Assembly: GCF_001660815.1 (NCBI RefSeq)
Contig: NZ_LYMI01000067.1
Coordinates: 1-64,000, forward strand
DNA length: 64,000 nt
Direction: 5' to 3'
Source of the DNA: Xanthomonas nasturtii
GTDB taxonomy: Bacteria > Pseudomonadota > Gammaproteobacteria > Xanthomonadales > Xanthomonadaceae
The number at the start of each line of letters is the position of its first letter. Within the stretch, counting starts at the first letter, position 1. Both the position numbers and the translations under genes were made by a program. Positions 1 through 64,000 of the stretch are shown here, one piece after another. The notes beneath the pieces are model-generated. The model was given only the letters and a program-made list of their open reading frames with translations. It was not told the DNA's origin and searched no databases.

Positions 1-2
1 AC

Positions 3-2165
3 CAGCAAGCAGCCCAGGTGGTGGACGCCAACATTGCCCGTGGCCCAGCTGCGATTGCAGCGACCTATCAAGCTGCTTATCAGCGCAATGGCTGGGACGA
101 CTTCGGCCCTGTGCCAGCGGCCGTGCAGGCTGCCTTGAACCCGGACTCGTTGCAAGCCTCGGACGGCAGGCAGTATCAGCGCGATACCCAGGGCCAGTGG
201 CGACATGATGGTGTTGCTGCCGAAGGCAATGTCCCGTTAGAACTCAATGCAACGCGCGAACGCTTGCAGCCGGCCTTGGAGCAGCATGCGCAGGCAATGG
301 CACAGATGCCGGCAAGGCAAACGCCAACCGCGCAGCAACAAGACCAAGCCAATACCGAAGCGACCTATGCCGCCTATGGCGTTACGCCCAATGCCCAGAC
401 TGCAGGCGCGATCCAGCTTGCGGTGCAACGGACACGTGAGGCAAACGGGATCGATGCAGCGACCAGTTCTTTGGCGTTGGAGCGTGATGCGACCGGTCAA
501 TACTCGGTGGACAGTCCCATCCAGCATTTGAGCCGTGACGCCGATGGTGTGGTGCGTGTTGCAGCAACGACCAGCACTGATGAGATCCATCAGGCACTTG
601 GGCAGCAGCAATCAGTTCGGCAGGAGCAACCACCTTCGACGGGTGCACCCGAGCTGCGCATTGACGCGCAATCGCCCCAAGAGCGCGATGCCTACGATCA
701 AGCATTGCGCGAGGCCAATCGGCAGGGCGTTTCCACGCAAGAGGCGCAACAGGTCGCAAGCTTCGCCGCAACGACCGTCACCGCTCCGCGTGTAGACGAA
801 AGCCAAGCGCCTCAGGCAGCCATTGACGTGCAGCGAGATCGAGACGTTGCACGCACAACCGACGCGCCTGCCGTTGCGGAGACGGCGACTCCTGCTCCTG
901 TCGTGATGCCTGCATCCGTCAACGCGCCGCTGCCAGAAGACGTGCGCCCGGTTGCCAAGCCTACCGAACCGAAGCCCGAGTCTGTCCCACAGCGCGAACC
1001 CCAAGAAACCCGAACATCTGAGGTTGCCGCACCCTCGACAGCCGGCGCAGTCCAACCGAAGGCAGAGGCAGTGGCGCCAGCCTCTGCAAGCGTATCTGCC
1101 CCGAACCTTGGGTCGGCATCATTCGCTTCGACCGTTCCCGATCAAGCGTCTACTCAGGTCGCTGCGCCAGTGTCGCCGGCATCCCATGAAGTGGAAGGGC
1201 TGCGCCTCGGCGACCGAGGGCAAGAAGTCGAGTTCTTGCAGTATCGCTTGCAGCAGGTAGATGCCCGGGGTCCGAACGGCCAGGCCGTGCCGCAAGACGG
1301 GCACTATGGTCCAGAGACCGAGCATGCCGTGAGGCAGTTCCAGCAAGACCAAGGGTTGCCGGCAACGGGCGTTGCCGGCCCAGACCTAGATGCTGCATTG
1401 TCCCAGACACAACACGCGCGCCGAGAAGCTCTGAAACCCATAGAGCCATCATCGGCCAATGCAGCGATGGAGCAGGGCGGTGAGCAGCAAGCCCGAGTAG
1501 GCACGCGACAGAACGATGCGCCATCGGCTGTTCCATTGCAGGCAGAGCAGCAAGAGGCGGTGCGAGCGCCGTCGCCGGCAATTCCAACGCAAAGCGAAGT
1601 GCCGGCGCAGATCGTATTGCCGGAGCGCCAACCCGCTGCCTATGCGTCGTCGCCAGGTTTTGGTGGGACAACTGCCCGCTCTAACGCACACGAACACGAT
1701 GAGGATCGGGTTGAGCAAGCAAGGCCCCTCCAAGATGCCGCTCAGCAGGCGTTTCCCTCTGATCATCGGGATTACGCCTTGTTCTCTGCCATCCAAGCGC
1801 AGCTCCCGAGGGCAACATCTGATGAGAAAACGGCCGAAGTGCTCCATGCCGTCAAAGAGTCAGGGATCGAGCGTGCGGATGAGCTCCGCAAAGTGACCAT
1901 CCAACATGATGTCGCCTTTGTCTTTGGAAAAACGCCCGGCTTTCACTCGGAAACCTCGCTCAACACGCCATCGCCTGGCATCAATCAGACCTTGCAGAAG
2001 ACGGAGGCATTGGATCAACAGCGGGCGCAGGAGATGGTGCAATTTCAGCGCGAGCGCGAAGAAATCGACAAGAACCCAACGGGCCCAGTCATGACGCTCG
2101 CTGCCCACTCTCAGCAACAGGCGATGTCTGGCGGCGATGGAGGCGGTGGTGATGGGGGCGGCTGA
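3..2165 (+). CDS. XVIPCD-like, peptidoglycan-binding modular protein (5' end outside window)
   Basis: The reading frame is open to the left edge (Q-Q-A-A-Q precede the first in-window start, a GTG at 18), so this is the C-terminal part of a longer protein; numbering below counts from that GTG. Residues about 393-465 (GLRLGDRGQEVEFLQ ... YGPETEHAVRQFQQDQGL) match the PG_binding_1 fold. They are followed by a Q/A/P-rich linker and a C-terminal block (about 575-690, beginning PSDHRDYALFSAIQAQLP and containing AFVFGKTPGFHSE) that resembles the XVIPCD signal of Xanthomonadaceae type IV secretion effectors. It ends in a Gly/Asp-rich tail. N-terminal text such as LQASDGRQYQRDTQGQWRHDG looks like a repeat unit of such effectors. 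No catalytic domain is visible here; it may lie upstream. No immunity lipoprotein follows it. The XVIPCD assignment is by eye and moderate. Confidence 0.6.
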   Translation, partial: QQAAQVVDANIARGPAAIAATYQAAYQRNGWDDFGPVPAAVQAALNPDSLQASDGRQYQRDTQGQWRHDGVAAEGNVPLELNATRERLQPALEQHAQAMAQMPARQTPTAQQQDQANTEATYAAYGVTPNAQTAGAIQLAVQRTREANGIDAATSSLALERDATGQYSVDSPIQHLSRDADGVVRVAATTSTDEIHQALGQQQSVRQEQPPSTGAPELRIDAQSPQERDAYDQALREANRQGVSTQEAQQVASFAATTVTAPRVDESQAPQAAIDVQRDRDVARTTDAPAVAETATPAPVVMPASVNAPLPEDVRPVAKPTEPKPESVPQREPQETRTSEVAAPSTAGAVQPKAEAVAPASASVSAPNLGSASFASTVPDQASTQVAAPVSPASHEVEGLRLGDRGQEVEFLQYRLQQVDARGPNGQAVPQDGHYGPETEHAVRQFQQDQGLPATGVAGPDLDAALSQTQHARREALKPIEPSSANAAMEQGGEQQARVGTRQNDAPSAVPLQAEQQEAVRAPSPAIPTQSEVPAQIVLPERQPAAYASSPGFGGTTARSNAHEHDEDRVEQARPLQDAAQQAFPSDHRDYALFSAIQAQLPRATSDEKTAEVLHAVKESGIERADELRKVTIQHDVAFVFGKTPGFHSETSLNTPSPGINQTLQKTEALDQQRAQEMVQFQREREEIDKNPTGPVMTLAAHSQQQAMSGGDGGGGDGGG

Positions 2166-2410
2166 GGCAAGGATTGCCTTCGTCGCAGAGGTCTGGTTTG
2201 CAAGCAGATGGTGCCAACCTCCCTTTATGTCCTGAGAGATATATTAAAGCCTGGAAGAGAGTTGTTAGGGGCGGCGAAAGCGAGGCGTGGCGGGATATAT
2301 GAATTGGATTTGTACAGGTTTCATTAATATTTAAATATACCTATATAATTATATCGGTGGTGGCTTGCGGCATTAGCATTGCCTGGCGCGTTCACCTTAT
2401 TTCAAAACAA
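2166..2410. other. Intergenic, AT-rich tract before oriT
   Basis: No gene is seen between the effector-like frame and the transfer origin. Bases about 2322-2356 are strongly AT-rich (ttaatatttaaatatac and following) compared with the surroundings. That is consistent with a promoter or with a helix-destabilising tract next to an origin of transfer. Confidence 0.5.
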
Positions 2411-2450
2411 CAAGCAAGAGCGCACTTATGGTTTCTGCTTTGCAGAAACC
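2411..2450 (-). other. oriT: Candidate origin of transfer (oriT), IncQ/MobQ type
   Basis: Read on the minus strand, a 9-bp inverted repeat (GGTTTCTGC-AAA-GCAGAAACC, 2450-2430) is followed after one base by TAAGTGCGCTCT (2428-2417). The RSF1010/R1162 oriT, as I recall it, has the same architecture: a GTTTCTC-GAA-GAGAAAC repeat followed by a nic region TAAGTGCGCCCT. The match to that nic core is 11 of 12. The MobA/MobL relaxase gene starts 180 bp away, diverging from the nicked strand as in IncQ plasmids. The sequence match is seen directly; the function is inferred from it. Confidence 0.8.
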
Positions 2451-2452
2451 GT

Positions 2453-2578
2453 GCGCCAACGCTGTGCGTTGGTGCGGTGGCATTGCCACCTCGTTGCTAT
2501 GCTTCGCTAGGCAACACAGCTTCTTCAAAACCCTGAGATTCAAATCTCGTTGTTGTCGAGTTCGCTTATCTCTCGACA
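2453..2578. repeat. Tandem run of five further hairpins between oriT and relaxase gene
   Basis: After the oriT repeat come consecutive inverted repeats: CCAACGC-tgt-GCGTTGG (2456-2472, extendable by a G-U pair and two more pairs), GGTGGC-att-GCCACC (2476-2490), GTTGC...GCAAC (2493-2515), GAGATT/AATCTC (2535-2548) and TGTCGAG-N11-CTCGACA (2554-2578). Spacing is only 0-20 bases. They may be secondary oriT structure, binding sites for accessory Mob proteins, or a structured 5' leader of the relaxase mRNA. Confidence 0.65.
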
Positions 2579-2629
2579 TGGGATGTTATGCCGCTTCTTT
2601 GTGTGCTCCACAAACAGGAGTTTCACAAA

Positions 2630-4279
2630 ATGGCGATTTATCACGCAACAATGAAGTCTTTCAGCCGAGGCAACGGCGACTCGTCGGTCGCAGCAGCGGC
2701 TTACCGAGCAGGGTTTGATCTGCTCGATACAAGCACGGGGCTTGGTCACAATTATTCCCACCGAGGCGGTGTCGATTTCCATCAGATGCTTGCCCCGAAG
2801 GGTGCGCCTTCGTGGTGCTTCGATGCCCAGTATTTTTGGAACGCAAATGAAGCGGCCGAGACGCGCAAGAACGCGCGCGTTTGCCGAGAAGTCGAAGTAT
2901 CGCTTCCGCATCAACTCGATCCACACCAACGAAGAGTGCTCGCTTTGGCGCTTGGTCAATTGCTCGTCGAGCGCTTCCAAGTCGCTGTGCTGGTGGCAGT
3001 CCACACGCCAAGCAAGCTGGGTGATCAGCGCAACCACCATGTGCATTTGCTGATGTCAGCCAGACAGGTCGGGCCAGGTGGACTGGGAGAGCGCGCCTGT
3101 GCTGAGTTTGATGCACGCCAAGGCGGCGGCACACGAGCGTTGCGACAAATCCGCAAAGACATTGCTACCGTCATCAATGCACACTTGAAAAATGCCGGCA
3201 ACGCGGCTCGTGTCGATCATCGCAGTCTCCGAGCACAAGCGCAGGAGGCCGCGCGCAATGGGGAGTTTGAACGCGCCCGCGAACTCACGCGCAGGCCTGG
3301 CAAGCACTTGGGCAAAGCCAAAGTGGCGGTGATGCGCAAAACGAAGTTCACCGCAGAAGTGAAAGGTGCAGGTGGAAAAGCTGCGGCATTAGCGCTTTCG
3401 AAGCTTGTCGCTGAGCACATGAAAAAAAGTGGCAGCTTCGTGCATGAGGTGCCGCCATCTCACAGTCATGCGGCAGCACTTCGGGATCGGGCCAATGCAA
3501 AAGAGTCTGGCTTGGAAGGGCGCACAACGGTTGGGCAGGGGCGATCGTCAGGCGCAGAGCGGGTGCGGCAGATCAAAGAGCGTTTGGCGCGTTCACCAGC
3601 GCCAAGCGCAGGACTCTACACGCCTTATAGCGGTCAGACCCGACATCTTGGTCGCGTGACGCGTCTGGCTCGGTCCTCGGGCCGACAAGACGCGGAGGTC
3701 CTAAACCAAGAGGCGCAACTGATCGAAGACTGGCTCGAAGCGCAGCGCGAGGTGGCTCAGCAGTCTCTCGAAGTCTTGCGGCAGATCCCGGGTATCCAGA
3801 TTGAACCCGAGTTCCAGCGGGCGCACTCCGCACTCATTTGCCGGCGGGTCGACAGCTACGCCACAAAGCCTTTCTTGTTCGAGGACACTGAGATGCTTGC
3901 TCGCTCAATCAGCAGGTATGCCCATACGCTGGTGCGACCCTACAAAGCGCGTGTGGCCGTGCTGGATGCGCAAGCCAAGCTTGTTGAGCAAGAAGGCAGC
4001 GGAGACGCGCAAGCGGTGGCGAGGGCACGCCAGCGTTTAGGGAGGGCAAAGGTGCATGTCTCTCCTCGCATCCAAGCGATCCAGCAATGGCGCATCAAGC
4101 GGGCTCGAAAGACGATGGTGGAAGCAGCTGAGGCCTTGGAGAAGAATTTTGCCCCACAGCCGATCGAGGTGCTGACGCCTGAGGCATCTGGCGATGATGC
4201 GCTTCCACCACAGGCCGAGGCCGAAGGTGATGCCGGGCATTGGGAGTTGAAGTTCCGTCCTCCCAAGCCAAGTCTATGA
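2630..4279 (+). CDS. mobA: MobA/MobL-family relaxase (MOBQ)
   Basis: This is the conjugative relaxase expected to nick the adjacent oriT and lead the strand into a recipient. The N-terminus MAIYHATMKSFSRG closely follows MobA of IncQ plasmids. Tyr25 (AAAAYRAG) sits where the RSF1010/R1162 catalytic tyrosine lies, and the metal-binding motif appears as NHHVHLLMSAR. The start at 2630 is chosen because AGGAG lies 9 bases upstream; an in-frame ATG at 2588 has no such site. The protein is 549 aa, with a basic, helical C-terminal half typical of the family but without a visible primase domain. It carries no coupling protein or secretion genes next to it, so mobilisation would depend on a helper. 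Confidence 0.9.
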   Translation: MAIYHATMKSFSRGNGDSSVAAAAYRAGFDLLDTSTGLGHNYSHRGGVDFHQMLAPKGAPSWCFDAQYFWNANEAAETRKNARVCREVEVSLPHQLDPHQRRVLALALGQLLVERFQVAVLVAVHTPSKLGDQRNHHVHLLMSARQVGPGGLGERACAEFDARQGGGTRALRQIRKDIATVINAHLKNAGNAARVDHRSLRAQAQEAARNGEFERARELTRRPGKHLGKAKVAVMRKTKFTAEVKGAGGKAAALALSKLVAEHMKKSGSFVHEVPPSHSHAAALRDRANAKESGLEGRTTVGQGRSSGAERVRQIKERLARSPAPSAGLYTPYSGQTRHLGRVTRLARSSGRQDAEVLNQEAQLIEDWLEAQREVAQQSLEVLRQIPGIQIEPEFQRAHSALICRRVDSYATKPFLFEDTEMLARSISRYAHTLVRPYKARVAVLDAQAKLVEQEGSGDAQAVARARQRLGRAKVHVSPRIQAIQQWRIKRARKTMVEAAEALEKNFAPQPIEVLTPEASGDDALPPQAEAEGDAGHWELKFRPPKPSL

Positions 4280-4985
4280 TGGCTCAGATATTTCTGACCA
4301 TTGACCGTGCAGCAGACTGATGGTGCGCCTAGGCATTTGGCTGGAAGCTAGGGTCGTCGCAGAATGTTCCCGTCAAATGATCGCAACAACGCCGCCCGCC
4401 ATTGGCACCCGGCGCCGAGACTGAGGCTCCAACCCCAGCGTACAGGAGCCCCGCATGCGGGGCTCTTCTTCGTGTGCAGGACCGCAACCTGGAAAATGGA
4501 GCTGTGCCTATCGACAACAACCAGTCGACAACACGATCAGGCCCTGCGTACTGTGTCGTTCGAACTGCTCTTTGCTGGATCACTGCGAAGCGGAAAACGA
4601 GGGATAGCGATCATGAGTCTGACTAGTCAGCACGCATGGTCGGGCATGATCTGTACGCCTATCTCAAGGATGGACTAACGCGATTGCCGACACAGAAAAC
4701 CAGTGAAATCGAGAACCTGCTGCCCCATCAGTGGATACCAGGCTGATTTGCGTAAGGTGTGTTCCGCGTACGCGCGACTTGGATAGCGTCCCTTGCTATC
4801 CGCACCCCAACATTAGATGTAATATCAGCGCATATTGCTATAGCAGCATTCTTCCAAGGGCGCTTTTTAGAGCGAAGCACTATGAGCGAAGCCTGGGACC
4901 TCGGTCGTTAATTCATCTTGGCTCCCAGATATCGCACGAAGCAAGCAATGGATAAGCAAAACAATGAAAAGGATTCGGAATCTGA
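4280..4985. other. 706-bp gap between mobilisation and defence genes
   Basis: Apart from the hairpin at 4446 I see no convincing gene. Frames of 74-104 codons exist but lack ribosome sites and homology I recognise. A 15-codon frame, MDKQNNEKDSESEWP (4948-4995), overlaps the start of the downstream ATPase gene and could be a leader peptide. GC content falls towards 4985, marking the boundary of the defence cargo. Confidence 0.5.
4446..4470 (+). terminator. Perfect 20-bp palindromic hairpin downstream of relaxase
   Basis: GAGCCCCGCA/TGCGGGGCTC is a perfect inverted repeat at 4446-4465, followed by ttctt. The GC-rich stem and short pyrimidine tail 165 bases after the relaxase stop suggest a rho-independent terminator, though the U-tract is imperfect. 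Confidence 0.55.
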
Positions 4986-6659
4986 ATGGCCATAAAAATT
5001 CATGCTCCATCAAGCAAGATCTTAAAGCGTTCCGAAAAGTTATTCGCACTTCAGCAGGATGACTGGAATGACTACAGCTTCCAGACGCTTTATCACCTTT
5101 ACTATCGCCCGAAAGTAAAGGAGCCGGAAAACGTTACCTACATTGGCGGGGTTAAAATTCTCAAACAGGGCCAAACTGCCGGTTCTCGACTCATCAAGAA
5201 ACCTTTCATTCGGCTAGGGGATGAGTGGGTGTCAGTAGGGACTTCGCTCGACTATTACCAGCGTCTCAATGAGATCCCTCGTAGACATCGCTCGAGAATA
5301 ATGACAGCGCTTCAGGATGCAGTCGCTAACCCGGATCTTGTAAATAAATTCGAGAACGAGGTGGGATGGGGAAAGTCAATTTTTAGGGACACGACAGATT
5401 GGAGGGATTTTATTCGGGATGCGAGAATTCTCTACCAAGGGGATTTCAAAACTCTTGTCGGCATGGACGAATTTTCTTTCCGGCCGGCTGGGGCCGATGA
5501 TCCTATCAATTTTAATTTCGAAGCGCCTAAGCCCCATCACTACTCAGGGTCATATCGACGAATCGGCCCGAGTCGAAACCCAGTTCTGCTGCCTGAGCGA
5601 ATCATCGTTATGGTCGGCCTTAATGGGTCAGGGAAGAGTACGATTTTGTCGAGGCTCTCACATCTCGCCTATGCCTCCCCGCATGAAAGAGTTCAGCCTC
5701 AGTTCGTCGCAATGGGCGAGATCACTCCCAAAGCCATTGGCTTCATGCGGGTGATCACCATTTCCTACAGCGCCTTCGATAGCTTCGCAGTTCCCGGCCT
5801 TGCAGCTAGAGACCTTTCGCAAATTACTGATGACATTGAAAGCGGTGATAGCCGATTTGTGTTTTGTGGCCTTAGAGACGTTGTTGCAGAGGTACGCGAT
5901 GATCTGGAAAAACTGCAGGTCGAAGCAGAAGAAGATCAGAAGATCAAGCCGCCACAGGTATCTATGGAACGGCGTAACTCTACGAGGCTAAAATCGATCG
6001 ATGCGCTTGCGAATGAATTTGAGGAATTGCTTAAAGCAATCAGGAAAAATGGTGGGAGCAAATTGTTTGAAACGGCAATTGAATCGCTGGTAGCCGACCC
6101 ATCATTTCGAGATCTGAAGTTCCAGCTTGCTGACCTCATTTCCAAGCCTCAGAGATCTCGGCGTCATTTCATGAGCTGGAGTACCGGTCATAAAATAGTT
6201 CTGCACGTAATCGTTTCGCTAGTAGCGAACACGAGGCCGCAGTCACTTGTTCTTTTCGACGAGCCGGAAACGCATTTACATCCACCGCTGATGGCCGCTT
6301 TGATGCAAGCAGTTCGGATGATCTTGACGGAGGTTAATGCCTACTGTGTTGTTGCGACACATTCACCTGTGTTGCTGCAGGAGACTCTCGCCTGTCACGT
6401 CCGCTACGTCAGACGCAATGGTGCTGAAATCACCATTGAGAAGCCGAGGATTGAAACATTCGGGGAAAATATCGGCATCCTTACTTACGATAGTTTTGGA
6501 CTTACCGCAGCGAGCACCGACTACCACAATGCTCTCGACAAGCTGGCCGAAGAATGCGACTCCATTGAGAAGGTGGAAACGGCTTTCGAACACGGCCTTA
6601 GTGCCCAAGCCCGCGCTTACGTGCTTTCCAAGCAAGCGAAGCGTAGGTTGAAGGAATGA
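4986..6659 (+). CDS. Septu-like AAA ATPase (PtuA-type)
   Basis: Predicted ATPase partner of the HNH nuclease encoded directly downstream, by analogy with the Septu anti-phage system (PtuA-PtuB), in which the ATPase controls the nuclease. Walker A is GLNGSGKST (211-219), an ABC-signature-like SWSTGHK is at 397-403, Walker B is LVLFDEPETHLHP (421-433) and the switch histidine lies in ATHSPVLLQE (458 on). About 200 residues precede the ATPase core and are not recognised. The start has AAGGA 11 bases upstream. Its stop overlaps the next start (ATGA), implying translational coupling. Base composition is lower in GC than the chromosome to the right. It could instead be another OLD-like ATPase/HNH defence pair; the general type is firm, the Septu name less so. 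Confidence 0.75.
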   Translation: MAIKIHAPSSKILKRSEKLFALQQDDWNDYSFQTLYHLYYRPKVKEPENVTYIGGVKILKQGQTAGSRLIKKPFIRLGDEWVSVGTSLDYYQRLNEIPRRHRSRIMTALQDAVANPDLVNKFENEVGWGKSIFRDTTDWRDFIRDARILYQGDFKTLVGMDEFSFRPAGADDPINFNFEAPKPHHYSGSYRRIGPSRNPVLLPERIIVMVGLNGSGKSTILSRLSHLAYASPHERVQPQFVAMGEITPKAIGFMRVITISYSAFDSFAVPGLAARDLSQITDDIESGDSRFVFCGLRDVVAEVRDDLEKLQVEAEEDQKIKPPQVSMERRNSTRLKSIDALANEFEELLKAIRKNGGSKLFETAIESLVADPSFRDLKFQLADLISKPQRSRRHFMSWSTGHKIVLHVIVSLVANTRPQSLVLFDEPETHLHPPLMAALMQAVRMILTEVNAYCVVATHSPVLLQETLACHVRYVRRNGAEITIEKPRIETFGENIGILTYDSFGLTAASTDYHNALDKLAEECDSIEKVETAFEHGLSAQARAYVLSKQAKRRLKE

Positions 6660-7549
6660 GGAATCTTCCCTTACCACATCGCGACTTGTCACGGGATGAT
6701 CTGATCGCCTCCATTCGTAAGTACAGATATCGTGGCGTAAGAGGGCATCAGTTGACCGAAGATAACATCACGAGCCTGCTCGCCATCTACGATCGCTATG
6801 ACGGTGACATGGGTGCAGCCAGTGAGATGCTGAAGGGTAATGATTTCCCTGCGTCATTGATTGATGCGCTGGACGCCGCTTATGACAAAACGCAGGAAGA
6901 TCGCGCTCTTTATCCGCTGCGTCAACGCCTGTTCAAGGACGTGGGGCTGTGTCCCGTCTGCGGCATCAAGACCGCTTCTGAACTTGACCACTTTTTACCT
7001 CGGGCCCACTTCAAGCCACTGGCGATCTATGCGCGAAATCTCATACCAAGTTGCCACGATTGCAACCACATCAAGCTCGCCGGCTTTGGGAATCAGAGTG
7101 GGGATGAGTTGGCTTTTATCCACGCCTATTTTGACTCGCTGCCTGACTTGAATTTTTTGGAGGCTAAGATTGATATCTATCAAGGAGGGCTGGTCGTCAC
7201 TTTCCAGGTGTCGACAAATGTTGGGCTGGATGAGGACATCAGTAATCGATTGAGGAACCAGATTAAAAGGCTTGAACTGAACGAGCGTTATGAAAAAGAA
7301 ATCAACACCTTTATCATGTCGCATGCAACCGCAGCCCACCGCGAATACGCTCGGGGTGGTCATGCAGGTGTTAGTAATCACTTAAATATTCAAGCCCGTC
7401 ATGAAGCTCATGAACTTTACACCAACCATTGGCGCCCGACGCTTCTGCGAGCTCTTGCGAGACATGATGCTTTCGTGAATGGTGGGTTTGTCGATGTTTT
7501 TAGGGTGCCTCAGCACATTTTGGACGACCTGTTTGAAAATTCAGATTGA
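6656..7549 (+). CDS. HNH endonuclease, partner of the ATPase (PtuB-type)
   Basis: A 297-aa protein with a zinc-containing HNH core: C99-P-V-C102, a SELDHFLPR segment with D111-H112, N128, and C133-H-D-C136-N-H138. The first 95 residues are helical and may form the surface that meets the ATPase; the C-terminal 150 residues are not recognised. Coupling to the ATPase gene by a 4-base overlap points to a two-component complex that would cut nucleic acid when the ATPase senses infection, as known for Septu. No reverse transcriptase is present, so it is not the retron form of this effector pair. Confidence 0.75.
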   Translation: MRNLPLPHRDLSRDDLIASIRKYRYRGVRGHQLTEDNITSLLAIYDRYDGDMGAASEMLKGNDFPASLIDALDAAYDKTQEDRALYPLRQRLFKDVGLCPVCGIKTASELDHFLPRAHFKPLAIYARNLIPSCHDCNHIKLAGFGNQSGDELAFIHAYFDSLPDLNFLEAKIDIYQGGLVVTFQVSTNVGLDEDISNRLRNQIKRLELNERYEKEINTFIMSHATAAHREYARGGHAGVSNHLNIQARHEAHELYTNHWRPTLLRALARHDAFVNGGFVDVFRVPQHILDDLFENSD

Positions 7550-7627
7550 TCGTTCTCGGTGGGAGTGCTAGCTTGAGAAGTTGATTCAGATTTCGCTGAC
7601 TAAATTGTAAATTATTTTTCTTGGGGA

Positions 7628-8491
7628 ATGCATATCCAGATGGCGGATAAAAGCAAAGAAGTGCTGGGGTTGTGTGCGCTGTGTGGTCCTGATTGTGACA
7701 AGCAAAAAGCATTGAGGATGAGCCACCATTTGACGAAGTCAACGTACAAATACTTCTGTAGGTCAAAAGCTGAAGGTACGAAGCTGCTACTGTCGCAGGA
7801 AGGTGAGAAGGTGTTTTCGTTAGGTAAGCAGATCGTTCAAAATTTGCTCTGCGATGAATGCGAAAGACTGATGTCCAAGGAGGGTGAGGATTATTTTTCA
7901 ACCGAAGTGCTAAAAATAGACAGAAAAAAAAACCTGCCATCGCCGATTTATCGTATCCTTCGACAGAGATTGGTGCCAGCTTGGAACTGTTTGGCACCAC
8001 GGGCGATTTATAACAAAAATTTGGTTCTGAGTGTTGGAAGTAATTTTTTTCCAGCCATCAAATCACGTCAGCTATATCATTATGCGGTAGGTTTTTTCTG
8101 GAAGGCCACATTTAAGGGGTGGCCACAATGCCCCCCGCTACCTCTCGATCAAGCCCTGATTGAGCAGATGCGCAAGTTTCTGCTAGGTGGGGATTTCGTC
8201 CAAGGGTACATCGTCAGGGTTGTTCCATCATTCTGGCATGAGAAAAATGGAGTGGCCCTTCCAAGTCTCATCCAAGGGCAACCATATTTCTCGGTCCTGC
8301 AATTCGATTTTTATTTCGAGAGAGCTGAGGCGCAGTACAAGAGCGCCATGTCGATGGACGCTGTGCCACTGCTTTACACTGTAGACTCGATTAAGTCCGA
8401 ACGGTCGTATCGCGGCATGGTTGCAAACTATAAGAGGGCTAAGCAAAGTGCCTCTGCAGCAGGAACAGAGCTGTCTTGGTTAGACCAATAG
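7628..8491 (+). CDS. Unrecognised CxxC/SHH/CxxC protein, HNH-like zinc site
   Basis: I do not recognise this 287-aa protein as a named family. Its N-terminal 80 residues have C16-A-L-C19, S32-H33-H34 and C75-D-E-C78-E. This layout resembles treble-clef/HNH-like domains of uncharacterised defence-associated proteins (CxxC ... SH ... CxxCE). The remainder is mixed alpha/beta with aromatic patches and no further motif. The start is uncertain: the ATG at 7628 has only gggga directly before it, and a second ATG (MADKSKE) lies at 7640. It follows the Septu-like pair by 78 AT-rich bases in the same direction and shares its low GC, so it may have arrived with it. Confidence 0.6.
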   Translation: MHIQMADKSKEVLGLCALCGPDCDKQKALRMSHHLTKSTYKYFCRSKAEGTKLLLSQEGEKVFSLGKQIVQNLLCDECERLMSKEGEDYFSTEVLKIDRKKNLPSPIYRILRQRLVPAWNCLAPRAIYNKNLVLSVGSNFFPAIKSRQLYHYAVGFFWKATFKGWPQCPPLPLDQALIEQMRKFLLGGDFVQGYIVRVVPSFWHEKNGVALPSLIQGQPYFSVLQFDFYFERAEAQYKSAMSMDAVPLLYTVDSIKSERSYRGMVANYKRAKQSASAAGTELSWLDQ

Positions 8492-8539
8492 CTGCCGCCC
8501 GAAAAATTTATGTGTCCGTTTTATGTTGAGACCCTCACC

Positions 8540-8701
8540 TCACGATTGAGATCGAGTAGGTAAGCTCGCCGGACGCATGCAGTCGAGCTTCCCTGCTTGC
8601 TCGCAAACCCATGTCACGAGTTCCTGCTGATCTTTGATGAGCTTTGTCATCCGCTCTTCCTTGATGATGTCGTTTTGAGAAATGCACTTGTCGTTAAGCA
8701 T
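8540..8701 (-). CDS. Possible 53-aa small protein downstream of the kinase gene
   Basis: An ATG-to-TGA frame encodes MLNDKCISQNDIIKEERMTK and so on to 53 aa, rich in charged residues and with predicted helix (RMTKLIKDQQELVTWVCEQ). It lies 52 bases beyond the kinase stop, in the same direction, and could be the last gene of that operon. No strong ribosome site is seen and the frame has a stop 9 codons upstream. It may equally be a remnant of a larger gene. Low confidence. Confidence 0.3.
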   Translation of the reverse strand: MLNDKCISQNDIIKEERMTKLIKDQQELVTWVCEQAGKLDCMRPASLPTRSQS

Positions 8702-8753
8702 GGTCTCGAGCTTGGCTACATGTGCTTATTGCGTGCACGCCATAGGGCACTGA

Positions 8754-10412
8754 CTAGCCAGAACACCAACGCAAGACAATCAGAACAAAGACGATAAGCG
8801 CGATCCAAGCTCCTGCGCCCATACGTTTAGGTGAGCTGGTTCTGCGAGGCCCTGATGATGCCTGATGAGAGCTGGGGCGGGGCGCGGACCCAGTTGGCCT
8901 TGGGACAGCCTGAGGCGTCTGTCGCTGCATCCTTTGAAGGACTTGAGCGTTAGGAGTGCCCGGCGGGGGGAGTGGCTTCGGAGCTTGTTGGCTCGTGTTT
9001 CGAGGAACTGTATTTCCCGCTCCACCCATACCCTTAAGGATGTTTTCATTTCGACCAGCGGTAACAACAGGTGCTTTACCGCCGCGCAATCGGAAGCGCG
9101 CTTCTACCTCTGTAAGTTGCTTGATCTGACCTGGATTTTCGATGCTAATACCGATGCTGACATACGATATCTTCCCGGCTTGACCGTGATAGGGCGGCTC
9201 TACCAGGCCGGTCACGCTGACCCAACGGCCATTCCAGCTGCTGTTGGGCTCCGAGGGGAACTGTCGTAATGCCTCAGACCAAATTGAAAGTTTTACGGAC
9301 TTGCCCGTCCAATCGCCAAAATTGATGAAGATAAAAGGCTTTTTGTTCCTGCCGTATCGCTTTTGAGTGACCTCAACGATCCTGCCAATCAACTCCACGC
9401 GGCTGCCGACCTGAGCTTCGACTTGGGCAAAGTTCGCCGCATCACAGACCGTATAAGGGCTTTGGTAGGCAATGTCTTTCGGCTTGCCCTGTGGGTTGAA
9501 CACAATTGTGTTCGGTCCCAGTCCGCGCTGAACACTGAAGTCGGCAAGTGTCGGAACTTGATCAAAAGGCCCATCCGCAAGCTGCGCAAGCGACTGCGCG
9601 GGAACCGTCAATCCCGGAAGGCCTAGAACTTGATTGAAGATGACGGAGGTGCCGGGGTCAAGGAAGTCGTTCCGCCGAAAAACGATAGCGCTGGGTTCGG
9701 AGTTCGAGGCTTTCCAAAGTCCGGGAGATACGGCCAGGGCCTGTAAAGCGACATCAAGTGTGATGAAAGAAAAGCGATCAAGCTGCTCGTTGAAATTGGA
9801 CGCCGTGCGCTTAGGGTGCTGGAAGTTGGCTTGGCCAAGTTCAGTCGCAGCACTCCCACGCAGGGCTTCGACAAACATGCCGTCATAGTCAATGAGCTGG
9901 ACGGAACTACCGTCTGCGTTGACCATCAGGTTCTCAGGCTGAATGTCGCCATGAGCAATCTGCTGTGCTTCCAAATACGCGGACAGAGCTGCAAGAGCCT
10001 GGCGAAGCTTGGTTAGCGCTGCAGCATTTCCGTGGTTGCGTTCCAAGAACTCGGCAAGCGTGGTGCCCTGAGCCCACTCCATTTTGACGATGGGGTAGAG
10101 GTTCCCATCGATCAGGATCCCGTTAGGGATAAAATCGAACGGCAGGAAGTAGGGGCTCGCCAGTTGCTTGAGTCGGAGTGCAATGGCCTGATAGCGCCGT
10201 TCCAGATCGTTGGATTTTTTGTGAAAACAACGCAGCGCAAAACGCTTTCCGCCCGTCTCAACCGTATAGGTCAGTGCAAAGCCGCCACACAAAGCCAATG
10301 GCAACCCCAGTCCGGTGGTCCGCAACTGCCCGGCTCTAAGCTGTGGATCTTGAATCGCACGCGCAGGCGCTTGTAGTGCTTCGTTGTATTTCTCAAGCGA
10401 TGGATAGTTCAT
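8754..10412 (-). CDS. Membrane-anchored protein kinase with OB-fold (TerY-P-triad type)
   Basis: Predicted Ser/Thr-type protein kinase. The catalytic loop is H154-G-D156-IQPEN161-L and the metal site D175-Y-D177-G replaces DFG. The glycine loop is degenerate (LCGGFALTYT) and the beta-3 position reads FALRCF, with Arg61 where lysine is usual. Residues about 335-425 (VELIGRIVEV ... KPFIFINFGDW ... VSVTGLVEPPYHG) look like an OB-fold nucleic-acid-binding domain. A Pro/Ser-rich linker leads to a C-terminal membrane helix (WIALIVFVLIVL), so the kinase should face the cytoplasm. Its start overlaps the phosphatase stop (ATGA). The kinase/PP2C/vWA trio corresponds to the TerY-P triad described from comparative genomics of tellurite/stress systems. 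Confidence 0.75.
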   Translation of the reverse strand: MNYPSLEKYNEALQAPARAIQDPQLRAGQLRTTGLGLPLALCGGFALTYTVETGGKRFALRCFHKKSNDLERRYQAIALRLKQLASPYFLPFDFIPNGILIDGNLYPIVKMEWAQGTTLAEFLERNHGNAAALTKLRQALAALSAYLEAQQIAHGDIQPENLMVNADGSSVQLIDYDGMFVEALRGSAATELGQANFQHPKRTASNFNEQLDRFSFITLDVALQALAVSPGLWKASNSEPSAIVFRRNDFLDPGTSVIFNQVLGLPGLTVPAQSLAQLADGPFDQVPTLADFSVQRGLGPNTIVFNPQGKPKDIAYQSPYTVCDAANFAQVEAQVGSRVELIGRIVEVTQKRYGRNKKPFIFINFGDWTGKSVKLSIWSEALRQFPSEPNSSWNGRWVSVTGLVEPPYHGQAGKISYVSIGISIENPGQIKQLTEVEARFRLRGGKAPVVTAGRNENILKGMGGAGNTVPRNTSQQAPKPLPPPGTPNAQVLQRMQRQTPQAVPRPTGSAPRPSSHQASSGPRRTSSPKRMGAGAWIALIVFVLIVLRWCSG

Positions 10413-11155
10413 AGATGTCCGGCGCCAGTCAACGCGGCGATGATGAGGGTGGTGTCATCCCGCCTCATGCTCCCTTTGGCTCGCTGTTCTTCGACAAGGC
10501 TGACAAGCTCTTCCAACTCCCTGACAGCATGAAGTCGTTCAAGGGCAGTGGGATCACTGCGCTCCTGGTGTTCAAGCAGCCACGCGGCTAGCGCGTCTGT
10601 CATGCATAAGAGAAGCCGATATCCATGGGTCTCATAGGGCCAAACCACCTCAGTCCAGACGCCGCTGCCATCTTCAAACAAGAGGGCATTGAGATCGGGC
10701 TTGGTGCTGATCAATGTTGGATGAAGGGAGAACTGCTCCGAGCTCTGGTAGGGAGCGCACGCGAGCATCTGCTCACCATCGGTGAGCGCGGCAAACGAAT
10801 CGCCGATCGCAGTGACCCTGATCCGTAGCTGTTCGGCCTCGTCTTGTGCAACAAGCAGGGTGCCGAAGCTGCCGCGCTCATAGGCGGCAGCCTTCGACCA
10901 AGACAGATTTGGCGCGTCATGGAGCGCTTCGTATTGCCGTGTGGATGTGGCTATCGCATCAGACAGATTGGCAGGGTGCTCTAAGAACTGGTCCACAAGA
11001 AGCGCGGCCCAGTTCTTGGCGTCGAATGATTCGGATGCACCGTCAGACAGCACGATACGTCCGGACGCCGCTGCCAAACGATAGACGTCTTCATTAGCTT
11101 CCGGTGCGTCCAAATGTTTGGCAACAGAGCCTTCGAACAAGATCTGGATCGACAT
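10409..11155 (-). CDS. PP2C-family protein phosphatase
   Basis: A 248-aa PP2C-type phosphatase likely to reverse the partner kinase. Metal-binding and structural motifs are present in order: NEDVY (21-25), SDGAS (38-42), GSFGTLLVA (about 95), AIGDSFA (about 116), MTDALAA (about 187) and RRDDTTLII (near the C-terminus). It starts 2 bases after the vWA gene stops and overlaps the kinase start by 4 bases, so the three proteins should be made together. No membrane segment or sensory domain is fused to it. Confidence 0.8.
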   Translation of the reverse strand: MSIQILFEGSVAKHLDAPEANEDVYRLAAASGRIVLSDGASESFDAKNWAALLVDQFLEHPANLSDAIATSTRQYEALHDAPNLSWSKAAAYERGSFGTLLVAQDEAEQLRIRVTAIGDSFAALTDGEQMLACAPYQSSEQFSLHPTLISTKPDLNALLFEDGSGVWTEVVWPYETHGYRLLLCMTDALAAWLLEHQERSDPTALERLHAVRELEELVSLVEEQRAKGSMRRDDTTLIIAALTGAGHL

Positions 11156-11157
11156 GG

Positions 11158-11991
11158 TCAGCGCAGCTGGGCTGCTCGCGTTCCGATATCGAAGAAGTCC
11201 ACAATCTCCGCAGTCTCTGCGTTGAACATGAAGCCGCGTGACTCCATGGTCGCCTTGATTCCCTTTTCCTGAGCAGCTTGTTGCAGGTGCGGGGGCAGGG
11301 GGCTCGACATCCGGAAAAGCAGTTTGGCGTAGTTGTCAGACAGACCAGCGTCCGAAATCGGGAATGTCACTGGATCGCCACCGCTAGCGCTTACGTGCAG
11401 GTTGAACAGCAAAACATTGCCGTCATTCGTAGCAATTTGTTGGAGTTGCTGGGCAAGGCCTTCCGGGTCACCGTCAGTGGATTCGCCGTCAGTGACATGG
11501 AGAACGGTGGGCGGATAGCTGTCTGGATGCGCATCGCACCAGGCCACAAGTTCAGCGGCTGCGCTGGTGATGGCATTACACATCGGGGTGCCGCCAGAGG
11601 CGCGTGCTTCAAACCAGACCGGGAACTTGATGGACTGGCTGACCAAGCCACCTGCGCCATCGTCGACCCGCTTGACTCGGTCTTCAACGCGCAAAGGATT
11701 GGCTTCGATTTGAGAGATCGGGTGGAGCACGGTGTGCGAGAGCGCACCCGCCAAACCGTTCTGCGCGTCAGAGTTTGAGTAGCCAAGCACACCGACTTCG
11801 AAGTAGTTGCGCGTTCCCTCAGACTTGGTGCACCGGGTGATCAGTGTTGCAAGGGTGCGGTTGAGCACGTCAGCGACGAACTGCGCCTTGGACTTCCCAT
11901 TCGTCATTACTTCCTGCATGGAGCCGGATTGATCGACCAAAAACAAGAAGGCGGTTGGGCTAGTGCGACTAATCTCTGCGGTATAGCTCAT
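11158..11991 (-). CDS. von Willebrand factor A domain protein (TerY-like)
   Basis: A 277-aa, essentially single-domain vWA protein. The metal-ion-dependent adhesion site is visible as D20-Q-S22-G-S24 (FLFLVDQSGSM), with a conserved threonine region (GGTPMCNAI) and the HVTDGESTDGD loop. The first gene of the vWA-PP2C-kinase operon, it is preceded by AGGAG five bases before its ATG. In TerY-P triads the vWA protein is thought to be a scaffold or phosphorylation substrate. No signal peptide is seen, so it should be cytoplasmic. Confidence 0.8.
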   Translation of the reverse strand: MSYTAEISRTSPTAFLFLVDQSGSMQEVMTNGKSKAQFVADVLNRTLATLITRCTKSEGTRNYFEVGVLGYSNSDAQNGLAGALSHTVLHPISQIEANPLRVEDRVKRVDDGAGGLVSQSIKFPVWFEARASGGTPMCNAITSAAAELVAWCDAHPDSYPPTVLHVTDGESTDGDPEGLAQQLQQIATNDGNVLLFNLHVSASGGDPVTFPISDAGLSDNYAKLLFRMSSPLPPHLQQAAQEKGIKATMESRGFMFNAETAEIVDFFDIGTRAAQLR

Positions 11992-12131
11992 CAGGACTCC
12001 TAAGTGCGAGCTAGAAGACTTCCAGCTCTTTCAAGTCACATCATAGCGTCAGACCTTCAAGATGTTCAGGCCAGACCTGTTGCCGGTGACTGTTATAGAG
12101 AAAAATGTGATCAATGCATGGAAAGAATCTG

Positions 12132-13061
12132 TTACGCCCTCCCAAAGACCTGAGCAAGTAGTTCCGACAAAAAAAGGAGTAAATTGGCATGGGCTGCGAG
12201 AGCTTCTTCTTTCGAAACTGCTTTTCCGTAGCTCACACTTGCATCTGTATAGAGCAAGGATGCCAGCTCAAGATCGACATGAAGATCGCCTTGGTCATTG
12301 AGTGCTTGTGCAAGCTTGACAAGTTCATGATTTGATTTGAAAGGTATGCCCTTACTCGTGAGAAGTCCCTTCATGACTTTCTCAGCACATGTAGCGGTAT
12401 CTCGTCTTGCTTTACCATAGCTGCGCTCAACGCTCGTCAGTGCTTCGACGCTATGGTTGTAATCTATGCGTGCTTGTCGAAAAAGCGGGTCATCGCTTTG
12501 GGAGAGAGCGTCTAGAAATGTCAAGGCGTTCAAGCCTATGAGAAAGCGTGATGCGATTCCATCGAGTGCTTTTTCATCCAACGTGTCAGCATACGACTGA
12601 GTCATTCCCTCAAAGCAATCGAGCATGTTCACATCGATAGGGCCGCGACTAATGATGTTTTCGTTTTCTCCTTGATGAAGGCGTCGATCACACATCAAGC
12701 GTAAGCTGCCGTAGCTGTAAGGTCCACGCACTTTCCATGCGCGGTGTTCAAGTGGAATGATGAAAAAGCCCAATGAAGGTAGAACTTTGATGTCTTCCCC
12801 ATATCGACGCTCATACCAGGAGTGAGCTCGTTGAGAGAGCCAGGCCGCAGAAAATGGTCGGCTGTCACTAGAAGGATCGCCGCCAAAAAGAATAATTTTT
12901 TGTCCTTTGCCGTAAGTTTGGGCAATGAGAATAGCCGCATTGCCAGGACGTTGATGGATATGCAAGTCTAAAGCGTTGAAGTGCTCGTCCAGACCCATCA
13001 TCATTTGATCAAAGTCGTGGTCCGACTCGGGCTTGGGTGGGGCGTTCCATTCCGTGTTCAA
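12132..13061 (-). CDS. HEPN-like domain protein of unknown function
   Basis: 309 aa. The start is a TTG, chosen because GGAGT sits 5 bases upstream and no ATG is nearby. The C-terminal 85 residues (YNHSVEALTSVERSYGKARRDTATCAEKVMKGLLTSKG, broken here into its pattern: long helix, CAEKVMKGLL, HELVKLAQAL, LLYTDASVSYGKAV) have the four-helix rhythm of HEPN domains, many of which are RNases or toxin/defence components. The canonical R-x4-6-H catalytic pair is not evident. The N-terminal 200 residues are not recognised. It lies alone between the vWA operon and the integrase, both also on the minus strand. Confidence 0.5.
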   Translation of the reverse strand: MNTEWNAPPKPESDHDFDQMMMGLDEHFNALDLHIHQRPGNAAILIAQTYGKGQKIILFGGDPSSDSRPFSAAWLSQRAHSWYERRYGEDIKVLPSLGFFIIPLEHRAWKVRGPYSYGSLRLMCDRRLHQGENENIISRGPIDVNMLDCFEGMTQSYADTLDEKALDGIASRFLIGLNALTFLDALSQSDDPLFRQARIDYNHSVEALTSVERSYGKARRDTATCAEKVMKGLLTSKGIPFKSNHELVKLAQALNDQGDLHVDLELASLLYTDASVSYGKAVSKEEALAAHANLLLFLSELLAQVFGRA

Positions 13062-13192
13062 GATGACTCCTTGTGTTATTCAGAAGATTCCGATGCTTTG
13101 CAGGCTTGCCGCGAAGCTAGATCTCGATTTTGCAAAAATGGATGACGTTGACGTTCTTGGCAAAAGTCTAGGGTGGTAAGTGCCTAGGACTT

Positions 13193-14719
13193 TCAATTCC
13201 TCCAACCAGTTGCCCGCGTCTTGGTCGTCCTCTTCGTTGCCGCCTGCTCGCGCCGTCGCTCCATGTGGCGAACCTGCTTGAACGCACGATCAAATTGCCC
13301 TGGCGTGTAGGCGGGCAAGGGAAGCGGAGGGCCAAACTGTTCAATGGCCAAAAAGCGAGCGGGGACAGAAGGCGGATCAACGTAATGCTTCAAGCCCGGT
13401 GGAAGCGTCAACTCGTGGCCGGTGATTTGCTGGGAAATCGGAAGCGAAATGCCGTGCTCATTGACCAGCGAGTTGGACAGAGTGTGTCGAAAGCAGTGAA
13501 AGCTTTTGAGCCGTTGGGTCAGCCCTTGCTTAATCGCATAGGCCCGGAACTGATCCCCGAGCGCATCGCCATAGCCGTTTTCGGCGTTGTAGGGCAAGTG
13601 CGGGAACAGTCGTTCAAAGCCTGCGCGCTTGACCTCATCCACGTAGACCAAGAACCCAGCCTCGATCAGGGATGTGGGCAGGGGCACAAAGCGGGAAGAG
13701 TGGGGGTTCTTCAAGCGCTGATCCGGCTTGGCTCCCCGGAAATGCACGCCCCAGAAGTCGCCGACCTTGCCGATGTCGTCAACATAGAGCTGAGCGACCT
13801 CATTGACGCGAGCGCCCGTTGCAAATCCCAGGAGCGTGCCAAACCACCGATGTGGATACTTGCTGGCCCAGGAAGTGAACGCGTTCAGTTCAAGCAGCGC
13901 TTCAAGCTCGGCTTGGCTAAACGGATCACGGCTCGGCTCGTCGGTAAGCGACTTGGCACGATTGAGGATGGCTTTGTGAGGCGCCTTGCTAATCAGGTCT
14001 TCGTTCGCCAAGGCGTTGAAAAAGGACGCAATACGATCCCGATGCTTTTCCTTGGTGCGCATGCTCAGCACTTCATGACCACCTTGCCGTGCCTTGTTCA
14101 GGATTTGGACAGGGGTGAGGCCAGCGAACACCGCCTTCTTGGTAGCGTTGCTCGGGTAGTGCTCAAGCGCATCCAGGAACTTTCGGACGTCATCGGTCTT
14201 GTAGTCTTCGACTGGCTTGTCGCCGACAAGGGCCACAAACAGTCCCAGGCTGTGCTCGGTGTCGAGCACGTTTTTCGCGCTTCGCCCCACACGCCGCATT
14301 TCACTGATGTGGATGGTGGCGCGCTCTGACAGCAGCGGTCCTGCGCTTTTCACAGAAGCCAGTTGCTGAAGAGGGAGGTGTTTCAGTGCGTCCAGCAGCC
14401 GGGCGTGATCCTCAGCTCCGTTGGCAGAGAGCTCCACGCCACCGACTTTGATGGTGTAGGGGCGGGCTTCGTTCCCTTGCAACGCGGCCAGAGCCTGGCT
14501 CAGCAAATCGTCCTGCATGCCCGCTCCTTGCCGCATCTGATCGAATGCTTCCGAGAGTGCCACAGCCGTTCGAGCTACGGCCAGTCGGGCAGCATCACCA
14601 AGGGCCAAGTGAACGGGACGGACAAGGTAGCGCGAGCCGATGAAGGCTTGCAGGTCGGTCGGGACGAAAAAGCGCACATAGAGCCCAGCAGGGCGGCGCA
14701 AAAAATAAGGCTTCGGCAC
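13193..14719 (-). CDS. int: Tyrosine recombinase / integrase of an ssrA-inserted element
   Basis: 508-aa site-specific tyrosine integrase. The N-terminal LRRPAGLYVRFFVPTDLQ block is the arm/DUF6538-like region common in such integrases. Catalytic residues are R304 (ATGARVNEV), H408-x-x-R411 (FHCFRHTL), H435 (ITGHE) and the nucleophile Y446 (LKHYVDP). The start is a GTG. It lies 108 bases from the 3' end of ssrA with no gene between, the usual place for an integrase that uses that RNA gene as attachment site. A basic C-terminal extension (about 475-508, ERRREQAATKRTTKTR) is present. Confidence 0.92.
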   Translation of the reverse strand: MPKPYFLRRPAGLYVRFFVPTDLQAFIGSRYLVRPVHLALGDAARLAVARTAVALSEAFDQMRQGAGMQDDLLSQALAALQGNEARPYTIKVGGVELSANGAEDHARLLDALKHLPLQQLASVKSAGPLLSERATIHISEMRRVGRSAKNVLDTEHSLGLFVALVGDKPVEDYKTDDVRKFLDALEHYPSNATKKAVFAGLTPVQILNKARQGGHEVLSMRTKEKHRDRIASFFNALANEDLISKAPHKAILNRAKSLTDEPSRDPFSQAELEALLELNAFTSWASKYPHRWFGTLLGFATGARVNEVAQLYVDDIGKVGDFWGVHFRGAKPDQRLKNPHSSRFVPLPTSLIEAGFLVYVDEVKRAGFERLFPHLPYNAENGYGDALGDQFRAYAIKQGLTQRLKSFHCFRHTLSNSLVNEHGISLPISQQITGHELTLPPGLKHYVDPPSVPARFLAIEQFGPPLPLPAYTPGQFDRAFKQVRHMERRREQAATKRTTKTRATGWRN

Positions 14720-14775
14720 GGGGTTTGATACCTCGTTTGATACCTAACGCAGGCTCAAACTGAACATCAAACCCC
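14720..14775. promoter_or_regulatory. Inverted and direct repeats at the integrase start
   Basis: GGGGTTTGAT (14720-14729) and ATCAAACCCC (14766-14775) form a perfect 10-bp inverted repeat around 36 bases. GTTTGATACC occurs twice in tandem (14722 and 14734). The repeats abut the GTG start of the integrase, so they may be integrase arm sites or an operator for its control. Confidence 0.5.
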
Positions 14776-14826
14776 GGGCCTAACCTTCGCGAAATCAAGC
14801 ACTTACTGCTCTTTTCCGCGATCAGA

Positions 14827-14851
14827 TGGTGGAGGTGGGCGGAATCGAACC
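14827..14851 (-). other. Presumed attachment site at the ssrA 3' end
   Basis: The terminal T-arm/acceptor bases of ssrA (GGTTCGATTCCGCC then CACCTCCACCA, minus strand) border the foreign region and restore an intact RNA gene. Integrases of this class recombine within such 3' ends. No second copy of this sequence is visible between 1 and 14.8 kb, so the other junction must lie left of the window. Confidence 0.6.
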
Positions 14852-15223
14852 GCCGTCCGGAAGCACTCCATCCCCAGCACTACATGCTTAGCCCTCCGTT
14901 AGATCTCATTCCCGGGCAGCACGGTTGGCAAAGCGCACCTGGAAACCAGCCTGCTTTATCTAACCGGTAGCTGACAGGCAGCCACTACCGATGGTTCCGT
15001 GATAATGACCCTACACCTACGAGCACGGGCACAAGTAGGTTCGGGGGTTCGCCTTAGGCGGCTGTAGAACTACAACTAAAGCCAATTAAGCGGCGATAGC
15101 GAAGTCCGAACCGTAGTTGTCATCGTTGGCAACTAAAAGTTTGCTGCTGGATTAACGAGGAAAGCTGCCCCCTCGGCATGCGCCAAGCGACTTCGCGACC
15201 CCCGTCGAAACCAGTGCACCCCC
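14827..15223 (-). ncRNA. ssrA: Transfer-messenger RNA (tmRNA)
   Basis: The RNA rescues stalled ribosomes by trans-translation with SmpB. The 5' end GGGGGUG pairs with CACCUCC before the encoded CCA, with one G-U pair, forming the tRNA-like acceptor stem. The 3' T-loop GGTTCGATTCC is intact. The tag frame runs from GCC (15128-15130) to TAA (15086-15088) and encodes ANDDNYGSDFAIAA, the Xanthomonas-type degradation tag ending in AA recognised by ClpXP. The element to the left recombined at its 3' end without destroying it. smpB lies 2.7 kb away. Confidence 0.97.
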
Positions 15224-15356
15224 GGGGAAAGCAGTAAAACGCTGACCTGGTCAGTGTAGGGATCGGGGCGCCCTGTCACAAGTGGTGAGACATGCAGCAC
15301 TTACAGTGGCTTCAGTCCTATCGGGCGGAAAAGTCGGGTAATCAAGGAGCGAAGCA

Positions 15357-17804
15357 ATGGCGACAGGCAAGCCCCCACGTCCACGGCAGGCACGTAGCGC
15401 GCCCCGCAAGAGTGCACCAGGCGTCGATGCCCCCAGTCCTCGGCGCACAACCCGGGCCGCGCAGCAGCAGGCGCAGGACACCACGCTGACGCGCGTGCAG
15501 GGCAAGGCGCGCACGGTGATCTATATCCATGGCATCGGCAACAAGCCGCCGGCCGAGGTGTTGCGCTGTCAGTGGGACAAGGCCTTGTTCGGGCGGCCGA
15601 TGGGCGAGCGCACGCGCCTGGCGTATTGGGTCAATCGCGAGCGCTATCCGGTTGCCGAACCCGGCAATTGCGATGCGCGCGATGTGGGGCCGGCGCTCAA
15701 TCAGAGCGTGCAACGCGCCTTGAGCACGCTTGGGCTGGTGCCAGGCGAACAGGACCTGCATCTGCTGGCCGATGCGCTGGCGCACAGCGAGCAGGAACGT
15801 GCCGACCTGCATCGGTTGCTGGACGAGCTGGAGGGCGCGTCCGCGTCTGGCGGCGTGCAGGCCAAGGGCGCCATCGATGCGATCAACCGGGTATTGCTGC
15901 GGCTGATTTCCGCAGCGTTATTGCAAGACGTGCACGACCTGTTCTTCGTGCCGGAGCGCGCGGCGCTGATGCGCGAAAGCCTGGCGCAGCGGCTGCGTGC
16001 GGGCGGCGGGCCATTCGTGGTGGTGGCGCACAGCCAGGGCTCGATGATCGCCTTCGATGTGCTGCGGCAGCTGCAGGCGTCCGACTGCGAGATCAGCCTG
16101 TTCCTGACCCTGGGCTCGCCATTGGGCCTGCCGCAGGTGCGCAGCATGTTCAAGCGCTGGACCGGCACGCGCAAACTGCCGTTCCCGGAGTGCGTGCAGC
16201 GCTGGATCAATGTGGCCGAAACGCGCGACCCGATCGCGCTGGACCCGGATCTCAGCGACGACATCGCCAACGCCACAGGGCGTTTTGAAAACCTGTCCGC
16301 CGCGCGCTTGAACCCGGACTGGCAGCACAACCCGCATTCGGGCTCGGGCTACCTGTCGATTCCGCAGGTGCGCGCCGCCGTGCGCCAGGCCGTGGGGGTG
16401 GGCTTCGACCAGCCGGTGTCCAACGCGGTGCTGATCAAGGATCTCAGCGAGCAGCTCGAAGCGCATGGCCCGGAATACCGACATGAAGTGCTGATCGAAC
16501 TGGATCGCCGCAGGCTGGGCAACGACCCGGCCGGCGTGCGCGCGTCGTTATTGCAGCATGTGCGCGAAGCAGCGGCGCGCACCACCGGCCTGAGCGGCGA
16601 CGCGCTGGATGAAGCGATCGAACTGGAAGACAGCCTGCAGCGTTTCGTGTCCGCGCGGCTGACCCGCTTCGAAATCGAATCGCTGCAGGATCGCTACCGC
16701 GCGCTGGGCTTTCGGCGGGTGTGGCGCGACGCCGGCAAACGCGCGTTGATCCATGTCTCCGGCAATGTCCTGCATGCCGATGCCGCGCGCACGGCCTATC
16801 GCGCGCGCGGCCAGCAAATTGGCTGGGCGGTGCTGGATACCGGCATCGCTGCCAGTCACCCGCATTTTTTCGCCAAGGGTGAGCGCGACACCGTGGTGGC
16901 GCAGTGGGATTGCACCCGGCGCGGCACACCCAAACGGCTGACCCGCGCCGATGGCGCTGCGTTTGCCCGGCTCGATCGGCATGGCCACGGCACCCATATC
17001 GCCGGCATCATCGCCGGCCATTGTCAGGCCGTGATCCCGGATGCGCAGGGCAACCCGGGCCGTGCACTGGAGTTCGCCGGCATTGCGCCGGACACCCAGC
17101 TGTACGGCTTCAAGGTGCTCGACGATGCCGGAAATGGCCGCGATTCGTGGATGATCAAGGCAGTGCAGCAGGTGGCTGCAATCAACGAACGCGCAGGCGA
17201 GCTGGTCATCCACGGCGTCAATCTGAGCCTGGGCGGCTATTTCGACCCGGAAAGCTACGGCTGCGGTTTCACGCCGCTATGCAACGAGCTAAGGCGGTTA
17301 TGGCGGCAAGGCGTGCTGGTGGTGGTGGCTGCCGGTAACGAAGGGCTGGCCTGGCTGATGGGCAAGGATGGCGATGCCTATCCGGCCAACATGGATCTGT
17401 CGATCAGCGACCCGGGCAATCTGGAAGACGCCATCGTGGTGGGCTCGGTGCACAAGAGCAGCCCGCACAACTATGGCGTGTCGTATTTCTCTTCGCGCGG
17501 GCCCACCGCCGACGGCCGCGGCAAGCCCGACGTGGTGGCGCCGGGCGAAAAGATCGTCTCGGCCTACTACGACTTCGACCCGAAAGACCCGGCCAGCCTG
17601 ATGGTTGAAATGAGCGGCACCAGCATGGCGGCACCGCATGTCTCCGGTGTGCTGGCCGGGTTTTTATCGGCGCGCCGCGAGTTCATCGGCTTCCCCGACC
17701 GCGTCAAGCAACTGCTGCTGGACACCAGTACCGACCTGCAGCGCGACCGTTACGTGCAGGGCAGGGGTGTGCCGAATTTGATGCGCATGCTTGGAAAGAC
17801 GTGA
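15357..17804 (+). CDS. Fusion of alpha/beta-hydrolase-like domain and S8 subtilisin-like protease
   Basis: 815 aa, no signal peptide; a Lys/Arg/Pro-rich N-terminus. Residues about 53-340 resemble an alpha/beta hydrolase: TVIYIHGIGNKPP (54-66) for the oxyanion turn and VVVAHSQGSM (about 220-230) for the nucleophile elbow. Residues about 485-800 are a subtilisin domain with Asp in VLDTGIAASHPHF (about 494), His in HGHGTHIAG (about 544) and Ser in SGTSMAAPHVSG (about 755). An oxyanion Asn is in VAAGNEG. Both active sites look complete, so this could be a cytoplasmic two-headed hydrolase. The link region (about 340-480) is helical. The gene stands alone between ssrA and smpB. The fold reading is good; the substrate is unknown. 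Confidence 0.85.
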   Translation: MATGKPPRPRQARSAPRKSAPGVDAPSPRRTTRAAQQQAQDTTLTRVQGKARTVIYIHGIGNKPPAEVLRCQWDKALFGRPMGERTRLAYWVNRERYPVAEPGNCDARDVGPALNQSVQRALSTLGLVPGEQDLHLLADALAHSEQERADLHRLLDELEGASASGGVQAKGAIDAINRVLLRLISAALLQDVHDLFFVPERAALMRESLAQRLRAGGGPFVVVAHSQGSMIAFDVLRQLQASDCEISLFLTLGSPLGLPQVRSMFKRWTGTRKLPFPECVQRWINVAETRDPIALDPDLSDDIANATGRFENLSAARLNPDWQHNPHSGSGYLSIPQVRAAVRQAVGVGFDQPVSNAVLIKDLSEQLEAHGPEYRHEVLIELDRRRLGNDPAGVRASLLQHVREAAARTTGLSGDALDEAIELEDSLQRFVSARLTRFEIESLQDRYRALGFRRVWRDAGKRALIHVSGNVLHADAARTAYRARGQQIGWAVLDTGIAASHPHFFAKGERDTVVAQWDCTRRGTPKRLTRADGAAFARLDRHGHGTHIAGIIAGHCQAVIPDAQGNPGRALEFAGIAPDTQLYGFKVLDDAGNGRDSWMIKAVQQVAAINERAGELVIHGVNLSLGGYFDPESYGCGFTPLCNELRRLWRQGVLVVVAAGNEGLAWLMGKDGDAYPANMDLSISDPGNLEDAIVVGSVHKSSPHNYGVSYFSSRGPTADGRGKPDVVAPGEKIVSAYYDFDPKDPASLMVEMSGTSMAAPHVSGVLAGFLSARREFIGFPDRVKQLLLDTSTDLQRDRYVQGRGVPNLMRMLGKT

Positions 17805-17945
17805 ATCGGAAGTCGGTATTGGGGATTCGCAAGGGCAACAAGGCCATGCCTTGCCTTGCTGCCTGAGTGGATCGCAAGCCAGCGATGTGCCAGTTCACGC
17901 ACAACCGCTGCAACGAATCCCTAATTCCCAATCCCGAATCCCGGC
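17803..17945. repeat. Intergenic unit bracketed by inverted GGGATTCGGG-type repeats
   Basis: The left bracket gaatcggaagtcggtattgg-ggattcg and the right bracket cgaatccctaattcccaatc-ccgaatcccg are inverted copies of a degenerate G-rich/ATTCG motif. They enclose about 85 unique bases between the protease stop and smpB. The same arrangement recurs at 26199-26349 and 39019-39233. Confidence 0.6.
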
Positions 17946-17948
17946 GCC

Positions 17949-18452
17949 TCAGGCATCACGGTTATGCCGCCGCATCACGCGCTGCTTGTCGCGCTGCCAG
18001 TCGCGGTCCTTGGCGGCGTCGCGCTTGTCGTGATTCTGCTTGCCCTTGGCCAGCGCGATTTCCAGCTTGACCTTGTTGCTGCTCCAGTACAGCGCGGTCG
18101 GCACCAGGGTGTAGCCTTCGCGCTCCACGCGGGTGAGCACCTTGTCGATCTCGGCACGGTGCAGCAGCAGTTTGCGGTCGCGACGTTCCACCGGCACGGT
18201 GTGGGTGGAGGCCTGGATCAGCGGGGTGATCTGGGCACCGATCAGGTAAATCTCGCCGGAGCGCACGTACGCGTAGCCGTCGACGATGTTGGCGCGGCCG
18301 GCGCGGATCGCCTTGATTTCCCAGCCCTGCAGCGCCAGACCGGCTTCGTAGCGCTCTTCCAGGTGGTATTCGTGGCGCGCACGCTTGTTCAGCGCGATGG
18401 TTTTCGTGGCCTTCGCGCCGTTTGCTTTATCCTTGGATGGTTGCTTGCTCAT
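17949..18452 (-). CDS. smpB: SsrA-binding protein
   Basis: SmpB binds the tRNA-like part of tmRNA and delivers it to stalled ribosomes. The 167-aa sequence has the family core: NKRARHEYHLEERYEAGLALQGWEIKAIRAG, broken by family-typical GWE-K and the later YLIGAQITPL, and the basic C-terminal tail (KRDAAKDRDWQRDKQRVMRRHNRDA) that enters the mRNA channel. There is an N-terminal extension rich in Lys. It is divergent from ratA (60 bases between starts), the arrangement usual in gammaproteobacteria. Confidence 0.97.
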   Translation of the reverse strand: MSKQPSKDKANGAKATKTIALNKRARHEYHLEERYEAGLALQGWEIKAIRAGRANIVDGYAYVRSGEIYLIGAQITPLIQASTHTVPVERRDRKLLLHRAEIDKVLTRVEREGYTLVPTALYWSSNKVKLEIALAKGKQNHDKRDAAKDRDWQRDKQRVMRRHNRDA

Positions 18453-18512
18453 GACGCCATTGTCGCCGATTCGGTGTCGTCAAACGATCTTCCGTCTTTC
18501 ACAAGTTAGCGA

Positions 18513-18944
18513 ATGCCTACCATCCGTCGCAGCGCCCTGGTCGAACACAGCGCCTCCCGCATGTTCGATCTGGTCAATGATGTCGCCGCCTATCCGCGCC
18601 GCTTCGGCTGGTGCGACGCTGCCCACGTGCTCGAGCAGGACGATGCGCACATCGTGGCGCGCCTGGATCTGGGCCTGGGGTCGTTCCGCACCTGGTTCAC
18701 CACCGAGAACATCCTCGAGCGCCCCGAACGCATCGTGATGCACCTGCGCGACGGGCCGTTCAAGCGCCTGGAAGGCCTGTGGGAGTTCCAGGCGCTGGGC
18801 GAGAACGCCTGCAAGGTGAGCCTGACCCTTGAAGTGGAAACCAGCTCGCGCCTGCTGGGCCCGGCGCTGGCATTGGGCTTCCAGGGCCTGGCCGACCGCA
18901 TGGTGAACGATTTCGTGCGCGTCGCCGACCGCGGCGACACCTAG
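18513..18944 (+). CDS. ratA: RatA/COQ10-like START-domain protein
   Basis: 143 aa, single START-like fold. MPTIRRSALVEHSASRMFDLVNDVAAYPRRFGWCDAAHV (split by the family pattern S-A-M-F-LV-DV-YP-F-WC) is the typical N-terminus. Homologues bind ubiquinone (COQ10 class) or, in E. coli, were reported to inhibit 70S ribosome assembly (RatA). The location beside smpB and before rnfH is the conserved context. The toxin role should not be assumed; the ubiquinone-chaperone role is as likely. Confidence 0.9.
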   Translation: MPTIRRSALVEHSASRMFDLVNDVAAYPRRFGWCDAAHVLEQDDAHIVARLDLGLGSFRTWFTTENILERPERIVMHLRDGPFKRLEGLWEFQALGENACKVSLTLEVETSSRLLGPALALGFQGLADRMVNDFVRVADRGDT

Positions 18945-18957
18945 GCCGCACTGCTGT

Positions 18958-19233
18958 ATGCGCATTGAAGTCGTGCTGGCCTGGCCGGATCGCCATCAGT
19001 CGGTGCAGCTGAAGTTGCCCGACTGCGCAACGGTGGCCGAGGCGGTTGCCGCGTCCGGTCTGGCGTTGCAGCAGGCGCCTGCCGCGCATGCGGTGCATGG
19101 GCTGATCGCGCGTGCGGACCAGCGGTTGCGCGACGGCGACCGGGTCGAACTGCTCAGGCCGCTGCTGCTGGATCCCAAGGAGGCGCGGCGTCGCCGTGCC
19201 GGGCCAAGCAAAAAAGCCGGTCCCCCTACCTAG
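18958..19233 (+). CDS. rnfH: RnfH-family ubiquitin-fold protein
   Basis: 91 aa, beta-grasp protein of the RnfH family. It opens MRIEVVLAWPDRHQSVQLKL and contains the DGDRVELLRPLLLDPKEARRRRA signature near the C-terminus. It follows ratA by 13 bases and is probably co-transcribed. The function is not well established even in E. coli; rnf electron-transport genes are not next to it. Confidence 0.9.
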   Translation: MRIEVVLAWPDRHQSVQLKLPDCATVAEAVAASGLALQQAPAAHAVHGLIARADQRLRDGDRVELLRPLLLDPKEARRRRAGPSKKAGPPT

Positions 19234-19497
19234 TTGTCTGCCGGTGCTGTCACGCACACGCGGACTGGGTACAGCGAACTCTTCAAATCACTGCATTGAA
19301 ATGAGCCGAAGTATCGATTGGGCTCAATACGTGCTTGTCGATGCGAGGCGCCTGGCGAACGCGCGAAGTGTCGGCACCGAGGTGTCGGTGGCAAGCAGCG
19401 CGTCGAGGCAGCGATGCGCCGTGACGGCTGACCTACGAAGAAGCGAGCCTGACCAGCGCTGCAACTCTGAGCGAACACATCTTTCCGACCGGGCAAC
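19234..19497. other. 264-bp gap after rnfH
   Basis: No gene, repeat or clear structure is recognised between the rnfH stop and the bamE terminator. Short frames here lack ribosome sites. Confidence 0.5.
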
Positions 19498-19527
19498 AAA
19501 AAACGCATCCGTTCAACGGGATGCGTT
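19498..19527 (-). terminator. Rho-independent terminator of bamE
   Basis: On the minus strand AACGCATCC and GGATGCGTT form a 9-bp stem with a short loop, followed directly by six T residues. It lies about 50 bases past the bamE stop codon. Confidence 0.85.
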
Positions 19528-19578
19528 CTCGAGTTCCAGCCAGCCCTCGGGCGATCGCAGGATCGCCGGGCAAGGAGA

Positions 19579-19974
19579 TCAACGGCCGCGCTGCTTCTTC
19601 TTGTCGCGGGCCAGGTTACGGCCGAATTGCTTGGGCGCGGATTTTGCCAGCTGCTCGTCCTGCGACGGAAAATAGTCGCCTTCCCAACGCGTGACCTGCT
19701 CGTTTTCGAAGAACACGGTGAAGTTCTTGATCTCGGTGCGCGCCAGACGGTCCACGCGTTGGGTGGAAGTGTAGTCCCAGCGCTGGGCATGGAACGGGTC
19801 GGGGATCGAGGGGGTACCCAGCAACGCGCTGACCTGCTGCTTGCTCTGGCCTACCTGCAGTTGCTCCACGGCATTCTGTTTGATCAGATTGCCCTGGTAG
19901 ATCGGCTGCTTGTAGATGATGCCGCAGCCAGCGGTGGAAAGAACAACGGCGGCGACCAGCAGGAAATTGCGCAT
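19579..19974 (-). CDS. bamE: Outer-membrane assembly lipoprotein BamE (OmlA)
   Basis: Small lipoprotein of the BAM complex that folds outer-membrane beta-barrels. The start MRNFLLVAAVVLSTAGC is chosen (131 aa) since it gives a signal peptide with lipobox STAGC (Cys17); an in-frame ATG 13 codons earlier would put charged residues ahead of it. The SmpA/OmlA core is visible: VEQLQVGQSKQQVSALLGTP and DYTSTQRVDRLARTEIKN. The C-terminus is unusually basic (LARDKKKQRGR). Divergent from fur, a pairing described for Xanthomonas omlA. Confidence 0.95.
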   Translation of the reverse strand: MRNFLLVAAVVLSTAGCGIIYKQPIYQGNLIKQNAVEQLQVGQSKQQVSALLGTPSIPDPFHAQRWDYTSTQRVDRLARTEIKNFTVFFENEQVTRWEGDYFPSQDEQLAKSAPKQFGRNLARDKKKQRGR

Positions 19975-20078
19975 CGGGGAATAAGTCCTGAGGAAATCAC
20001 GCCGATGATACACTCCTGCCGGTCGCCGCGACCCGTTTGATGGCAGCTGGCGCTAAATCGCCAATGAACGGAGAACAT

Positions 20079-20489
20079 ATGGAAACCCACGACCTGCGCA
20101 AAGTCGGGCTCAAGGTGACCCATCCGCGCATGCGGATCCTGGAATTGCTCGAGCAGAAGAGCAATCACCATCATCTCAGCGCAGAAGACATTTACCGGCA
20201 ACTGCTCGACCACGGCGACGAAATCGGGCTGGCCACGGTGTACCGCGTGCTGACCCAGTTCGAGGCCGCCGGCCTGGTGCTCAAGCACAATTTCGAAGGT
20301 GGCCAGGCCGTCTACGAACTGGACCGCGGCGGTCACCACGACCATATGGTCGATGTGGACACCGGCCACGTCATCGAGTTCGAAAGCGAAGAGATCGAGG
20401 CGTTGCAACGCCAGATCGCCGCCAAGCACGGCTACGAGCTGGAAGAGCATTCGCTGGTGCTGTACGTGCGCAAGAAGCGTCTGCGCTGA
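20079..20489 (+). CDS. fur: Ferric uptake regulator
   Basis: 136-residue-class iron-responsive repressor (135-136 aa here from METHDLRKVGL). Winged helix: THPRMRILELLEQ ... GLATVYRVLTQFEAAGL. Metal sites: HHHLSAEDIY (site with H32-34), the GGHHDHMVDVDTG segment, and HGYELEEHSL. The usual C-terminal/central CxxC pair is absent: the segment reads VDVDTGHVIEF where many Fur proteins have Cys-x-x-Cys, as is common in Xanthomonas Fur. The start at 20079 has GGAGA 7 bases upstream. Confidence 0.97.
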   Translation: METHDLRKVGLKVTHPRMRILELLEQKSNHHHLSAEDIYRQLLDHGDEIGLATVYRVLTQFEAAGLVLKHNFEGGQAVYELDRGGHHDHMVDVDTGHVIEFESEEIEALQRQIAAKHGYELEEHSLVLYVRKKRLR

Positions 20490-20514
20490 GTACGCGCCAC
20501 CGCGTGCGTTAGCG

Positions 20515-20545
20515 ACAAGGCGGCTTCGGCCGCCTTGTGCGTTTG
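20515..20545 (+). terminator. Terminator hairpin after fur
   Basis: ACAAGGCGGC-ttcg-GCCGCCTTGT is a perfect 10-bp stem with a stable UUCG-type tetraloop, 25 bases after the fur stop. A weak T-rich tail (gcgtttgg) follows. Confidence 0.75.
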
Positions 20546-20672
20546 GAGATCGCATTTGTGAAGGGGGGTGCCGGTCTATGCCCCCAGCCGCCCTTTGTGC
20601 AGCGTTGCGCAGATGCGCAAAGCAGTGGACGCACCTGCGCAACGCAGTGCGGTTTGGCGCCGCTCGCCCCGA

Positions 20673-22337
20673 TCAGGCGCTCTGCAGCAGCTTGCGGGCG
20701 GCCGCGCGGGCCTCTTTGCTCACTTCCACGCCGCCCAGCATGCGCGCCAGTTCTTCCTGGCGGGCCTGCGGGCCGAGCAGTTCGACCGCGCTCTGGGTCA
20801 TGCCGTCCACCGGCGCCTTGCTGACCCGGTAATGCGCGTGGCCCTTGGCCGCGACCTGCGGCAAGTGGGTAACGCACAACACTTGGCGTTCTTCGCCTAG
20901 TGCGCGCAGCTTCTGCCCGACGATGTCGGCCACCGCGCCGCCGATGCCCGAATCCACCTCGTCGAAGACCATGGTCGGCACGCTGTCCAGGCCGAGCGCG
21001 GCCACTTCGATCGCCAGCGAAATCCGCGACAGCTCGCCGCCGGAGGCGACCTTGCGCAGGGCGCGCGGCGGTTGGCCGGCGTTGGCGGCGACCAGGAACT
21101 CCACCCGTTCGGCGCCATTGGGGTCCGGCCGGGCACTGTCGTGCGGCTGCAGCTGGATCAGGAACTGCCCGCCGCCCATGCCGAGCTCGCCGATCAGCGT
21201 GGTGGTGGCGGCCGACAGCGCCTCGGCGGCCGTGCTGCGGCTGTCGCTGAGCACGCCGGCGGCGCTGCGCCAGGCGGCAGTGGCGGTTTCGATGTGCTTG
21301 TCCAGCTGTTGCAGGCGCTCGTCCGCACCGCGCAGGCTCTCGACTTCGGCGCTCAGGTGGTCGCGGTGCGCGGCCAGTTCGTCCGGGGCAACGCGGTGTT
21401 TGCGCGCCAGGTCGTGCAGCCGGCCCAGGCGGCGTTCCATGGCTTCGAATTGGGCCGGGTCGGCCTCCAGGTCGTCGCGCACGCGGTCGAGCAGGGCCAG
21501 CGCTTCTTCGATCTGGATGACGGCGCTGTCCAGCAGCGCGTCCACTTCGCCCAGGCGTGGCTCGTGTTCGGCGACACGGGCGATATCGTGGCGGCTGCCC
21601 TGCAACAGGCCCAGGGCGCTGGCGCCGTCGTCGCCGTTGAGCTGTTGGGCCACGCTGTCGCAGGCGCCGATCAGCGCGGTGGCATGCGCCTGACGGCGGT
21701 GATTGACGTCCAATGCGGCGATCGCAGCCGGATCCAGTTCCTCGCGTTCCAGTTCGCCAAGTTGATGCTCGAGAAAGCCAATCCGGTCGGAGACATCGCC
21801 TTGCGCCGACAATGCATCGCGCTCGTCCAACAGCGCCTGCCAGCGCTGGCTGGCCTGGCGCACCTGCTCGCGCCGGGCGCTGTTGCGGGCATAGGCGTCG
21901 AGCAGGGCGAGCTGGCTGTGGCGGGCCATCAGTGCCTGATGTTCGTGCTGGCCATGGATTTCGACCAGCCGTGAGGCCAGTTCCGCCAGCTGCGAAGAAG
22001 TGACCGGGCGGCCGTTGATCCAGGCGCGCGAGCCGCCGTCGGCACGGATGATGCGGCGCAGCTGGCATTGCGCTTCGTCGTCGAGTTCGTTGTCGGCCAG
22101 CCAGCTCAGGCCCGGGTGCTCGGCCGGTAGCTGGAATTCGGCCGACAGTTCGGCGCGGTCGGCACCGTGGCGGACCACACCGCTGTCGGCGCGCAGGCCG
22201 GACAAAAAGCCCAGCGCGTCCACCATCAGCGACTTGCCGGCGCCGGTTTCGCCCGACACCACGGTCATGCCCGGCCCGAATTCCAGTTCGGTGGCGCGAA
22301 CAACGGCGAAATCCTTGATCGAGAGGTGTCTGAGCAT
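20673..22337 (-). CDS. recN: DNA repair protein RecN
   Basis: SMC-like ATPase of recombinational double-strand-break repair. From the chosen start MLRHLSIKDFAVV the protein is 554 aa, the usual length; Walker A GETGAGKSL lies at 29-37. Long central coiled-coil arms follow, with C-terminal signature ASGGELSRISLAIEV, Walker B TMVFDEVDSGIGG and the H-loop CVTHLPQVAA. Upstream in-frame sequence to 22472 is rejected because it overlaps the hrcA promoter and is not conserved in type. Divergent from hrcA, with about 115 bases between starts. Confidence 0.97.
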   Translation of the reverse strand: MLRHLSIKDFAVVRATELEFGPGMTVVSGETGAGKSLMVDALGFLSGLRADSGVVRHGADRAELSAEFQLPAEHPGLSWLADNELDDEAQCQLRRIIRADGGSRAWINGRPVTSSQLAELASRLVEIHGQHEHQALMARHSQLALLDAYARNSARREQVRQASQRWQALLDERDALSAQGDVSDRIGFLEHQLGELEREELDPAAIAALDVNHRRQAHATALIGACDSVAQQLNGDDGASALGLLQGSRHDIARVAEHEPRLGEVDALLDSAVIQIEEALALLDRVRDDLEADPAQFEAMERRLGRLHDLARKHRVAPDELAAHRDHLSAEVESLRGADERLQQLDKHIETATAAWRSAAGVLSDSRSTAAEALSAATTTLIGELGMGGGQFLIQLQPHDSARPDPNGAERVEFLVAANAGQPPRALRKVASGGELSRISLAIEVAALGLDSVPTMVFDEVDSGIGGAVADIVGQKLRALGEERQVLCVTHLPQVAAKGHAHYRVSKAPVDGMTQSAVELLGPQARQEELARMLGGVEVSKEARAAARKLLQSA

Positions 22338-22400
22338 GAGGTCGAGTGTGAACGCTTTGGGGAAGCTTAGGGTGGAAGGGGCCAACGGGGAATCGGACGC

Positions 22401-22429
22401 TTGCCATCCCCGGGGCCAGACATTATCTA
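22401..22429 (+). promoter_or_regulatory. Possible sigma70-type promoter of hrcA
   Basis: TTGCCA (22401-22406) is followed after 17 bases by TATCTA (22424-22429), about 25 bases before the hrcA start. This is a reasonable but not strong match to -35/-10 elements. No CIRCE inverted repeat (TTAGCACTC-N9-GAGTGCTAA) is seen here. Confidence 0.35.
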
Positions 22430-22453
22430 TGCCCAGTCTCACCGGATGATCCC

Positions 22454-23506
22454 ATGCGCGCGCCCCAGTCACCCATGCTCGACCCCCGCGCCCGCCAGTT
22501 GCTGCGCACGCTGATTGCGCGCTATATCCGCGATGGCGAGCCGGTGGGCTCCAAGACGCTGGCCCAGCACGCGGGGCTGGATGTCAGCCCGGCCACCATT
22601 CGCAATATTCTCGCCGACCTGGAAGACGTCGGCCTGCTCAGCTCCCCGCATACCTCGGCCGGGCGCATTCCCACTGCGCATGGCTACCGCGTGTTCGTGG
22701 ACAGCCTGGTGCAGATGCAGCCGCCCGGGGAGGAAGAGGTGCGCCGCCTGCGCGCCGAGCTTGCCAGCGGCAACGGCACCCAATCGTTGCTGGGCAGCGC
22801 CTCGCAGATGCTGTCGGCGATGAGCCACTTCGTCGGCGTGGTCAGCGCGCCGCGGCGCGAGCAGTTTGCGTTCCGGCATATCGATTTCGTGGCGCTGGAC
22901 GCGCGCCGGGTGCTGGCGATCCTGGTGTTTGCCGACAACGAGGTGCAGAACCGGGTAATCGAGCCGCGCCGCGCCTATGAGCCGGCCGAGCTGGAACGGG
23001 TGGCCAATTATCTCAATGCGCAGTTCGCCGGACGCGCGCTGGCCGACATCCGCGCCTGCCTGCTGCGCGAGCTGCGCATGGCCAAGAACGAGATGGAGCA
23101 GCTGCTGGCGCATAGCGTGGACCTGGCCAACGAGGCGTTGGTGCCGGCCGATGCCGAGGACATGGTGATGGCCGGGCAGACCCGGCTGATGGGCGTGCAG
23201 GACCTGTCGGACCTGGACCGCTTGCGCGAACTGTTCGAGGCCTTCGCCAGCAAGCGCGAGATCCTGCAGCTGCTCGAACGCACCATCCAGGCGCCGGGCG
23301 TGCGCATCTTCATCGGCGAGGAAACCGGCATGGTGTCGCTGGAAGACGTCTCGCTGGTTACCGCGCCGTATACCGCCAACGGCCAGGTGCTGGGCGTACT
23401 GGGGGTGATCGGGCCCAAACGCATGGCCTACGATAGGCTGATTCCGCTGGTGCAGACCGCCGCGCAGGTGCTGGGCGCGGCGATGGAACCGCCCGGTACG
23501 CGATAA
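22454..23506 (+). CDS. hrcA: Heat-inducible transcription repressor HrcA
   Basis: 350-aa repressor that binds CIRCE operators, usually those of groESL, and is folded by GroEL. The N-terminal winged helix reads LLRTLIARYIRDGEPVGSKTLAQ, continuing DVSPATIRNILADLEDVGLL and the AGRIPTAHGYR motif. The C-terminal GAF-like region holds IFIGEETG and GVLGVIGPKRMAYDR. First gene of hrcA-grpE-dnaK-dnaJ. A second possible start is the ATG at codon 8. Confidence 0.97.
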   Translation: MRAPQSPMLDPRARQLLRTLIARYIRDGEPVGSKTLAQHAGLDVSPATIRNILADLEDVGLLSSPHTSAGRIPTAHGYRVFVDSLVQMQPPGEEEVRRLRAELASGNGTQSLLGSASQMLSAMSHFVGVVSAPRREQFAFRHIDFVALDARRVLAILVFADNEVQNRVIEPRRAYEPAELERVANYLNAQFAGRALADIRACLLRELRMAKNEMEQLLAHSVDLANEALVPADAEDMVMAGQTRLMGVQDLSDLDRLRELFEAFASKREILQLLERTIQAPGVRIFIGEETGMVSLEDVSLVTAPYTANGQVLGVLGVIGPKRMAYDRLIPLVQTAAQVLGAAMEPPGTR

Positions 23507-23533
23507 CCGGCATCGATCGGCGCGATCGTTTTG

Positions 23534-23559
23534 CTTGAAACGCGCGCGCGCGCCCACAT
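23534..23559 (+). promoter_or_regulatory. Sigma32-like heat-shock promoter before grpE
   Basis: CTTGAA (23534-23539), 13 bases, then CCCACAT (23553-23559) resembles the sigma32 consensus CTTGAA-N13-14-CCCCAT. It lies in the hrcA-grpE gap, about 45 bases ahead of the grpE start, with an alternating CG spacer. Confidence 0.55.
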
Positions 23560-23605
23560 ACGGGGTGACGTTGGGGCGGGCGTTCCGCTTGCCCGGGAAC
23601 TGCAC

Positions 23606-24124
23606 ATGAACCAAGACCACCCCGAATTCGACTCCGAAGACCTGTCCCAGAACCCACCCGAGACCGATCCGCTCAAGGCCGAGATCGAATCGCTGCGCAG
23701 CGAGATCGCGTTGGTCAAGGCCGACGCCCTGCGCGAGCGCGCCGACCTGGAAAACCAGCGCAAGCGCATCGCCCGCGATGTCGAGAACGCGCGTAAGTTC
23801 GCCAACGAGAAGTTGCTGGGCGAGCTGCTGCCGGTGTTCGACAGCCTGGACGCCGGCCTGAGTGCCGCCGGCACCGAGCCCAGCCCGCTGCGCGATGGCC
23901 TGGACATGACCTACAAGCAGTTGCTCAAGGTCGCGGCCGATAACGGCCTGACCCTGCTCGACCCGGTCGGCCAGCCGTTCAACCCGGACCAGCACCAGGC
24001 GATCAGCCAGGGCGAGGCCGAGGGCATCGCACCGGGCCACGTGGTGCAGGTGTTCCAGAAGGGCTACCTGCTCAACGAGCGCCTGCTGCGCCCGGCCCTG
24101 GTGGTCGTGGCCAAGCACGACTGA
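23606..24124 (+). CDS. grpE: Nucleotide exchange factor GrpE
   Basis: 172 aa from [13 protein letters not shown]. GrpE releases ADP from DnaK and acts as a thermosensor through its long N-terminal helix pair ([20 protein letters not shown]). The [13 protein letters not shown] and later NPDQHQAIS ... [23 protein letters not shown] motifs are diagnostic. The start is picked because the upstream in-frame region is the sigma32 promoter. It lies upstream of dnaK with a 141-base gap. Confidence 0.96.
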
Positions 24125-24182
24125 ATCGCAGCGCCGGCTGAACTGCCAGGCGCAGGCGTGAAACACAGATGTGCGCCGGTGG

Positions 24183-24210
24183 CTTGAACACCTGCGCACC
24201 ACCCCCACAT
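24183..24210 (+). promoter_or_regulatory. Sigma32-like promoter before dnaK
   Basis: CTTGAA (24183-24188), a 14-base spacer and CCCCACAT (24203-24210) give a good match to the heat-shock consensus, about 55 bases ahead of the dnaK ATG. It would allow dnaK to be induced separately from hrcA-grpE. Confidence 0.55.
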
Positions 24211-24265
24211 CTCAGCCAGACCCGGCGTCGCCGGACACAGCTACAGAATCATCAGGAGCGTATCC

Positions 24266-26191
<1,926 letters not shown>

Positions 26192-26198
26192 GCCGTGA

Positions 26199-26349
26199 TT
26201 TGGGAGTCGGGAGTGGTGATTCGCACGCCGCCGTGCGGGTGAGTCCCCACCCCGAGATCCTCTACGCGTCGCGTCGCCGAGGCGGACCAGCGCACGCTGT
26301 CCGCTTTCGCGTTTCAACGAATCTCAAATCACGAATCTCGAATCCCCGC
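26199..26349. repeat. Inverted-repeat-bracketed intergenic unit between dnaK and dnaJ
   Basis: gatttgggagtcgggagtgg-tgattcg (left) and cgaatctcaaatcacgaatc-tcgaatcccc (right) bracket about 90 bases. The right bracket ends two to three bases before the dnaJ ATG, so it replaces the place where a ribosome site would lie; none is visible. Confidence 0.6.
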
Positions 26350-26351
26350 TT

Positions 26352-27482
26352 ATGAGCAAACGCGATTACTACGAAGTGCTGGGCGTGGCCCGTGGCGCCA
26401 GCGACGAGGAGCTGAAGAAGGCATATCGGCGCTGTGCGATGAAGCACCACCCGGACCGCAATCCGGGCGACGCTGCTGCCGAGGCGGTGTTCAAGGAGTG
26501 CAAGCAAGCCTATGAAGTGTTGTCGGACGGCAACAAGCGACGCGCCTACGATGCGCATGGCCATGCTGCGTTCGAGCACGGCATGGGCGGTGGCGGTGGT
26601 GGGCCGGGTGGCCCGGACATGGGAGATATCTTTGGCGATATCTTCGGCAATATTTTCGGCGGTGGCGCCGCCGGTCCGCGCGCTGCGCGACGTGGCGCAG
26701 ACGTCGGTTACGTACTGGAACTGGATCTGGAAGAAGCCGTCGCCGGCATCGAGCGACGCATCGAGATTCCGACCCTGATCGAATGCGAACCCTGCCATGG
26801 CAGCGGATCGGAAGACGGCAAGGTCGAAACCTGCGGCACCTGCCATGGGCGCGGCCAGGTCCGCATCCAGCGCGGCATCTTCGCCATGCAGCAGAGCTGC
26901 CCGCGTTGCGACGGCCGCGGCACGCTGATTCAGAACCCGTGCAATACCTGCCATGGCGCCGGTCGCGTGGAAGAAGACAAGGTGCTGTCGATCAAGGTGC
27001 CGGCCGGCGTGGATAGCGGCGACCGGATTCGTCTTGCAGGCGAGGGCGAGGCCGGCCCGGCCGGCACGCCGCCAGGCGATCTGTACGTGGAAGTGCGCGT
27101 GCGCGAGCATACGATCTTCCAGCGCGACGGCGACGATCTGCATTGCGAAGTGCCGATCCGTATTTCGCAGGCGGCGCTCGGCGACACCGTGCGTGTGGCG
27201 ACGCTGGGTGGGGAGGCGGAAATCCGCATTCCGGCCGAAACCCAGACCGGCAAGCTGTTCCGTCTGCGCGGCAAGGGCGTGCGCTCGGTGCGCAGCCGCA
27301 GCGAAGGCGATCTGTACTGCCGTGTGGTGGTGGAAACGCCGGTGAACCTGACCGCCGATCAACGCGAGTTGCTGCAGCAATTCGAGTCAACCTTCACCGG
27401 TGAGGATGCGCGCAAGCATTCGCCCAAGTCGGCCACCTTCATCGATGGCGTCAAGGGTTTCTGGGACCGCATGACCTCGTAA
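26352..27482 (+). CDS. dnaJ: Chaperone DnaJ (Hsp40)
   Basis: 376 aa, co-chaperone that stimulates DnaK ATPase. J domain with [10 protein letters not shown] (HPD at about 34-36), a Gly/Phe-rich linker ([20 protein letters not shown]), and four zinc-finger repeats: [24 protein letters not shown] and CNTCHGAG. The C-terminal peptide-binding domain is intact. No Shine-Dalgarno is visible: the repeat unit described above runs up to the start. Confidence 0.97.
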
Positions 27483-27877
27483 GCGGCGTCTGCTTGTGCT
27501 GGAAAAGCGATCGACCTGAGCGCACTTACTCGCGGAAGCAGTCCCGCGAGAGGTGCCAGCAGAACAAAACCCTTCTCCGCTCGGGAGAAGGTGCCCGAAG
27601 GGCGGATGCGGGGAGGGTACGGCGCACCTATCGCCAACCAACGCCCGCCTGCAAGCGGCACCGTTGCAGTCTCCAGAAAACGCAGGTTACGCGGACAGCG
27701 CACAGCGCTGGATCCTCCAGCGCAGACTTGTGAAGCCGATCCACCTGAATGTCAGCATCGTTCGAAAGATCGCATCCAGCGCAGCGCGCAATACTCAACC
27801 TCGCCTCACTGCAGACACGCCACGCGCTAACGCTTTGCGGCGGATAATGACGTCCTGTTCTCACGACGGCACCTTCC
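27483..27877. other. 395-bp gap after dnaJ with a Xanthomonas-type repeat
   Basis: Bases 27570-27627 hold ccttctccgctcgggagaag followed by gtgcccgaagggcggatg and gagggtacgg. This is a hairpin-forming intergenic repeat related to the copy at 40692-40740. The remainder has no recognisable gene; a weak promoter for pdxY may lie near 27840. Confidence 0.55.
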
Positions 27878-28786
27878 ATGAGCGATGCAACCGATAGCCA
27901 CCTCGTCCACGGTCGCCGCCAGCGCCCGGATGGTCCTTCGCCAATCGATGTGATCTCGGTGCAATCGCAGTTGGTCTATGGCCATGCCGGCAATAGCGCG
28001 GCGATGCCGCCGCTGCGCGCGCTGGGGCTGCGTGTGGCGGAAGTCCCGACCACCCTGCTGAGCAATGCGCCGTTTTACGCGACCCTGCGCGGGCGCATCC
28101 TGCCGGCCGACTGGCTGGCCGATCTGTTGCTGGGCGCGAGCGAGCGCGGCCTGCCGCAGCGTGCGCGCATGCTGGTGTCTGGTTATTTCGGCAGCCTGGC
28201 CAACGGCGAAGCCTTCGCCGATTGGCTGGAGCAGACCTTGCCGCAGACGCCGCAGCTGCGCTACTGCCTGGACCCGGTGATTGGCGACACGCACACCGGC
28301 CCCTATGTGGAACCCGGGCTGGAGCGCGTCTTCGCCGAGCGATTGCTGCCGCATGCCTGGTTGGTCACACCCAACGCGTTCGAACTGGGCCGTTTGACAG
28401 GCATGCCGAGCCTGCAGCAGGACGACGCCATCGTCGCCGCACGCGCGTTGCTGGCGCGTGGGCCGCAGTGGGTGCTTGCGCATAGCGTGGCCGGCGCGGC
28501 CGGCGAGCTGGTCACCCTGGCGGTCAGCAACGAGGCGGTGTATCGCTGGGCGACACCGCATCTGCCGGTGGACGTGGCCGGTACCGGCGATGTGTTGATG
28601 GCCTTGCTGATCGGCTTTGTGCTGCGCGATGTGCCGTTCGATCAGGCGGTGGGGCACGCGCTCAGCGGCGTGCATAGCGCCTTGGAAGCGACCCTGGCGG
28701 CAGGTTTCGAAGAGTTCGACGTGCTGGCCGCGGCGCCTGCCGCGCTTGTCGCTGCACCGCGTTTTGCCGTCGAGCGATTGGCATGA
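27878..28786 (+). CDS. pdxY: Pyridoxal kinase (PdxY/PdxK family)
   Basis: 302 aa, ribokinase-like fold; phosphorylates pyridoxal in B6 salvage. The motif ISVQSQLVYGHAGNSAA near residue 30 is the PdxY substrate signature. DPVIGDTHTGPYV supplies the metal/ATP region and AGTGDVLMALLIG the anion-hole and catalytic Asp. An N-terminal extension of about 20 residues (HLVHGRRQRPDGPSP) is longer than in E. coli. The stop overlaps the next start (ATGA), coupling it to tyrA; the enzymes are not in one pathway. Confidence 0.9.
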   Translation: MSDATDSHLVHGRRQRPDGPSPIDVISVQSQLVYGHAGNSAAMPPLRALGLRVAEVPTTLLSNAPFYATLRGRILPADWLADLLLGASERGLPQRARMLVSGYFGSLANGEAFADWLEQTLPQTPQLRYCLDPVIGDTHTGPYVEPGLERVFAERLLPHAWLVTPNAFELGRLTGMPSLQQDDAIVAARALLARGPQWVLAHSVAGAAGELVTLAVSNEAVYRWATPHLPVDVAGTGDVLMALLIGFVLRDVPFDQAVGHALSGVHSALEATLAAGFEEFDVLAAAPAALVAAPRFAVERLA

Positions 28787-29910
28787 TTGCGCAGCCGGTG
28801 GTCGGCATCGTCGGCATCGCCGGCGCATACGGGCGCTGGTTGGCGCAGTTCCTGCGCTCACGCATGCAGCTGGAGGTGATCGGTTTCGATCCGGCCGATA
28901 ATGGCAGCATGGACGAAGTCACGCTGGCGCAGCGTGCGGACGTGTTGGTGTTTTCTGCGCCGATTCGCCAGACCGCCGCGTTGATCGAGCGGTATGTGCA
29001 GCTGGCCGGCGCGCGCGCTGCGTCGCAGCTGTGGCTGGATGTCACCTCGATCAAGCAGGCGCCGGTCGCCGCGATGCTGGCGTCGCAGGCGGAAGTGGTC
29101 GGCCTGCATCCGATGACCGCACCGCCCAAATCGCCAACCTTGAAAGGGCGTGTCATGGTGGTCTGCGAAGCGCGGTTGCAGCACTGGTCGGCATGGGTGC
29201 AGAGCCTGTGCAGCGCGCTGCAAGCCGAGTGCGTGTACGCCACGCCCGAGCACCACGACCGGGTGATGGCGCTGGTGCAGGCCATGGTGCATGCCACGCA
29301 TCTGGCGCAGGCCGGCACCTTGCGCGATTACGCGCCGCTACTGGGGCAGTTGCAGGCATTGATGCCGTATCGCTCGGCCTCGTTCGAGCTGGATACGGCG
29401 GTCATTGCGCGCATTCTCTCGCTCAACCCGTCGATCTACGAAGACATCCAGTTCGGTAACCCGTATGTCGGCGAAATGCTCGACCGGCTGTTGCTGCAAT
29501 TGCAGCAGCTGCGCGCATTGGTGGCGCAAGGCGACGATGCGGCGCGTGCGCAATTCCGCAGCCAATTTCTGCATGACAACGCGCAGGCCTTGCAGCATGA
29601 CGCGCTTGCAGCAGGCAATTACACCTATGAGCGCGTCGGCTATCTGCTGGCCGATCTCACCGAGCCGCTGACCCTCAGTGTGTATCTACCGGAAGACCAA
29701 CCCGGTTCGCTGCGTGCGTTGCTGCATGTGTTCGAGCGGCACGGCGTGAACCTGTCGTCGATCCACTCATCGCGCACACCCGTAGGCGAGCTGCATTTCC
29801 GTATCGGTTTCGAACCGGGCAGCGATCGCGCTGCGCTGGCCCAGGCCGCTGGCGAGATCGATCGCAGTGGTATCGGGCGGGTGCTGGAGCGTTGCGACCG
29901 CGTTGATTAG
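28783..29910 (+). CDS. tyrA: Prephenate dehydrogenase with C-terminal ACT domain
   Basis: 375 aa. The dinucleotide-binding turn GIVGIAGAYGRWLAQFL opens the protein; DVTSIKQAP and GLHPMTAPPKSP match the TyrA active-site strands. The helical dimerisation half contains HATHLAQAGTLRDY. The last 90 residues are an ACT domain (LSVYLPEDQPGSLRALLHVF ... VNLSSIHSSRTP), which in relatives binds tyrosine or phenylalanine for feedback control. It makes 4-hydroxyphenylpyruvate in tyrosine synthesis. The second Gly of the Rossmann motif is Ala, so the cofactor contact is slightly unusual. Confidence 0.85.
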   Translation: MIAQPVVGIVGIAGAYGRWLAQFLRSRMQLEVIGFDPADNGSMDEVTLAQRADVLVFSAPIRQTAALIERYVQLAGARAASQLWLDVTSIKQAPVAAMLASQAEVVGLHPMTAPPKSPTLKGRVMVVCEARLQHWSAWVQSLCSALQAECVYATPEHHDRVMALVQAMVHATHLAQAGTLRDYAPLLGQLQALMPYRSASFELDTAVIARILSLNPSIYEDIQFGNPYVGEMLDRLLLQLQQLRALVAQGDDAARAQFRSQFLHDNAQALQHDALAAGNYTYERVGYLLADLTEPLTLSVYLPEDQPGSLRALLHVFERHGVNLSSIHSSRTPVGELHFRIGFEPGSDRAALAQAAGEIDRSGIGRVLERCDRVD

Positions 29911-30170
29911 CGATGCGAGTGCGTGCTTTGACGTGGCGCGTTCGGCATCGGCGGCATACGCGCACCTGGTGACCTGGTGCTACACGCGTCTGCGAGCAGA
30001 CGTCCCCTGCATCACGTAGTCCGCACCTGATGTGGGCAGTTCCCACCTGAGTTGGCCATTTCATCCACACAGGGTGTGGATGAAACTTGCACAAGCATGT
30101 GGATAAATGCGCACAGCCCCTGCGTCGCAAGGCCTGTGCGGTGTGTGGTCAAAAATTGACCAACGTCGTC
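29911..30170. other. Intergenic with hairpin and a DnaA-box-like site
   Basis: Between tyrA and the small minus-strand gene. Besides the hairpin (30058-30085) and the single consensus DnaA box (30098-30106), no gene is seen. One box without an AT-rich unwinding region does not support an origin. Confidence 0.4.
30058..30085 (+). terminator. 12-bp perfect hairpin after tyrA
   Basis: TTTCATCCACAC-agg-GTGTGGATGAAA is a perfect stem with a 3-base loop. A consensus DnaA box (TGTGGATAA, 30098-30106) follows at once and the stem arms themselves contain near-boxes. The hairpin may terminate tyrA, but it lacks a T-tract. Confidence 0.5.
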
Positions 30171-30365
30171 TCAGAGGGTGGAAAGGCGGAGTTCGCCGCC
30201 GTCGGTCACGAAACGCTGCCCCTGCCGCTGCAGATGGCGGCCGTCGGGAAGTTCGTAACGGGGCGCCGACTGCGCGGTCGTACGTGGCTGCTGCTCATCG
30301 CGGAATTCGATGATGACGTAAGGTTCGCCATCTGCGCCGATTGCGGGAAATTGCCGGAAAGACAT
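30171..30365 (-). CDS. Small hypothetical protein, 64 aa
   Basis: The frame from MSFRQFPAIGADGEPYVIIE has GGAGG 6 bases before its ATG, a strong ribosome site, and a Xanthomonas-like codon pattern. Two- or three-stranded beta content is suggested (PYVIIEFRDE ... APRYELPDGRHLQRQGQRF). No named family is recognised. It is not obviously linked to the neighbouring efflux genes, whose operon ends 190 bases away. Confidence 0.7.
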   Translation of the reverse strand: MSFRQFPAIGADGEPYVIIEFRDEQQPRTTAQSAPRYELPDGRHLQRQGQRFVTDGGELRLSTL

Positions 30366-30554
30366 GCGCACCTCCGAAAGATCCTGGGTTGCAGTGCAGA
30401 TCGCGATGGATCGCACGACCGGCGCCGGGCCGGTAGGGCGAGCATGCGCACGCAGATGTTACCCAGGCGTCGTTGTGCAGTGATGCAAGCCCTGAGCTCG
30501 TCAGGCGGGTAGCGGCGATGGCTCATTGCCCGGCAAGGACCGATGCTCCAACCC

Positions 30555-31958
30555 TCAACGGCTCAGCTGCAACGCATCCCGGTCGGCGGTCGCGGCGGCC
30601 AATTCGGCACGCGCCGATGCAATGCGCGCCTGCGCATCGATCAGGCGCACGCGCGCATCGTTGGCGGTTTCCTCGCGCTGGTTGACCAGGAAAAAGTCAC
30701 CCGATCCCAGTTCGAAGCGTCGGCGTTCGGCGGCGGCCAGGCGATCCGCCAGGCCGCGTTCCTCATCGGCGATCTTCGCCAGGCGTTCGGCGCCGTTGAG
30801 CGAGATCACGATCGATTCGACCTCGACTGAAATCTGGTCGCGCAGAAAACGGCTGCGCTGGTCCAGCGCTTCGATCTCGGCACGCGCTTCGGCCACACGG
30901 CCCTTGGCGGCGCGATTTTCCAGCGGCACACTGAAGCGGAAGCCGATGATGGCATCGGTCGGCGAGCGGTTGGGGCCGCCCACGCCGGGCACGCCCAGGT
31001 CCTTGCTGACTTCCACGCTGACATCCAGGCGCGGCTTCAGATCGTTCTGCGCCAGCATCAAGCGCGCGGTGGCCTGGTCGATGCGGGTGAGCACGGCGCG
31101 GTAATCCGGGCGCTCCACCGGCGCGGTGATCTTGCTTGCGCCGGCTAGCCCTTCCAACGCCGAGGTGTCGGCCGGCAGGCGCTCGGCGGACACGATCAGC
31201 GGCATGCCGGCGCCATCGCGCAGGTACAGCGACAAGGCGTTGGCGGCGTTGGCGAAATCCTGTTCCGAGCGCACCACCAGGGCGCGCCGACGGACCAGGT
31301 TCTGGTCATTTTCGGTCAGCAGAATGGTGGGGCGTGCACCCAGCGTCACCTGCCGCGAAATCGCGTTGCGGCGTTGCTCGGCCAGTTGCAGCAGGTCGTT
31401 GTAGGCACGCAACTTCAGCCCGGCCGCGACCCAGTTCTGGTACGCATCCACCGCGCGGCGCTGCACGCCGATGGCGACCATCTCGGCCTCGTACTGGGCC
31501 ACGTTGATATCGGCGCTGGCAAGGCTGCGCTTGGTACGGCGTTCGTCGATCACGCGGTCGCGCAACAGCGCATACAGCGCGCCCACCTTCACTTCGCCGC
31601 CGCGGTCGGTGTAGGACTTGTCTTCGTACACCGGAAACGCACCGCGCGAGGAGCGATAGCCGCCGTAGTAGTAGCCGCCGTTTTCTTCGAACGGCCGCTT
31701 GGCACCGGTTTCGATCGTGCTGCCGTCGTAATAGCCGGCCTCGCGCGAGCGGCCTTCGATGTCGAAGACGGTGTCGAAGGCACCATCGGCCGAGACGCTC
31801 TTGCCTTCGGCCTGGCGCACCTTTGCCAGCGACTCGACGATCTGTGGCGCCGAACGTGCCGACGACTGCAGGACCTCATCCAGCGTCAGTGCCGCGGCCT
31901 GGGCAGCTGCCGCACCGGGGCAGAGTGCGATCAGCAGGACAACGAGACGGCCAATCAT
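30555..31958 (-). CDS. TolC-family outer-membrane efflux protein
   Basis: 467 aa with a signal peptide (MIGRLVVLLIALCPGAAAAQA). Long coiled-coil helices with Ala/Arg/Leu heptads and the duplicated TolC arrangement (TLDEVLQSSARSAPQIVESL ... SVPLENRAAKGRVAEARAEI) show an OEP channel. A Tyr/Gly-rich insertion (ENGGYYYGGYRSSRG, about 92-106) is unusual. The start overlaps the HlyD stop by 4 bases; it is the last gene of the ABC/HlyD/TolC set. Confidence 0.85.
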   Translation of the reverse strand: MIGRLVVLLIALCPGAAAAQAAALTLDEVLQSSARSAPQIVESLAKVRQAEGKSVSADGAFDTVFDIEGRSREAGYYDGSTIETGAKRPFEENGGYYYGGYRSSRGAFPVYEDKSYTDRGGEVKVGALYALLRDRVIDERRTKRSLASADINVAQYEAEMVAIGVQRRAVDAYQNWVAAGLKLRAYNDLLQLAEQRRNAISRQVTLGARPTILLTENDQNLVRRRALVVRSEQDFANAANALSLYLRDGAGMPLIVSAERLPADTSALEGLAGASKITAPVERPDYRAVLTRIDQATARLMLAQNDLKPRLDVSVEVSKDLGVPGVGGPNRSPTDAIIGFRFSVPLENRAAKGRVAEARAEIEALDQRSRFLRDQISVEVESIVISLNGAERLAKIADEERGLADRLAAAERRRFELGSGDFFLVNQREETANDARVRLIDAQARIASARAELAAATADRDALQLSR

Positions 31959-33040
31959 TTCTTGCCCGTCTCGTCGTCTTCGGACTTGGACGCGGCAGGC
32001 TTGGCCTTGCCGTCTTCCTGCGTGGCAGCGGCCGGGCGGCGGCCGAATTCCAGCGGGAAGTTATTGAGCTGGCGCCACAATTCGTAGCCCACCTTCACCG
32101 TTTCGCCCTGCACCCAGCCGCGCACTTTGCCGCCCTGGCGGGCGAACTCTAGCGCCGGCCAGGCCGGTTTGCCTGGCGCCGGTTCGACCAGGATGCGGAA
32201 CAGGCCATCGGGCGCAGCATTAGGGTCGATGGCGCGCACGCGGCCGTCGAACATACCGTGCGCCACCGAGGGCCAGCCGCTGAACTGGATCGCCGGCCAG
32301 CCTTCGAACTCCAGCCGCACCGGGCGGCCGGCACGGATCAGCGGCACATCGCGGCCGTCGATGTATAGCTCCACTGCGCGTTCCACCCGCTCCGGCGCGA
32401 TCACCGCCAGCACCGTGCCTGGCGAGACCATGGCGCTGCCGCTGGCGGCGTTGAGTTGCTGCACGCGGCCGTCGCGCGGTGCGCGCACCAGCTGTGCGGA
32501 CTGGCGGTTCAACTGGATGTCGATACGGGTCAGCTTGGCGCGCGATTCGGCCAGCTTGGCATCGGCTTCGGCGACCTTGATCTGGGTGAGTTCAAAGTCG
32601 CGGCGGCCGGCCAGGCCTTCGGCAAGCAGCTGCCTGCTGCGCGCCACATCGATGCTGGCAACTGCGCGTGACTGCTGGATGGCGGTAATCTCCGCCGCCA
32701 CCTGCGCGCGCTCGCTGGCCAGGCGGGCGAGCAGATCCGGGTCCAGATCGCCAACGCGGGCGATTGGGTCGCCCTTGGACACAAGCTGGCCATCGTGCAC
32801 GTACCAGCGCTCGACCCGGCCGGGCACGAAGGCGGTGACTTGTTGCTGGCGATCGCCGGGATCGAGTGAGACCACCTGGCCCTTGCCACTGGCAGTCTGC
32901 ACCCAGGGGGCGAACGCCAGGATGGACGCAGCGATGGCGACGCCGATCAGCAGCATCCACGCCAGCACGTTGGCGATGCTGGGCGGCCGCATGGACGCCA
33001 GGGTAGGGAAGTGCGCGATCCGGTCAGGGGCGTGCTGCAT
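31955..33040 (-). CDS. HlyD-family periplasmic adaptor
   Basis: 361 aa membrane-fusion protein: one N-terminal membrane helix (ANVLAWMLLIGVAIAASILAF), a lipoyl half-motif (AFVPGRVERWYVHDGQLVSKGD), a coiled-coil hairpin, and a second lipoyl half (QLVRAPRDGRVQQLNA). It joins the inner-membrane component to TolC. The 17-base overlap with the upstream ABC gene and 4-base overlap with tolC show one operon. The C-terminal tail is Lys/Glu-rich. Confidence 0.85.
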   Translation of the reverse strand: MQHAPDRIAHFPTLASMRPPSIANVLAWMLLIGVAIAASILAFAPWVQTASGKGQVVSLDPGDRQQQVTAFVPGRVERWYVHDGQLVSKGDPIARVGDLDPDLLARLASERAQVAAEITAIQQSRAVASIDVARSRQLLAEGLAGRRDFELTQIKVAEADAKLAESRAKLTRIDIQLNRQSAQLVRAPRDGRVQQLNAASGSAMVSPGTVLAVIAPERVERAVELYIDGRDVPLIRAGRPVRLEFEGWPAIQFSGWPSVAHGMFDGRVRAIDPNAAPDGLFRILVEPAPGKPAWPALEFARQGGKVRGWVQGETVKVGYELWRQLNNFPLEFGRRPAAATQEDGKAKPAASKSEDDETGKK

Positions 33041-34712
33041 TGTCTGCCTCCTGGGTGGATGCGATCAGTTCGGCGCGGGTGGCGTAACGTTGCTGGCGCT
33101 CGGGCTCCAACCGGAACCAGCCATCCAGGGTGATGTCCTCCGGCCGGCCGGTGCACAGCAGGACCGTGGTTCCGGCCTCCTTCAAGTGGCGCAGCACCCG
33201 GGTCAGGCGCTCGGCGGGCAACAGGTCGTACAGCTGCGACAACATCAGCACGCGCGGGCGCACCAGCAGCGCGTTGGCCAGCTTCAGCGCCATCACCTCG
33301 CCGATCCACAGCGGGAAGCCGGAAGCAGCAAGCCGGGTGTCCAGGCCCTGCGGCAGCGCGGCGATGCGCGCGCGCAGCCCCACCGTGTCGATGGCTTCGA
33401 GCATCGCTTCGGACGTCACATCGGCCGAGGCCATCGCCAGGTATTCGCGAATGGTCACCTCCACGATGGTCGGGCGATCGAGCACAGTCACTTCCGAACG
33501 CAGCAGGTACATGTCGAAGGTGGCCATGTCGGCGCCGCCCACCATCACCAGCCCGCGCTCGGGCACCACGTGCCGCTTGAGCACCATCGCCAGCAAGCGC
33601 TCGGCGCCGCCGTCGGCCAGCGTTACCAGCTGCTCGCCGGCGGCCAGCGCGAAATCGAACCGCGCCCCTTCGATCACCACGCCATCCAGCCGCACCGCGC
33701 TGTTGCCGGGCGTCTTTCCCGGCGCCACCACGGCGCGCTCCTGCGGGATCGCGAACAGCAGCGACAGTTCTTCCGAACTTGCCACCAGATCGTAGAACGC
33801 GTCCATGTAGCCGCCCAGTTGCGAAATGCCGTAGAACACCGCACTCAGGATCAGCTCGGCCGCCACCAGCTGGCCGATCGACAATTCGCCGCGCAGGATC
33901 AGGCTGCCGCCCAGCGCCAGCAGCGCCGCGCTGGCCACCGCATAGGTCAGCAGGAACGCCACGGTCTGGGTGAAGGTGTAGCGGAAATGACGCCGATGCT
34001 GTGCAACGTAGGCGGCGGTCACCGCCTCGGAGCGGTCCATCGCGAAATTGAGGTGGCGGCTGGATTTGTAGAAGCCGTTGGAGCCGCCGACGCTTTCCAG
34101 CCAGTGTGCGGCATTGTGCTTGGCGTGGCTCAGCTCGACCGCGCTGCGGATCGAGCCGCGCGACCAGATCATCCAGATTGAAAAGATGATGAGCAGCAGC
34201 AACGCGTTGAAGCCCAGGAAAAACGGGTGGTAGAAGCTGGTGACGATCAGGCCCACCGCCGATTGCAGCACGATGGTGAAAGCGCCAACCGCCAGGCTGG
34301 GCACGGCTTTCTGCACCACCACCAGATCGAAGTAGCGGTTGAACACGTCGCCACGGTTCTGGTCGGCGAAGAACGGGTTCTGTGCGTGCACCGCACGCAC
34401 GGTAATCTCGGCCACCACCCGCGCGAACAGGCGACGCTCGAACAACGCCATCATCCACACTCGCATGGCGCTCAGGCAGGTCATCAGCAGCAGCAACCCC
34501 AGCAACAGGCCCGACAGCGTCCACAGCGGGGCGGGCAGGGCGGTGTTGGTGACGCTGTTGATCAGCAACTGCACCGAGATGGGCGTGGCCAGCGACAGCA
34601 AGCTGATCGCAACGCCGTACACCATGGCAAGACGCACATACGGCATGTCTGGCCCGACGATTTCCGCCAGCCAGCTTGCCGCTTCCCGCCATCCGATCCG
34701 CTTGGCCGCCAT
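33024..34712 (-). CDS. ABC exporter-like membrane protein with degenerate nucleotide-binding domain
   Basis: 562 aa. Residues about 20-320 form an ABC type-1 membrane domain (five to six helices, first VRLAMVYGVAISLLSLATPIS). Residues 345-550 align as a nucleotide-binding domain in shape, but every catalytic motif is gone: Walker A is replaced by LADGGAERLLAMV, the signature LSGGQ by LWIGE, Walker B by RVLMLSQLYD and the H-loop by LLCTGRPED. It cannot hydrolyse ATP in the normal way. The gene is full length and overlaps hlyD, so it is probably expressed; it may need a partner ATPase or act as a scaffold. Confidence 0.8.
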   Translation of the reverse strand: MAAKRIGWREAASWLAEIVGPDMPYVRLAMVYGVAISLLSLATPISVQLLINSVTNTALPAPLWTLSGLLLGLLLLMTCLSAMRVWMMALFERRLFARVVAEITVRAVHAQNPFFADQNRGDVFNRYFDLVVVQKAVPSLAVGAFTIVLQSAVGLIVTSFYHPFFLGFNALLLLIIFSIWMIWSRGSIRSAVELSHAKHNAAHWLESVGGSNGFYKSSRHLNFAMDRSEAVTAAYVAQHRRHFRYTFTQTVAFLLTYAVASAALLALGGSLILRGELSIGQLVAAELILSAVFYGISQLGGYMDAFYDLVASSEELSLLFAIPQERAVVAPGKTPGNSAVRLDGVVIEGARFDFALAAGEQLVTLADGGAERLLAMVLKRHVVPERGLVMVGGADMATFDMYLLRSEVTVLDRPTIVEVTIREYLAMASADVTSEAMLEAIDTVGLRARIAALPQGLDTRLAASGFPLWIGEVMALKLANALLVRPRVLMLSQLYDLLPAERLTRVLRHLKEAGTTVLLCTGRPEDITLDGWFRLEPERQQRYATRAELIASTQEADNAARP

Positions 34713-34785
34713 TCGATATCCGTTGATGAGTTCAGTAAAGCATTGACGAGTTGCCGGCCTTGAACAAGGCTGCGGCGCTTATTCA

Positions 34786-34808
34786 CCGCATAGGATTTTC
34801 CTATGCGG
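34786..34808 (-). terminator. Hairpin at the end of the LysR gene
   Basis: CCGCATAGG-atttt-CCTATGCGG, 9 bp, overlapping the LysR stop codon. It may attenuate read-through from lysR into the ABC/HlyD/TolC operon; no T-tract follows. Confidence 0.4.
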
Positions 34809-35700
34809 CCACCGCACGCAGCAGATTGGCGATCAAACCGAAGGCTGGCGCGCGACCGGCACCCTGCCGCCAGAGCAAACCGATCTCCCTATAGTAGCGC
34901 CCGCCTTTGATCGGCCGAACCACCACGTCGTCGCCTTCGCGGATTTCCTGGCGTACGTACAGGTCCGGGAGCAATGCAAGGCCCATGCCCATGCCGGCCA
35001 TCTGACGGATCGCATCCAGGCTGGTGCCTTCGTAATCGCGCAGTACATGCGCGCCGACATCCATGGCGATCGCAGCGACCTGTTCTGCCAATCGGTATTC
35101 CGGCATCAAGGTCAACAGATTGGCGCCGCGCAGATCGGCCGGGGTGATGCAGGCCTTGGTACGCAGCGGGTGGTCGGCGGCCATGGTCACGTGCAGCGGT
35201 TCGCGGAACAGCCGCTCGCTATGCAGGCCGCGGCCGGCCACCGGCAGTTGCGCAAGAATCAGATCGTGCACGCCGCTGCCGAGGCCGGCGGCAAGCGCAG
35301 TGGGCAGTCCTTCGCGCACATGCACGCGCAGGGCCGGATGTTCGCGATGCAGGCGTGCAACCAGGCTGGGCATCAGATAGGCGCCGAGCGTGGGCGAGAC
35401 GCCGAGCCGGATGGTGCCGATCAAGGTATCGGCGGCGGTGGCGCGCACTTCTTCCAGATCGGTGACATCGAGCAGGATGCTACGGGCGCGGTCGAGCAGG
35501 TCGCGACCCAGCGGGGTCGCGATCGCCTGTGCGCCGCGTTCGAACAGCGGCGCGCCGATGATGGCTTCCAAGGCGCGGATCTGTTGCGACAACGAGGGCT
35601 GCGAGACGCCCATCTGCTCGGCCGCGCGGGTGAAGCTGCCGGTGTCGGCCAGCGCGACGAAATAGCTCAGCTGGCGAAGCGTGGTCTTGGGGCGGGGCAT
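34801..35700 (-). CDS. LysR-family regulator, OxyR-like
   Basis: 299 aa. N-terminal helix-turn-helix LRQLSYFVALADTGSFTRAAEQMGVSQPSLSQQIRALE, given here as its family pattern. The effector domain includes TIRLGVSPTLGAYLMPSL and a GMGMGLALLPD segment, most like the OxyR branch. However, the region that carries the two redox cysteines in OxyR reads TKACITPADLRGANLL with one Cys only, so peroxide sensing by a disulfide is not supported. It precedes the ABC/HlyD/TolC genes on the same strand and may control them. Confidence 0.8.
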   Translation of the reverse strand: MPRPKTTLRQLSYFVALADTGSFTRAAEQMGVSQPSLSQQIRALEAIIGAPLFERGAQAIATPLGRDLLDRARSILLDVTDLEEVRATAADTLIGTIRLGVSPTLGAYLMPSLVARLHREHPALRVHVREGLPTALAAGLGSGVHDLILAQLPVAGRGLHSERLFREPLHVTMAADHPLRTKACITPADLRGANLLTLMPEYRLAEQVAAIAMDVGAHVLRDYEGTSLDAIRQMAGMGMGLALLPDLYVRQEIREGDDVVVRPIKGGRYYREIGLLWRQGAGRAPAFGLIANLLRAVAA

Positions 35701-35808
35701 GGGTCACATCGTTACGTCGGATTGCGTGGGAGCGCACGGCCGGCGTGGCCGGTGAGACAGGAAGGGCGCTGCGGGTGCCAGCACTGGCGGCGCAGCGTCA
35801 GGTGACCC

Positions 35809-37578
35809 TCATTGGTCAATGAACTGCAGCCGCGCGAGCTCCGCATACAGCCCGCCTTCGGCGATCAACTGCGCGTGGGTGCCCTGCGCGACGATGCGTC
35901 CGGCATCCATCACCACGATGCGGTCGGCCTTGAGCACGGTGGCCAGGCGATGCGCGATGACCAGGGTGGTGCGGCCTTCCATCAGCAGGTCCAGCGCCTG
36001 CTGCACCGCGCGTTCGCTCTGTGCGTCGAGTGCGCTGGTGGCTTCGTCCAGCAGCAGGAGCGGCGCATCCTTGAGCAGCGCCCGCGCAATCGCCACGCGT
36101 TGCTGTTGGCCACCGGACAGGCGCGTGCCGCGCTCGCCCAGTTCGCTGGCATAGCCCTGGGGCAGGGCACGGATGAAGACATCGGCTTCGGCCGCGGCGG
36201 CGGCCGCTTCCACTTCGGCGTCGCTGGCCTGCAGGCGGCCATAGCGAATGTTGTCGGCGGCGCTGGCGGCGAACAGCGTGGGCTGCTGCGGCACCAGCGC
36301 AATGCGTTCGCGCAGCAGTACCGGGTCGGTGTCGCGCAGGTCGATGTCGTCGATGCGCAGCTTGCCGCTGACCGGGTCGTGGAAGCGCAGCAGCATCGAC
36401 AGCACCGTGCTCTTGCCGGCACCGGACGGACCGACCAGCGCCACGGTCTCGCCGGGGCTGACATGCAGGTCGAAGCCATCCAGCGCCGGTGCGTCCGGGC
36501 GCTGTGGATAATGGAATACCACCTGGTCGAAATGGATCGCGCCGCGCAGCGGCTGCGGCAAGACCTGCGGGGCGGCAGGCGCCACGATGGCCGGCTGCTC
36601 ATCGAGCAATTCGCCCACCCGCCCCATGCCGCCGGCGGCACGTTGCAACTCGTTCCAGACTTCGGCCAGCGCGCCGACCGAGCCGCCGCCGATCAGCGCG
36701 TACAACACGAACTGGCCCAGCGTGCCGGGCGTCATGCGGCCAGCGATCACATCGTGCGCGCCCAGCCACAACACCGCGACGATCGCGCCGAAGATCAGCA
36801 TGATCGCAACCGCAGTCACGGTGGCCTGGGTGCGGATGCGCACTTTTGCAGTGTCGATGGCGGCAAACAGCGCGGTACTGAAACGTTGGCTTTCGTAACG
36901 CTCGCGCGCATGCGCCTGCACGGTGCGCACCGCGCCCAGGGTTTCGGCTGCCAGCGTGTTGGCGTCGGCCACGCGGTCCTGGCTTGCGCGCGAAATCTTC
37001 TGCAGGCGGCGTGCGCCGAGCACGATCGGCAGCACCGCCAGCGGGATGCCGATCAAGGTGAAGCCGGCCAGGCGCGGGCTGGTGACGAACAGCATCACCA
37101 CGCTGCCGATCACGGTGACCGAGCTGCGCAAGGCCACCGACATGGTGGTGCCGACCACCCCGCGCAGCAGTTCGCTGTCGGCCGACAGGCGCGACACCAG
37201 CTCGCCGCTGCGGCTGCGGTCATGAAACCCGGCGTCCAGCCCGATCAGGTGCGCGTACAACCGGCCGCGCAGGTCGGCGACCACTTTTTCGCCCAGCAGC
37301 GCGACGAAATAGAAACGCGCCGCAGTGGCCAATGCCAGCACCACCGCCACGGCGAACAGCAACGCAAACGCCTGGTTGATCTGCGAACCGCCGGAAAATC
37401 CGTGGTCGATCATCCGCTTGACCGCGGCGGGCAGGCTCAATGTGGCGGCCGAGGAAATCGCCAGCGCGATCAGCCAGGCGGCGAACAGGCCGCGCTGGCG
37501 TTGCACGAATGGCCACAAGGTGCGCAGGCTGCCCAGCTTCCGCAACGGGTTGGGACGTGCAGCGGCTGGCTGGGTCAT
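35809..37578 (-). CDS. ABC exporter, fused membrane and ATPase domains (half-transporter)
   Basis: 589 aa from MTQPAAARPNPLRKLG. Six-helix ABC type-1 domain, then a complete ATPase: VALVGPSGAGKST (Walker A), RLSGGQQQRVAIARALL (signature), LLLLDEATSALD (Walker B) and VIAHRLATV (H-loop). Most like MsbA/lipid-exporter half-transporters; the substrate is not known. Its start overlaps the yigZ-type stop (ATGA). The long upstream in-frame extension lies within that gene and is rejected. Confidence 0.85.
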   Translation of the reverse strand: MTQPAAARPNPLRKLGSLRTLWPFVQRQRGLFAAWLIALAISSAATLSLPAAVKRMIDHGFSGGSQINQAFALLFAVAVVLALATAARFYFVALLGEKVVADLRGRLYAHLIGLDAGFHDRSRSGELVSRLSADSELLRGVVGTTMSVALRSSVTVIGSVVMLFVTSPRLAGFTLIGIPLAVLPIVLGARRLQKISRASQDRVADANTLAAETLGAVRTVQAHARERYESQRFSTALFAAIDTAKVRIRTQATVTAVAIMLIFGAIVAVLWLGAHDVIAGRMTPGTLGQFVLYALIGGGSVGALAEVWNELQRAAGGMGRVGELLDEQPAIVAPAAPQVLPQPLRGAIHFDQVVFHYPQRPDAPALDGFDLHVSPGETVALVGPSGAGKSTVLSMLLRFHDPVSGKLRIDDIDLRDTDPVLLRERIALVPQQPTLFAASAADNIRYGRLQASDAEVEAAAAAAEADVFIRALPQGYASELGERGTRLSGGQQQRVAIARALLKDAPLLLLDEATSALDAQSERAVQQALDLLMEGRTTLVIAHRLATVLKADRIVVMDAGRIVAQGTHAQLIAEGGLYAELARLQFIDQ

Positions 37579-38177
37579 GCGGCTTCCGGGGTTGAGAGAT
37601 GGACACGATTGCGAGTGGCGTCGCACAGGCGGCTTTTCAAGCCGGCGAGCTGATCTGCAGGCAGTTGCACCCACAATGCGGCACCGGTGGCGTCGAACTG
37701 TTCGTCCAGTTTTTCGGCATGAAAGGCCGTCAGCGCGGCGTGCACCAGGCCCAGATCGTCGAACCGGCACTGCAGCTGGACCTGCGACAACGCCACCAAT
37801 GGCTGTCGCCTCGCCAGCCGCAGGCACTCGGCCGCGGTCCCGCCGTAGGCGCGCACCAGTCCGCCGGCACCGAGCTTGATGCCGCCATACCAGCGCGTGA
37901 CCACGACCACCACCCGATCGAAGTCCTGGCCGTCGATCGCCGCCAAAATCGGCCGGCCAGCCGTGCCGCTCGGCTCGCCATCGTCGCTGGAGCGGTAGTC
38001 CTGCCCGAACCGGTAAGCCCAGCAGTTATGCGTGGCATCCGGCACCGCCACGCGCTGCACGATCTCCAGCGCATGTGCGGGAGCGTCCAGTGCGGCAGCG
38101 CGGGCCAGAAAGCGACTGTGCTTGATGTCCAGGCTGTGGTGCGCGTCAGCGGCGAGGGTATCGAGCATCGCCGCCAT
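37575..38177 (-). CDS. yigZ: YigZ/IMPACT-family protein (UPF0029)
   Basis: About 200 aa. The IMPACT fold signature is clear: IKHSRFLARAAAL, CWAYRFGQD, SSDDGEPSGTAGRPIL and TRWYGGIKLGAGGLVRAYG. Function is not settled; the family has been linked to translation. The start is ambiguous between ATGs at 38177 and 38168, neither with a good ribosome site. Translationally coupled to the ABC exporter downstream. Confidence 0.85.
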   Translation of the reverse strand: MAAMLDTLAADAHHSLDIKHSRFLARAAALDAPAHALEIVQRVAVPDATHNCWAYRFGQDYRSSDDGEPSGTAGRPILAAIDGQDFDRVVVVVTRWYGGIKLGAGGLVRAYGGTAAECLRLARRQPLVALSQVQLQCRFDDLGLVHAALTAFHAEKLDEQFDATGAALWVQLPADQLAGLKSRLCDATRNRVHLSTPEAA

Positions 38178-38424
38178 TCTATGCGAGGCAGTGACGCCGA
38201 TTGCCGCAGCCGTCGTGATTGCGGTTACAAGCTCGCAGATCGGTGCGATGTTGGGTGCTGGTGCTGGTGCTGTGGTGGTTCTGCAGTGGCACTGCGACAC
38301 GCGGGGGTGCTGGCCGGCACCGCGTGTGCGCATGCCGCTGCGGTGACGCGCGCAGGGCTTGCATCCGCGCGCTGTCGCACTGCCACCGGCTGGCAGCGCA
38401 CACCAGAAGCTTGCCGGCTGACGT

Positions 38425-39018
38425 TTACACCAGGGTGGAGCGGCGCTTTTCGTCGATCCACTTGGAGGCCTGCGCCGGGGTGTAGTGCTGCATCCATTCG
38501 AGCATCTGCTCCATATCGGCGCCGTACCACAGGTCGGCGCGCTGGTCCGGATGCAGGAAGCGCTCTTCCACCATGCGATCGATCATGCCGATCAGCGGTG
38601 CGTAGAACCCTTCGATATCCAGGAACGCGCAGGGCTTGTTGCCGATGCCGAGCTGGCGCCAGGTCAGCATTTCGAAGATCTCTTCCATGGTGCCGAAGCC
38701 GCCGGGCAGGGCGACGAAGGCATCGGACAGCTCGAACATGCGCATCTTGCGCTCATGCATGGAACCGACGATTTCCAGCGTGGTCAGCCCGCGGTGCGCC
38801 ACTTCCCAATCGGCCAGCTGCTGCGGAATCACCCCGGTCACTTCGCCACCGGCTGCCAGCACCGCATTGGCCACGGTGCCCATCAAGCCCACATTGCCTC
38901 CGCCATAGACCAGCCGCAGGCCTTGTTGTGCAATGCGCTGACCCAGCACCGTGGCGCGCTCGACATAGGCGGGTTTGTTGCCGGCATTGGAGCCGCAGTA
39001 GACGCAGATGCTTTTCAT
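38425..39018 (-). CDS. LOG-family nucleotide 5'-monophosphate phosphoribohydrolase (TIGR00730)
   Basis: 197 aa from MKSICVYCGSNAGNKP. Rossmann-like fold; the diagnostic motifs GGGNVGLMG and PGGFGTMEEIFEMLTW are present. Family members release free bases from nucleoside monophosphates, including cytokinin ribotides in plant-associated bacteria; older annotations call them lysine decarboxylases. Residues beyond 39018 in frame are repeat DNA and not part of the gene. Confidence 0.9.
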   Translation of the reverse strand: MKSICVYCGSNAGNKPAYVERATVLGQRIAQQGLRLVYGGGNVGLMGTVANAVLAAGGEVTGVIPQQLADWEVAHRGLTTLEIVGSMHERKMRMFELSDAFVALPGGFGTMEEIFEMLTWRQLGIGNKPCAFLDIEGFYAPLIGMIDRMVEERFLHPDQRADLWYGADMEQMLEWMQHYTPAQASKWIDEKRRSTLV

Positions 39019-39233
39019 GGGATTCGGGAGTCGGGAGTGGGGATTGGTAAAAGCGAGGCAGCGCTGTTGATTGCAGGTGATGCCATCGGCAGGGGGCGCG
39101 CTGATTTGTTTGAGTTCTTGCCTGGCTTGAAAAACATAACGCCGGGTTTTCACCCGGCGCCATGTCATTGCCGGAGAGGGCTGGGACGGAGAGCCGCAGT
39201 TGCGAATCCCCACTCCCGCATCCACCAATCCCG
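39019..39233. repeat. Intergenic unit with inverted GGGATTCGGG-type brackets
   Basis: gattcgggagtcgggagtgg-ggattgg at the left and cgaatccccactcccgcatc-caccaatcccgg at the right bracket about 150 bases, including the lpdA terminator. This is the third unit of this design in the window. Confidence 0.6.
39130..39160 (-). terminator. Rho-independent terminator of lpdA
   Basis: On the minus strand GCCGGGT-gaaa-ACCCGGC (a 7-bp stem, 39158-39141) is followed by GTTATGTTTTTC. The stem and T-rich tail lie 75 bases after the lpdA stop. Confidence 0.75.
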
Positions 39234-39234
39234 G

Positions 39235-40671
39235 TTAGTTAGCCTTATGAATCGCGCGCTTGCTCACCGCCATCGCGGCATCGTGGATTGCTTCGGACAG
39301 CGTCGGATGCGCGTGGCAGATGCGGGCCAGATCGTCGGCCGAGCCGTTGAATTCCATGGTCAGCACACCTTCGTGCACCAGCTCGGAGACGCCCACGCCC
39401 ACCAGGTGCATACCCAGCACGCGGTCGGTTTCGGCATCGGCAATCACCTTGACGAAGCCGGCCGGCTCGCCCATGGCCACCGCACGGCCGATCGCCGCGA
39501 ACGGGAAGCTGCCGGCCTTGTAGGCGACGCCTTCGGCCTTGAGCTGCTGCTCGGTCTTGCCGACCCAGGCAATCTCCGGCTCGGTGTAGATGACCCACGG
39601 GATGGTGTCGAAATTGACGTGACCCGGCAGCCCGGCAATCAGTTCGGCCACCGCGATGCCTTCCTCGAAGCCCTTGTGCGCCAGCATCGGGCCGCGCACG
39701 CAGTCGCCGACCGCCCACACACCATCGACGCCGGTGTGGCAATGCCCGTCCACTTCGATCTGGCCACGCTCGTTGAGCTTGACGCCGGTGCCTTCGGCCA
39801 GCAGGTTCTTGGTTGCCGCCCTGCGGCCCACGGCCACCAGCAACTTGTCCACGGTCAGGGTCTGCTCGCCGGCTGCGTCGGTGTAGCTGACAACCACCTG
39901 CTTGGCATCGCCGCTGCCGGTGATCTCGGTCTTGCTGACCTTGGCGCCGAGCTTGATGTCCAGGCCCTGCTTCCTGAATTCCTTCAAGGCAGTCTTGGCG
40001 ACTTCTGCATCGGCCAGCGCCAGGAAGTCCGGCAGCGCTTCGAGGATGGTGACCTCGGCGCCCAGACGCTTCCACACGCTGCCCAGTTCCAGGCCGATCA
40101 CGCCGGCGCCGATCACCGCCATGCGCTTGGGCACGGCGGTGAAGTCCAGGCCGCCGACGTTGTCGACGATGGTGTCGCCTTCGAACTTGGCGAACGGCAG
40201 TTCGATGGACTCCGAGCCCGGCGCCAGGATCACATTGGTGCCCTTGAGCTCGATCTCGCCGCCTTCGTGCTGGGCGACCTTGACGATGTTGCCCGGCAGC
40301 AGCTGGCCGAAGCCGTAGTACGGGGTGATCTTGTTGGCCTTGAACAGCATCGCGATGCCGCCGGTGAACTGCTTCACGATCTTGTCCTTGCGGCCGATCA
40401 TGGTGGGCACGTCCATCTTGGCGTCGTTGAAGCTGATGCCGTGGTCGCCGAACAGGTGGCCCATGTTCCAGAACTGGCGCGAGGAATCCAGCAGCGCCTT
40501 GGACGGGATGCAGCCCACGCGCAGGCAGGTACCGCCCAGGGCGGGCTTGCCGTCCTTGCCCAGTGCCGCGTCGATGCAGGCGACCTTCATGCCCAACTGG
40601 GCCGCGCGGATGGCGGCGTGATAACCGGCCGGACCGGCACCGATGACGACGACGTCGTAGTTTTCAGCCAT
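39235..40671 (-). CDS. lpdA: Dihydrolipoyl dehydrogenase (E3)
   Basis: 478 aa from MAENYDVVVIGAGPAGYHAA. FAD-binding motif GAGPAG, redox-active disulfide in GGTCLRVGCIPSK, NAD-binding GAGVIGLELGSVW and C-terminal HAHPTLSEAIHDA with the catalytic His-Glu. It reoxidises the lipoyl groups of SucB. Separated from sucB by 243 bases that hold two repeats, so it may have its own promoter. Confidence 0.97.
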   Translation of the reverse strand: MAENYDVVVIGAGPAGYHAAIRAAQLGMKVACIDAALGKDGKPALGGTCLRVGCIPSKALLDSSRQFWNMGHLFGDHGISFNDAKMDVPTMIGRKDKIVKQFTGGIAMLFKANKITPYYGFGQLLPGNIVKVAQHEGGEIELKGTNVILAPGSESIELPFAKFEGDTIVDNVGGLDFTAVPKRMAVIGAGVIGLELGSVWKRLGAEVTILEALPDFLALADAEVAKTALKEFRKQGLDIKLGAKVSKTEITGSGDAKQVVVSYTDAAGEQTLTVDKLLVAVGRRAATKNLLAEGTGVKLNERGQIEVDGHCHTGVDGVWAVGDCVRGPMLAHKGFEEGIAVAELIAGLPGHVNFDTIPWVIYTEPEIAWVGKTEQQLKAEGVAYKAGSFPFAAIGRAVAMGEPAGFVKVIADAETDRVLGMHLVGVGVSELVHEGVLTMEFNGSADDLARICHAHPTLSEAIHDAAMAVSKRAIHKAN

Positions 40672-40691
40672 TTCTAGAGTCCTTTGCCTTT

Positions 40692-40913
40692 CCCTTCTCT
40701 TGTCGGGAGAAGGTGGCGCGTAGCGCCGGATGAGGGTGCGCTGTGGTCGCCTGCCCGGTATTCCCGATGTGAAGCGAGCCACTGCGAAATGGGGTTAGTG
40801 AACAGCCGATCGTTCGCCTCTGTGGCTCGCTGCGGCTCGTTCTTCATTGTCGAGTCGGACGCAGTTGCCTGGCGCCCCCAAACCCCTCTCCCGTCGGGAG
40901 AGCGGCTTTGAGG
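40692..40913. repeat. Two intergenic repeat copies between sucB and lpdA
   Basis: cccttctcttgtcgggagaa followed by ggtggcgcgtagcgccggatg-agggtgcg (40692-40740) and acccctctcccgtcgggaga followed by gcggctttgagg (40881-40913). Both are hairpin-forming REP-like sequences common between Xanthomonas genes; the second may also end the sucB transcript. Confidence 0.6.
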
Positions 40914-40914
40914 C

Positions 40915-42129
40915 TTACAGGCCGAACAGCATGCGGCCCGGGTTTTCCAGCTGATTCTTGATGTCCACCAGGAACTGCACCGAGTCCTTGCCGTCGATGA
41001 TGCGGTGGTCGTAGGACAGCGCCAGATACATCATCGGCGCGATCACGACCTGGCCGTTCTCGGCGATCGGACGTTCCTTGATCGCGTGCATGCCCAGGAT
41101 GGCGCTTTGCGGCGGGTTGATGATCGGGGTGGACAGCAGCGAGCCGAAGGTGCCGCCATTGGTGATGGTGAAGGTGCCGCCCTGCAGATCGTCCAGGCCC
41201 AGCTTGCCGGCGCGCGCCTTGGCGGCGTAATCGGCGATGCCTTGTTCGACTTCTGCAAACGACTGGCGCTCCACGTTACGCAGCACCGGCGTGACCAGGC
41301 CCTTTTCGGTCGACACCGCAATCGAGATGTCGCTGTAGCCGTGATAGATGATGTCGTCGCCGTCGATCGAGGCGTTGACCAGCGGGAAGCGCTGCAGCGC
41401 GTTGGCGGCGGCCTTGACGAAGAAGCTCATGAAACCGAGCTTGATGCCGTGCGCCTTCTGGAATTCGTCCTGCAGCTCCTTGCGTGCGGCCGACACCTTG
41501 GCGAGGTTGACCTCGTTGAAGGTGGTCAGCATTGCGGTGGAGTTCTTCGACTCCATCAGACGCTTGGCGATGGTCTTGCGCACGCGGGTCATCGCCACGC
41601 GCTCTTCTGGACGGGCGCCGGAGGCCTTGCCCACGCCGCCGGCCTTCGCAAAGTTGACGATGTCTTCCTTGGTCACCGCGCCGCGACGGCCGGTACCTTC
41701 GACCTGCGACGGATCCACGCCCTGGGTGATCGCGGAGAAACGCGCACCCGGCGGCAGCGAATCTGCGGCGGACTTGGACGCAGGTGCAGGTGCCGCGGCA
41801 GCAGCCGGTGCCGGCGCAGCAGCAGGCGCTGGCACAGCAGCGGCCGGTGCGTCGGCCTTCTTCTCTGCAGCCGGCGCCGCAGCGGCCACGGCGCCTTCTT
41901 CGATGATCGCCAGAATCTGGTTGCTGGTGACCGTGCTGCCGGCTTCGAACTTGATTTCCTTCAACACGCCGTCGACCGGCGAAGGAACTTCCAACACGAC
42001 CTTGTCGGTTTCCAGGTCGACCAGATTCTCGTCGCGCTTGACCGCTTCACCGGCCTTCTTGTGCCAGCTGGCGATGGTGGCGTCGGAAACGGATTCGGGC
42101 AGTACCGGAACTTTGACTTCGGTGGCCAT
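40915..42129 (-). CDS. sucB: 2-oxoglutarate dehydrogenase E2, dihydrolipoyl succinyltransferase
   Basis: 404 aa. One lipoyl domain (lysine in [16 protein letters not shown], about 43), an Ala/Pro linker with [16 protein letters not shown], the peripheral-subunit-binding domain ([30 protein letters not shown] region), and the catalytic core ending [16 protein letters not shown] with the active His and Asp. Transfers succinyl groups to CoA. Follows sucA by 42 bases. Confidence 0.97.
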
Positions 42130-42171
42130 TCGGGGAGCGTCCTAGTGTGTGCGTTCTTAGGGGAAGAGGAG

Positions 42172-45000
42172 TTATTCAGCGACTTGGTCGTTGAACGGAT
42201 TGAGCAGCGCATCGGCAACCAGCTTCTGCTGTTCGACGATGTGGTCGGCCATGTGGCCGGCGGCAGGCGAGGGCGAACGGGCACGGCCGGCGTAATGCAG
42301 GCTCTGGCCGCTGGCCAGGCAGAAGTTCAGGTGGTGGCGGATCTGGTACCACGCACCCTGGTTCTGCGGCTCTTCCTGGCACCACACCACATCGGTAGCG
42401 TTGGCATAGGCCTTGAGCTCGGCGGCCAGCCGCGCACGCGGGAACGGATACAGCTGCTCGATACGCACGATGGCGACATCGTCCTGGCCGCGCTTGGTCT
42501 GGTCTTCGAGCAGGTCGTAATAGACCTTGCCCGAGCACAGCACCACGCGCTTGACCTTGCCGGCATCGGCCTTGGCGTCGGGAATCAGATGCTGGAACTC
42601 GCCTTCGGCCAGTTCTTCCAGGCTCGACACCGCCAGCTTGTGGCGCAGCAACGACTTTGGCGTCATCACCACCAGCGGCTTGCGGGTGGTCATGCGCATC
42701 TGGCGGCGGATCATGTGGAAGCACTGCGCCGGGGTGGTCGGCACGCACACCAGCATGTTTTCCAGCGCGCACAACTGCAGGAAGCGCTCCAGGCGTGCGG
42801 AGCTGTGCTCCGGGCCTTGCCCTTCGTAACCATGCGGCAGGAACAGCGACAGGCCCGCGATGCGGCCCCACTTGGCTTCACCGGCAGCGATGAACTGGTC
42901 GATCACCACCTGCGCGCCGTTGGCGAAGTCGCCGAACTGCGCTTCCCAGATGCACAGCGCATTCGGGTCGGTGGTGGAATAGCCGTACTCGAAACCCATC
43001 ACCGCTTCTTCGCTGAGCAGAGAATCGATAATGGTGGCGTCTTCCGGGTTTTCGACCAGCTGGCGCAGCGGCAGGTAGTAGTTGTCGGTCTTCTGGTCAT
43101 GCAGGATCGCGTGACGGTGGAAGAACGTGCCGCGACCGGCGTCCTGGCCGACCAGACGCAGCTTGTGGCCTTCGGCCAGCAGCGTGGCGTAGGCCAGATT
43201 TTCGGCAAAGCCCCAGTCGCCCAGCTGATCGCCGGCGGCCATCTTGACGCGGTCGTCGTAGATCTTGGCGACGCGGGCGTGCAGCTCGACGCCTTCGGGA
43301 ATGGTGGTGATCAGCTTGGCCAGACGATCCAGCTGTTCGCGCTTGACGCGCGTGTCCACCGGATCGGCAGCGGTGCCGACCAGATACTTGGACCAGTCGA
43401 TGGCGAATTCGTCCGGCTTGCGCTTGGCCAATTCGGTGGTGTACTCGCCCGAATCCAGCTTGTTGCGGTAGCCGTCCACCAGCGCCTTGGCCTCGTCGGC
43501 GCTCAGCACGCCGTCGCTTTCCAGCTTGGCGGCGTAGAGCTCGCGGGTGGTCTTGTGCTTGCGGATGGTCTGGTACATCACCGGCTGGGTCGCTGCCGGT
43601 TCGTCGGCTTCGTTATGGCCCCAACGGCGGTAGCAGACCAGGTCGATGACCACGTCCTTCTTGAACTGCTGGCGGAATTCATAGGCCAGCGTGGACACGA
43701 ACATCACCGCGTCCGGGTCGTCGCCATTCACGTGGAAGACCGGCGCGCCAATCATCTTGGCCACGTCGGTGCAGTACAGCGTGGAGCGGGCGTCGTCGCG
43801 GGTGCTGGTGGTGAAGCCGATCTGGTTGTTGATGACGATGTGCACGGTGCCGCCAACGGCAAAGCCACGTGCCTGCGACATCTGGAACAGCTCCATCACC
43901 ACGCCCTGGCCGGCGAATGCCGCGTCGCCATGGATCAGGATCGGCAACACGGTCTTGCGTTCGGCATCGCCGAAGCGCTCCTGGCGCGAGCGCACGCTGC
44001 CAACCACGACCGGGTCGACGATTTCAAGGTGCGAGGGGTTGAACGCCAGCGCCAGATGCACCTGGTTGCTGTCGCCCACGGCGATATCGGCCGAGAAGCC
44101 CATGTGGTACTTGACGTCGCCGGTGTGCGCGCGGTCGTCGTGGGCGTGCTCGAACTTGCCTTCGAATTCGTCGAACAGCTTGCGCGGGTTCTTGCCCAGC
44201 GTGTTGACCAACACGTTGAGGCGGCCGCGGTGGGCCATGCCGATCACGATGTCCTTGACCTGGTCCTTGCCGGACTGGTGGATGATCGCGTCCATCATCG
44301 GAATCAAGGCATCGCCGCCTTCCAGCGAGAAGCGCTTCTGGCCGACATACTTGGTGTGCAGGTAGCGCTCCAGGCCTTCGGCGGCGGTGAGCCGTTCCAG
44401 GGTGCGCTTGCGGCTGGCCGCATCGCCTGCGATCTTGCCGCCGGCATCTTCCAGGCGCTTGTAGATCCACTGGCGCTGGTCGAATTCCTGGATATGCATG
44501 AACTCTGCGCCGATGCTGCTGGCGTAGGTCGCCTTCAGGCGGGCCAGCAGATCCTTCAGCTTCATCCGCGGCTGGCCGCCGACACCGCCGGTGCTGAACT
44601 CGCTTTCCAGATCCGCCTGCGAGAGGCTGTGGAACGGCAGGTCCAGATCGGGCGGGTTGACCGGCGGGGTCAAGCCCAGCGGGTCGAGCTGCGCGCCAAG
44701 GTGGCCACGCGCGCGGTAGGCGGTGATCAGGCGGCCGACATTGCGCTCGCGCTCGTCGCTGGCGCCCGCACCGGTTCCGGCGTGGGCTGCTTGCCTGGAG
44801 GCAGTGAGAATGTGGGCAATGGCTGCCGAGTGCGGTACATCACCGGCACCGCGACCTTCGAAGCCATCGAAGTAGCTCTTCCACTTCGGATCGACACTGT
44901 CCGGGGCGACGAGGTACTGCTCGTACAGATCCTCGATATAGGCGGCGTTGCCGCCGGCGAGCTGCGATGACTGCGCGAACTGCTTTAGGAGATTATCCAC
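42172..45000 (-). CDS. sucA: 2-oxoglutarate dehydrogenase E1
   Basis: 942 aa from the GTG at 45000 (VDNLLKQFAQSSQLAGGNAA), a length usual for SucA; frames further upstream start with TTG and are not favoured. Thiamine diphosphate enzyme that decarboxylates 2-oxoglutarate. Seen: EDLYEQYLVAPDSVDPKWK at the N-terminus, GMAHRGRLNVL, the HGDAAFAGQGVVMELFQM segment, NNQIGFTTS and, near the end, CSGKVYYDLLEDQTKRGQDD. First gene of sucA-sucB. Confidence 0.96.
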   Translation of the reverse strand: MDNLLKQFAQSSQLAGGNAAYIEDLYEQYLVAPDSVDPKWKSYFDGFEGRGAGDVPHSAAIAHILTASRQAAHAGTGAGASDERERNVGRLITAYRARGHLGAQLDPLGLTPPVNPPDLDLPFHSLSQADLESEFSTGGVGGQPRMKLKDLLARLKATYASSIGAEFMHIQEFDQRQWIYKRLEDAGGKIAGDAASRKRTLERLTAAEGLERYLHTKYVGQKRFSLEGGDALIPMMDAIIHQSGKDQVKDIVIGMAHRGRLNVLVNTLGKNPRKLFDEFEGKFEHAHDDRAHTGDVKYHMGFSADIAVGDSNQVHLALAFNPSHLEIVDPVVVGSVRSRQERFGDAERKTVLPILIHGDAAFAGQGVVMELFQMSQARGFAVGGTVHIVINNQIGFTTSTRDDARSTLYCTDVAKMIGAPVFHVNGDDPDAVMFVSTLAYEFRQQFKKDVVIDLVCYRRWGHNEADEPAATQPVMYQTIRKHKTTRELYAAKLESDGVLSADEAKALVDGYRNKLDSGEYTTELAKRKPDEFAIDWSKYLVGTAADPVDTRVKREQLDRLAKLITTIPEGVELHARVAKIYDDRVKMAAGDQLGDWGFAENLAYATLLAEGHKLRLVGQDAGRGTFFHRHAILHDQKTDNYYLPLRQLVENPEDATIIDSLLSEEAVMGFEYGYSTTDPNALCIWEAQFGDFANGAQVVIDQFIAAGEAKWGRIAGLSLFLPHGYEGQGPEHSSARLERFLQLCALENMLVCVPTTPAQCFHMIRRQMRMTTRKPLVVMTPKSLLRHKLAVSSLEELAEGEFQHLIPDAKADAGKVKRVVLCSGKVYYDLLEDQTKRGQDDVAIVRIEQLYPFPRARLAAELKAYANATDVVWCQEEPQNQGAWYQIRHHLNFCLASGQSLHYAGRARSPSPAAGHMADHIVEQQKLVADALLNPFNDQVAE

Positions 45001-45179
45001 GATGGTAAGTCGGGTCTGCTGTGGGGATGATTGTGCGGAAGCGGCAGGGCGAGATGCCCTATCGGTCGGTATCAAATCTCGAAAAATTATACCCCCTTGC
45101 GCTAGTCAGGGGGCGTCTGCAAGCTGACCGGCGGGGTAGACCAATTGCGTTCGGCCTACGTGCGAAGGGCGCTGCGGCA

Positions 45180-46109
45180 TCAGATGCCGAGCACGCGCGG
45201 CTCGTTCCAAAGCGCGCTGCGCTCCCATATCTGCGCGAATTCGCGCTCCAGCTGGCGACTGCGGGCTGCACCGGACAACCAGGTCTCGCCATCATCGAAA
45301 CGATGACCTGTTGGACGAAAGTAGTAGGCGTCGTCGCCGACCACATATGCCGACGCATAGCTGGTATCGACAGGATCGCTGACGGCGCGGAACCGGAACA
45401 CGCTGGGCAGGCGCTGGGCCAGACGCAACATCGCGCTGCTGCCGGCAGCGGCGCCGGCGGTGTCCTGCACCAGCACCTGCACGCGTTTGTCGTGACGGGC
45501 GGTGGCGAAGCGGCGCAGCGCATCGAGGACGGTGGGGTTGTCGAACAGCGGCGGGTCCAGCGCCCGGGTGTAGATCAGCACCTGGCGGCGCGCGGCGCAC
45601 AGCAGCCCGGTGGTGGCGGCCAGGGCTGCGGCCAGGGTGTCGACTGCCATCGGTCCATCGAGGCGGCGCTGCATGGCGATGCCGGGCACATCGCGCATCA
45701 ATGCGATGGGCGCCGACAGGGAATCTGGGGTGGCGTCAGGCAAAAAGCCCAGGCGCGCGAACACGGCCTGGGCACTGGGGGTGACGTGGGCATGCAGGCT
45801 GGGCCAGCCGTGCCGCCGGGCCGTTTCGATGGCGGCAGCGAGCAGTGGATCCGCCAGCCCGCGGCGGCGCCAGTCGGGCAGAACGCCGAGCCGGTCGAGA
45901 CGACGGTCGGCGGTCAGCCGCACCGAGGCGACCAGCTGGCCTTCGACGCGCGTGGCCAGGTGCAGGCTGAGCGGGTCCAGTGCGTCCCAGTCGGCATCGC
46001 CGGTGTCGCCAGCGCTGCCGGTGACGCAGGCCAGCCGCAGCGCACGCAGCGCCGCGGCGTCGGAGGCCGGGTGCAGCGTGACGATCTGCGGGCTGGCGTG
46101 CGGGCTCAT
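45180..46109 (-). CDS. GNAT-family acetyltransferase with C-terminal PLD-like region
   Basis: 309 aa. Residues 30-130 are GNAT-like: RLDRLGVLPDWRRRGLADPLLAAAIE carries the acetyl-CoA loop (R/Q-x-x-G-x-G/A). The C-terminal half (RRQVLIYTRALDPPLFDN, RFATARHDKRVQVLVQD) looks like the phospholipase-D-like DUF found in proteobacterial GNAT fusions and has no HKD motif. Start overlaps the roxA stop by 4 bases. The substrate is unknown; an RNA- or ribosome-related role is only suggested by the neighbour. Confidence 0.7.
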   Translation of the reverse strand: MSPHASPQIVTLHPASDAAALRALRLACVTGSAGDTGDADWDALDPLSLHLATRVEGQLVASVRLTADRRLDRLGVLPDWRRRGLADPLLAAAIETARRHGWPSLHAHVTPSAQAVFARLGFLPDATPDSLSAPIALMRDVPGIAMQRRLDGPMAVDTLAAALAATTGLLCAARRQVLIYTRALDPPLFDNPTVLDALRRFATARHDKRVQVLVQDTAGAAAGSSAMLRLAQRLPSVFRFRAVSDPVDTSYASAYVVGDDAYYFRPTGHRFDDGETWLSGAARSRQLEREFAQIWERSALWNEPRVLGI

Positions 46110-47593
46110 GCCGGTTTGCTGGCGTGGTCGCTGTCGTCGGAATCGGTACTGTCGGCGATGTCGCTGTCGTCGTCCTGCTCGGCGTCGGCGTCGCTTTCGA
46201 CAGCGCTATCCTGCGCGGCATCCAGCACTTCTGCCGGGGTGTCGGCGTCGTCGGCGACCTGTTCGACATCGGCGTCGGCATCGATCTGGCCGTCCGCTTC
46301 CGGTGCGTCGTCCTCGGCCTCTTCGTGGTCGTGGCCGGCCGACACGCTCAGCGCGTGGTCGTCGTCGGCGACGTCCCCGCCGGCGTCTTCGTGGGCGCGC
46401 TGGTAGTGGCCCTGGGCCAGCAGTTCCAGCACCACCTCGCGGCCGCGAACCGACAGCTGGGCGTACAGCGCGCCGTCGATCTCTTCGGCTGCCGCCAGAC
46501 GGGACGCGTCCTTGGCCGACAGCGCAAACTCCAGACCGCTGCAAAACAGCGTGGCGCCGCGTTTGGCACGCCGCCAGGCCAGCCGCGACCACGGGTGGCG
46601 GTGCAGCAGCACGCCTTCTTCCAGCGCTTGTTCCACCGCTTCGCGCGGGATCGGCTCGGGCGCGGGCACCACGTCGCCGGAGGCGCGGTAGGTGGTCATG
46701 AAGCGGCCGAACCAGTCGCCCAGGCGATCGGGGTCGTTCATGCGCAGCGCGTTGAGCGCTTCGACCACCCGGTTCATCGCGGTAACGTCGATCTCGTACG
46801 GGTCGGCCGGCACCTTGAGGTCTTCATCGTGATAGCGCACGGCCTCGTCGGTATCGGCGATCAAGGTGTCCAGGTAATCGCCGATCAGCTCGGCCGAAGA
46901 CGGCGCACGCGTGCCGATGGAGAATGTCAGGCAGGCGTCTTCTGCCACGCCGTGGTGCGGGACCAGTGGCGGCAGATACAGCATGTCGCCCGGGCCCAGC
47001 ACCCAGTCATGGGTGGGCTTGAAGGTGCTGAGCAGCTTGAGCTCGACATCGTCGCGGAATGCCAGCGGCGTGGCCTTGCGGCCCTGAGCGGCGCGCGCGT
47101 CGATCTGCCAGCGGCGGTGGCCCTGGCCCTGCAGCAGGAACACGTCGTAATGGTCGACGTGCGCACCCACCGAACCGCCGGTGGCGGCGAAGCTGATCAT
47201 GATGTCGTCGATGCGCCAGCGCGGCAGGAAGCGGAACTGTTCCAGCAGGGCACGCACGTCGGCGTCCCATTTATCCACGTCCTGCACCAGCAAGGTCCAG
47301 TCGTGGTCGGGCAGGCCGGGGAAATCGGTTTCCTGGAACGGGCCGGTACGCACATCCCAGCTGTCGGTGGCGCGGTCGTGGCTGATCAGGCGTGCCAGCA
47401 CGCCGTCTTCGCAGGCCAGCCCGGCCAGGTCTTCCGGCTGCAGCGGCGAGGCGAAGTCCGCGAAGGCATTGCGGATCAGCAGCGGGTGCTTGTGCCAGTA
47501 ATTGCGCAGAAAGCGTTCGACCGGCATGCCCAACGGCTGGCCCGGGCGGGCCTGGACTTCGATGACGGGAGGGTTTGCCTTGCGTGCAGCCAT
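46106..47593 (-). CDS. roxA: RoxA/YcfD-type ribosomal oxygenase (JmjC cupin) with acidic tail
   Basis: 495 aa from MAARKANPPVIEVQ, with AAGGA 8 bases ahead of the ATG. The JmjC fold has the iron triad H-x-D in SVGAHVDHYDVF and the distal His in LVPHHGV. E. coli YcfD hydroxylates an arginine of ribosomal protein L16. FLRNYWHKHPLLIRNAF is the family N-terminus. After about residue 400 a long Asp/Glu-rich tail (EEAEDDAPEADGQIDADADV and on) of about 85 residues is added, not usual in YcfD. Followed by a coupled GNAT gene. Confidence 0.88.
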   Translation of the reverse strand: MAARKANPPVIEVQARPGQPLGMPVERFLRNYWHKHPLLIRNAFADFASPLQPEDLAGLACEDGVLARLISHDRATDSWDVRTGPFQETDFPGLPDHDWTLLVQDVDKWDADVRALLEQFRFLPRWRIDDIMISFAATGGSVGAHVDHYDVFLLQGQGHRRWQIDARAAQGRKATPLAFRDDVELKLLSTFKPTHDWVLGPGDMLYLPPLVPHHGVAEDACLTFSIGTRAPSSAELIGDYLDTLIADTDEAVRYHDEDLKVPADPYEIDVTAMNRVVEALNALRMNDPDRLGDWFGRFMTTYRASGDVVPAPEPIPREAVEQALEEGVLLHRHPWSRLAWRRAKRGATLFCSGLEFALSAKDASRLAAAEEIDGALYAQLSVRGREVVLELLAQGHYQRAHEDAGGDVADDDHALSVSAGHDHEEAEDDAPEADGQIDADADVEQVADDADTPAEVLDAAQDSAVESDADAEQDDDSDIADSTDSDDSDHASKPA

Positions 47594-47945
47594 GGGGGGT
47601 CCTTGCAGGGATCGATGGGAAACTGGGAGCGCGGGCAGGGCCGGCGCGACTGCCGCTATTGTCCGATGCTTGCGCCGGATCTGCACCTGCGCTTGGGGCG
47701 ACAACAGGCAGGGCTTCAGGGACGTGGTGAATTCGGCCTGTGCGGTGCGGATGACTGCGGGCGGCTGTCGGTCACATCACAACGCTACAACGCTGCGGCG
47801 CCATGCAGCCCGCACGGTGGCCGGGTGCCCGCCCGTGCCGTGACGCAAGGGCGGGTGTCCGATGGCACATGAGCGCGCCGCATCAGGAGCCCGATACTGG
47901 GGCACCGCAGCGGCGTACGCGCTGCTTTCGACAAAGAACTGACAG
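47594..47945. other. 352-bp gap between roxA and the PDZ gene
   Basis: Promoter region of two divergent genes. Reading frames in it are short and overlap repeats of CG-rich sequence; I see no gene, terminator or known repeat. Confidence 0.4.
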
Positions 47946-48314
47946 ATGCGTCGTTGGAAACCGGGTGCATTGTTGCTGACCGCCGTGCTGAGCATCAGCG
48001 GTGCGGTGCAGGCAGCGGAACAGAAGGGGTGATTCGGTTTGGGTTTTGCCGTGGAAAGCGAAGGCTTTTCGTTCAACCCCACCCTTACGTCGGTCAAGAT
48101 CGATGGCATCAAGCCGGCATCGCCGGCCGCCGCGGCCGGTCTGCAGGTCGGCGATGCAATCGTGTCGGCGCAGGGTATCCCGGTGGCAGGCAGCAAGGCC
48201 GATGTGCTGAAGGCGGCGGTCAATCGCAAGGTCGGCGAAACCTTGCGGTTCGTGATCGTGCGGGGCGCCGCCAAGCCGCGTGAAGTGACCCTGGTGGCGG
48301 CGCGGCGGCCCTGA
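47946..48314 (+). pseudogene. Exported PDZ-domain protein interrupted by one in-frame TGA
   Basis: The ATG at 47946 opens a signal peptide (MRRWKPGALLLTAVLSISGA, then VQAAEQKG). A TGA at 48030-48032 follows, and the same frame continues without another stop as FGLGFAVESEGFSFNP and a PDZ domain (IKPASPAAAAGLQVGDAIVSAQG) to 48314. One substitution (TGG to TGA, Trp29) explains it. The rest looks intact, with no frameshift, so the change is recent, a sequencing error, or a read-through signal. If translated from TTG at 48039 the domain would lack an export signal. Confidence 0.75.
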
Positions 48315-48488
48315 TCGGCCGGCGCCGATCGACGTACTGACGCAGTCCGCGCTGGTATGCAGCGCCTGCGTTTTTCGCTGATCGGCTTGATGCTCTGGCA
48401 GCAAGGGCGCCTGCATTACATCACCGCTAGTCGGCAGTGTTCCCCAAGCGGCCACGCGAGCCCCATCGGCAACCACGCGCCGCGCGGC

Positions 48489-48992
48489 TTACATCACTTT
48501 GTTGCCGCTGCCGCGGTCATCCAGGGTGGGCGTGCTGGACGGATTGACGGTGTTGTCATTTCCAGAAAACCTTACCTGCTTCACCTCGCGTGCCAGTACC
48601 AGGTTCTTGTTGCCCTGGATGTCGACGCTGTCGAGATTGGTCAGATTGAGCGTGTTGTTGCTGCCGATGATGCGCAGCTCGCCGACCTGTTCGTTGAGCA
48701 CGGTGAAACTGCTGCCCTCCACGCGGATCGAGCGCGCTTTCTCCACGTTCAGCGCGCCGTGCGAGGCGGTGATCGTGACTGCGCCGCAGTCGCCGTTGAT
48801 GATGGTGTCGGCGTTGTCCTTGGTAATGCGCACATCCTTGCCGCCGCAATCGGCGCCGCTGGCCGGGTCGGTCAGCGTGGACGACACTGCCGCCGACAAC
48901 GCCTGCGCGGCGGGGCCATCGCCGCCGCAGCCGCCCAGTGCCAGCACGCTGGTCAGGGTCAACAGGGACAGTGCTGTGTGAGGTGCGCGCAT
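48489..48992 (-). CDS. DUF3060 lipoprotein
   Basis: 167 aa from MRAPHTALSLLTLTSVLALGGC, a lipoprotein signal with lipobox ALGGC; AGGAG lies 8 bases upstream of the ATG. The mature part has the DUF3060 pattern (DNADTIINGDCGAVTIT, GELRIIGSNNTLNLTNLDSV), predicted to form a small right-handed beta-solenoid. Function unknown; likely periplasmic or outer-membrane attached. Confidence 0.8.
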   Translation of the reverse strand: MRAPHTALSLLTLTSVLALGGCGGDGPAAQALSAAVSSTLTDPASGADCGGKDVRITKDNADTIINGDCGAVTITASHGALNVEKARSIRVEGSSFTVLNEQVGELRIIGSNNTLNLTNLDSVDIQGNKNLVLAREVKQVRFSGNDNTVNPSSTPTLDDRGSGNKVM

Positions 48993-49226
48993 CGCCGGGC
49001 TCCTGAAGGATGAGTTCGCGACCATAGCAGTCCGGCTCGGTCGGCGATGTACCGGCTGCCAGCCACGGTCCGCGCCGGTTGTTGGCGTACGGCGTAGCCA
49101 GCATTACGCTCTGCAGTTGGCACCCGGCGCGGGCAGCGCGGCCCTGTGTGGGAGCGCGACCAACGGGGCGCGGCAGCATATCGGCGACGGGCCCGTATTG
49201 GGCCCGCAGCGGTGTTGTCGCTCAGA

Positions 49227-50630
<1,404 letters not shown>

Positions 50631-51953
50631 CTACGCCGGCCCGGCGCCGGCTTCGCCCACCGGCCGCACCGTCACCGCCTGGATGCGGTGGCCGGCCATG
50701 CGCCGCACGGTCAGCGCGTGGCCGTCCAGTTCCAGGGTTTCGCCTTCTTCGGGCAGCCGCTGCAGCTGATGCACGATCAGCCCGCCGACCGAATTGACGT
50801 GGTCCGGAGCGCTCAGGTCCTGGCCGAGCAGGCGTTCCAGGCGAAAGATCGAGGTGCTGCCGGCCACCAACAGCGAGCCGTCCTGACTGCGTACCGGGGC
50901 GTCGCGCACCACATGGCGGTGCTCGTCCTCGATCTCGCCGACCACCACTTCCAGCAGGTCTTCCAGGGTGAAAAAACCCAGGATGCGGCCTTCGTCTTCC
51001 ACGCATAGCGCCAGATGGGTGGTGCCGGTGCGGAACTGCTCCAGCGCGCTGGGGATCGGGGTTTCAAGCGTCAGCAGGGTGGGTGGGCGTAGCAGCGGAC
51101 GCAGATCGTCCAACTCCTGTCCGCGCGCCATCGCCACCAGCAGGTCCTTGGTGTGCAGGATGCCCAGTACCTGCTCGCCATCGGCGTCGAACCAGGGGTA
51201 ACGGCTGTAGCGCGATTCGCTGAATTCGGCCAGCACCGTTTCCAGCGTCATGCCTTCGCGCAGGCTGCGCATGTGCTCGCGCGGGCGCATCAGATCGCCG
51301 GCAACCAGATCCGGCAATTCCAGTGCGTGGCTCATCAGGGCCAGGCCGTGGTCGGGGGTGGCCGCATTGGGGTCCTGGCGGCCGACGATCAGCTTCAGTT
51401 CTTCGCGCGAATAGCGGTGTGATTGATGCTCCACATCGCCCCAGCCGAGCACGCGCAGCAGGCGATTGGCGCTGGTGTTGAGGACCCAGATCGCCGGATA
51501 CATGATCCAGTAAAAGACATACAACGGCGCGGCGGTCCACAACGACATGCGTTCCGGGCGGCGGATCGCCATGGTCTTGGGCGCCAGTTCGCCCAGCACG
51601 ATGTGCAGGAACGAAATCAGGCTGAAGGCAATCGCCAGCGCAGTGAACTGTGCAGCTTCCGGCGACAGGCCCAGCGTATCGAACAGCGGTTGCAGCAGAT
51701 GCGCGAAGGCCGGTTCGCCGACCCAGCCCAATCCGATCGAGGCAAGGGTGATGCCGAGCTGGCACGCCGAAAGGTAGGCATCCAGATGCGCATGCACCCC
51801 GAGCAGCAATCGCCCGCGCCAACCGTTGGTCTGCGCCAGGCCCACCGCTTGCGTGTGGCGCAGCTTGACCAGCGCAAATTCGGCGGCAACGAAGAAGCCA
51901 TTCAACAGTACCAGCAAGAGCGCAACGAATAGCAACAGGACATTACCTAGCAT
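50631..51953 (-). CDS. CNNM/HlyC-CorC family membrane protein with two CBS domains
   Basis: 440 aa. N-terminal DUF21 membrane domain (LLLFVALLLVLLNGFFVAAEFALVKLR pattern and GELAPKTMAIRRPE), two CBS motifs (DLMRPREHMRSLREG; DLRPLLRPPTLL), and a CorC_HlyC C-terminal domain (VGGLIVHQLQRLPEEGE). Relatives transport Mg2+ or Co2+ or repair membranes. Usually called hemolysin-like, which is misleading. Confidence 0.85.
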   Translation of the reverse strand: MLGNVLLLFVALLLVLLNGFFVAAEFALVKLRHTQAVGLAQTNGWRGRLLLGVHAHLDAYLSACQLGITLASIGLGWVGEPAFAHLLQPLFDTLGLSPEAAQFTALAIAFSLISFLHIVLGELAPKTMAIRRPERMSLWTAAPLYVFYWIMYPAIWVLNTSANRLLRVLGWGDVEHQSHRYSREELKLIVGRQDPNAATPDHGLALMSHALELPDLVAGDLMRPREHMRSLREGMTLETVLAEFSESRYSRYPWFDADGEQVLGILHTKDLLVAMARGQELDDLRPLLRPPTLLTLETPIPSALEQFRTGTTHLALCVEDEGRILGFFTLEDLLEVVVGEIEDEHRHVVRDAPVRSQDGSLLVAGSTSIFRLERLLGQDLSAPDHVNSVGGLIVHQLQRLPEEGETLELDGHALTVRRMAGHRIQAVTVRPVGEAGAGPA

Positions 51954-52222
51954 GTCTGCCGCCGTTCGCTACTGGAGCGGTGCGTGTGGGCGGTAGCGGT
52001 TCGATGTAGAGCGCCAACAAACGCGGGTAGTGCGTTTCTACAGGCAGGGTCGTCGCCCATGGCGGCGTGGTACCTCGTCGTGATCAACCGGCAGTCTAGC
52101 CAACGGCGCGCGACGACATCGTCGCAACGCGGCGAGCGAGTATCGTAGACAGCCTCGCCAGCGTGGGTACGCCCGCTGCCAGCCATCCTTCACCACAGAC
52201 CAACAATGTGCGGAGAGTGCAG

Positions 52223-53629
52223 ATGAGCGAACGTTTCAGGACCGAACACGACAGCATGGGGCAATTGCAGGTGCCCGCCGATGCGTTGTGGGGCGCGCAG
52301 ACCCAGCGTGCCGTGCAGAATTTTCCGGTGTCCGGCCAGCCGATGCCGCGGGGCTTCATTCGCGCGCTGGGGTTGATCAAGGCCGCCGCCGCCGGCGTCA
52401 ATGCCGAGCTGGGGTTGCTGCCCAAAGCGATTGCCAAGACAGTGCAGGACGCCGCCTTGCAGGTGGCCCAGGGCACGCACGATGCGCAGTTCCCGATCGA
52501 TGTGTATCAGACCGGCTCGGGCACCTCGTCCAACATGAATGCCAACGAGGTGATCGCCACATTGGCTACGCGTGCGGGCAAGGATGCGGTACATCCCAAC
52601 GACCACGTCAATCTGGGGCAGAGTTCCAACGATGTGATCCCCACTGCCATTCGCGTCTCTGCGTTGCTTGCGGTGCAGGAACATCTGCAGCCGGCACTCA
52701 AGCATCTGCGCAAGACTATCGACAAGCGCGCCAAGTCGCTGGACAAGGTCGTCAAGACCGGCCGCACCCACTTGATGGATGCGATGCCGCTGACCTTCGG
52801 GCAGGAATTCGGTGCATGGTCGGCGCAGCTGAGTTCGGCGCAGGAGCGTATCGACGATGCGCTCAAACGCCTGCGGCGGCTGCCGCTGGGCGGCACCGCG
52901 ATCGGCACCGGCATCAATGCCGACCCACGTTTCGGCGGCAAGGTGGCCAAGGCGTTGTCGGGCCTGAGCAAATGCAAGTTCGACAGTGCGGACAACAAGT
53001 TCGAAGGCCTGGCCGCGCAGGACGATGCGGTGGAGTTGTCCGGTCAGCTCAATGCGTTGGCGGTAGCGCTGATCAAGATCGCCAATGACCTGCGCTGGAT
53101 GAATGCCGGCCCGTTGGCGGGGCTGGGCGAGATCGAGTTGCCGGCGTTGCAGCCAGGCAGCTCGATCATGCCGGGCAAGGTCAACCCGGTGATTCCCGAA
53201 GCCACCGTGATGGCGTGCGCGCAGGTGATCGGCCACCACACCGCGATCACCGTGGCCGGGCAGACCGGCAATTTCCAGTTGAACGTGACCCTGCCGCTGA
53301 TCGCCTACAACCTGCTCGATTCGATCACCTTGCTGGGCAACGTCGCGCGGCTGCTGGCCGATACCGCAATTGCCGGTTTGAAGGTGCGTCAGGAGCGTGT
53401 GCGCGAGGCGCTGGATCGCAATCCGATCCTGGTCACTGCGCTCAACCCGATCATCGGCTACGAAAAGGCAGCCGCAATCGCCAAGCGTGCCTACAAGGAA
53501 CAGCGCCCGGTGCTGGATGTGGCCATGGAAGACAGCGGACTCAACGAAGCGGATCTGCGGCGGTTGCTGGATCCGGCCGCGCTGACGCGTGGCGGCATCC
53601 AGGCCGGCAGCACGGGCGGCGGTGGCTGA
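52223..53629 (+). CDS. fumC: Fumarate hydratase class II
   Basis: 468 aa from MSERFRTEHDSMGQLQVP with GGAGAG 7 bases upstream. Iron-independent fumarase of the TCA cycle. Family motifs: GSGTSSNMNANEV, KTGRTHLMDAMPLTFGQEF and the signature SSIMPGKVNPVIPEA. Single gene, facing away from the CNNM gene. A strong hairpin follows its stop. Confidence 0.96.
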   Translation: MSERFRTEHDSMGQLQVPADALWGAQTQRAVQNFPVSGQPMPRGFIRALGLIKAAAAGVNAELGLLPKAIAKTVQDAALQVAQGTHDAQFPIDVYQTGSGTSSNMNANEVIATLATRAGKDAVHPNDHVNLGQSSNDVIPTAIRVSALLAVQEHLQPALKHLRKTIDKRAKSLDKVVKTGRTHLMDAMPLTFGQEFGAWSAQLSSAQERIDDALKRLRRLPLGGTAIGTGINADPRFGGKVAKALSGLSKCKFDSADNKFEGLAAQDDAVELSGQLNALAVALIKIANDLRWMNAGPLAGLGEIELPALQPGSSIMPGKVNPVIPEATVMACAQVIGHHTAITVAGQTGNFQLNVTLPLIAYNLLDSITLLGNVARLLADTAIAGLKVRQERVREALDRNPILVTALNPIIGYEKAAAIAKRAYKEQRPVLDVAMEDSGLNEADLRRLLDPAALTRGGIQAGSTGGGG

Positions 53630-53647
53630 TCATTGCTGCGTGTGTGT

Positions 53648-53711
53648 AGGAGCGCACTCGTGCGCGATGAAGCGTTATCGATAACGCCTCATCGCGCTCA
53701 GGCGCGCTCCT
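53648..53711 (+). repeat. 64-nt near-perfect nested hairpin after fumC
   Basis: Outer stem AGGAGCGC/GCGCTCCT, middle GCGCGATGA/TCATCGCGC and an inner perfect palindrome GCGTTATCGATAACGC. The outer portion gtaggagcgca is a known style of REP-like repeat in Xanthomonas and Pseudomonas. It may also terminate fumC. A related fragment is at 49144 (gtgggagcgcgacc). Confidence 0.65.
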
Positions 53712-53820
53712 CAAATCAGGCACCGCGTTTGACCCGCTGAAAGCGCTTGCCCAATGAAGGTAAGACGGTATCTACAAGGTTCACGCTAAGCCGCGGTTTG
53801 CCCGCAGCTTCGCGCGTTAC

Positions 53821-54243
53821 TTAGTGCCGCTCAGCCTGCACATTGCCGAAACTTTCGCGATACGGCTGCAGCGACGGGATTTCATCCAGCAACTCGCCGC
53901 TGATCTTCTGAATTTCCGGCGTGGCGGTCAGCTTGATCGACTTGTAATCCGGATCCGGGCCGGCCTCGTTGACCGCCTGCTGACGCAGCATCTGCAGGTG
54001 GCCGAACAGCAGCTGCAACTTGACGCGGGTCGGCTCGTTCTGCGGCAGCGCGATGTCGTCGATCTTGAGCGTGCCATCCGGCGTGATCTCCGCGTTGGCC
54101 GCGGGCGGCCGGCGGAGCATCACCGACTGCGTGGTGATCGCCACGCGCGGCTTGCCACGTTCGGCACGACGGGACGACTGATCGCCGCAGGCGGCGAGAG
54201 TGCACAGCAGCAGCGCCATGCAGAGCATCACGAACTTGTTCAT
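53821..54243 (-). CDS. Hypothetical lipoprotein, 140 aa
   Basis: Signal peptide and lipobox MNKFVMLCMALLLCTLAAC (Cys19). The mature part begins GDQSSRRAERGKPR and contains AEITPDGTLKIDDIALPQNE, similar in style to the larger lipoprotein at 54587. No family name is recognised with confidence. Likely in the outer membrane, monocistronic. Confidence 0.75.
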   Translation of the reverse strand: MNKFVMLCMALLLCTLAACGDQSSRRAERGKPRVAITTQSVMLRRPPAANAEITPDGTLKIDDIALPQNEPTRVKLQLLFGHLQMLRQQAVNEAGPDPDYKSIKLTATPEIQKISGELLDEIPSLQPYRESFGNVQAERH

Positions 54244-54586
54244 GGGGTCGATGGGTCAAGGGAATCGCACTAGTGTAATCCCGCGGCGGCCTGCGGACCG
54301 GGCAGGGGCTGCCGGGAGCGCTGACAAAATGTCGCAGGCCTTTCAGCTATGGGGGGCGCAGGCCACGCGCCATTGTGCTGTCTCGACGATCGAACGGCAG
54401 GTGCGCAGGTCAACCCATGCGCAGCCGCCGAACCGCCGCGTTTAGGGCGGCGAACAAACCTGGCGAGCGCTCGTCAGATGGGTGCGGGCGGCGCGCTCAG
54501 AACCGCGGCGTACAACGTGGTACACGCCGATTCCGAACACCGCCGCGCCCGCCTGGCGGTGAGCACAGGTGTGTTGCCAGCCGCTG
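54244..54586. other. 343-bp gap between two lipoprotein genes
   Basis: I see no convincing gene. Frames of over 100 codons occur on the plus strand but have Arg/Ala-rich, unlikely translations and no ribosome site. Confidence 0.4.
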
Positions 54587-55117
54587 TCAGTTGCGGCAAT
54601 CGTCGACATCGTGTTGCGTCAGGCTCGAATACGGCGCAAACGCAGGCACCAATTGCGCAGCCGCATCTTGCGCGGTGCGCAGCTTGCCCAGCTGATCGCA
54701 GATCTGCATGGCCTTGTTCTTGAAGGTTTCCGCTTCGGCTCCGATCTTGTCGCCGATTTGATCCGGGTTGCCGCTGAGCACGCCCTTGAGCGCTGCGCCT
54801 GCCGCATGGGCGCCGAAAGCCGCGCCCTGGGTGCCGATGTCGACCCCTTTCTTGGCCACGCCCTGGACCTGCGCGTAATAGCCGCGCATGGCTTCACGTT
54901 GTGCCTGGTTCAAGTCCACCGGCTTGCCGTCAATGCTGAGCGCCCCATCCACGCCGATGCTGGCGGCGGGCAGGCCCTGGCGTTTGAGCGTCAGGCTCTT
55001 TCCGTTGAACGTCACGCCGGCATCGTTGGCCTGGCCGGAAACATGGACGGTGGGTTCGGACTTGCCGCAGCCCACCAGCAACACGCTCATCACTACTGCC
55101 GAAACAAGCAATTTCAT
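54587..55117 (-). CDS. Lipoprotein, possibly YggN/DUF2884-like
   Basis: 176 aa from MKLLVSAVVMSVLLVGCGKS with lipobox LLVGC. The mature region VTFNGKSLTLKRQGLPAASIGVDGALSIDGKPVDLNQAQREAM shows the pattern substrate-bearing beta strands then helices; shown here only as GVDGALSIDGKPVDLN. The family guess is moderate. Last gene of the GntR/ABC operon; the preceding gene ends about 32 bases upstream. An earlier ATG at 55153 is not favoured. Confidence 0.65.
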   Translation of the reverse strand: MKLLVSAVVMSVLLVGCGKSEPTVHVSGQANDAGVTFNGKSLTLKRQGLPAASIGVDGALSIDGKPVDLNQAQREAMRGYYAQVQGVAKKGVDIGTQGAAFGAHAAGAALKGVLSGNPDQIGDKIGAEAETFKNKAMQICDQLGKLRTAQDAAAQLVPAFAPYSSLTQHDVDDCRN

Positions 55118-55149
55118 CTGCAATTCCCCCCACATCCTGAAAGAAGTCG

Positions 55150-55974
55150 TCATTTGTCTGCCGGCACCCGGGTGCTGCCGGTGACCTCGCTCACATCGAT
55201 ATCGCCGCTGCCCTTGCGCGCCACGCTCACATCGCCACGCACCTTGCGCACATCCAGCGCCCCGGAGTTGAGCGTCTCGACGCCGACATTGCCCTGCACA
55301 TCCTCGATGCCGACGTCGCCCGAGCCGATCGCGCCGATCTTGACGTTGCCTGTGACGCCGCGCAGCTTGACCTCGCCCGAGCCGACCTTCGCCACTTCTG
55401 CCGCGCCGTGCACCTCACGCGCCTTGAGGTCGCCTGAGCCCACCGCCAGCACACTTAGCGCACCGATATCTTCCAGCTCGATGTCGCCGGAGCCCACTTT
55501 GGCGGTGACACGTCCCTTGCTGCGGCGGACGGTCATCTCGCCCGAACCGACATCGGCGCTGACGGATGCGGCGCCGGTGATCTGCGCATCACCGGAATCC
55601 ACACCGAGCTGCACCAGCACGGTGTTCGGCACGCTGCCGCGCAGGTCCAGGTACGAATAGTTTTCGCCGATGGACATGCGGATCAGGCGGTCTTCGGCCA
55701 GGGTTACCACCAGCTTGTCGCCAACGCGCTTCTGGGTCACGGTCAGGCCCTTGAGCAGTTCCGCCCTGGCGGCACAGGCGCGCCCGCTCAGTTTCCCGCC
55801 GCTGCTGGGCAACGCGTCCAGATGCAGGTCGTTGGAGCCGACCTCGAACAGCACCGACTTCACGCCGGCCAGTTGCAGCTCCAGGCTGCGCGGCTCGGAG
55901 TACTTGCATTGCTCTTCGGCAGCCGCGGCACCGGGCAATGCGAACAGAAGGGCCAGGGTCAGGGGCAGGCGCAT
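55150..55974 (-). CDS. GIN/DUF4097-type beta-solenoid protein with VGSGD repeats
   Basis: 274 aa with a signal peptide (LTLALLFALPGAAAAEE). The motif VGSG(D/E) or near variants recurs roughly every 18-20 residues from about 143 to 258 (VGSGEMTV, VGSGDIEL, VGSGDLKA, VGSGEVKL, IGSGDVGI, KGSGDIDV). Each would be one coil of a right-handed beta-solenoid of the GIN type. One cysteine pair (C24, C65) is present. Encoded 11 bases after the permease gene, so periplasmic and linked to the ABC system. Confidence 0.8.
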   Translation of the reverse strand: MRLPLTLALLFALPGAAAAEEQCKYSEPRSLELQLAGVKSVLFEVGSNDLHLDALPSSGGKLSGRACAARAELLKGLTVTQKRVGDKLVVTLAEDRLIRMSIGENYSYLDLRGSVPNTVLVQLGVDSGDAQITGAASVSADVGSGEMTVRRSKGRVTAKVGSGDIELEDIGALSVLAVGSGDLKAREVHGAAEVAKVGSGEVKLRGVTGNVKIGAIGSGDVGIEDVQGNVGVETLNSGALDVRKVRGDVSVARKGSGDIDVSEVTGSTRVPADK

Positions 55975-55984
55975 GAGAGGTCCT

Positions 55985-56971
55985 TCAGGCTTCGGAGCGC
56001 CGGCGGCGCAGATAGATGGAGGCGGCGATCAGCGCGATGCCGATGGCTGCGCCGATCCAGATATCCGGGCTGCCGTAGACCCGCGAACTGTCGGTGTGCT
56101 GCAGCGCCCACTGCACCAGATCGCTGGGGTTCTGCAGCGTGCTGCTGTCCAGATTGCCGCTGACGGCCAACGGCGACCAGGTGCCGGGCAGGGCGCTGAG
56201 CAGGCCGCGGTAGCCGACGATGTACCAGACCCAGCCGATCGGCAGCGACACGCCGGGCATCGCCGCCAGGATGCTCAGCATCACGCAGGCCAGCAGTGGA
56301 AACAGCACCGCCCACAGGAACGGCTTGCTGCTGGCCCAGGCCGAGCAGAACATCAGCCAGCCCACGGTCGGCAACGCCCACAGCAGACTCATCGGCACGG
56401 TCTTCAGCAGCAGCCACAGCAGCGAGAACGGATGCGAGTGGGTCGCCAGCGCCCAGGGGCTGGGCACGCCGGCAATCAAGGCGCCAACGATGGCGATCAA
56501 CCACAACGCCAGACCGACCACGGCACCGATGGCGATGGAGATCAGCGGCGCCAGCAGCAACGCCCAGGCGGCTTTGGACAGCACCGTCTGTACGTCGGAC
56601 ACCGGCAGCGATTTCCAGAACAGCACGCTGCGGTCGCGGCGGTCGTCGTACAGGCTGCCCAGCGAATAGAAGAACACCACGAACGCCAGCACCACCGAGG
56701 CGATACCGATGCCGCCCAGCAGCAGGCCGTCGCCGACCTGGCCCAGTGTGCGCGTGTATTCGGCCAGATCGTCCATGGTGATGCTGTCGCCGACCCTGTT
56801 GCGGCGCGCGCTGATCGCGCCGATCACCGCGCCCAGCAACGCGAAGAACACCGCGATGCCGCCGGTGATGAACTGTGCCCACACGAAGCCGCCACGGTGC
56901 TCCCAGTACTCGCGTTTGAGCAGCCAGGCGAAGGTGCGTGCGGGTGATGCTTGGTTGGTCACTGCATTCAT
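55985..56971 (-). CDS. ABC-2 type permease
   Basis: 328 aa from MNAVTNQASPARTFAWLL. About six membrane segments (FITGGIAVFFALLGAVIG; GIASVVLAFVVFFYSLGSLY; and four more); DDRRDRSVLFWKSLPVSD is the cytoplasmic loop typical of YtrC/YtrD-like permeases. Starts inside the stop of the ATPase gene (ATGA), so the two form one transporter. Substrate unknown; relatives respond to cell-wall antibiotics. Confidence 0.85.
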   Translation of the reverse strand: MNAVTNQASPARTFAWLLKREYWEHRGGFVWAQFITGGIAVFFALLGAVIGAISARRNRVGDSITMDDLAEYTRTLGQVGDGLLLGGIGIASVVLAFVVFFYSLGSLYDDRRDRSVLFWKSLPVSDVQTVLSKAAWALLLAPLISIAIGAVVGLALWLIAIVGALIAGVPSPWALATHSHPFSLLWLLLKTVPMSLLWALPTVGWLMFCSAWASSKPFLWAVLFPLLACVMLSILAAMPGVSLPIGWVWYIVGYRGLLSALPGTWSPLAVSGNLDSSTLQNPSDLVQWALQHTDSSRVYGSPDIWIGAAIGIALIAASIYLRRRRSEA

Positions 56972-57843
56972 GCGTAGGTCCCCTTCATGACCGCAACAAA
57001 CAGGTCGGCTAAGCCGGGATTGCGGGTTTCGCCGAAACGGGCGAGTTGCTCTTTCGGCACGCCATCGAACAGCATCACGGTCTTGCCGAACGGCAGGCTG
57101 CGCTCGTCGATCGGCTGCAAGGCGCGCGCTGCGTCCAGATGGTCGGCACTCACCAACACTTCGGTATAGCGCTCGGACACGCTTTCCATGTCGGCGGTGA
57201 GCACGATGCGGCCGTCGCGGATGAACATCACATCGGTGAGGATGTGTTCGATCTCTTCGACCTGATGGGTGGTGACGATGATGGTCTTCTGCTCGTCGAA
57301 GTAATCCTCCAGCAGGCGCTGGTAGAACTGCTTGCGGTAGAGGATGTCCAGCCCCAGGGTCGGTTCGTCCAGCACCAGGATGCGCGCATCGATGGCCATC
57401 ACCAGCGCCAGATGCAGCTGCACGATCATGCCCTTGGACAATTCGCGCACCCGCGATTTGCGGTTGAGCTGGGTATTGGCCAGAAAGCGCTCGCACTTGG
57501 CGCGATCGAAGCGCGGATGCACACCGGCAACGAAATCGATCGCCTCGCCAACCCGCAGCCAGCGCGGCAGCACCGCTACGTCGGCGATGAAGCAGACCTC
57601 GTTCATCAGCGCATTGCGCTGGGTACGCGGATCCATTCCTAGCACGCTCAATTCGCCATCGAAATCGGTCAGCCCCAATACCGCCTTGAGCGCGGTGGTC
57701 TTGCCGGCGCCGTTGGGGCCGATCAGGCCGACAATACGGCCGGCGGCGATGGTGAAGCTGGTGTTGTCCAGCGCGAGCCGATGCTTGTAGGCCTTGCGCA
57801 GGCCACGTGCGTCGACCACATGGTCAAAGGAGACGGCGGTCAT
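56968..57843 (-). CDS. ABC transporter ATPase (YtrB-like)
   Basis: 291 aa from MTAVSFDHVVDARGLRKAYK. Walker A GLIGPNGAGKTT, Q-loop region, signature LSKGMIVQLHLALVMA (a variant of LSGGQ), Walker B ILVLDEPTLGLDI and H-loop TTHQVEEIE. Its start overlaps the gntR stop by 4 bases. The signature variant LSKGM is usual in this subfamily and does not suggest loss of activity. Confidence 0.9.
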   Translation of the reverse strand: MTAVSFDHVVDARGLRKAYKHRLALDNTSFTIAAGRIVGLIGPNGAGKTTALKAVLGLTDFDGELSVLGMDPRTQRNALMNEVCFIADVAVLPRWLRVGEAIDFVAGVHPRFDRAKCERFLANTQLNRKSRVRELSKGMIVQLHLALVMAIDARILVLDEPTLGLDILYRKQFYQRLLEDYFDEQKTIIVTTHQVEEIEHILTDVMFIRDGRIVLTADMESVSERYTEVLVSADHLDAARALQPIDERSLPFGKTVMLFDGVPKEQLARFGETRNPGLADLFVAVMKGTYA

Positions 57844-58202
57844 GGTGTTTTTCCCTGTGGCAACAGATCGTCGATGGACAGTCCCAGGCGCTGGATCCTT
57901 TCCAGCACTGCAGGCCATTCTTCATTCAAGAAACGCTCGCGTTCGCTGCCGCGCAGTTTCTGTGCGGCTTCCGGAGTCATGAACATGCCCAGGCCGCGGC
58001 GTTTCTCCACCAGGTTCTCGTCGGCCAGTTCCTGATAGGCGCGCGAGACCGTGATGGGGTTGAGTTGGTAGTCGGCCGCCACCTGGCGTACCGAGGGCAG
58101 GGCGTCGCCAGGCTTGAGGATTCCATCGAGCATCATGGCAATCACCCGTTCCTTGAGTTGGCGGTAGATGGGAGCGCCGTCGCTCCATTGAATGTCGTTC
58201 AT
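57840..58202 (-). CDS. GntR-family repressor, YtrA subfamily
   Basis: 120 aa from MNDIQWSDGAPIYRQLKERV. Winged helix with PSVRQVAADYQLNPITVSRAYQELADE and the short C-terminal helix pair typical of YtrA; no large effector domain. Autoregulator of its operon, a role supported by the GGTG-N16-CACC palindrome at 58478-58501 in the promoter region. Confidence 0.9.
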   Translation of the reverse strand: MNDIQWSDGAPIYRQLKERVIAMMLDGILKPGDALPSVRQVAADYQLNPITVSRAYQELADENLVEKRRGLGMFMTPEAAQKLRGSERERFLNEEWPAVLERIQRLGLSIDDLLPQGKTP

Positions 58203-58204
58203 GA

Positions 58205-58453
58205 TCAGCTCCGTGGGCGCAGAGCCTGCGCGAAGGAGAAATAGGGCATCGACAGCGAAGCGCGCAGGTGCCGGCCAGGCCGGGGACGCGCTTCGGGGGG
58301 AGTTGTCGCGTTTTCCGTAACCGCCCCCGACACGCCATAATCGGCGCCGGACTCCGTCACCTGACTGGAAGCGGCTCCCAGGCAACCAATGGCAAACAGG
58401 GTGCTGCCGAACAGCAACAGCGGAACTGGTCGCGTGAAGCGTGTGCTGTTCAT
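58205..58453 (-). CDS. Small lipoprotein, first gene of the gntR operon
   Basis: 82 aa. MNSTRFTRPVPLLLFGSTLF then AIGC gives a lipoprotein signal. AGGGGGAAAGC precedes the ATG, a good ribosome site, and the stop lies 2 bases before gntR. The mature part is Pro/Arg-rich and unrecognised. The start sits directly below the proposed operator. Confidence 0.6.
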   Translation of the reverse strand: MNSTRFTRPVPLLLFGSTLFAIGCLGAASSQVTESGADYGVSGAVTENATTPPEARPRPGRHLRASLSMPYFSFAQALRPRS

Positions 58454-58477
58454 GCTTTCCCCCTGCGTTGGATGACT

Positions 58478-58501
58478 GGTGTTGTATTCAACTATAACAC
58501 C
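58478..58501. promoter_or_regulatory. GGTG-N16-CACC operator candidate for the YtrA-type regulator
   Basis: GGTG (58478-58481), 16 bases, CACC (58498-58501); the arms extend to GGTGTT/AACACC. I recall this spacing as the site reported for the Xanthomonas YtrA regulator. It is 25 bases upstream of the operon's first ATG, so binding would block transcription of the operon. It could also affect the divergent glutathione peroxidase gene. Confidence 0.7.
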
Positions 58502-58589
58502 GACACGCAGGCAGTCAACTGTCTGTCACCCCCAACCGATGGCACTCCTCGCCGGGTGCGCCGCCTCAACCTATCCAAGGGCGTTGCTC

Positions 58590-59147
58590 ATGTTGCTCAA
58601 TCGTCTGCTAGCTATTGTATTTACTGGCTTTTTTGCGACATCGGCGATGGCCGCCGGCGCTTCGGTGCTGGATCTTGACTACCGGCCGCTGGCCGGCAAG
58701 GCGACAATCAACCTGAACCGTACCTATGGCGGCAAGGTGGTCATGGTGGTCAACACCGCCAGCAAGTGCGGCTTCACCCCGCAGTACGAAGGGCTGGAAG
58801 CGCTGAACCGGCGCTTCGGCAGCCGCGGCTTCACCGTGCTGGGCTTCCCGTCGAACGATTTCCAGGGACAGGAACCCGGATCTGAGAAACAGATCCAGGA
58901 ATTCTGCACGCTGACCTATGGCGTCAAGTTCCCGATGTTTGAGAAGGTGCATGTGCTGGGTGCGCAGGCAACGCCGCTGTATCAGCGCTTGACGCAAGCC
59001 ACCGGCGTGGCGCCGGGCTGGAACTTCCACAAGTATTTGATTGGTCGCGATGGACGTGTGGTTGCGCAGTTCCCCAGCAAGATCAAACCGGACGATCCGC
59101 GCGTGCTGGCGGCAATCGAACGCGAGCTCAAGGCGCCGTTGCGCTGA
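58590..59147 (+). CDS. Glutathione peroxidase family protein, exported
   Basis: 185 aa from MLLNRLLAIVFTGFFATSAMA, a signal peptide, so periplasmic. Active-site Cys in NTASKCGFTPQY, Gln in GFPSNDFQGQEPG and Trp in GWNFHKYLIG complete the triad. Probably uses thioredoxin-like donors. The start has AAGG 9 bases upstream. It lies opposite the GntR operon and may share regulation. Confidence 0.88.
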   Translation: MLLNRLLAIVFTGFFATSAMAAGASVLDLDYRPLAGKATINLNRTYGGKVVMVVNTASKCGFTPQYEGLEALNRRFGSRGFTVLGFPSNDFQGQEPGSEKQIQEFCTLTYGVKFPMFEKVHVLGAQATPLYQRLTQATGVAPGWNFHKYLIGRDGRVVAQFPSKIKPDDPRVLAAIERELKAPLR

Positions 59148-59237
59148 GCGCAGCTCTCGCATCGCCGCGCGCACATGCGACAATGCGCATTCAGCGCCGT
59201 CGGTGGCGTGTCTTTTCACTTTCGGGAACTGCATCGA

Positions 59238-60209
59238 ATGAAGATGGGAAAGCGCGGCGCGGCGGCGTCGCTACTGATGGTGGCAATGTCGGCATCGATG
59301 CCGGCGATGTCGCAGCAACCGGCCGCAGCGGCCACCAAGGAGAAGCCAGTTTTGAATGCATCGTCTGAGAAGAGCACGCGCGACAACGTCAGCTACGCCA
59401 TCGGTATGGACGTGGCACGTTCGTTCGAGCCGATCGCCCAGGACATCGATGTGAGCGCAATGCAACGCGCCATCGAAAATGCATTCAAGGGTGGCAAGCC
59501 GCTGTTGTCGGACGAGCAGACCCAGGCCACCGATACCGCACTGCGTACCGCGCTCGCTGCCCGTAACGGCCAGCAGGTGCCGGGCATGGCGCCGGGCTCG
59601 GCGCCTGCCGCGCCGTCCAAGGAAAATGTCGGCCTGATGCTCGGCGATCGCGCGGTGGGCCCGTCGCTGGCCGGCATCAAGGACGAGATCGATCTGGCGA
59701 TCCTGATGGAAGCGGTGCGTACCGTGTTCGCCAAGGGCACCACGCGTCTGACCCAGCAGGAAGCCGCCGCCACCATGCAGGCGTTCGCTTCTGCCAAGCA
59801 GGGCGCTGCCGGTGCCAAGAATCGCGAAGAAGGCAACGCCTTCCTTGCCAAGAACAAAACCGAGAAAGGCGTGATCACCACCGCGTCCGGGCTGCAGTAC
59901 ATGGTGCTGCGCCAGGGCAGCGGCGAGCGCCCGATGCGGACCAACAAGGTGCGCGTGAATTACGAAGGCAAGCTGCTCAACGGGCAGGTCTTCGACAGTT
60001 CCTACCAGCGCGGCCAGCCGGCCGAGTTTGGTCTGGACCAAGTCATTCCCGGTTGGACCGAGGGCGTCGCGTTGATGCCGGTCGGTTCGAAATATCGTTT
60101 CTGGATTCCATCCAACCTGGCCTATGGCCCGAACGGCACGCAGGGGGGGCCGATCGGACCAGACGCAACGTTGACGTTCGATGTCGAACTGATGGGTATC
60201 CTTCCCTGA
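59238..60209 (+). CDS. Mip-like FKBP peptidyl-prolyl isomerase with duplicated N-terminal domain
   Basis: 323 aa from MKMGKRGAAASLLMVAMSAS, signal peptide then periplasm. C-terminal FKBP domain: TASGLQYMVLRQGSGERP, VRVNYEGKLLNGQVFDSSYQRG, VIPGWTEGVALMPVGSKYRFWIP and LAYGPNGTQGG. The dimerisation region appears twice: STRDNVSYAIGMDVARSF ... SDEQTQATDTALRTALAARN, then SKENVGLMLGDRAVGPSL ... TQQEAAATMQAFASAK. Xanthomonas Mip is known for roles in exoenzyme folding and virulence. It is expressed ahead of ugd. Confidence 0.9.
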   Translation: MKMGKRGAAASLLMVAMSASMPAMSQQPAAAATKEKPVLNASSEKSTRDNVSYAIGMDVARSFEPIAQDIDVSAMQRAIENAFKGGKPLLSDEQTQATDTALRTALAARNGQQVPGMAPGSAPAAPSKENVGLMLGDRAVGPSLAGIKDEIDLAILMEAVRTVFAKGTTRLTQQEAAATMQAFASAKQGAAGAKNREEGNAFLAKNKTEKGVITTASGLQYMVLRQGSGERPMRTNKVRVNYEGKLLNGQVFDSSYQRGQPAEFGLDQVIPGWTEGVALMPVGSKYRFWIPSNLAYGPNGTQGGPIGPDATLTFDVELMGILP

Positions 60210-60233
60210 TCCCCCACAGGAGTACCCCCACCC

Positions 60234-61580
60234 ATGCGAGTTGCGATCTTTGGTACCGGTTATGTTGGTCTTGTCACCGGTACCTGTCTGGCCGAAGTCG
60301 GTCATCACGTTATCTGTGTGGATATCGACCAGGCGAAAGTTGATGGTCTCAATCGTGGGGTGATTCCCATCTATGAACCCGGCCTGGAGCCGATGGTGAA
60401 AGCCAACCACGCCTCTGGCCGGTTGCGCTTCACCAGCGACGCCGCCGAGGCGATTGCGCATGGCGAAATCACCTTTATCGCCGTGGGTACGCCGCCGGAC
60501 GAAGACGGCAGTGCCGACCTGCAGTATGTGCTCGCGGTTGCGCGTACCGTGGGCCGCCACATCGAGGGTCCGTCGGTGATCGTGAACAAATCCACCGTGC
60601 CGGTCGGTACTGCCGACAAGGTGCGCGTGGCAATCCAGGAAGAGCTGGATGCGCGCGGCGTGGAGCACGAGTTCGACGTCGTCTCCAACCCGGAATTCCT
60701 GAAGGAAGGCGACGCCGTTGCCGACTGCATGCGTCCGGATCGCATCGTGATCGGTGCCAGGAAGCCGGCGGCGATCGCACGCATGCGTCGCCTGTACGCA
60801 CCGTTCAACCGCAACCGCGACCGCATCGTGGAAATGGACGTGCGTTCGGCCGAGCTGACCAAGTACGCGGCCAACGCGATGCTGGCGACCAAGATCAGTT
60901 TCATGAACGAGATCGCCAATATTGCCGAACGTGTCGGGGCGGACGTCGAGCACGTGCGTAACGGCATCGGTTCGGATCCGCGCATTGGCTGGCACTTCAT
61001 CTATCCCGGTGCCGGTTACGGCGGCTCGTGCTTCCCGAAGGATGTGCAGGCACTGGCCAAGACGGCCGAGCAATACGGCATGGAGCCGACCCTGCTGAAC
61101 GCGGTGGAAAGCGTCAACAACGCGCAGAAGGGGCATCTGTTCGAACTGGTGCAGCGCCATTACAGCGGCGAAGGCGGCAGCATCGCCGGCAAGACGTTTG
61201 CAGTGTGGGGCCTGGCGTTCAAGCCCAATACCGACGACATGCGTGCCGCGTCCAGCCGTCGTCTGATGGCGCAGTTGTGGGAAGCCGGTGCCACCGTGCG
61301 TGCCTACGACCCGGAAGCCACCCATGAAGCCAAGCGCATCTTCGGCGAGCGCGACGACCTGACCTTCTGCGACGATGCCTTTGCCGCACTGGAAGGTGCC
61401 GACGCATTGGTCGTGGTCACCGAGTGGAAGCAGTTCCGTAGCCCGGATTTCGGCAAGATCAAGCAGGCCCTGAAGGACGACGTCGTGTTCGACGGCCGCA
61501 ACCTTTACGACCCGCAGGAAATCGAAGCCGCAGGTCTGGCGTATTACGCCATCGGACGAGGCCGTTCGTTGCATGCATGA
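60234..61580 (+). CDS. ugd: UDP-glucose 6-dehydrogenase
   Basis: 448 aa. NAD fold [24 protein letters not shown] (given as [10 protein letters not shown]). Catalytic Cys in [13 protein letters not shown], with Lys in [18 protein letters not shown]. Makes UDP-glucuronate, needed for xanthan. The stop codon overlaps the slyX start by 8 bases. Confidence 0.97.
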
Positions 61581-61809
61581 GCAACTCTCGCCGCGCGACC
61601 AGGAACTGGACGCGCGGTTGGTTGAACTGGAAACGCGCCTGTCCTTTCAGGAGCAGGCGCTCAACGAACTGAGTGAAGCGCTTGCGGACGCCCGGTTGAC
61701 CGGCGCCCGCAACGCCGAACTGATCCGCCACCTGCTCGAGGATCTGGGCAAGGTGCGCTCCACGTTGTTTGCCGATGCAGCGGACGAACCGCCGCCTCCG
61801 CACTATTGA
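61573..61809 (+). CDS. slyX: SlyX-family coiled-coil protein
   Basis: 78 aa: one heptad coiled coil ([26 protein letters not shown]) ending PPPPHY, the SlyX tail. Function unknown. Starts within the ugd gene (overlap 8 bases) and is followed 18 bases later by a DUF2058 gene. Confidence 0.9.
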
Positions 61810-61827
61810 TTGCAGATTGCCACCGCC

Positions 61828-62565
61828 ATGAGCGATACCTTACGTGACCAGTTGCTTGGGTTGGGCTTCAAGTCCGCCCCCAAGCCCGAACGCAAACCCG
61901 ACGCACGGCCTGCCGCGCGTTCGCATGGCAACGGTGGCAAGCCAGCGCCCGGCGGCAACAGGCCGGGCCAGGGCAGGGGACCGCAGCGGCCGCAAGCCGC
62001 CGCTGCGGCGACCGACGGCAACGGCGAGCGCAAACCCAATGGCAGGCCCGAACGTCGTCATGACGGCAAGCCCGGCGCGTCGCCGCGTCCGCAGCATCTC
62101 AATGCCGACCGCCGCGGCCCCAAGCCGGCACGTACGCGCGAAGATATCGATCTGGCCAAGGCCTATGCCATCCGCGCCCAGCGCGAGAAGGACGAGCGTA
62201 TCGAAGCCGAGCGCGTGAAGCAGGAACAAGCACGCCTGCGTCGCGAAGCCAAGGCCAAGCTCGAAGAGCTGCTCAAGGACAAGGGCCTGAATCACGCTGA
62301 TGCGGAGATTGCCCGGCATTTCCCGTATGGCGGCAAGATCAAGCGGATCTACGTCACCGCCGACCAGCTCAAGGCACTCAATGCCGGCGAGCTGGGCGTG
62401 CTGCAACTCAACGGGCGCTATCTGCTGGTGACCGCCGAGGTGCTGGCCGAGGCCGAAGCGGTGTTCGCACCATCGGTCGCGCTGAAGGTGGACCCCAACG
62501 CACCGGCCGGCGACGACCCGTACGCGGACCCCAAGTATCAAGTGCCCGACGACCTGGTCTGGTAA
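61828..62565 (+). CDS. DUF2058 protein (YaiL-like)
   Basis: 245 aa from MSDTLRDQLLGLGFKSAPKP. The family N-terminus DTLRDQLLGLGF and helical KDERIEAERVKQEQARLR are seen, with the C-terminal VTADQLKALNAGELGVLQLNGRYLLV. A low-complexity Arg/Pro/Gly-rich linker (25-110) suggests nucleic-acid association. Gene follows slyX in one direction; the next feature is a terminator. Confidence 0.85.
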   Translation: MSDTLRDQLLGLGFKSAPKPERKPDARPAARSHGNGGKPAPGGNRPGQGRGPQRPQAAAAATDGNGERKPNGRPERRHDGKPGASPRPQHLNADRRGPKPARTREDIDLAKAYAIRAQREKDERIEAERVKQEQARLRREAKAKLEELLKDKGLNHADAEIARHFPYGGKIKRIYVTADQLKALNAGELGVLQLNGRYLLVTAEVLAEAEAVFAPSVALKVDPNAPAGDDPYADPKYQVPDDLVW

Positions 62566-62593
62566 CACCGCAACGCATGCGGTGTGGTGATGC

Positions 62594-62620
62594 ATGGGCA
62601 CCTGCGGGTGCCCATTTTCT
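62594..62620 (+). terminator. Rho-independent terminator after the DUF2058 gene
   Basis: ATGGGCACC-tgcg-GGTGCCCAT, 9 bp, then TTTCTTTGTGTTTTC. Confidence 0.85.
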
Positions 62621-62934
62621 TTGTGTTTTCCTGGACCCAAAGAAGGCAGCGATAACGTTCTGGTCGGACCTGCTGCCCCCGGCAGCGTCAACCGAATGGC
62701 GGCCATCGATTGTCGGACCCAGCACACGTGCTGGTTCTTGATCACCGTTTCCCATGCAATGGTATCGAGCTAACCGCGACCGGCTGAGCCGAAGACAAGG
62801 CCAAGGCGCCGCTATACAAGCCGGTCACGGCGGGCGCGGCACCATGCGCGCCGTCGCCGGTCGATGCAGGTGGATTTATCGTGCCGTGGCGTCGCCCCCT
62901 GCTTGCCCGCTCTCTCCTGCCAATGGTGCTGCGT
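62621..62934. other. 314-bp gap after the ugd-slyX-DUF2058 terminator
   Basis: Leader region of the next gene. No repeat or clear promoter recognised; the reading frame of the next gene can be extended upstream to a GTG at 62881. Confidence 0.4.
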
Positions 62935-63771
62935 ATGTCCCTGTCGTCGAACTCCCTGAAATCCCGCGCCGTGGCGGCCGTTGAATCTTGTGCGCTTGGT
63001 CGCGTGCGTGTGCGGGCGCCTCGCCGAACGGTGTCGCGCGCGGTGATGATGCTGGCGCTGTGCGCGGCCAGTGGGCAGGCCGCCGCGCAGGCGGACGATG
63101 CGCCGGCCTTCGACCGTCCTGGCATTCCGTTCGCTGCGGAAACGCTGCAGCCGGGTGCGTTCGCCTGGGAGCAGGGCTTGCCGGATGCGAGCACCGATCG
63201 CAGCGAGGGGCAGCGCACCACTCAATACACCGCCGATACGCTGCTGCGGCTGGGATTGTTTCAGAACGTCGAGTTGCAGCTCGGCAGCGACAGCTACAAC
63301 TGGCAGCATGGCGGTGGTACGCGGGTGCATGGTGGAGGCGACAGCCATGTCGGGTTGAAGGTGGCCTTGCCATCACGTTCGGATGGTTTTCAGTGGGCGG
63401 CGCTGGGTACCTATAGCGTGCCGACCGGCAGCCCGGCGTTCAGTGATGGCTATTCACGCGAACTGGGAGTGACTGCGTCCTGGGATATGCCGCAGCAACG
63501 CGCCATCGCGCTGTATGTCAATTACGCGCGCGACGACGATGGGCACACCTGGACCTTCGCGCCCAATTACACGTTTTTTTCCGGCGAACATTTCAGCAGC
63601 TACGTCGAAGCGGGTTTCGATACCGGCAGCGAGCATTCGCGCGTCGCCGGTGCGGGTGGCGCCTGGCAACTGCCGCACGCGATGCAGCTGGACGTGTCGG
63701 TGCTGCGTGGCCTGACGTCGGAAAGCCCGGATTGGCAGGGCGGCATCGGGTTGTCGATCGCGTTTCAGTAA
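62935..63771 (+). CDS. Outer-membrane-type protein, phenol_MetA_deg-like
   Basis: 278 aa from ATG 62935 (MSLSSNSLKSRAV). A signal peptide core (MMLALCAASGQAAAQ) lies at residues about 38-52, so the true start may be ATG 63046. A GTG at 62881 is also possible. Mature part: FDRPGIPFAAETLQPGAFAWEQGL and a beta-barrel with alternating aromatic residues, ending GGIGLSIAFQ with a terminal Phe. It resembles PF13557-type putative transporters. Role unknown. Confidence 0.65.
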   Translation: MSLSSNSLKSRAVAAVESCALGRVRVRAPRRTVSRAVMMLALCAASGQAAAQADDAPAFDRPGIPFAAETLQPGAFAWEQGLPDASTDRSEGQRTTQYTADTLLRLGLFQNVELQLGSDSYNWQHGGGTRVHGGGDSHVGLKVALPSRSDGFQWAALGTYSVPTGSPAFSDGYSRELGVTASWDMPQQRAIALYVNYARDDDGHTWTFAPNYTFFSGEHFSSYVEAGFDTGSEHSRVAGAGGAWQLPHAMQLDVSVLRGLTSESPDWQGGIGLSIAFQ

Positions 63772-63889
63772 GTGCGCCAAGCCGCTGAACGATCGTCGCT
63801 TGCCAGACCGCGTTACGCGCTGAGGCGCATTCGGGTGCGTGAGCGCCTATGTTGCACTGCCGCATGCATTGGGGGCCTGGAAAAGGCCT

Positions 63890-63907
63890 AATTGGATCGA
63901 TCCAATT
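63890..63907. promoter_or_regulatory. 18-bp perfect palindrome, operator-like
   Basis: AATTGGATC/GATCCAATT, centred on CG, is the style of LacI- or GntR-family operators. It lies 2 bases before an ATG. Confidence 0.55.
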
Positions 63908-63909
63908 TG

Positions 63910-64000
63910 ATGCCAATGCATGCGCATTTCTTCCAACGCAAGGCGTGCCGCGTGACGCCTGCCAAGCCGACATCCACGACGACGGAGGACGCCGACGCAC
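63910..64000 (+). CDS. Possible 5' end of a gene cut by the window edge
   Basis: From ATG 63910 (or 63916) the frame reads MPMHAHFFQRKACRVTPAKP then TSTTTEDADA and stays open to the edge. Too short to name. The palindrome ahead suggests an autoregulated repressor. Confidence 0.35.
   Translation, partial: MPMHAHFFQRKACRVTPAKPTSTTTEDADA

What the first reader, a model, noticed from the sequence alone, without database searches (positions are those of the whole stretch)
2411..2450. IncQ/RSF1010-like oriT on a chromosomal element
On the minus strand a GTTTCTGC/GCAGAAAC inverted repeat is followed by TAAGTGCGCTCT, matching the IncQ nic region (TAAGTGCGCCCT as I recall it) at 11 of 12 positions. 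A MobA with Tyr25 lies 180 bp away. Small MOBQ origins are well known on plasmids but less so on ssrA-borne Xanthomonas islands.
Basis: partly seen in the sequence, partly recalled or inferred. Interest (0 to 1): 0.75.

Follow-up and report, generated by a model that had tools for sequence, protein, structure and literature searches.

The report
Folded DNA-transfer origin on Xanthomonas island
A bacterial chromosomal island carries a DNA start site for cell-to-cell transfer; many related sites share an extra folded arm that pairs with the expected cutting site, which may keep it closed until the transfer enzyme opens it.

Summary
On the minus strand a 9-bp hairpin (arms 2450-2442 and 2438-2430) is followed by TAAGTGCGCTCT (2428-2417), 180 bp upstream of a 549-aa MOBQ relaxase with Tyr25. 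It is not chance: hairpin plus core lies upstream of mobA on the opposite strand in 94 of 101 rows examined, and in 35 genomes of the genus all 15 exact copies of an 18-mer spanning the core lie beside a mobA.

So it is very probably an oriT of the MOBQ class. It is not IncQ: no RepB fusion, no adjacent mobC, RSF1010 MobA only 31% identical.

It pairs at 5 or more of 6 positions in 48 of 54 oriTs (random flanks 2.7%) and changes with the core, also in plasmids fetched later. RSF1010 lacks it; pMV158, of another relaxase family, has the same layout, and there MobM melts the base to expose the nick. I propose a nic-closing hairpin switch. Nicking, switching and transfer are untested. The island also encodes a coupling protein, a second relaxase and defence genes.

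The parts
2409..2456 (-). oriT: bulged double hairpin plus nic core and about 10 nt past the predicted nick
   Evidence: homology with other islands restarts at 2408-2413
2430..2450 (-). inner hairpin, 9 bp (2450-2442 with 2438-2430), loop AAA
   Evidence: fold; 304 of 324 Watson-Crick cells in 54 non-redundant oriTs, shuffled mean 168
2451..2456 (-). outer arm GCGCAC, complementary to GTGCGC of the nic core (2425-2420)
   Evidence: 5 or more of 6 pairs in 48 of 54 oriTs, or 43 of 59 when the arm is not scored and no shift is allowed; background 1.0-2.7%; compensatory changes
2417..2428 (-). nic core TAAGTGCGCTCT; nick predicted between 2421 and 2420 (TAAGTGCG/CTCT)
   Evidence: by alignment with RSF1010 TAAGTGCG/CCCT (PMC4814116); not mapped here
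2456..2514 (.). three further short hairpins between oriT and mobA
   Evidence: 226 nt, z -4.1; 1 of 200 shuffles as good
2630..4279 (+). mobA, 549-aa MOBQ relaxase (Tyr25, H125/H137/H139)
   Evidence: PF03389 E 5e-39; 4HT4 E 2e-15, 2NS6 E 3e-6; alignment of 12
3..2165 (+). 3' part of an effector-like gene (cut by the contig end): peptidoglycan-binding domain, at most XVIPCD-like tail
   Evidence: PF01471; hhalign probability 77% over 41 columns to eight XVIPCD domains, but hmmsearch with the same set not significant (E 0.5 or worse for these tails); no PF20410 match on this contig; intact 1230-aa relative in G325
4986..7549 (+). Septu-like defence pair (ATPase and HNH protein)
   Evidence: PADLOC PDC-M01A E 4e-106, PDC-M01B E 1e-45
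8754..11991 (-). STK_OB, PP2C and TerY kinase-phosphatase-TerY triad
   Evidence: PADLOC E 8e-226, 2e-91, 1e-162
12132..13061 (-). HEPN-domain protein
   Evidence: PF05168 E 5e-5; no PADLOC match
13193..14719 (-). tyrosine integrase of the island
   Evidence: PF00589 E 1e-8; 95-96% identical copies beside ssrA in three relatives
14827..15223 (-). tmRNA (ssrA), probable integration target
   Evidence: ARAGORN

Best explanation
This is the oriT of a mobilisable chromosomal island, used by the MOBQ relaxase MobA encoded 180 bp away. MobA is expected to bind the inner hairpin arm, cut the minus strand at TAAGTGCG/CTCT and stay on the 5' end, so that DNA left of the site enters the recipient first and mobA last (inferred from RSF1010, which has the same orientation relative to mobA). 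The newly recognised outer arm (GCGCAC) pairs with the nic core, giving a bulged hairpin whose base lies at the predicted nick. I propose that the folded form holds the nic core in duplex, and that MobA must melt the outer stem, keeping the inner hairpin, to cut, as MobM does at the pMV158 oriT (IR3 to IR1 switch). Shown: the sequence, the fold, the conservation, the covariation and the relaxase motifs. Inferred: the nick position, the switch, the direction, and transfer through a T4SS supplied from elsewhere. The confidence below is for 'oriT of this MobA'; for the switch as its mode of control I would say about 0.5.
For:: same place and strand upstream of mobA in 94 of 101 rows, relaxases down to 31-37% identity. 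(54 of 57 non-redundant): inner stem 304/324 Watson-Crick cells (shuffled mean 168); outer stem 294/324 (shuffled mean 281, maximum 290 in 20,000); outer arm 5 or more of 6 in 48 of 54; with the arm not scored and no shift, 43 of 59; background 1.0%, or 2.7% with the shift allowed. Outer pair 6, just past the predicted nick, is paired in 40 of 54, pairs 1, 3, 4 and 5 in 51-54. Compensated core changes: GTGGGC with CCCAC in one clade (L044/L069/L070) and separately in L076; CCGCGC with CGCGG in L086/L090. Of 20 plasmid loci fetched afterwards, 15 had a credible oriT and 11 of these had the arm, including two more compensated cores (L158, L160); 98% of cells paired in ten equal-length oriTs, against 23-50% when slid. 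Same layout as pMV158 IR3 (PMC5863519, passages).
Against: No nicking or transfer data. The outer arm is nearly invariant, so its covariation rests on about five lineages (two of them plasmids not placed on the tree), and the inner stem of the L044/L069/L070 clade is imperfect (6 of 9). The parser scored the arm; without that, 16 of 59 fall below 5 of 6. RSF1010-type oriTs (L108, L161) and two TraA-type ones (L147, L152) lack the arm, so it is not needed for MOBQ nicking in general; 5 of 20 plasmid loci gave no credible oriT. The arm might instead be a protein site, or act in mobA mRNA. A paired core could also hinder termination on single-stranded DNA.
Confidence: 0.93

Rival explanations
1. 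oriT as above, but the outer arm is a second binding site for MobA or another relaxosome protein on double-stranded DNA, so its complementarity to the core reflects a repeated protein motif and not a folded state. (This rivals the switch, not the oriT.)
For: Relaxase repression of its own gene through inverted repeats is described for MobM (PMC5863519, passages). The arm is nearly invariant while the inner stem varies freely.
Against: The arm changes in step with the core in about five lineages, pairing weakens at the predicted nick, and the single strand folds into it. A protein motif could also co-change with the relaxase, so this is not excluded.
Confidence: 0.25
2. The hairpin is an RNA element or attenuator of mobA, not an oriT.
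For: It lies in the 180 bp before mobA, and the plus strand would form the same hairpin.
Against: No terminator-like or promoter-like match in 2160-2700; the nic core is shared with RSF1010, where it is the nicking substrate; strand and position match MOBQ plasmids.
Confidence: 0.03
3. A decayed oriT on a fixed island, no longer used. (This rivals present use, not the identity of the site.)
For: No conjugative T4SS was found on the parts of the island seen; in G000 PF03135 finds one VirB4, on contig C32 with two XVIPCD effector genes 6-12 kb away.
Against: Near-identical oriT and full-length mobA (88-97% identical) in 13 other genomes of the genus, near ssrA in some and tRNA-Arg(cct) in others; the hairpin is kept by compensatory changes in more remote ones.
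Confidence: 0.1

Closest known systems
RSF1010/R1162 oriT with MobA (MOBQ1, IncQ1)
   Same: TAAGTGCG nic core, hairpin just upstream, nicked strand opposite to mobA, Tyr25 relaxase of the MobA_MobL family
   Different: no outer arm in RSF1010-type L108 and L161; hairpin-core spacing one base longer; MobA there is the N-terminal part of RepB and is accompanied by MobB and MobC (PMC2200642, passages); relaxase 31% identical over 228 aa
oriTs of small MobQ plasmids (e.g. pLM12P1, Delftia pBR1.1, Sphingobium pUT2, N. gonorrhoeae pJD4)
   Same: same core (GTGGGC in pJD4), four-base bulge and an outer arm complementary to the core
   Different: on replicating plasmids, four of those fetched with an annotated 'mobilization protein' gene divergent from mobA; the window has no ORF of 70 aa or more at that place
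pMV158 oriT IR3/IR1 with MobM (MOBV1)
   Same: long hairpin with a bulge in the right arm and the nick at the 3' end of that arm; inner part alone forms IR1 (PMC5863519, passages)
   Different: another relaxase family and sequence; switching shown there, not here; an additional IR2 there
Integrative and mobilizable elements of Proteobacteria
   Same: integrase at ssrA, relaxase, oriT; no MPF gene found in the parts seen
   Different: a 2017 review (PMC5704250; passages and sections 9 and 10 read; its later sections on other types not read) says none of the described proteobacterial IMEs was of the canonical type with its own relaxase and no CP or MPF protein; this island also has a VirD4-type coupling protein

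Membership tests
MOBQ oriT/relaxase module | relaxase of the MobA/MobL family with Tyr near position 25 and a three-His motif | tested here: met
   PF03389 E 5e-39; Y25, H125 and H139 invariant and H137 in 90% or more of 12; 4HT4 and 2NS6
MOBQ oriT/relaxase module | inverted repeat followed by TAAGTGCG nic core | tested here: met
   published MOBQ consensus differs by one base of spacing and one base after the nick
MOBQ oriT/relaxase module | site-specific nicking at the core | not testable with these tools
   needs purified MobA
IncQ (RSF1010) plasmid family | MobA fused to RepB primase | tested here: not met
   549 aa; only MobA_MobL passes the Pfam cut-off
IncQ (RSF1010) plasmid family | mobC divergent from mobA next to oriT | tested here: not met
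   no ORF of 70 aa or more confined to 2166-2409; the neighbour is the effector-like gene; shorter ORFs and mobC elsewhere not searched
IncQ (RSF1010) plasmid family | repA/repC/oriV replicon | not tested
   no search for IncQ rep genes was made; none appears among the Pfam hits
Integrative mobilizable element | integrase and attachment at a conserved gene | tested here: met
   integrase abuts the tmRNA 3' end, also in three relatives
Integrative mobilizable element | both attachment repeats delimit the element | tested here: inconclusive
   an 88%-identical copy of the tmRNA end (49 nt) lies on contig C34, but the contigs are not linked
Integrative mobilizable element | no own mating-pair formation system | tested here: inconclusive
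   PF03135 hits only C32 in G000; other MPF types not searched; island incomplete
pMV158-type IR3/IR1 switch (works like) | bulged hairpin whose base ends at the nick | tested here: met
   against PMC5863519; nick position by analogy only
pMV158-type IR3/IR1 switch (works like) | relaxase binding melts the base and exposes the nick | not testable with these tools
   needs footprinting

The most novel reading that the evidence does not exclude
These islands carry their own VirD4-type coupling protein and an effector-like gene next to oriT, and in this genome the only VirB4 found by PF03135 lies on a contig stretch with genes for XVIPCD effectors of the bacteria-killing T4SS. The island may adapt that chromosomal killing machine into a DNA-transfer channel, exporting its DNA from this hairpin-gated oriT together with a toxin.
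Probability: 0.1. Interest if true: 0.85.

Novelty: new variant of a known kind. Interest (0 to 1): 0.47.

Why it matters
The structural rule (inner hairpin, 4-nt bulge, outer arm complementary to the nic core, nick at the base) may help to locate MOBQ oriTs that homology tools miss: in PMC9791958 (passages) oriTfinder found no oriT for the MOBQ relaxases of two P. savastanoi plasmids, though the authors proposed one by other means. It predicts a nick-closing switch in MOBQ relaxosomes that single and re-paired mutants can test, and suggests that MOBQ and MOBV origins share a control principle which RSF1010, the textbook case, lacks. It also shows how Xanthomonadaceae islands that carry defence genes could be mobilised.

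Tried and rejected
Rejected: chance match; terminator or promoter; strict IncQ membership. The 12-mer count alone was uninformative. DNA-level search of plasmids with the mob region found nothing. The XVIPCD family model does not hit the effector tail, hmmsearch with eight XVIPCD domains is not significant, and profile comparison gives only 77% over 41 columns, so I call it XVIPCD-like at most. T4SS link: by my reading of the lists, 67 of 81 MobA-positive genomes hold a PF03135 VirB4, against 128 of 314 without MobA; this is confounded by relatedness, and 14 MobA-positive genomes lack it, so it decides nothing. Island ends: C34 holds an ssrA-like repeat, not linked.

Rows dropped: one search dropped 16 of 101; re-parsed 98 of 101 into 57 non-redundant; one search used 54 (out: L067, parsed at a wrong place because of the insertion; L066, a short MobA without oriT; L108, RSF1010-type). 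The 54 still hold a doubtful parse (L023). The 101 rows include loci fetched twice from two collections. Not all matches were fetched: the 30 loci it gave plus 40 that I chose, and further stretches. The 20 plasmid loci were my choice from the hits listed: 18 by MobA (13 credible oriTs, 10 with the arm) and 2 by similarity to the RSF1010 oriT (L160, L161; 2 credible, 1 with the arm). The ten oriTs were my choice among those with a 9-bp inner stem and 3-nt loop. In one search the 6 sites with 1-2 mismatches are less tidy: 3 lie beside a MobA (G331, the second of G231, G295) and 3 do not (G064, G175, G303).

Full report
What is there. One search shows, on the minus strand of 2456-2417, GCGCAC GGTTTCTGC AAA GCAGAAACC ATAA GTGCGC TCT. 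MobA starts at 2630 on the plus strand, has PF03389, Tyr25 and three His, and resembles the 'Nicking enzyme' 4HT4 and the 'Mobilization protein A' 2NS6 (NES and R1162 MobA by PMC6856555, passages). Neither strand has a promoter- or terminator-like match in 2160-2700.

Is it more than chance? The 12-mer alone is not. The hairpin and core together are: DNA fold -16.8 kcal/mol, z -3.9. A MobA search in 395 genomes drawn from the family gave 81 with a relative at E <= 1e-20. In 101 mobA starts from fetched loci (some fetched twice), 94 have hairpin plus core within 350 nt upstream on the opposite strand. The seven exceptions: one locus fetched twice (G231), where about 200 bp are inserted and the oriT is intact about 410 bp up; three copies of a short second MobA; and two remote relatives (L021, L023). 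A pattern scan of 35 genomes of the genus found 15 exact sites, all 15 beside a mobA listed, and 6 sites with 1-2 mismatches, of which 3 are beside one.

The fold. In 54 of 57 non-redundant oriTs the inner stem varies freely yet is paired (304 of 324 cells; shuffled mean 168). The outer stem is paired in 294 of 324 cells (shuffled mean 281, maximum 290 of 20,000); 48 of 54 have 5 or more of 6 pairs, against 1.0% for other 6-mers of the same upstream regions and 2.7% when the one-base shift allowed by the parser is allowed there too; with the arm left out of the scoring and no shift, 43 of 59 have it. Pair 6, just past the predicted nick, is paired in 40 of 54; pairs 1, 3, 4 and 5 in 51 to 54; pair 2 in 43, with 11 G-T. 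When the core changes, the arm changes with it: GTGGGC/CCCAC in one clade (L044, L069, L070) and in L076, and CCGCGC/CGCGG in L086 and L090; the MobA tree places these apart. A GTGCGT change at pair 6 (L022, L049, L068) is not compensated in L049 and only by a G-T in L068. As a later test I fetched 20 plasmid loci and parsed the inner stem and core without scoring the arm: 15 had a credible oriT, 11 of these had the arm at 5 or more of 6, including two further compensated cores (Sphingobium yanoikuyae L158, N. gonorrhoeae pJD4 L160). RSF1010-type L161 (and L108), and TraA-type L147 and L152, lack it; L142 has 4 of 6 plus a G-T; five gave nothing credible. On ten equal-length oriTs that I chose, the count of structure pairs gives 98% of cells paired, against 23-50% when slid, and 25 doubly changed cells against 6.8 shuffled; nearly all of this is the inner stem, the one doubly changed outer pair being L160.

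How it may work. The RSF1010 substrate is cut at TAAGTGCG/CCCT (table in PMC4814116, passages seen); by alignment the cut here is between 2421 and 2420 of the minus strand, at the foot of the outer stem. In pMV158 the IR3 hairpin has a 12-bp stem, a 4-nt loop, a 3-nt bulge in the right arm and the nick at the end of that arm; MobM melts the base to IR1 and exposes the nick (PMC5863519, passages seen). The same geometry with a relaxase of another family suggests the same kind of control. This is inference.

The island. The window starts at a contig end. Homology with two relatives in few contigs (G325, G381) shows that contig C47 precedes it: a short second MobA, a VirD4/TraG coupling protein (PF02534 E 7e-110), two small paralogues, then the effector-like gene that runs into the window. 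The order MobA2 - coupling protein - effector - oriT - mobA is seen in G325, G381 and, across contigs, in G000; other relatives were not fetched far enough to tell, and G342 shows none of the first three in 27 kb upstream. Downstream of mobA come a Septu-like pair and a STK_OB/PP2C/TerY triad, a HEPN protein, the integrase and ssrA. Of the relatives scanned, three have ssrA and four tRNA-Arg(cct) near mobA (L008, L016, L067; L007, L010, L060, L064). Among 16 elements (the window and 15 close relatives) the sequence left of the oriT falls into four kinds, and homology between kinds ends 5 to 26 nt past the predicted nick, commonly at 8 or 11. In L015, L016 and G381 the left homology to the window ends at the effector stop codon and in G325 about 40 bp before it, so variable cargo fills the interval next to the nick. 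Relaxase-mediated recombination at nic is a possible cause; so is ordinary replacement bounded by selection on the oriT.

Known or new. MOBQ oriTs with this core are well known on plasmids (PMC3832669, passages seen). Cryptic chromosomal origins recognised by R1162 Mob proteins were reported by Meyer 2009, of which I saw only the title in a reference list. MobA beside TraD and an integrase in X. perforans, and MobA/MobL on X. cannabis islands, are mentioned without an oriT in the passages that I saw (PMC6425879, PMC12662623). I found no description of the outer arm in MOBQ oriTs in eight searches of the held library and the passages opened from them; most subscription papers are not held, so it may be in print.

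Noticed in passing
G000 C47:2053-3756 (locus L066, minus): VirD4/TraG-type coupling protein on the island, followed by two small paralogues and the effector-like gene; coupling protein and effector in the same order in G325 and G381.
   Followed up: partly
G000 C47:5480-6370; L058:218-1114; L062 (G381): A second, short MobA (about 296 aa) without a recognisable oriT upstream; it lies about 15-18 kb from mobA in G219, G254, G325, G336 and G381.
   Followed up: partly
window 2169-2409 and equivalent intervals in L015, L016, G381, G325: Variable stretch (240 bp here, about 6.8-9.3 kb elsewhere) between the effector gene's end and the nick; four kinds of left flank join within 5-26 nt past the predicted nick.
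   Followed up: partly
L058:9056-13516 (G325): Cargo next to oriT looks like an HlyD/ABC peptidase-transporter exporter with a small protein bearing a double-glycine-like leader (read by eye; the scan failed).
   Followed up: no
window 2456-2514: Three further short hairpins between oriT and mobA; 2409-2520 is 96% identical in G231.
   Followed up: no
window 4986-11991: Two candidate defence systems (PDC-M01 Septu-like; STK_OB/PP2C/TerY) as island cargo.
   Followed up: partly
L003:16299-16364 (G000 C34): Two copies of the tmRNA 3'-end repeat (88% over 49 nt, and 16 of 17), possibly the far end of this or another ssrA island.
   Followed up: partly
L067 (G231), about 200 bp between oriT and mobA: An insertion that leaves oriT and mobA intact.
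   Followed up: no
L160 (N. gonorrhoeae pJD4): Inner hairpin arm GTTTCTC as in RSF1010, but with a GTGGGC core and a fully complementary GCCCAC outer arm.
   Followed up: partly
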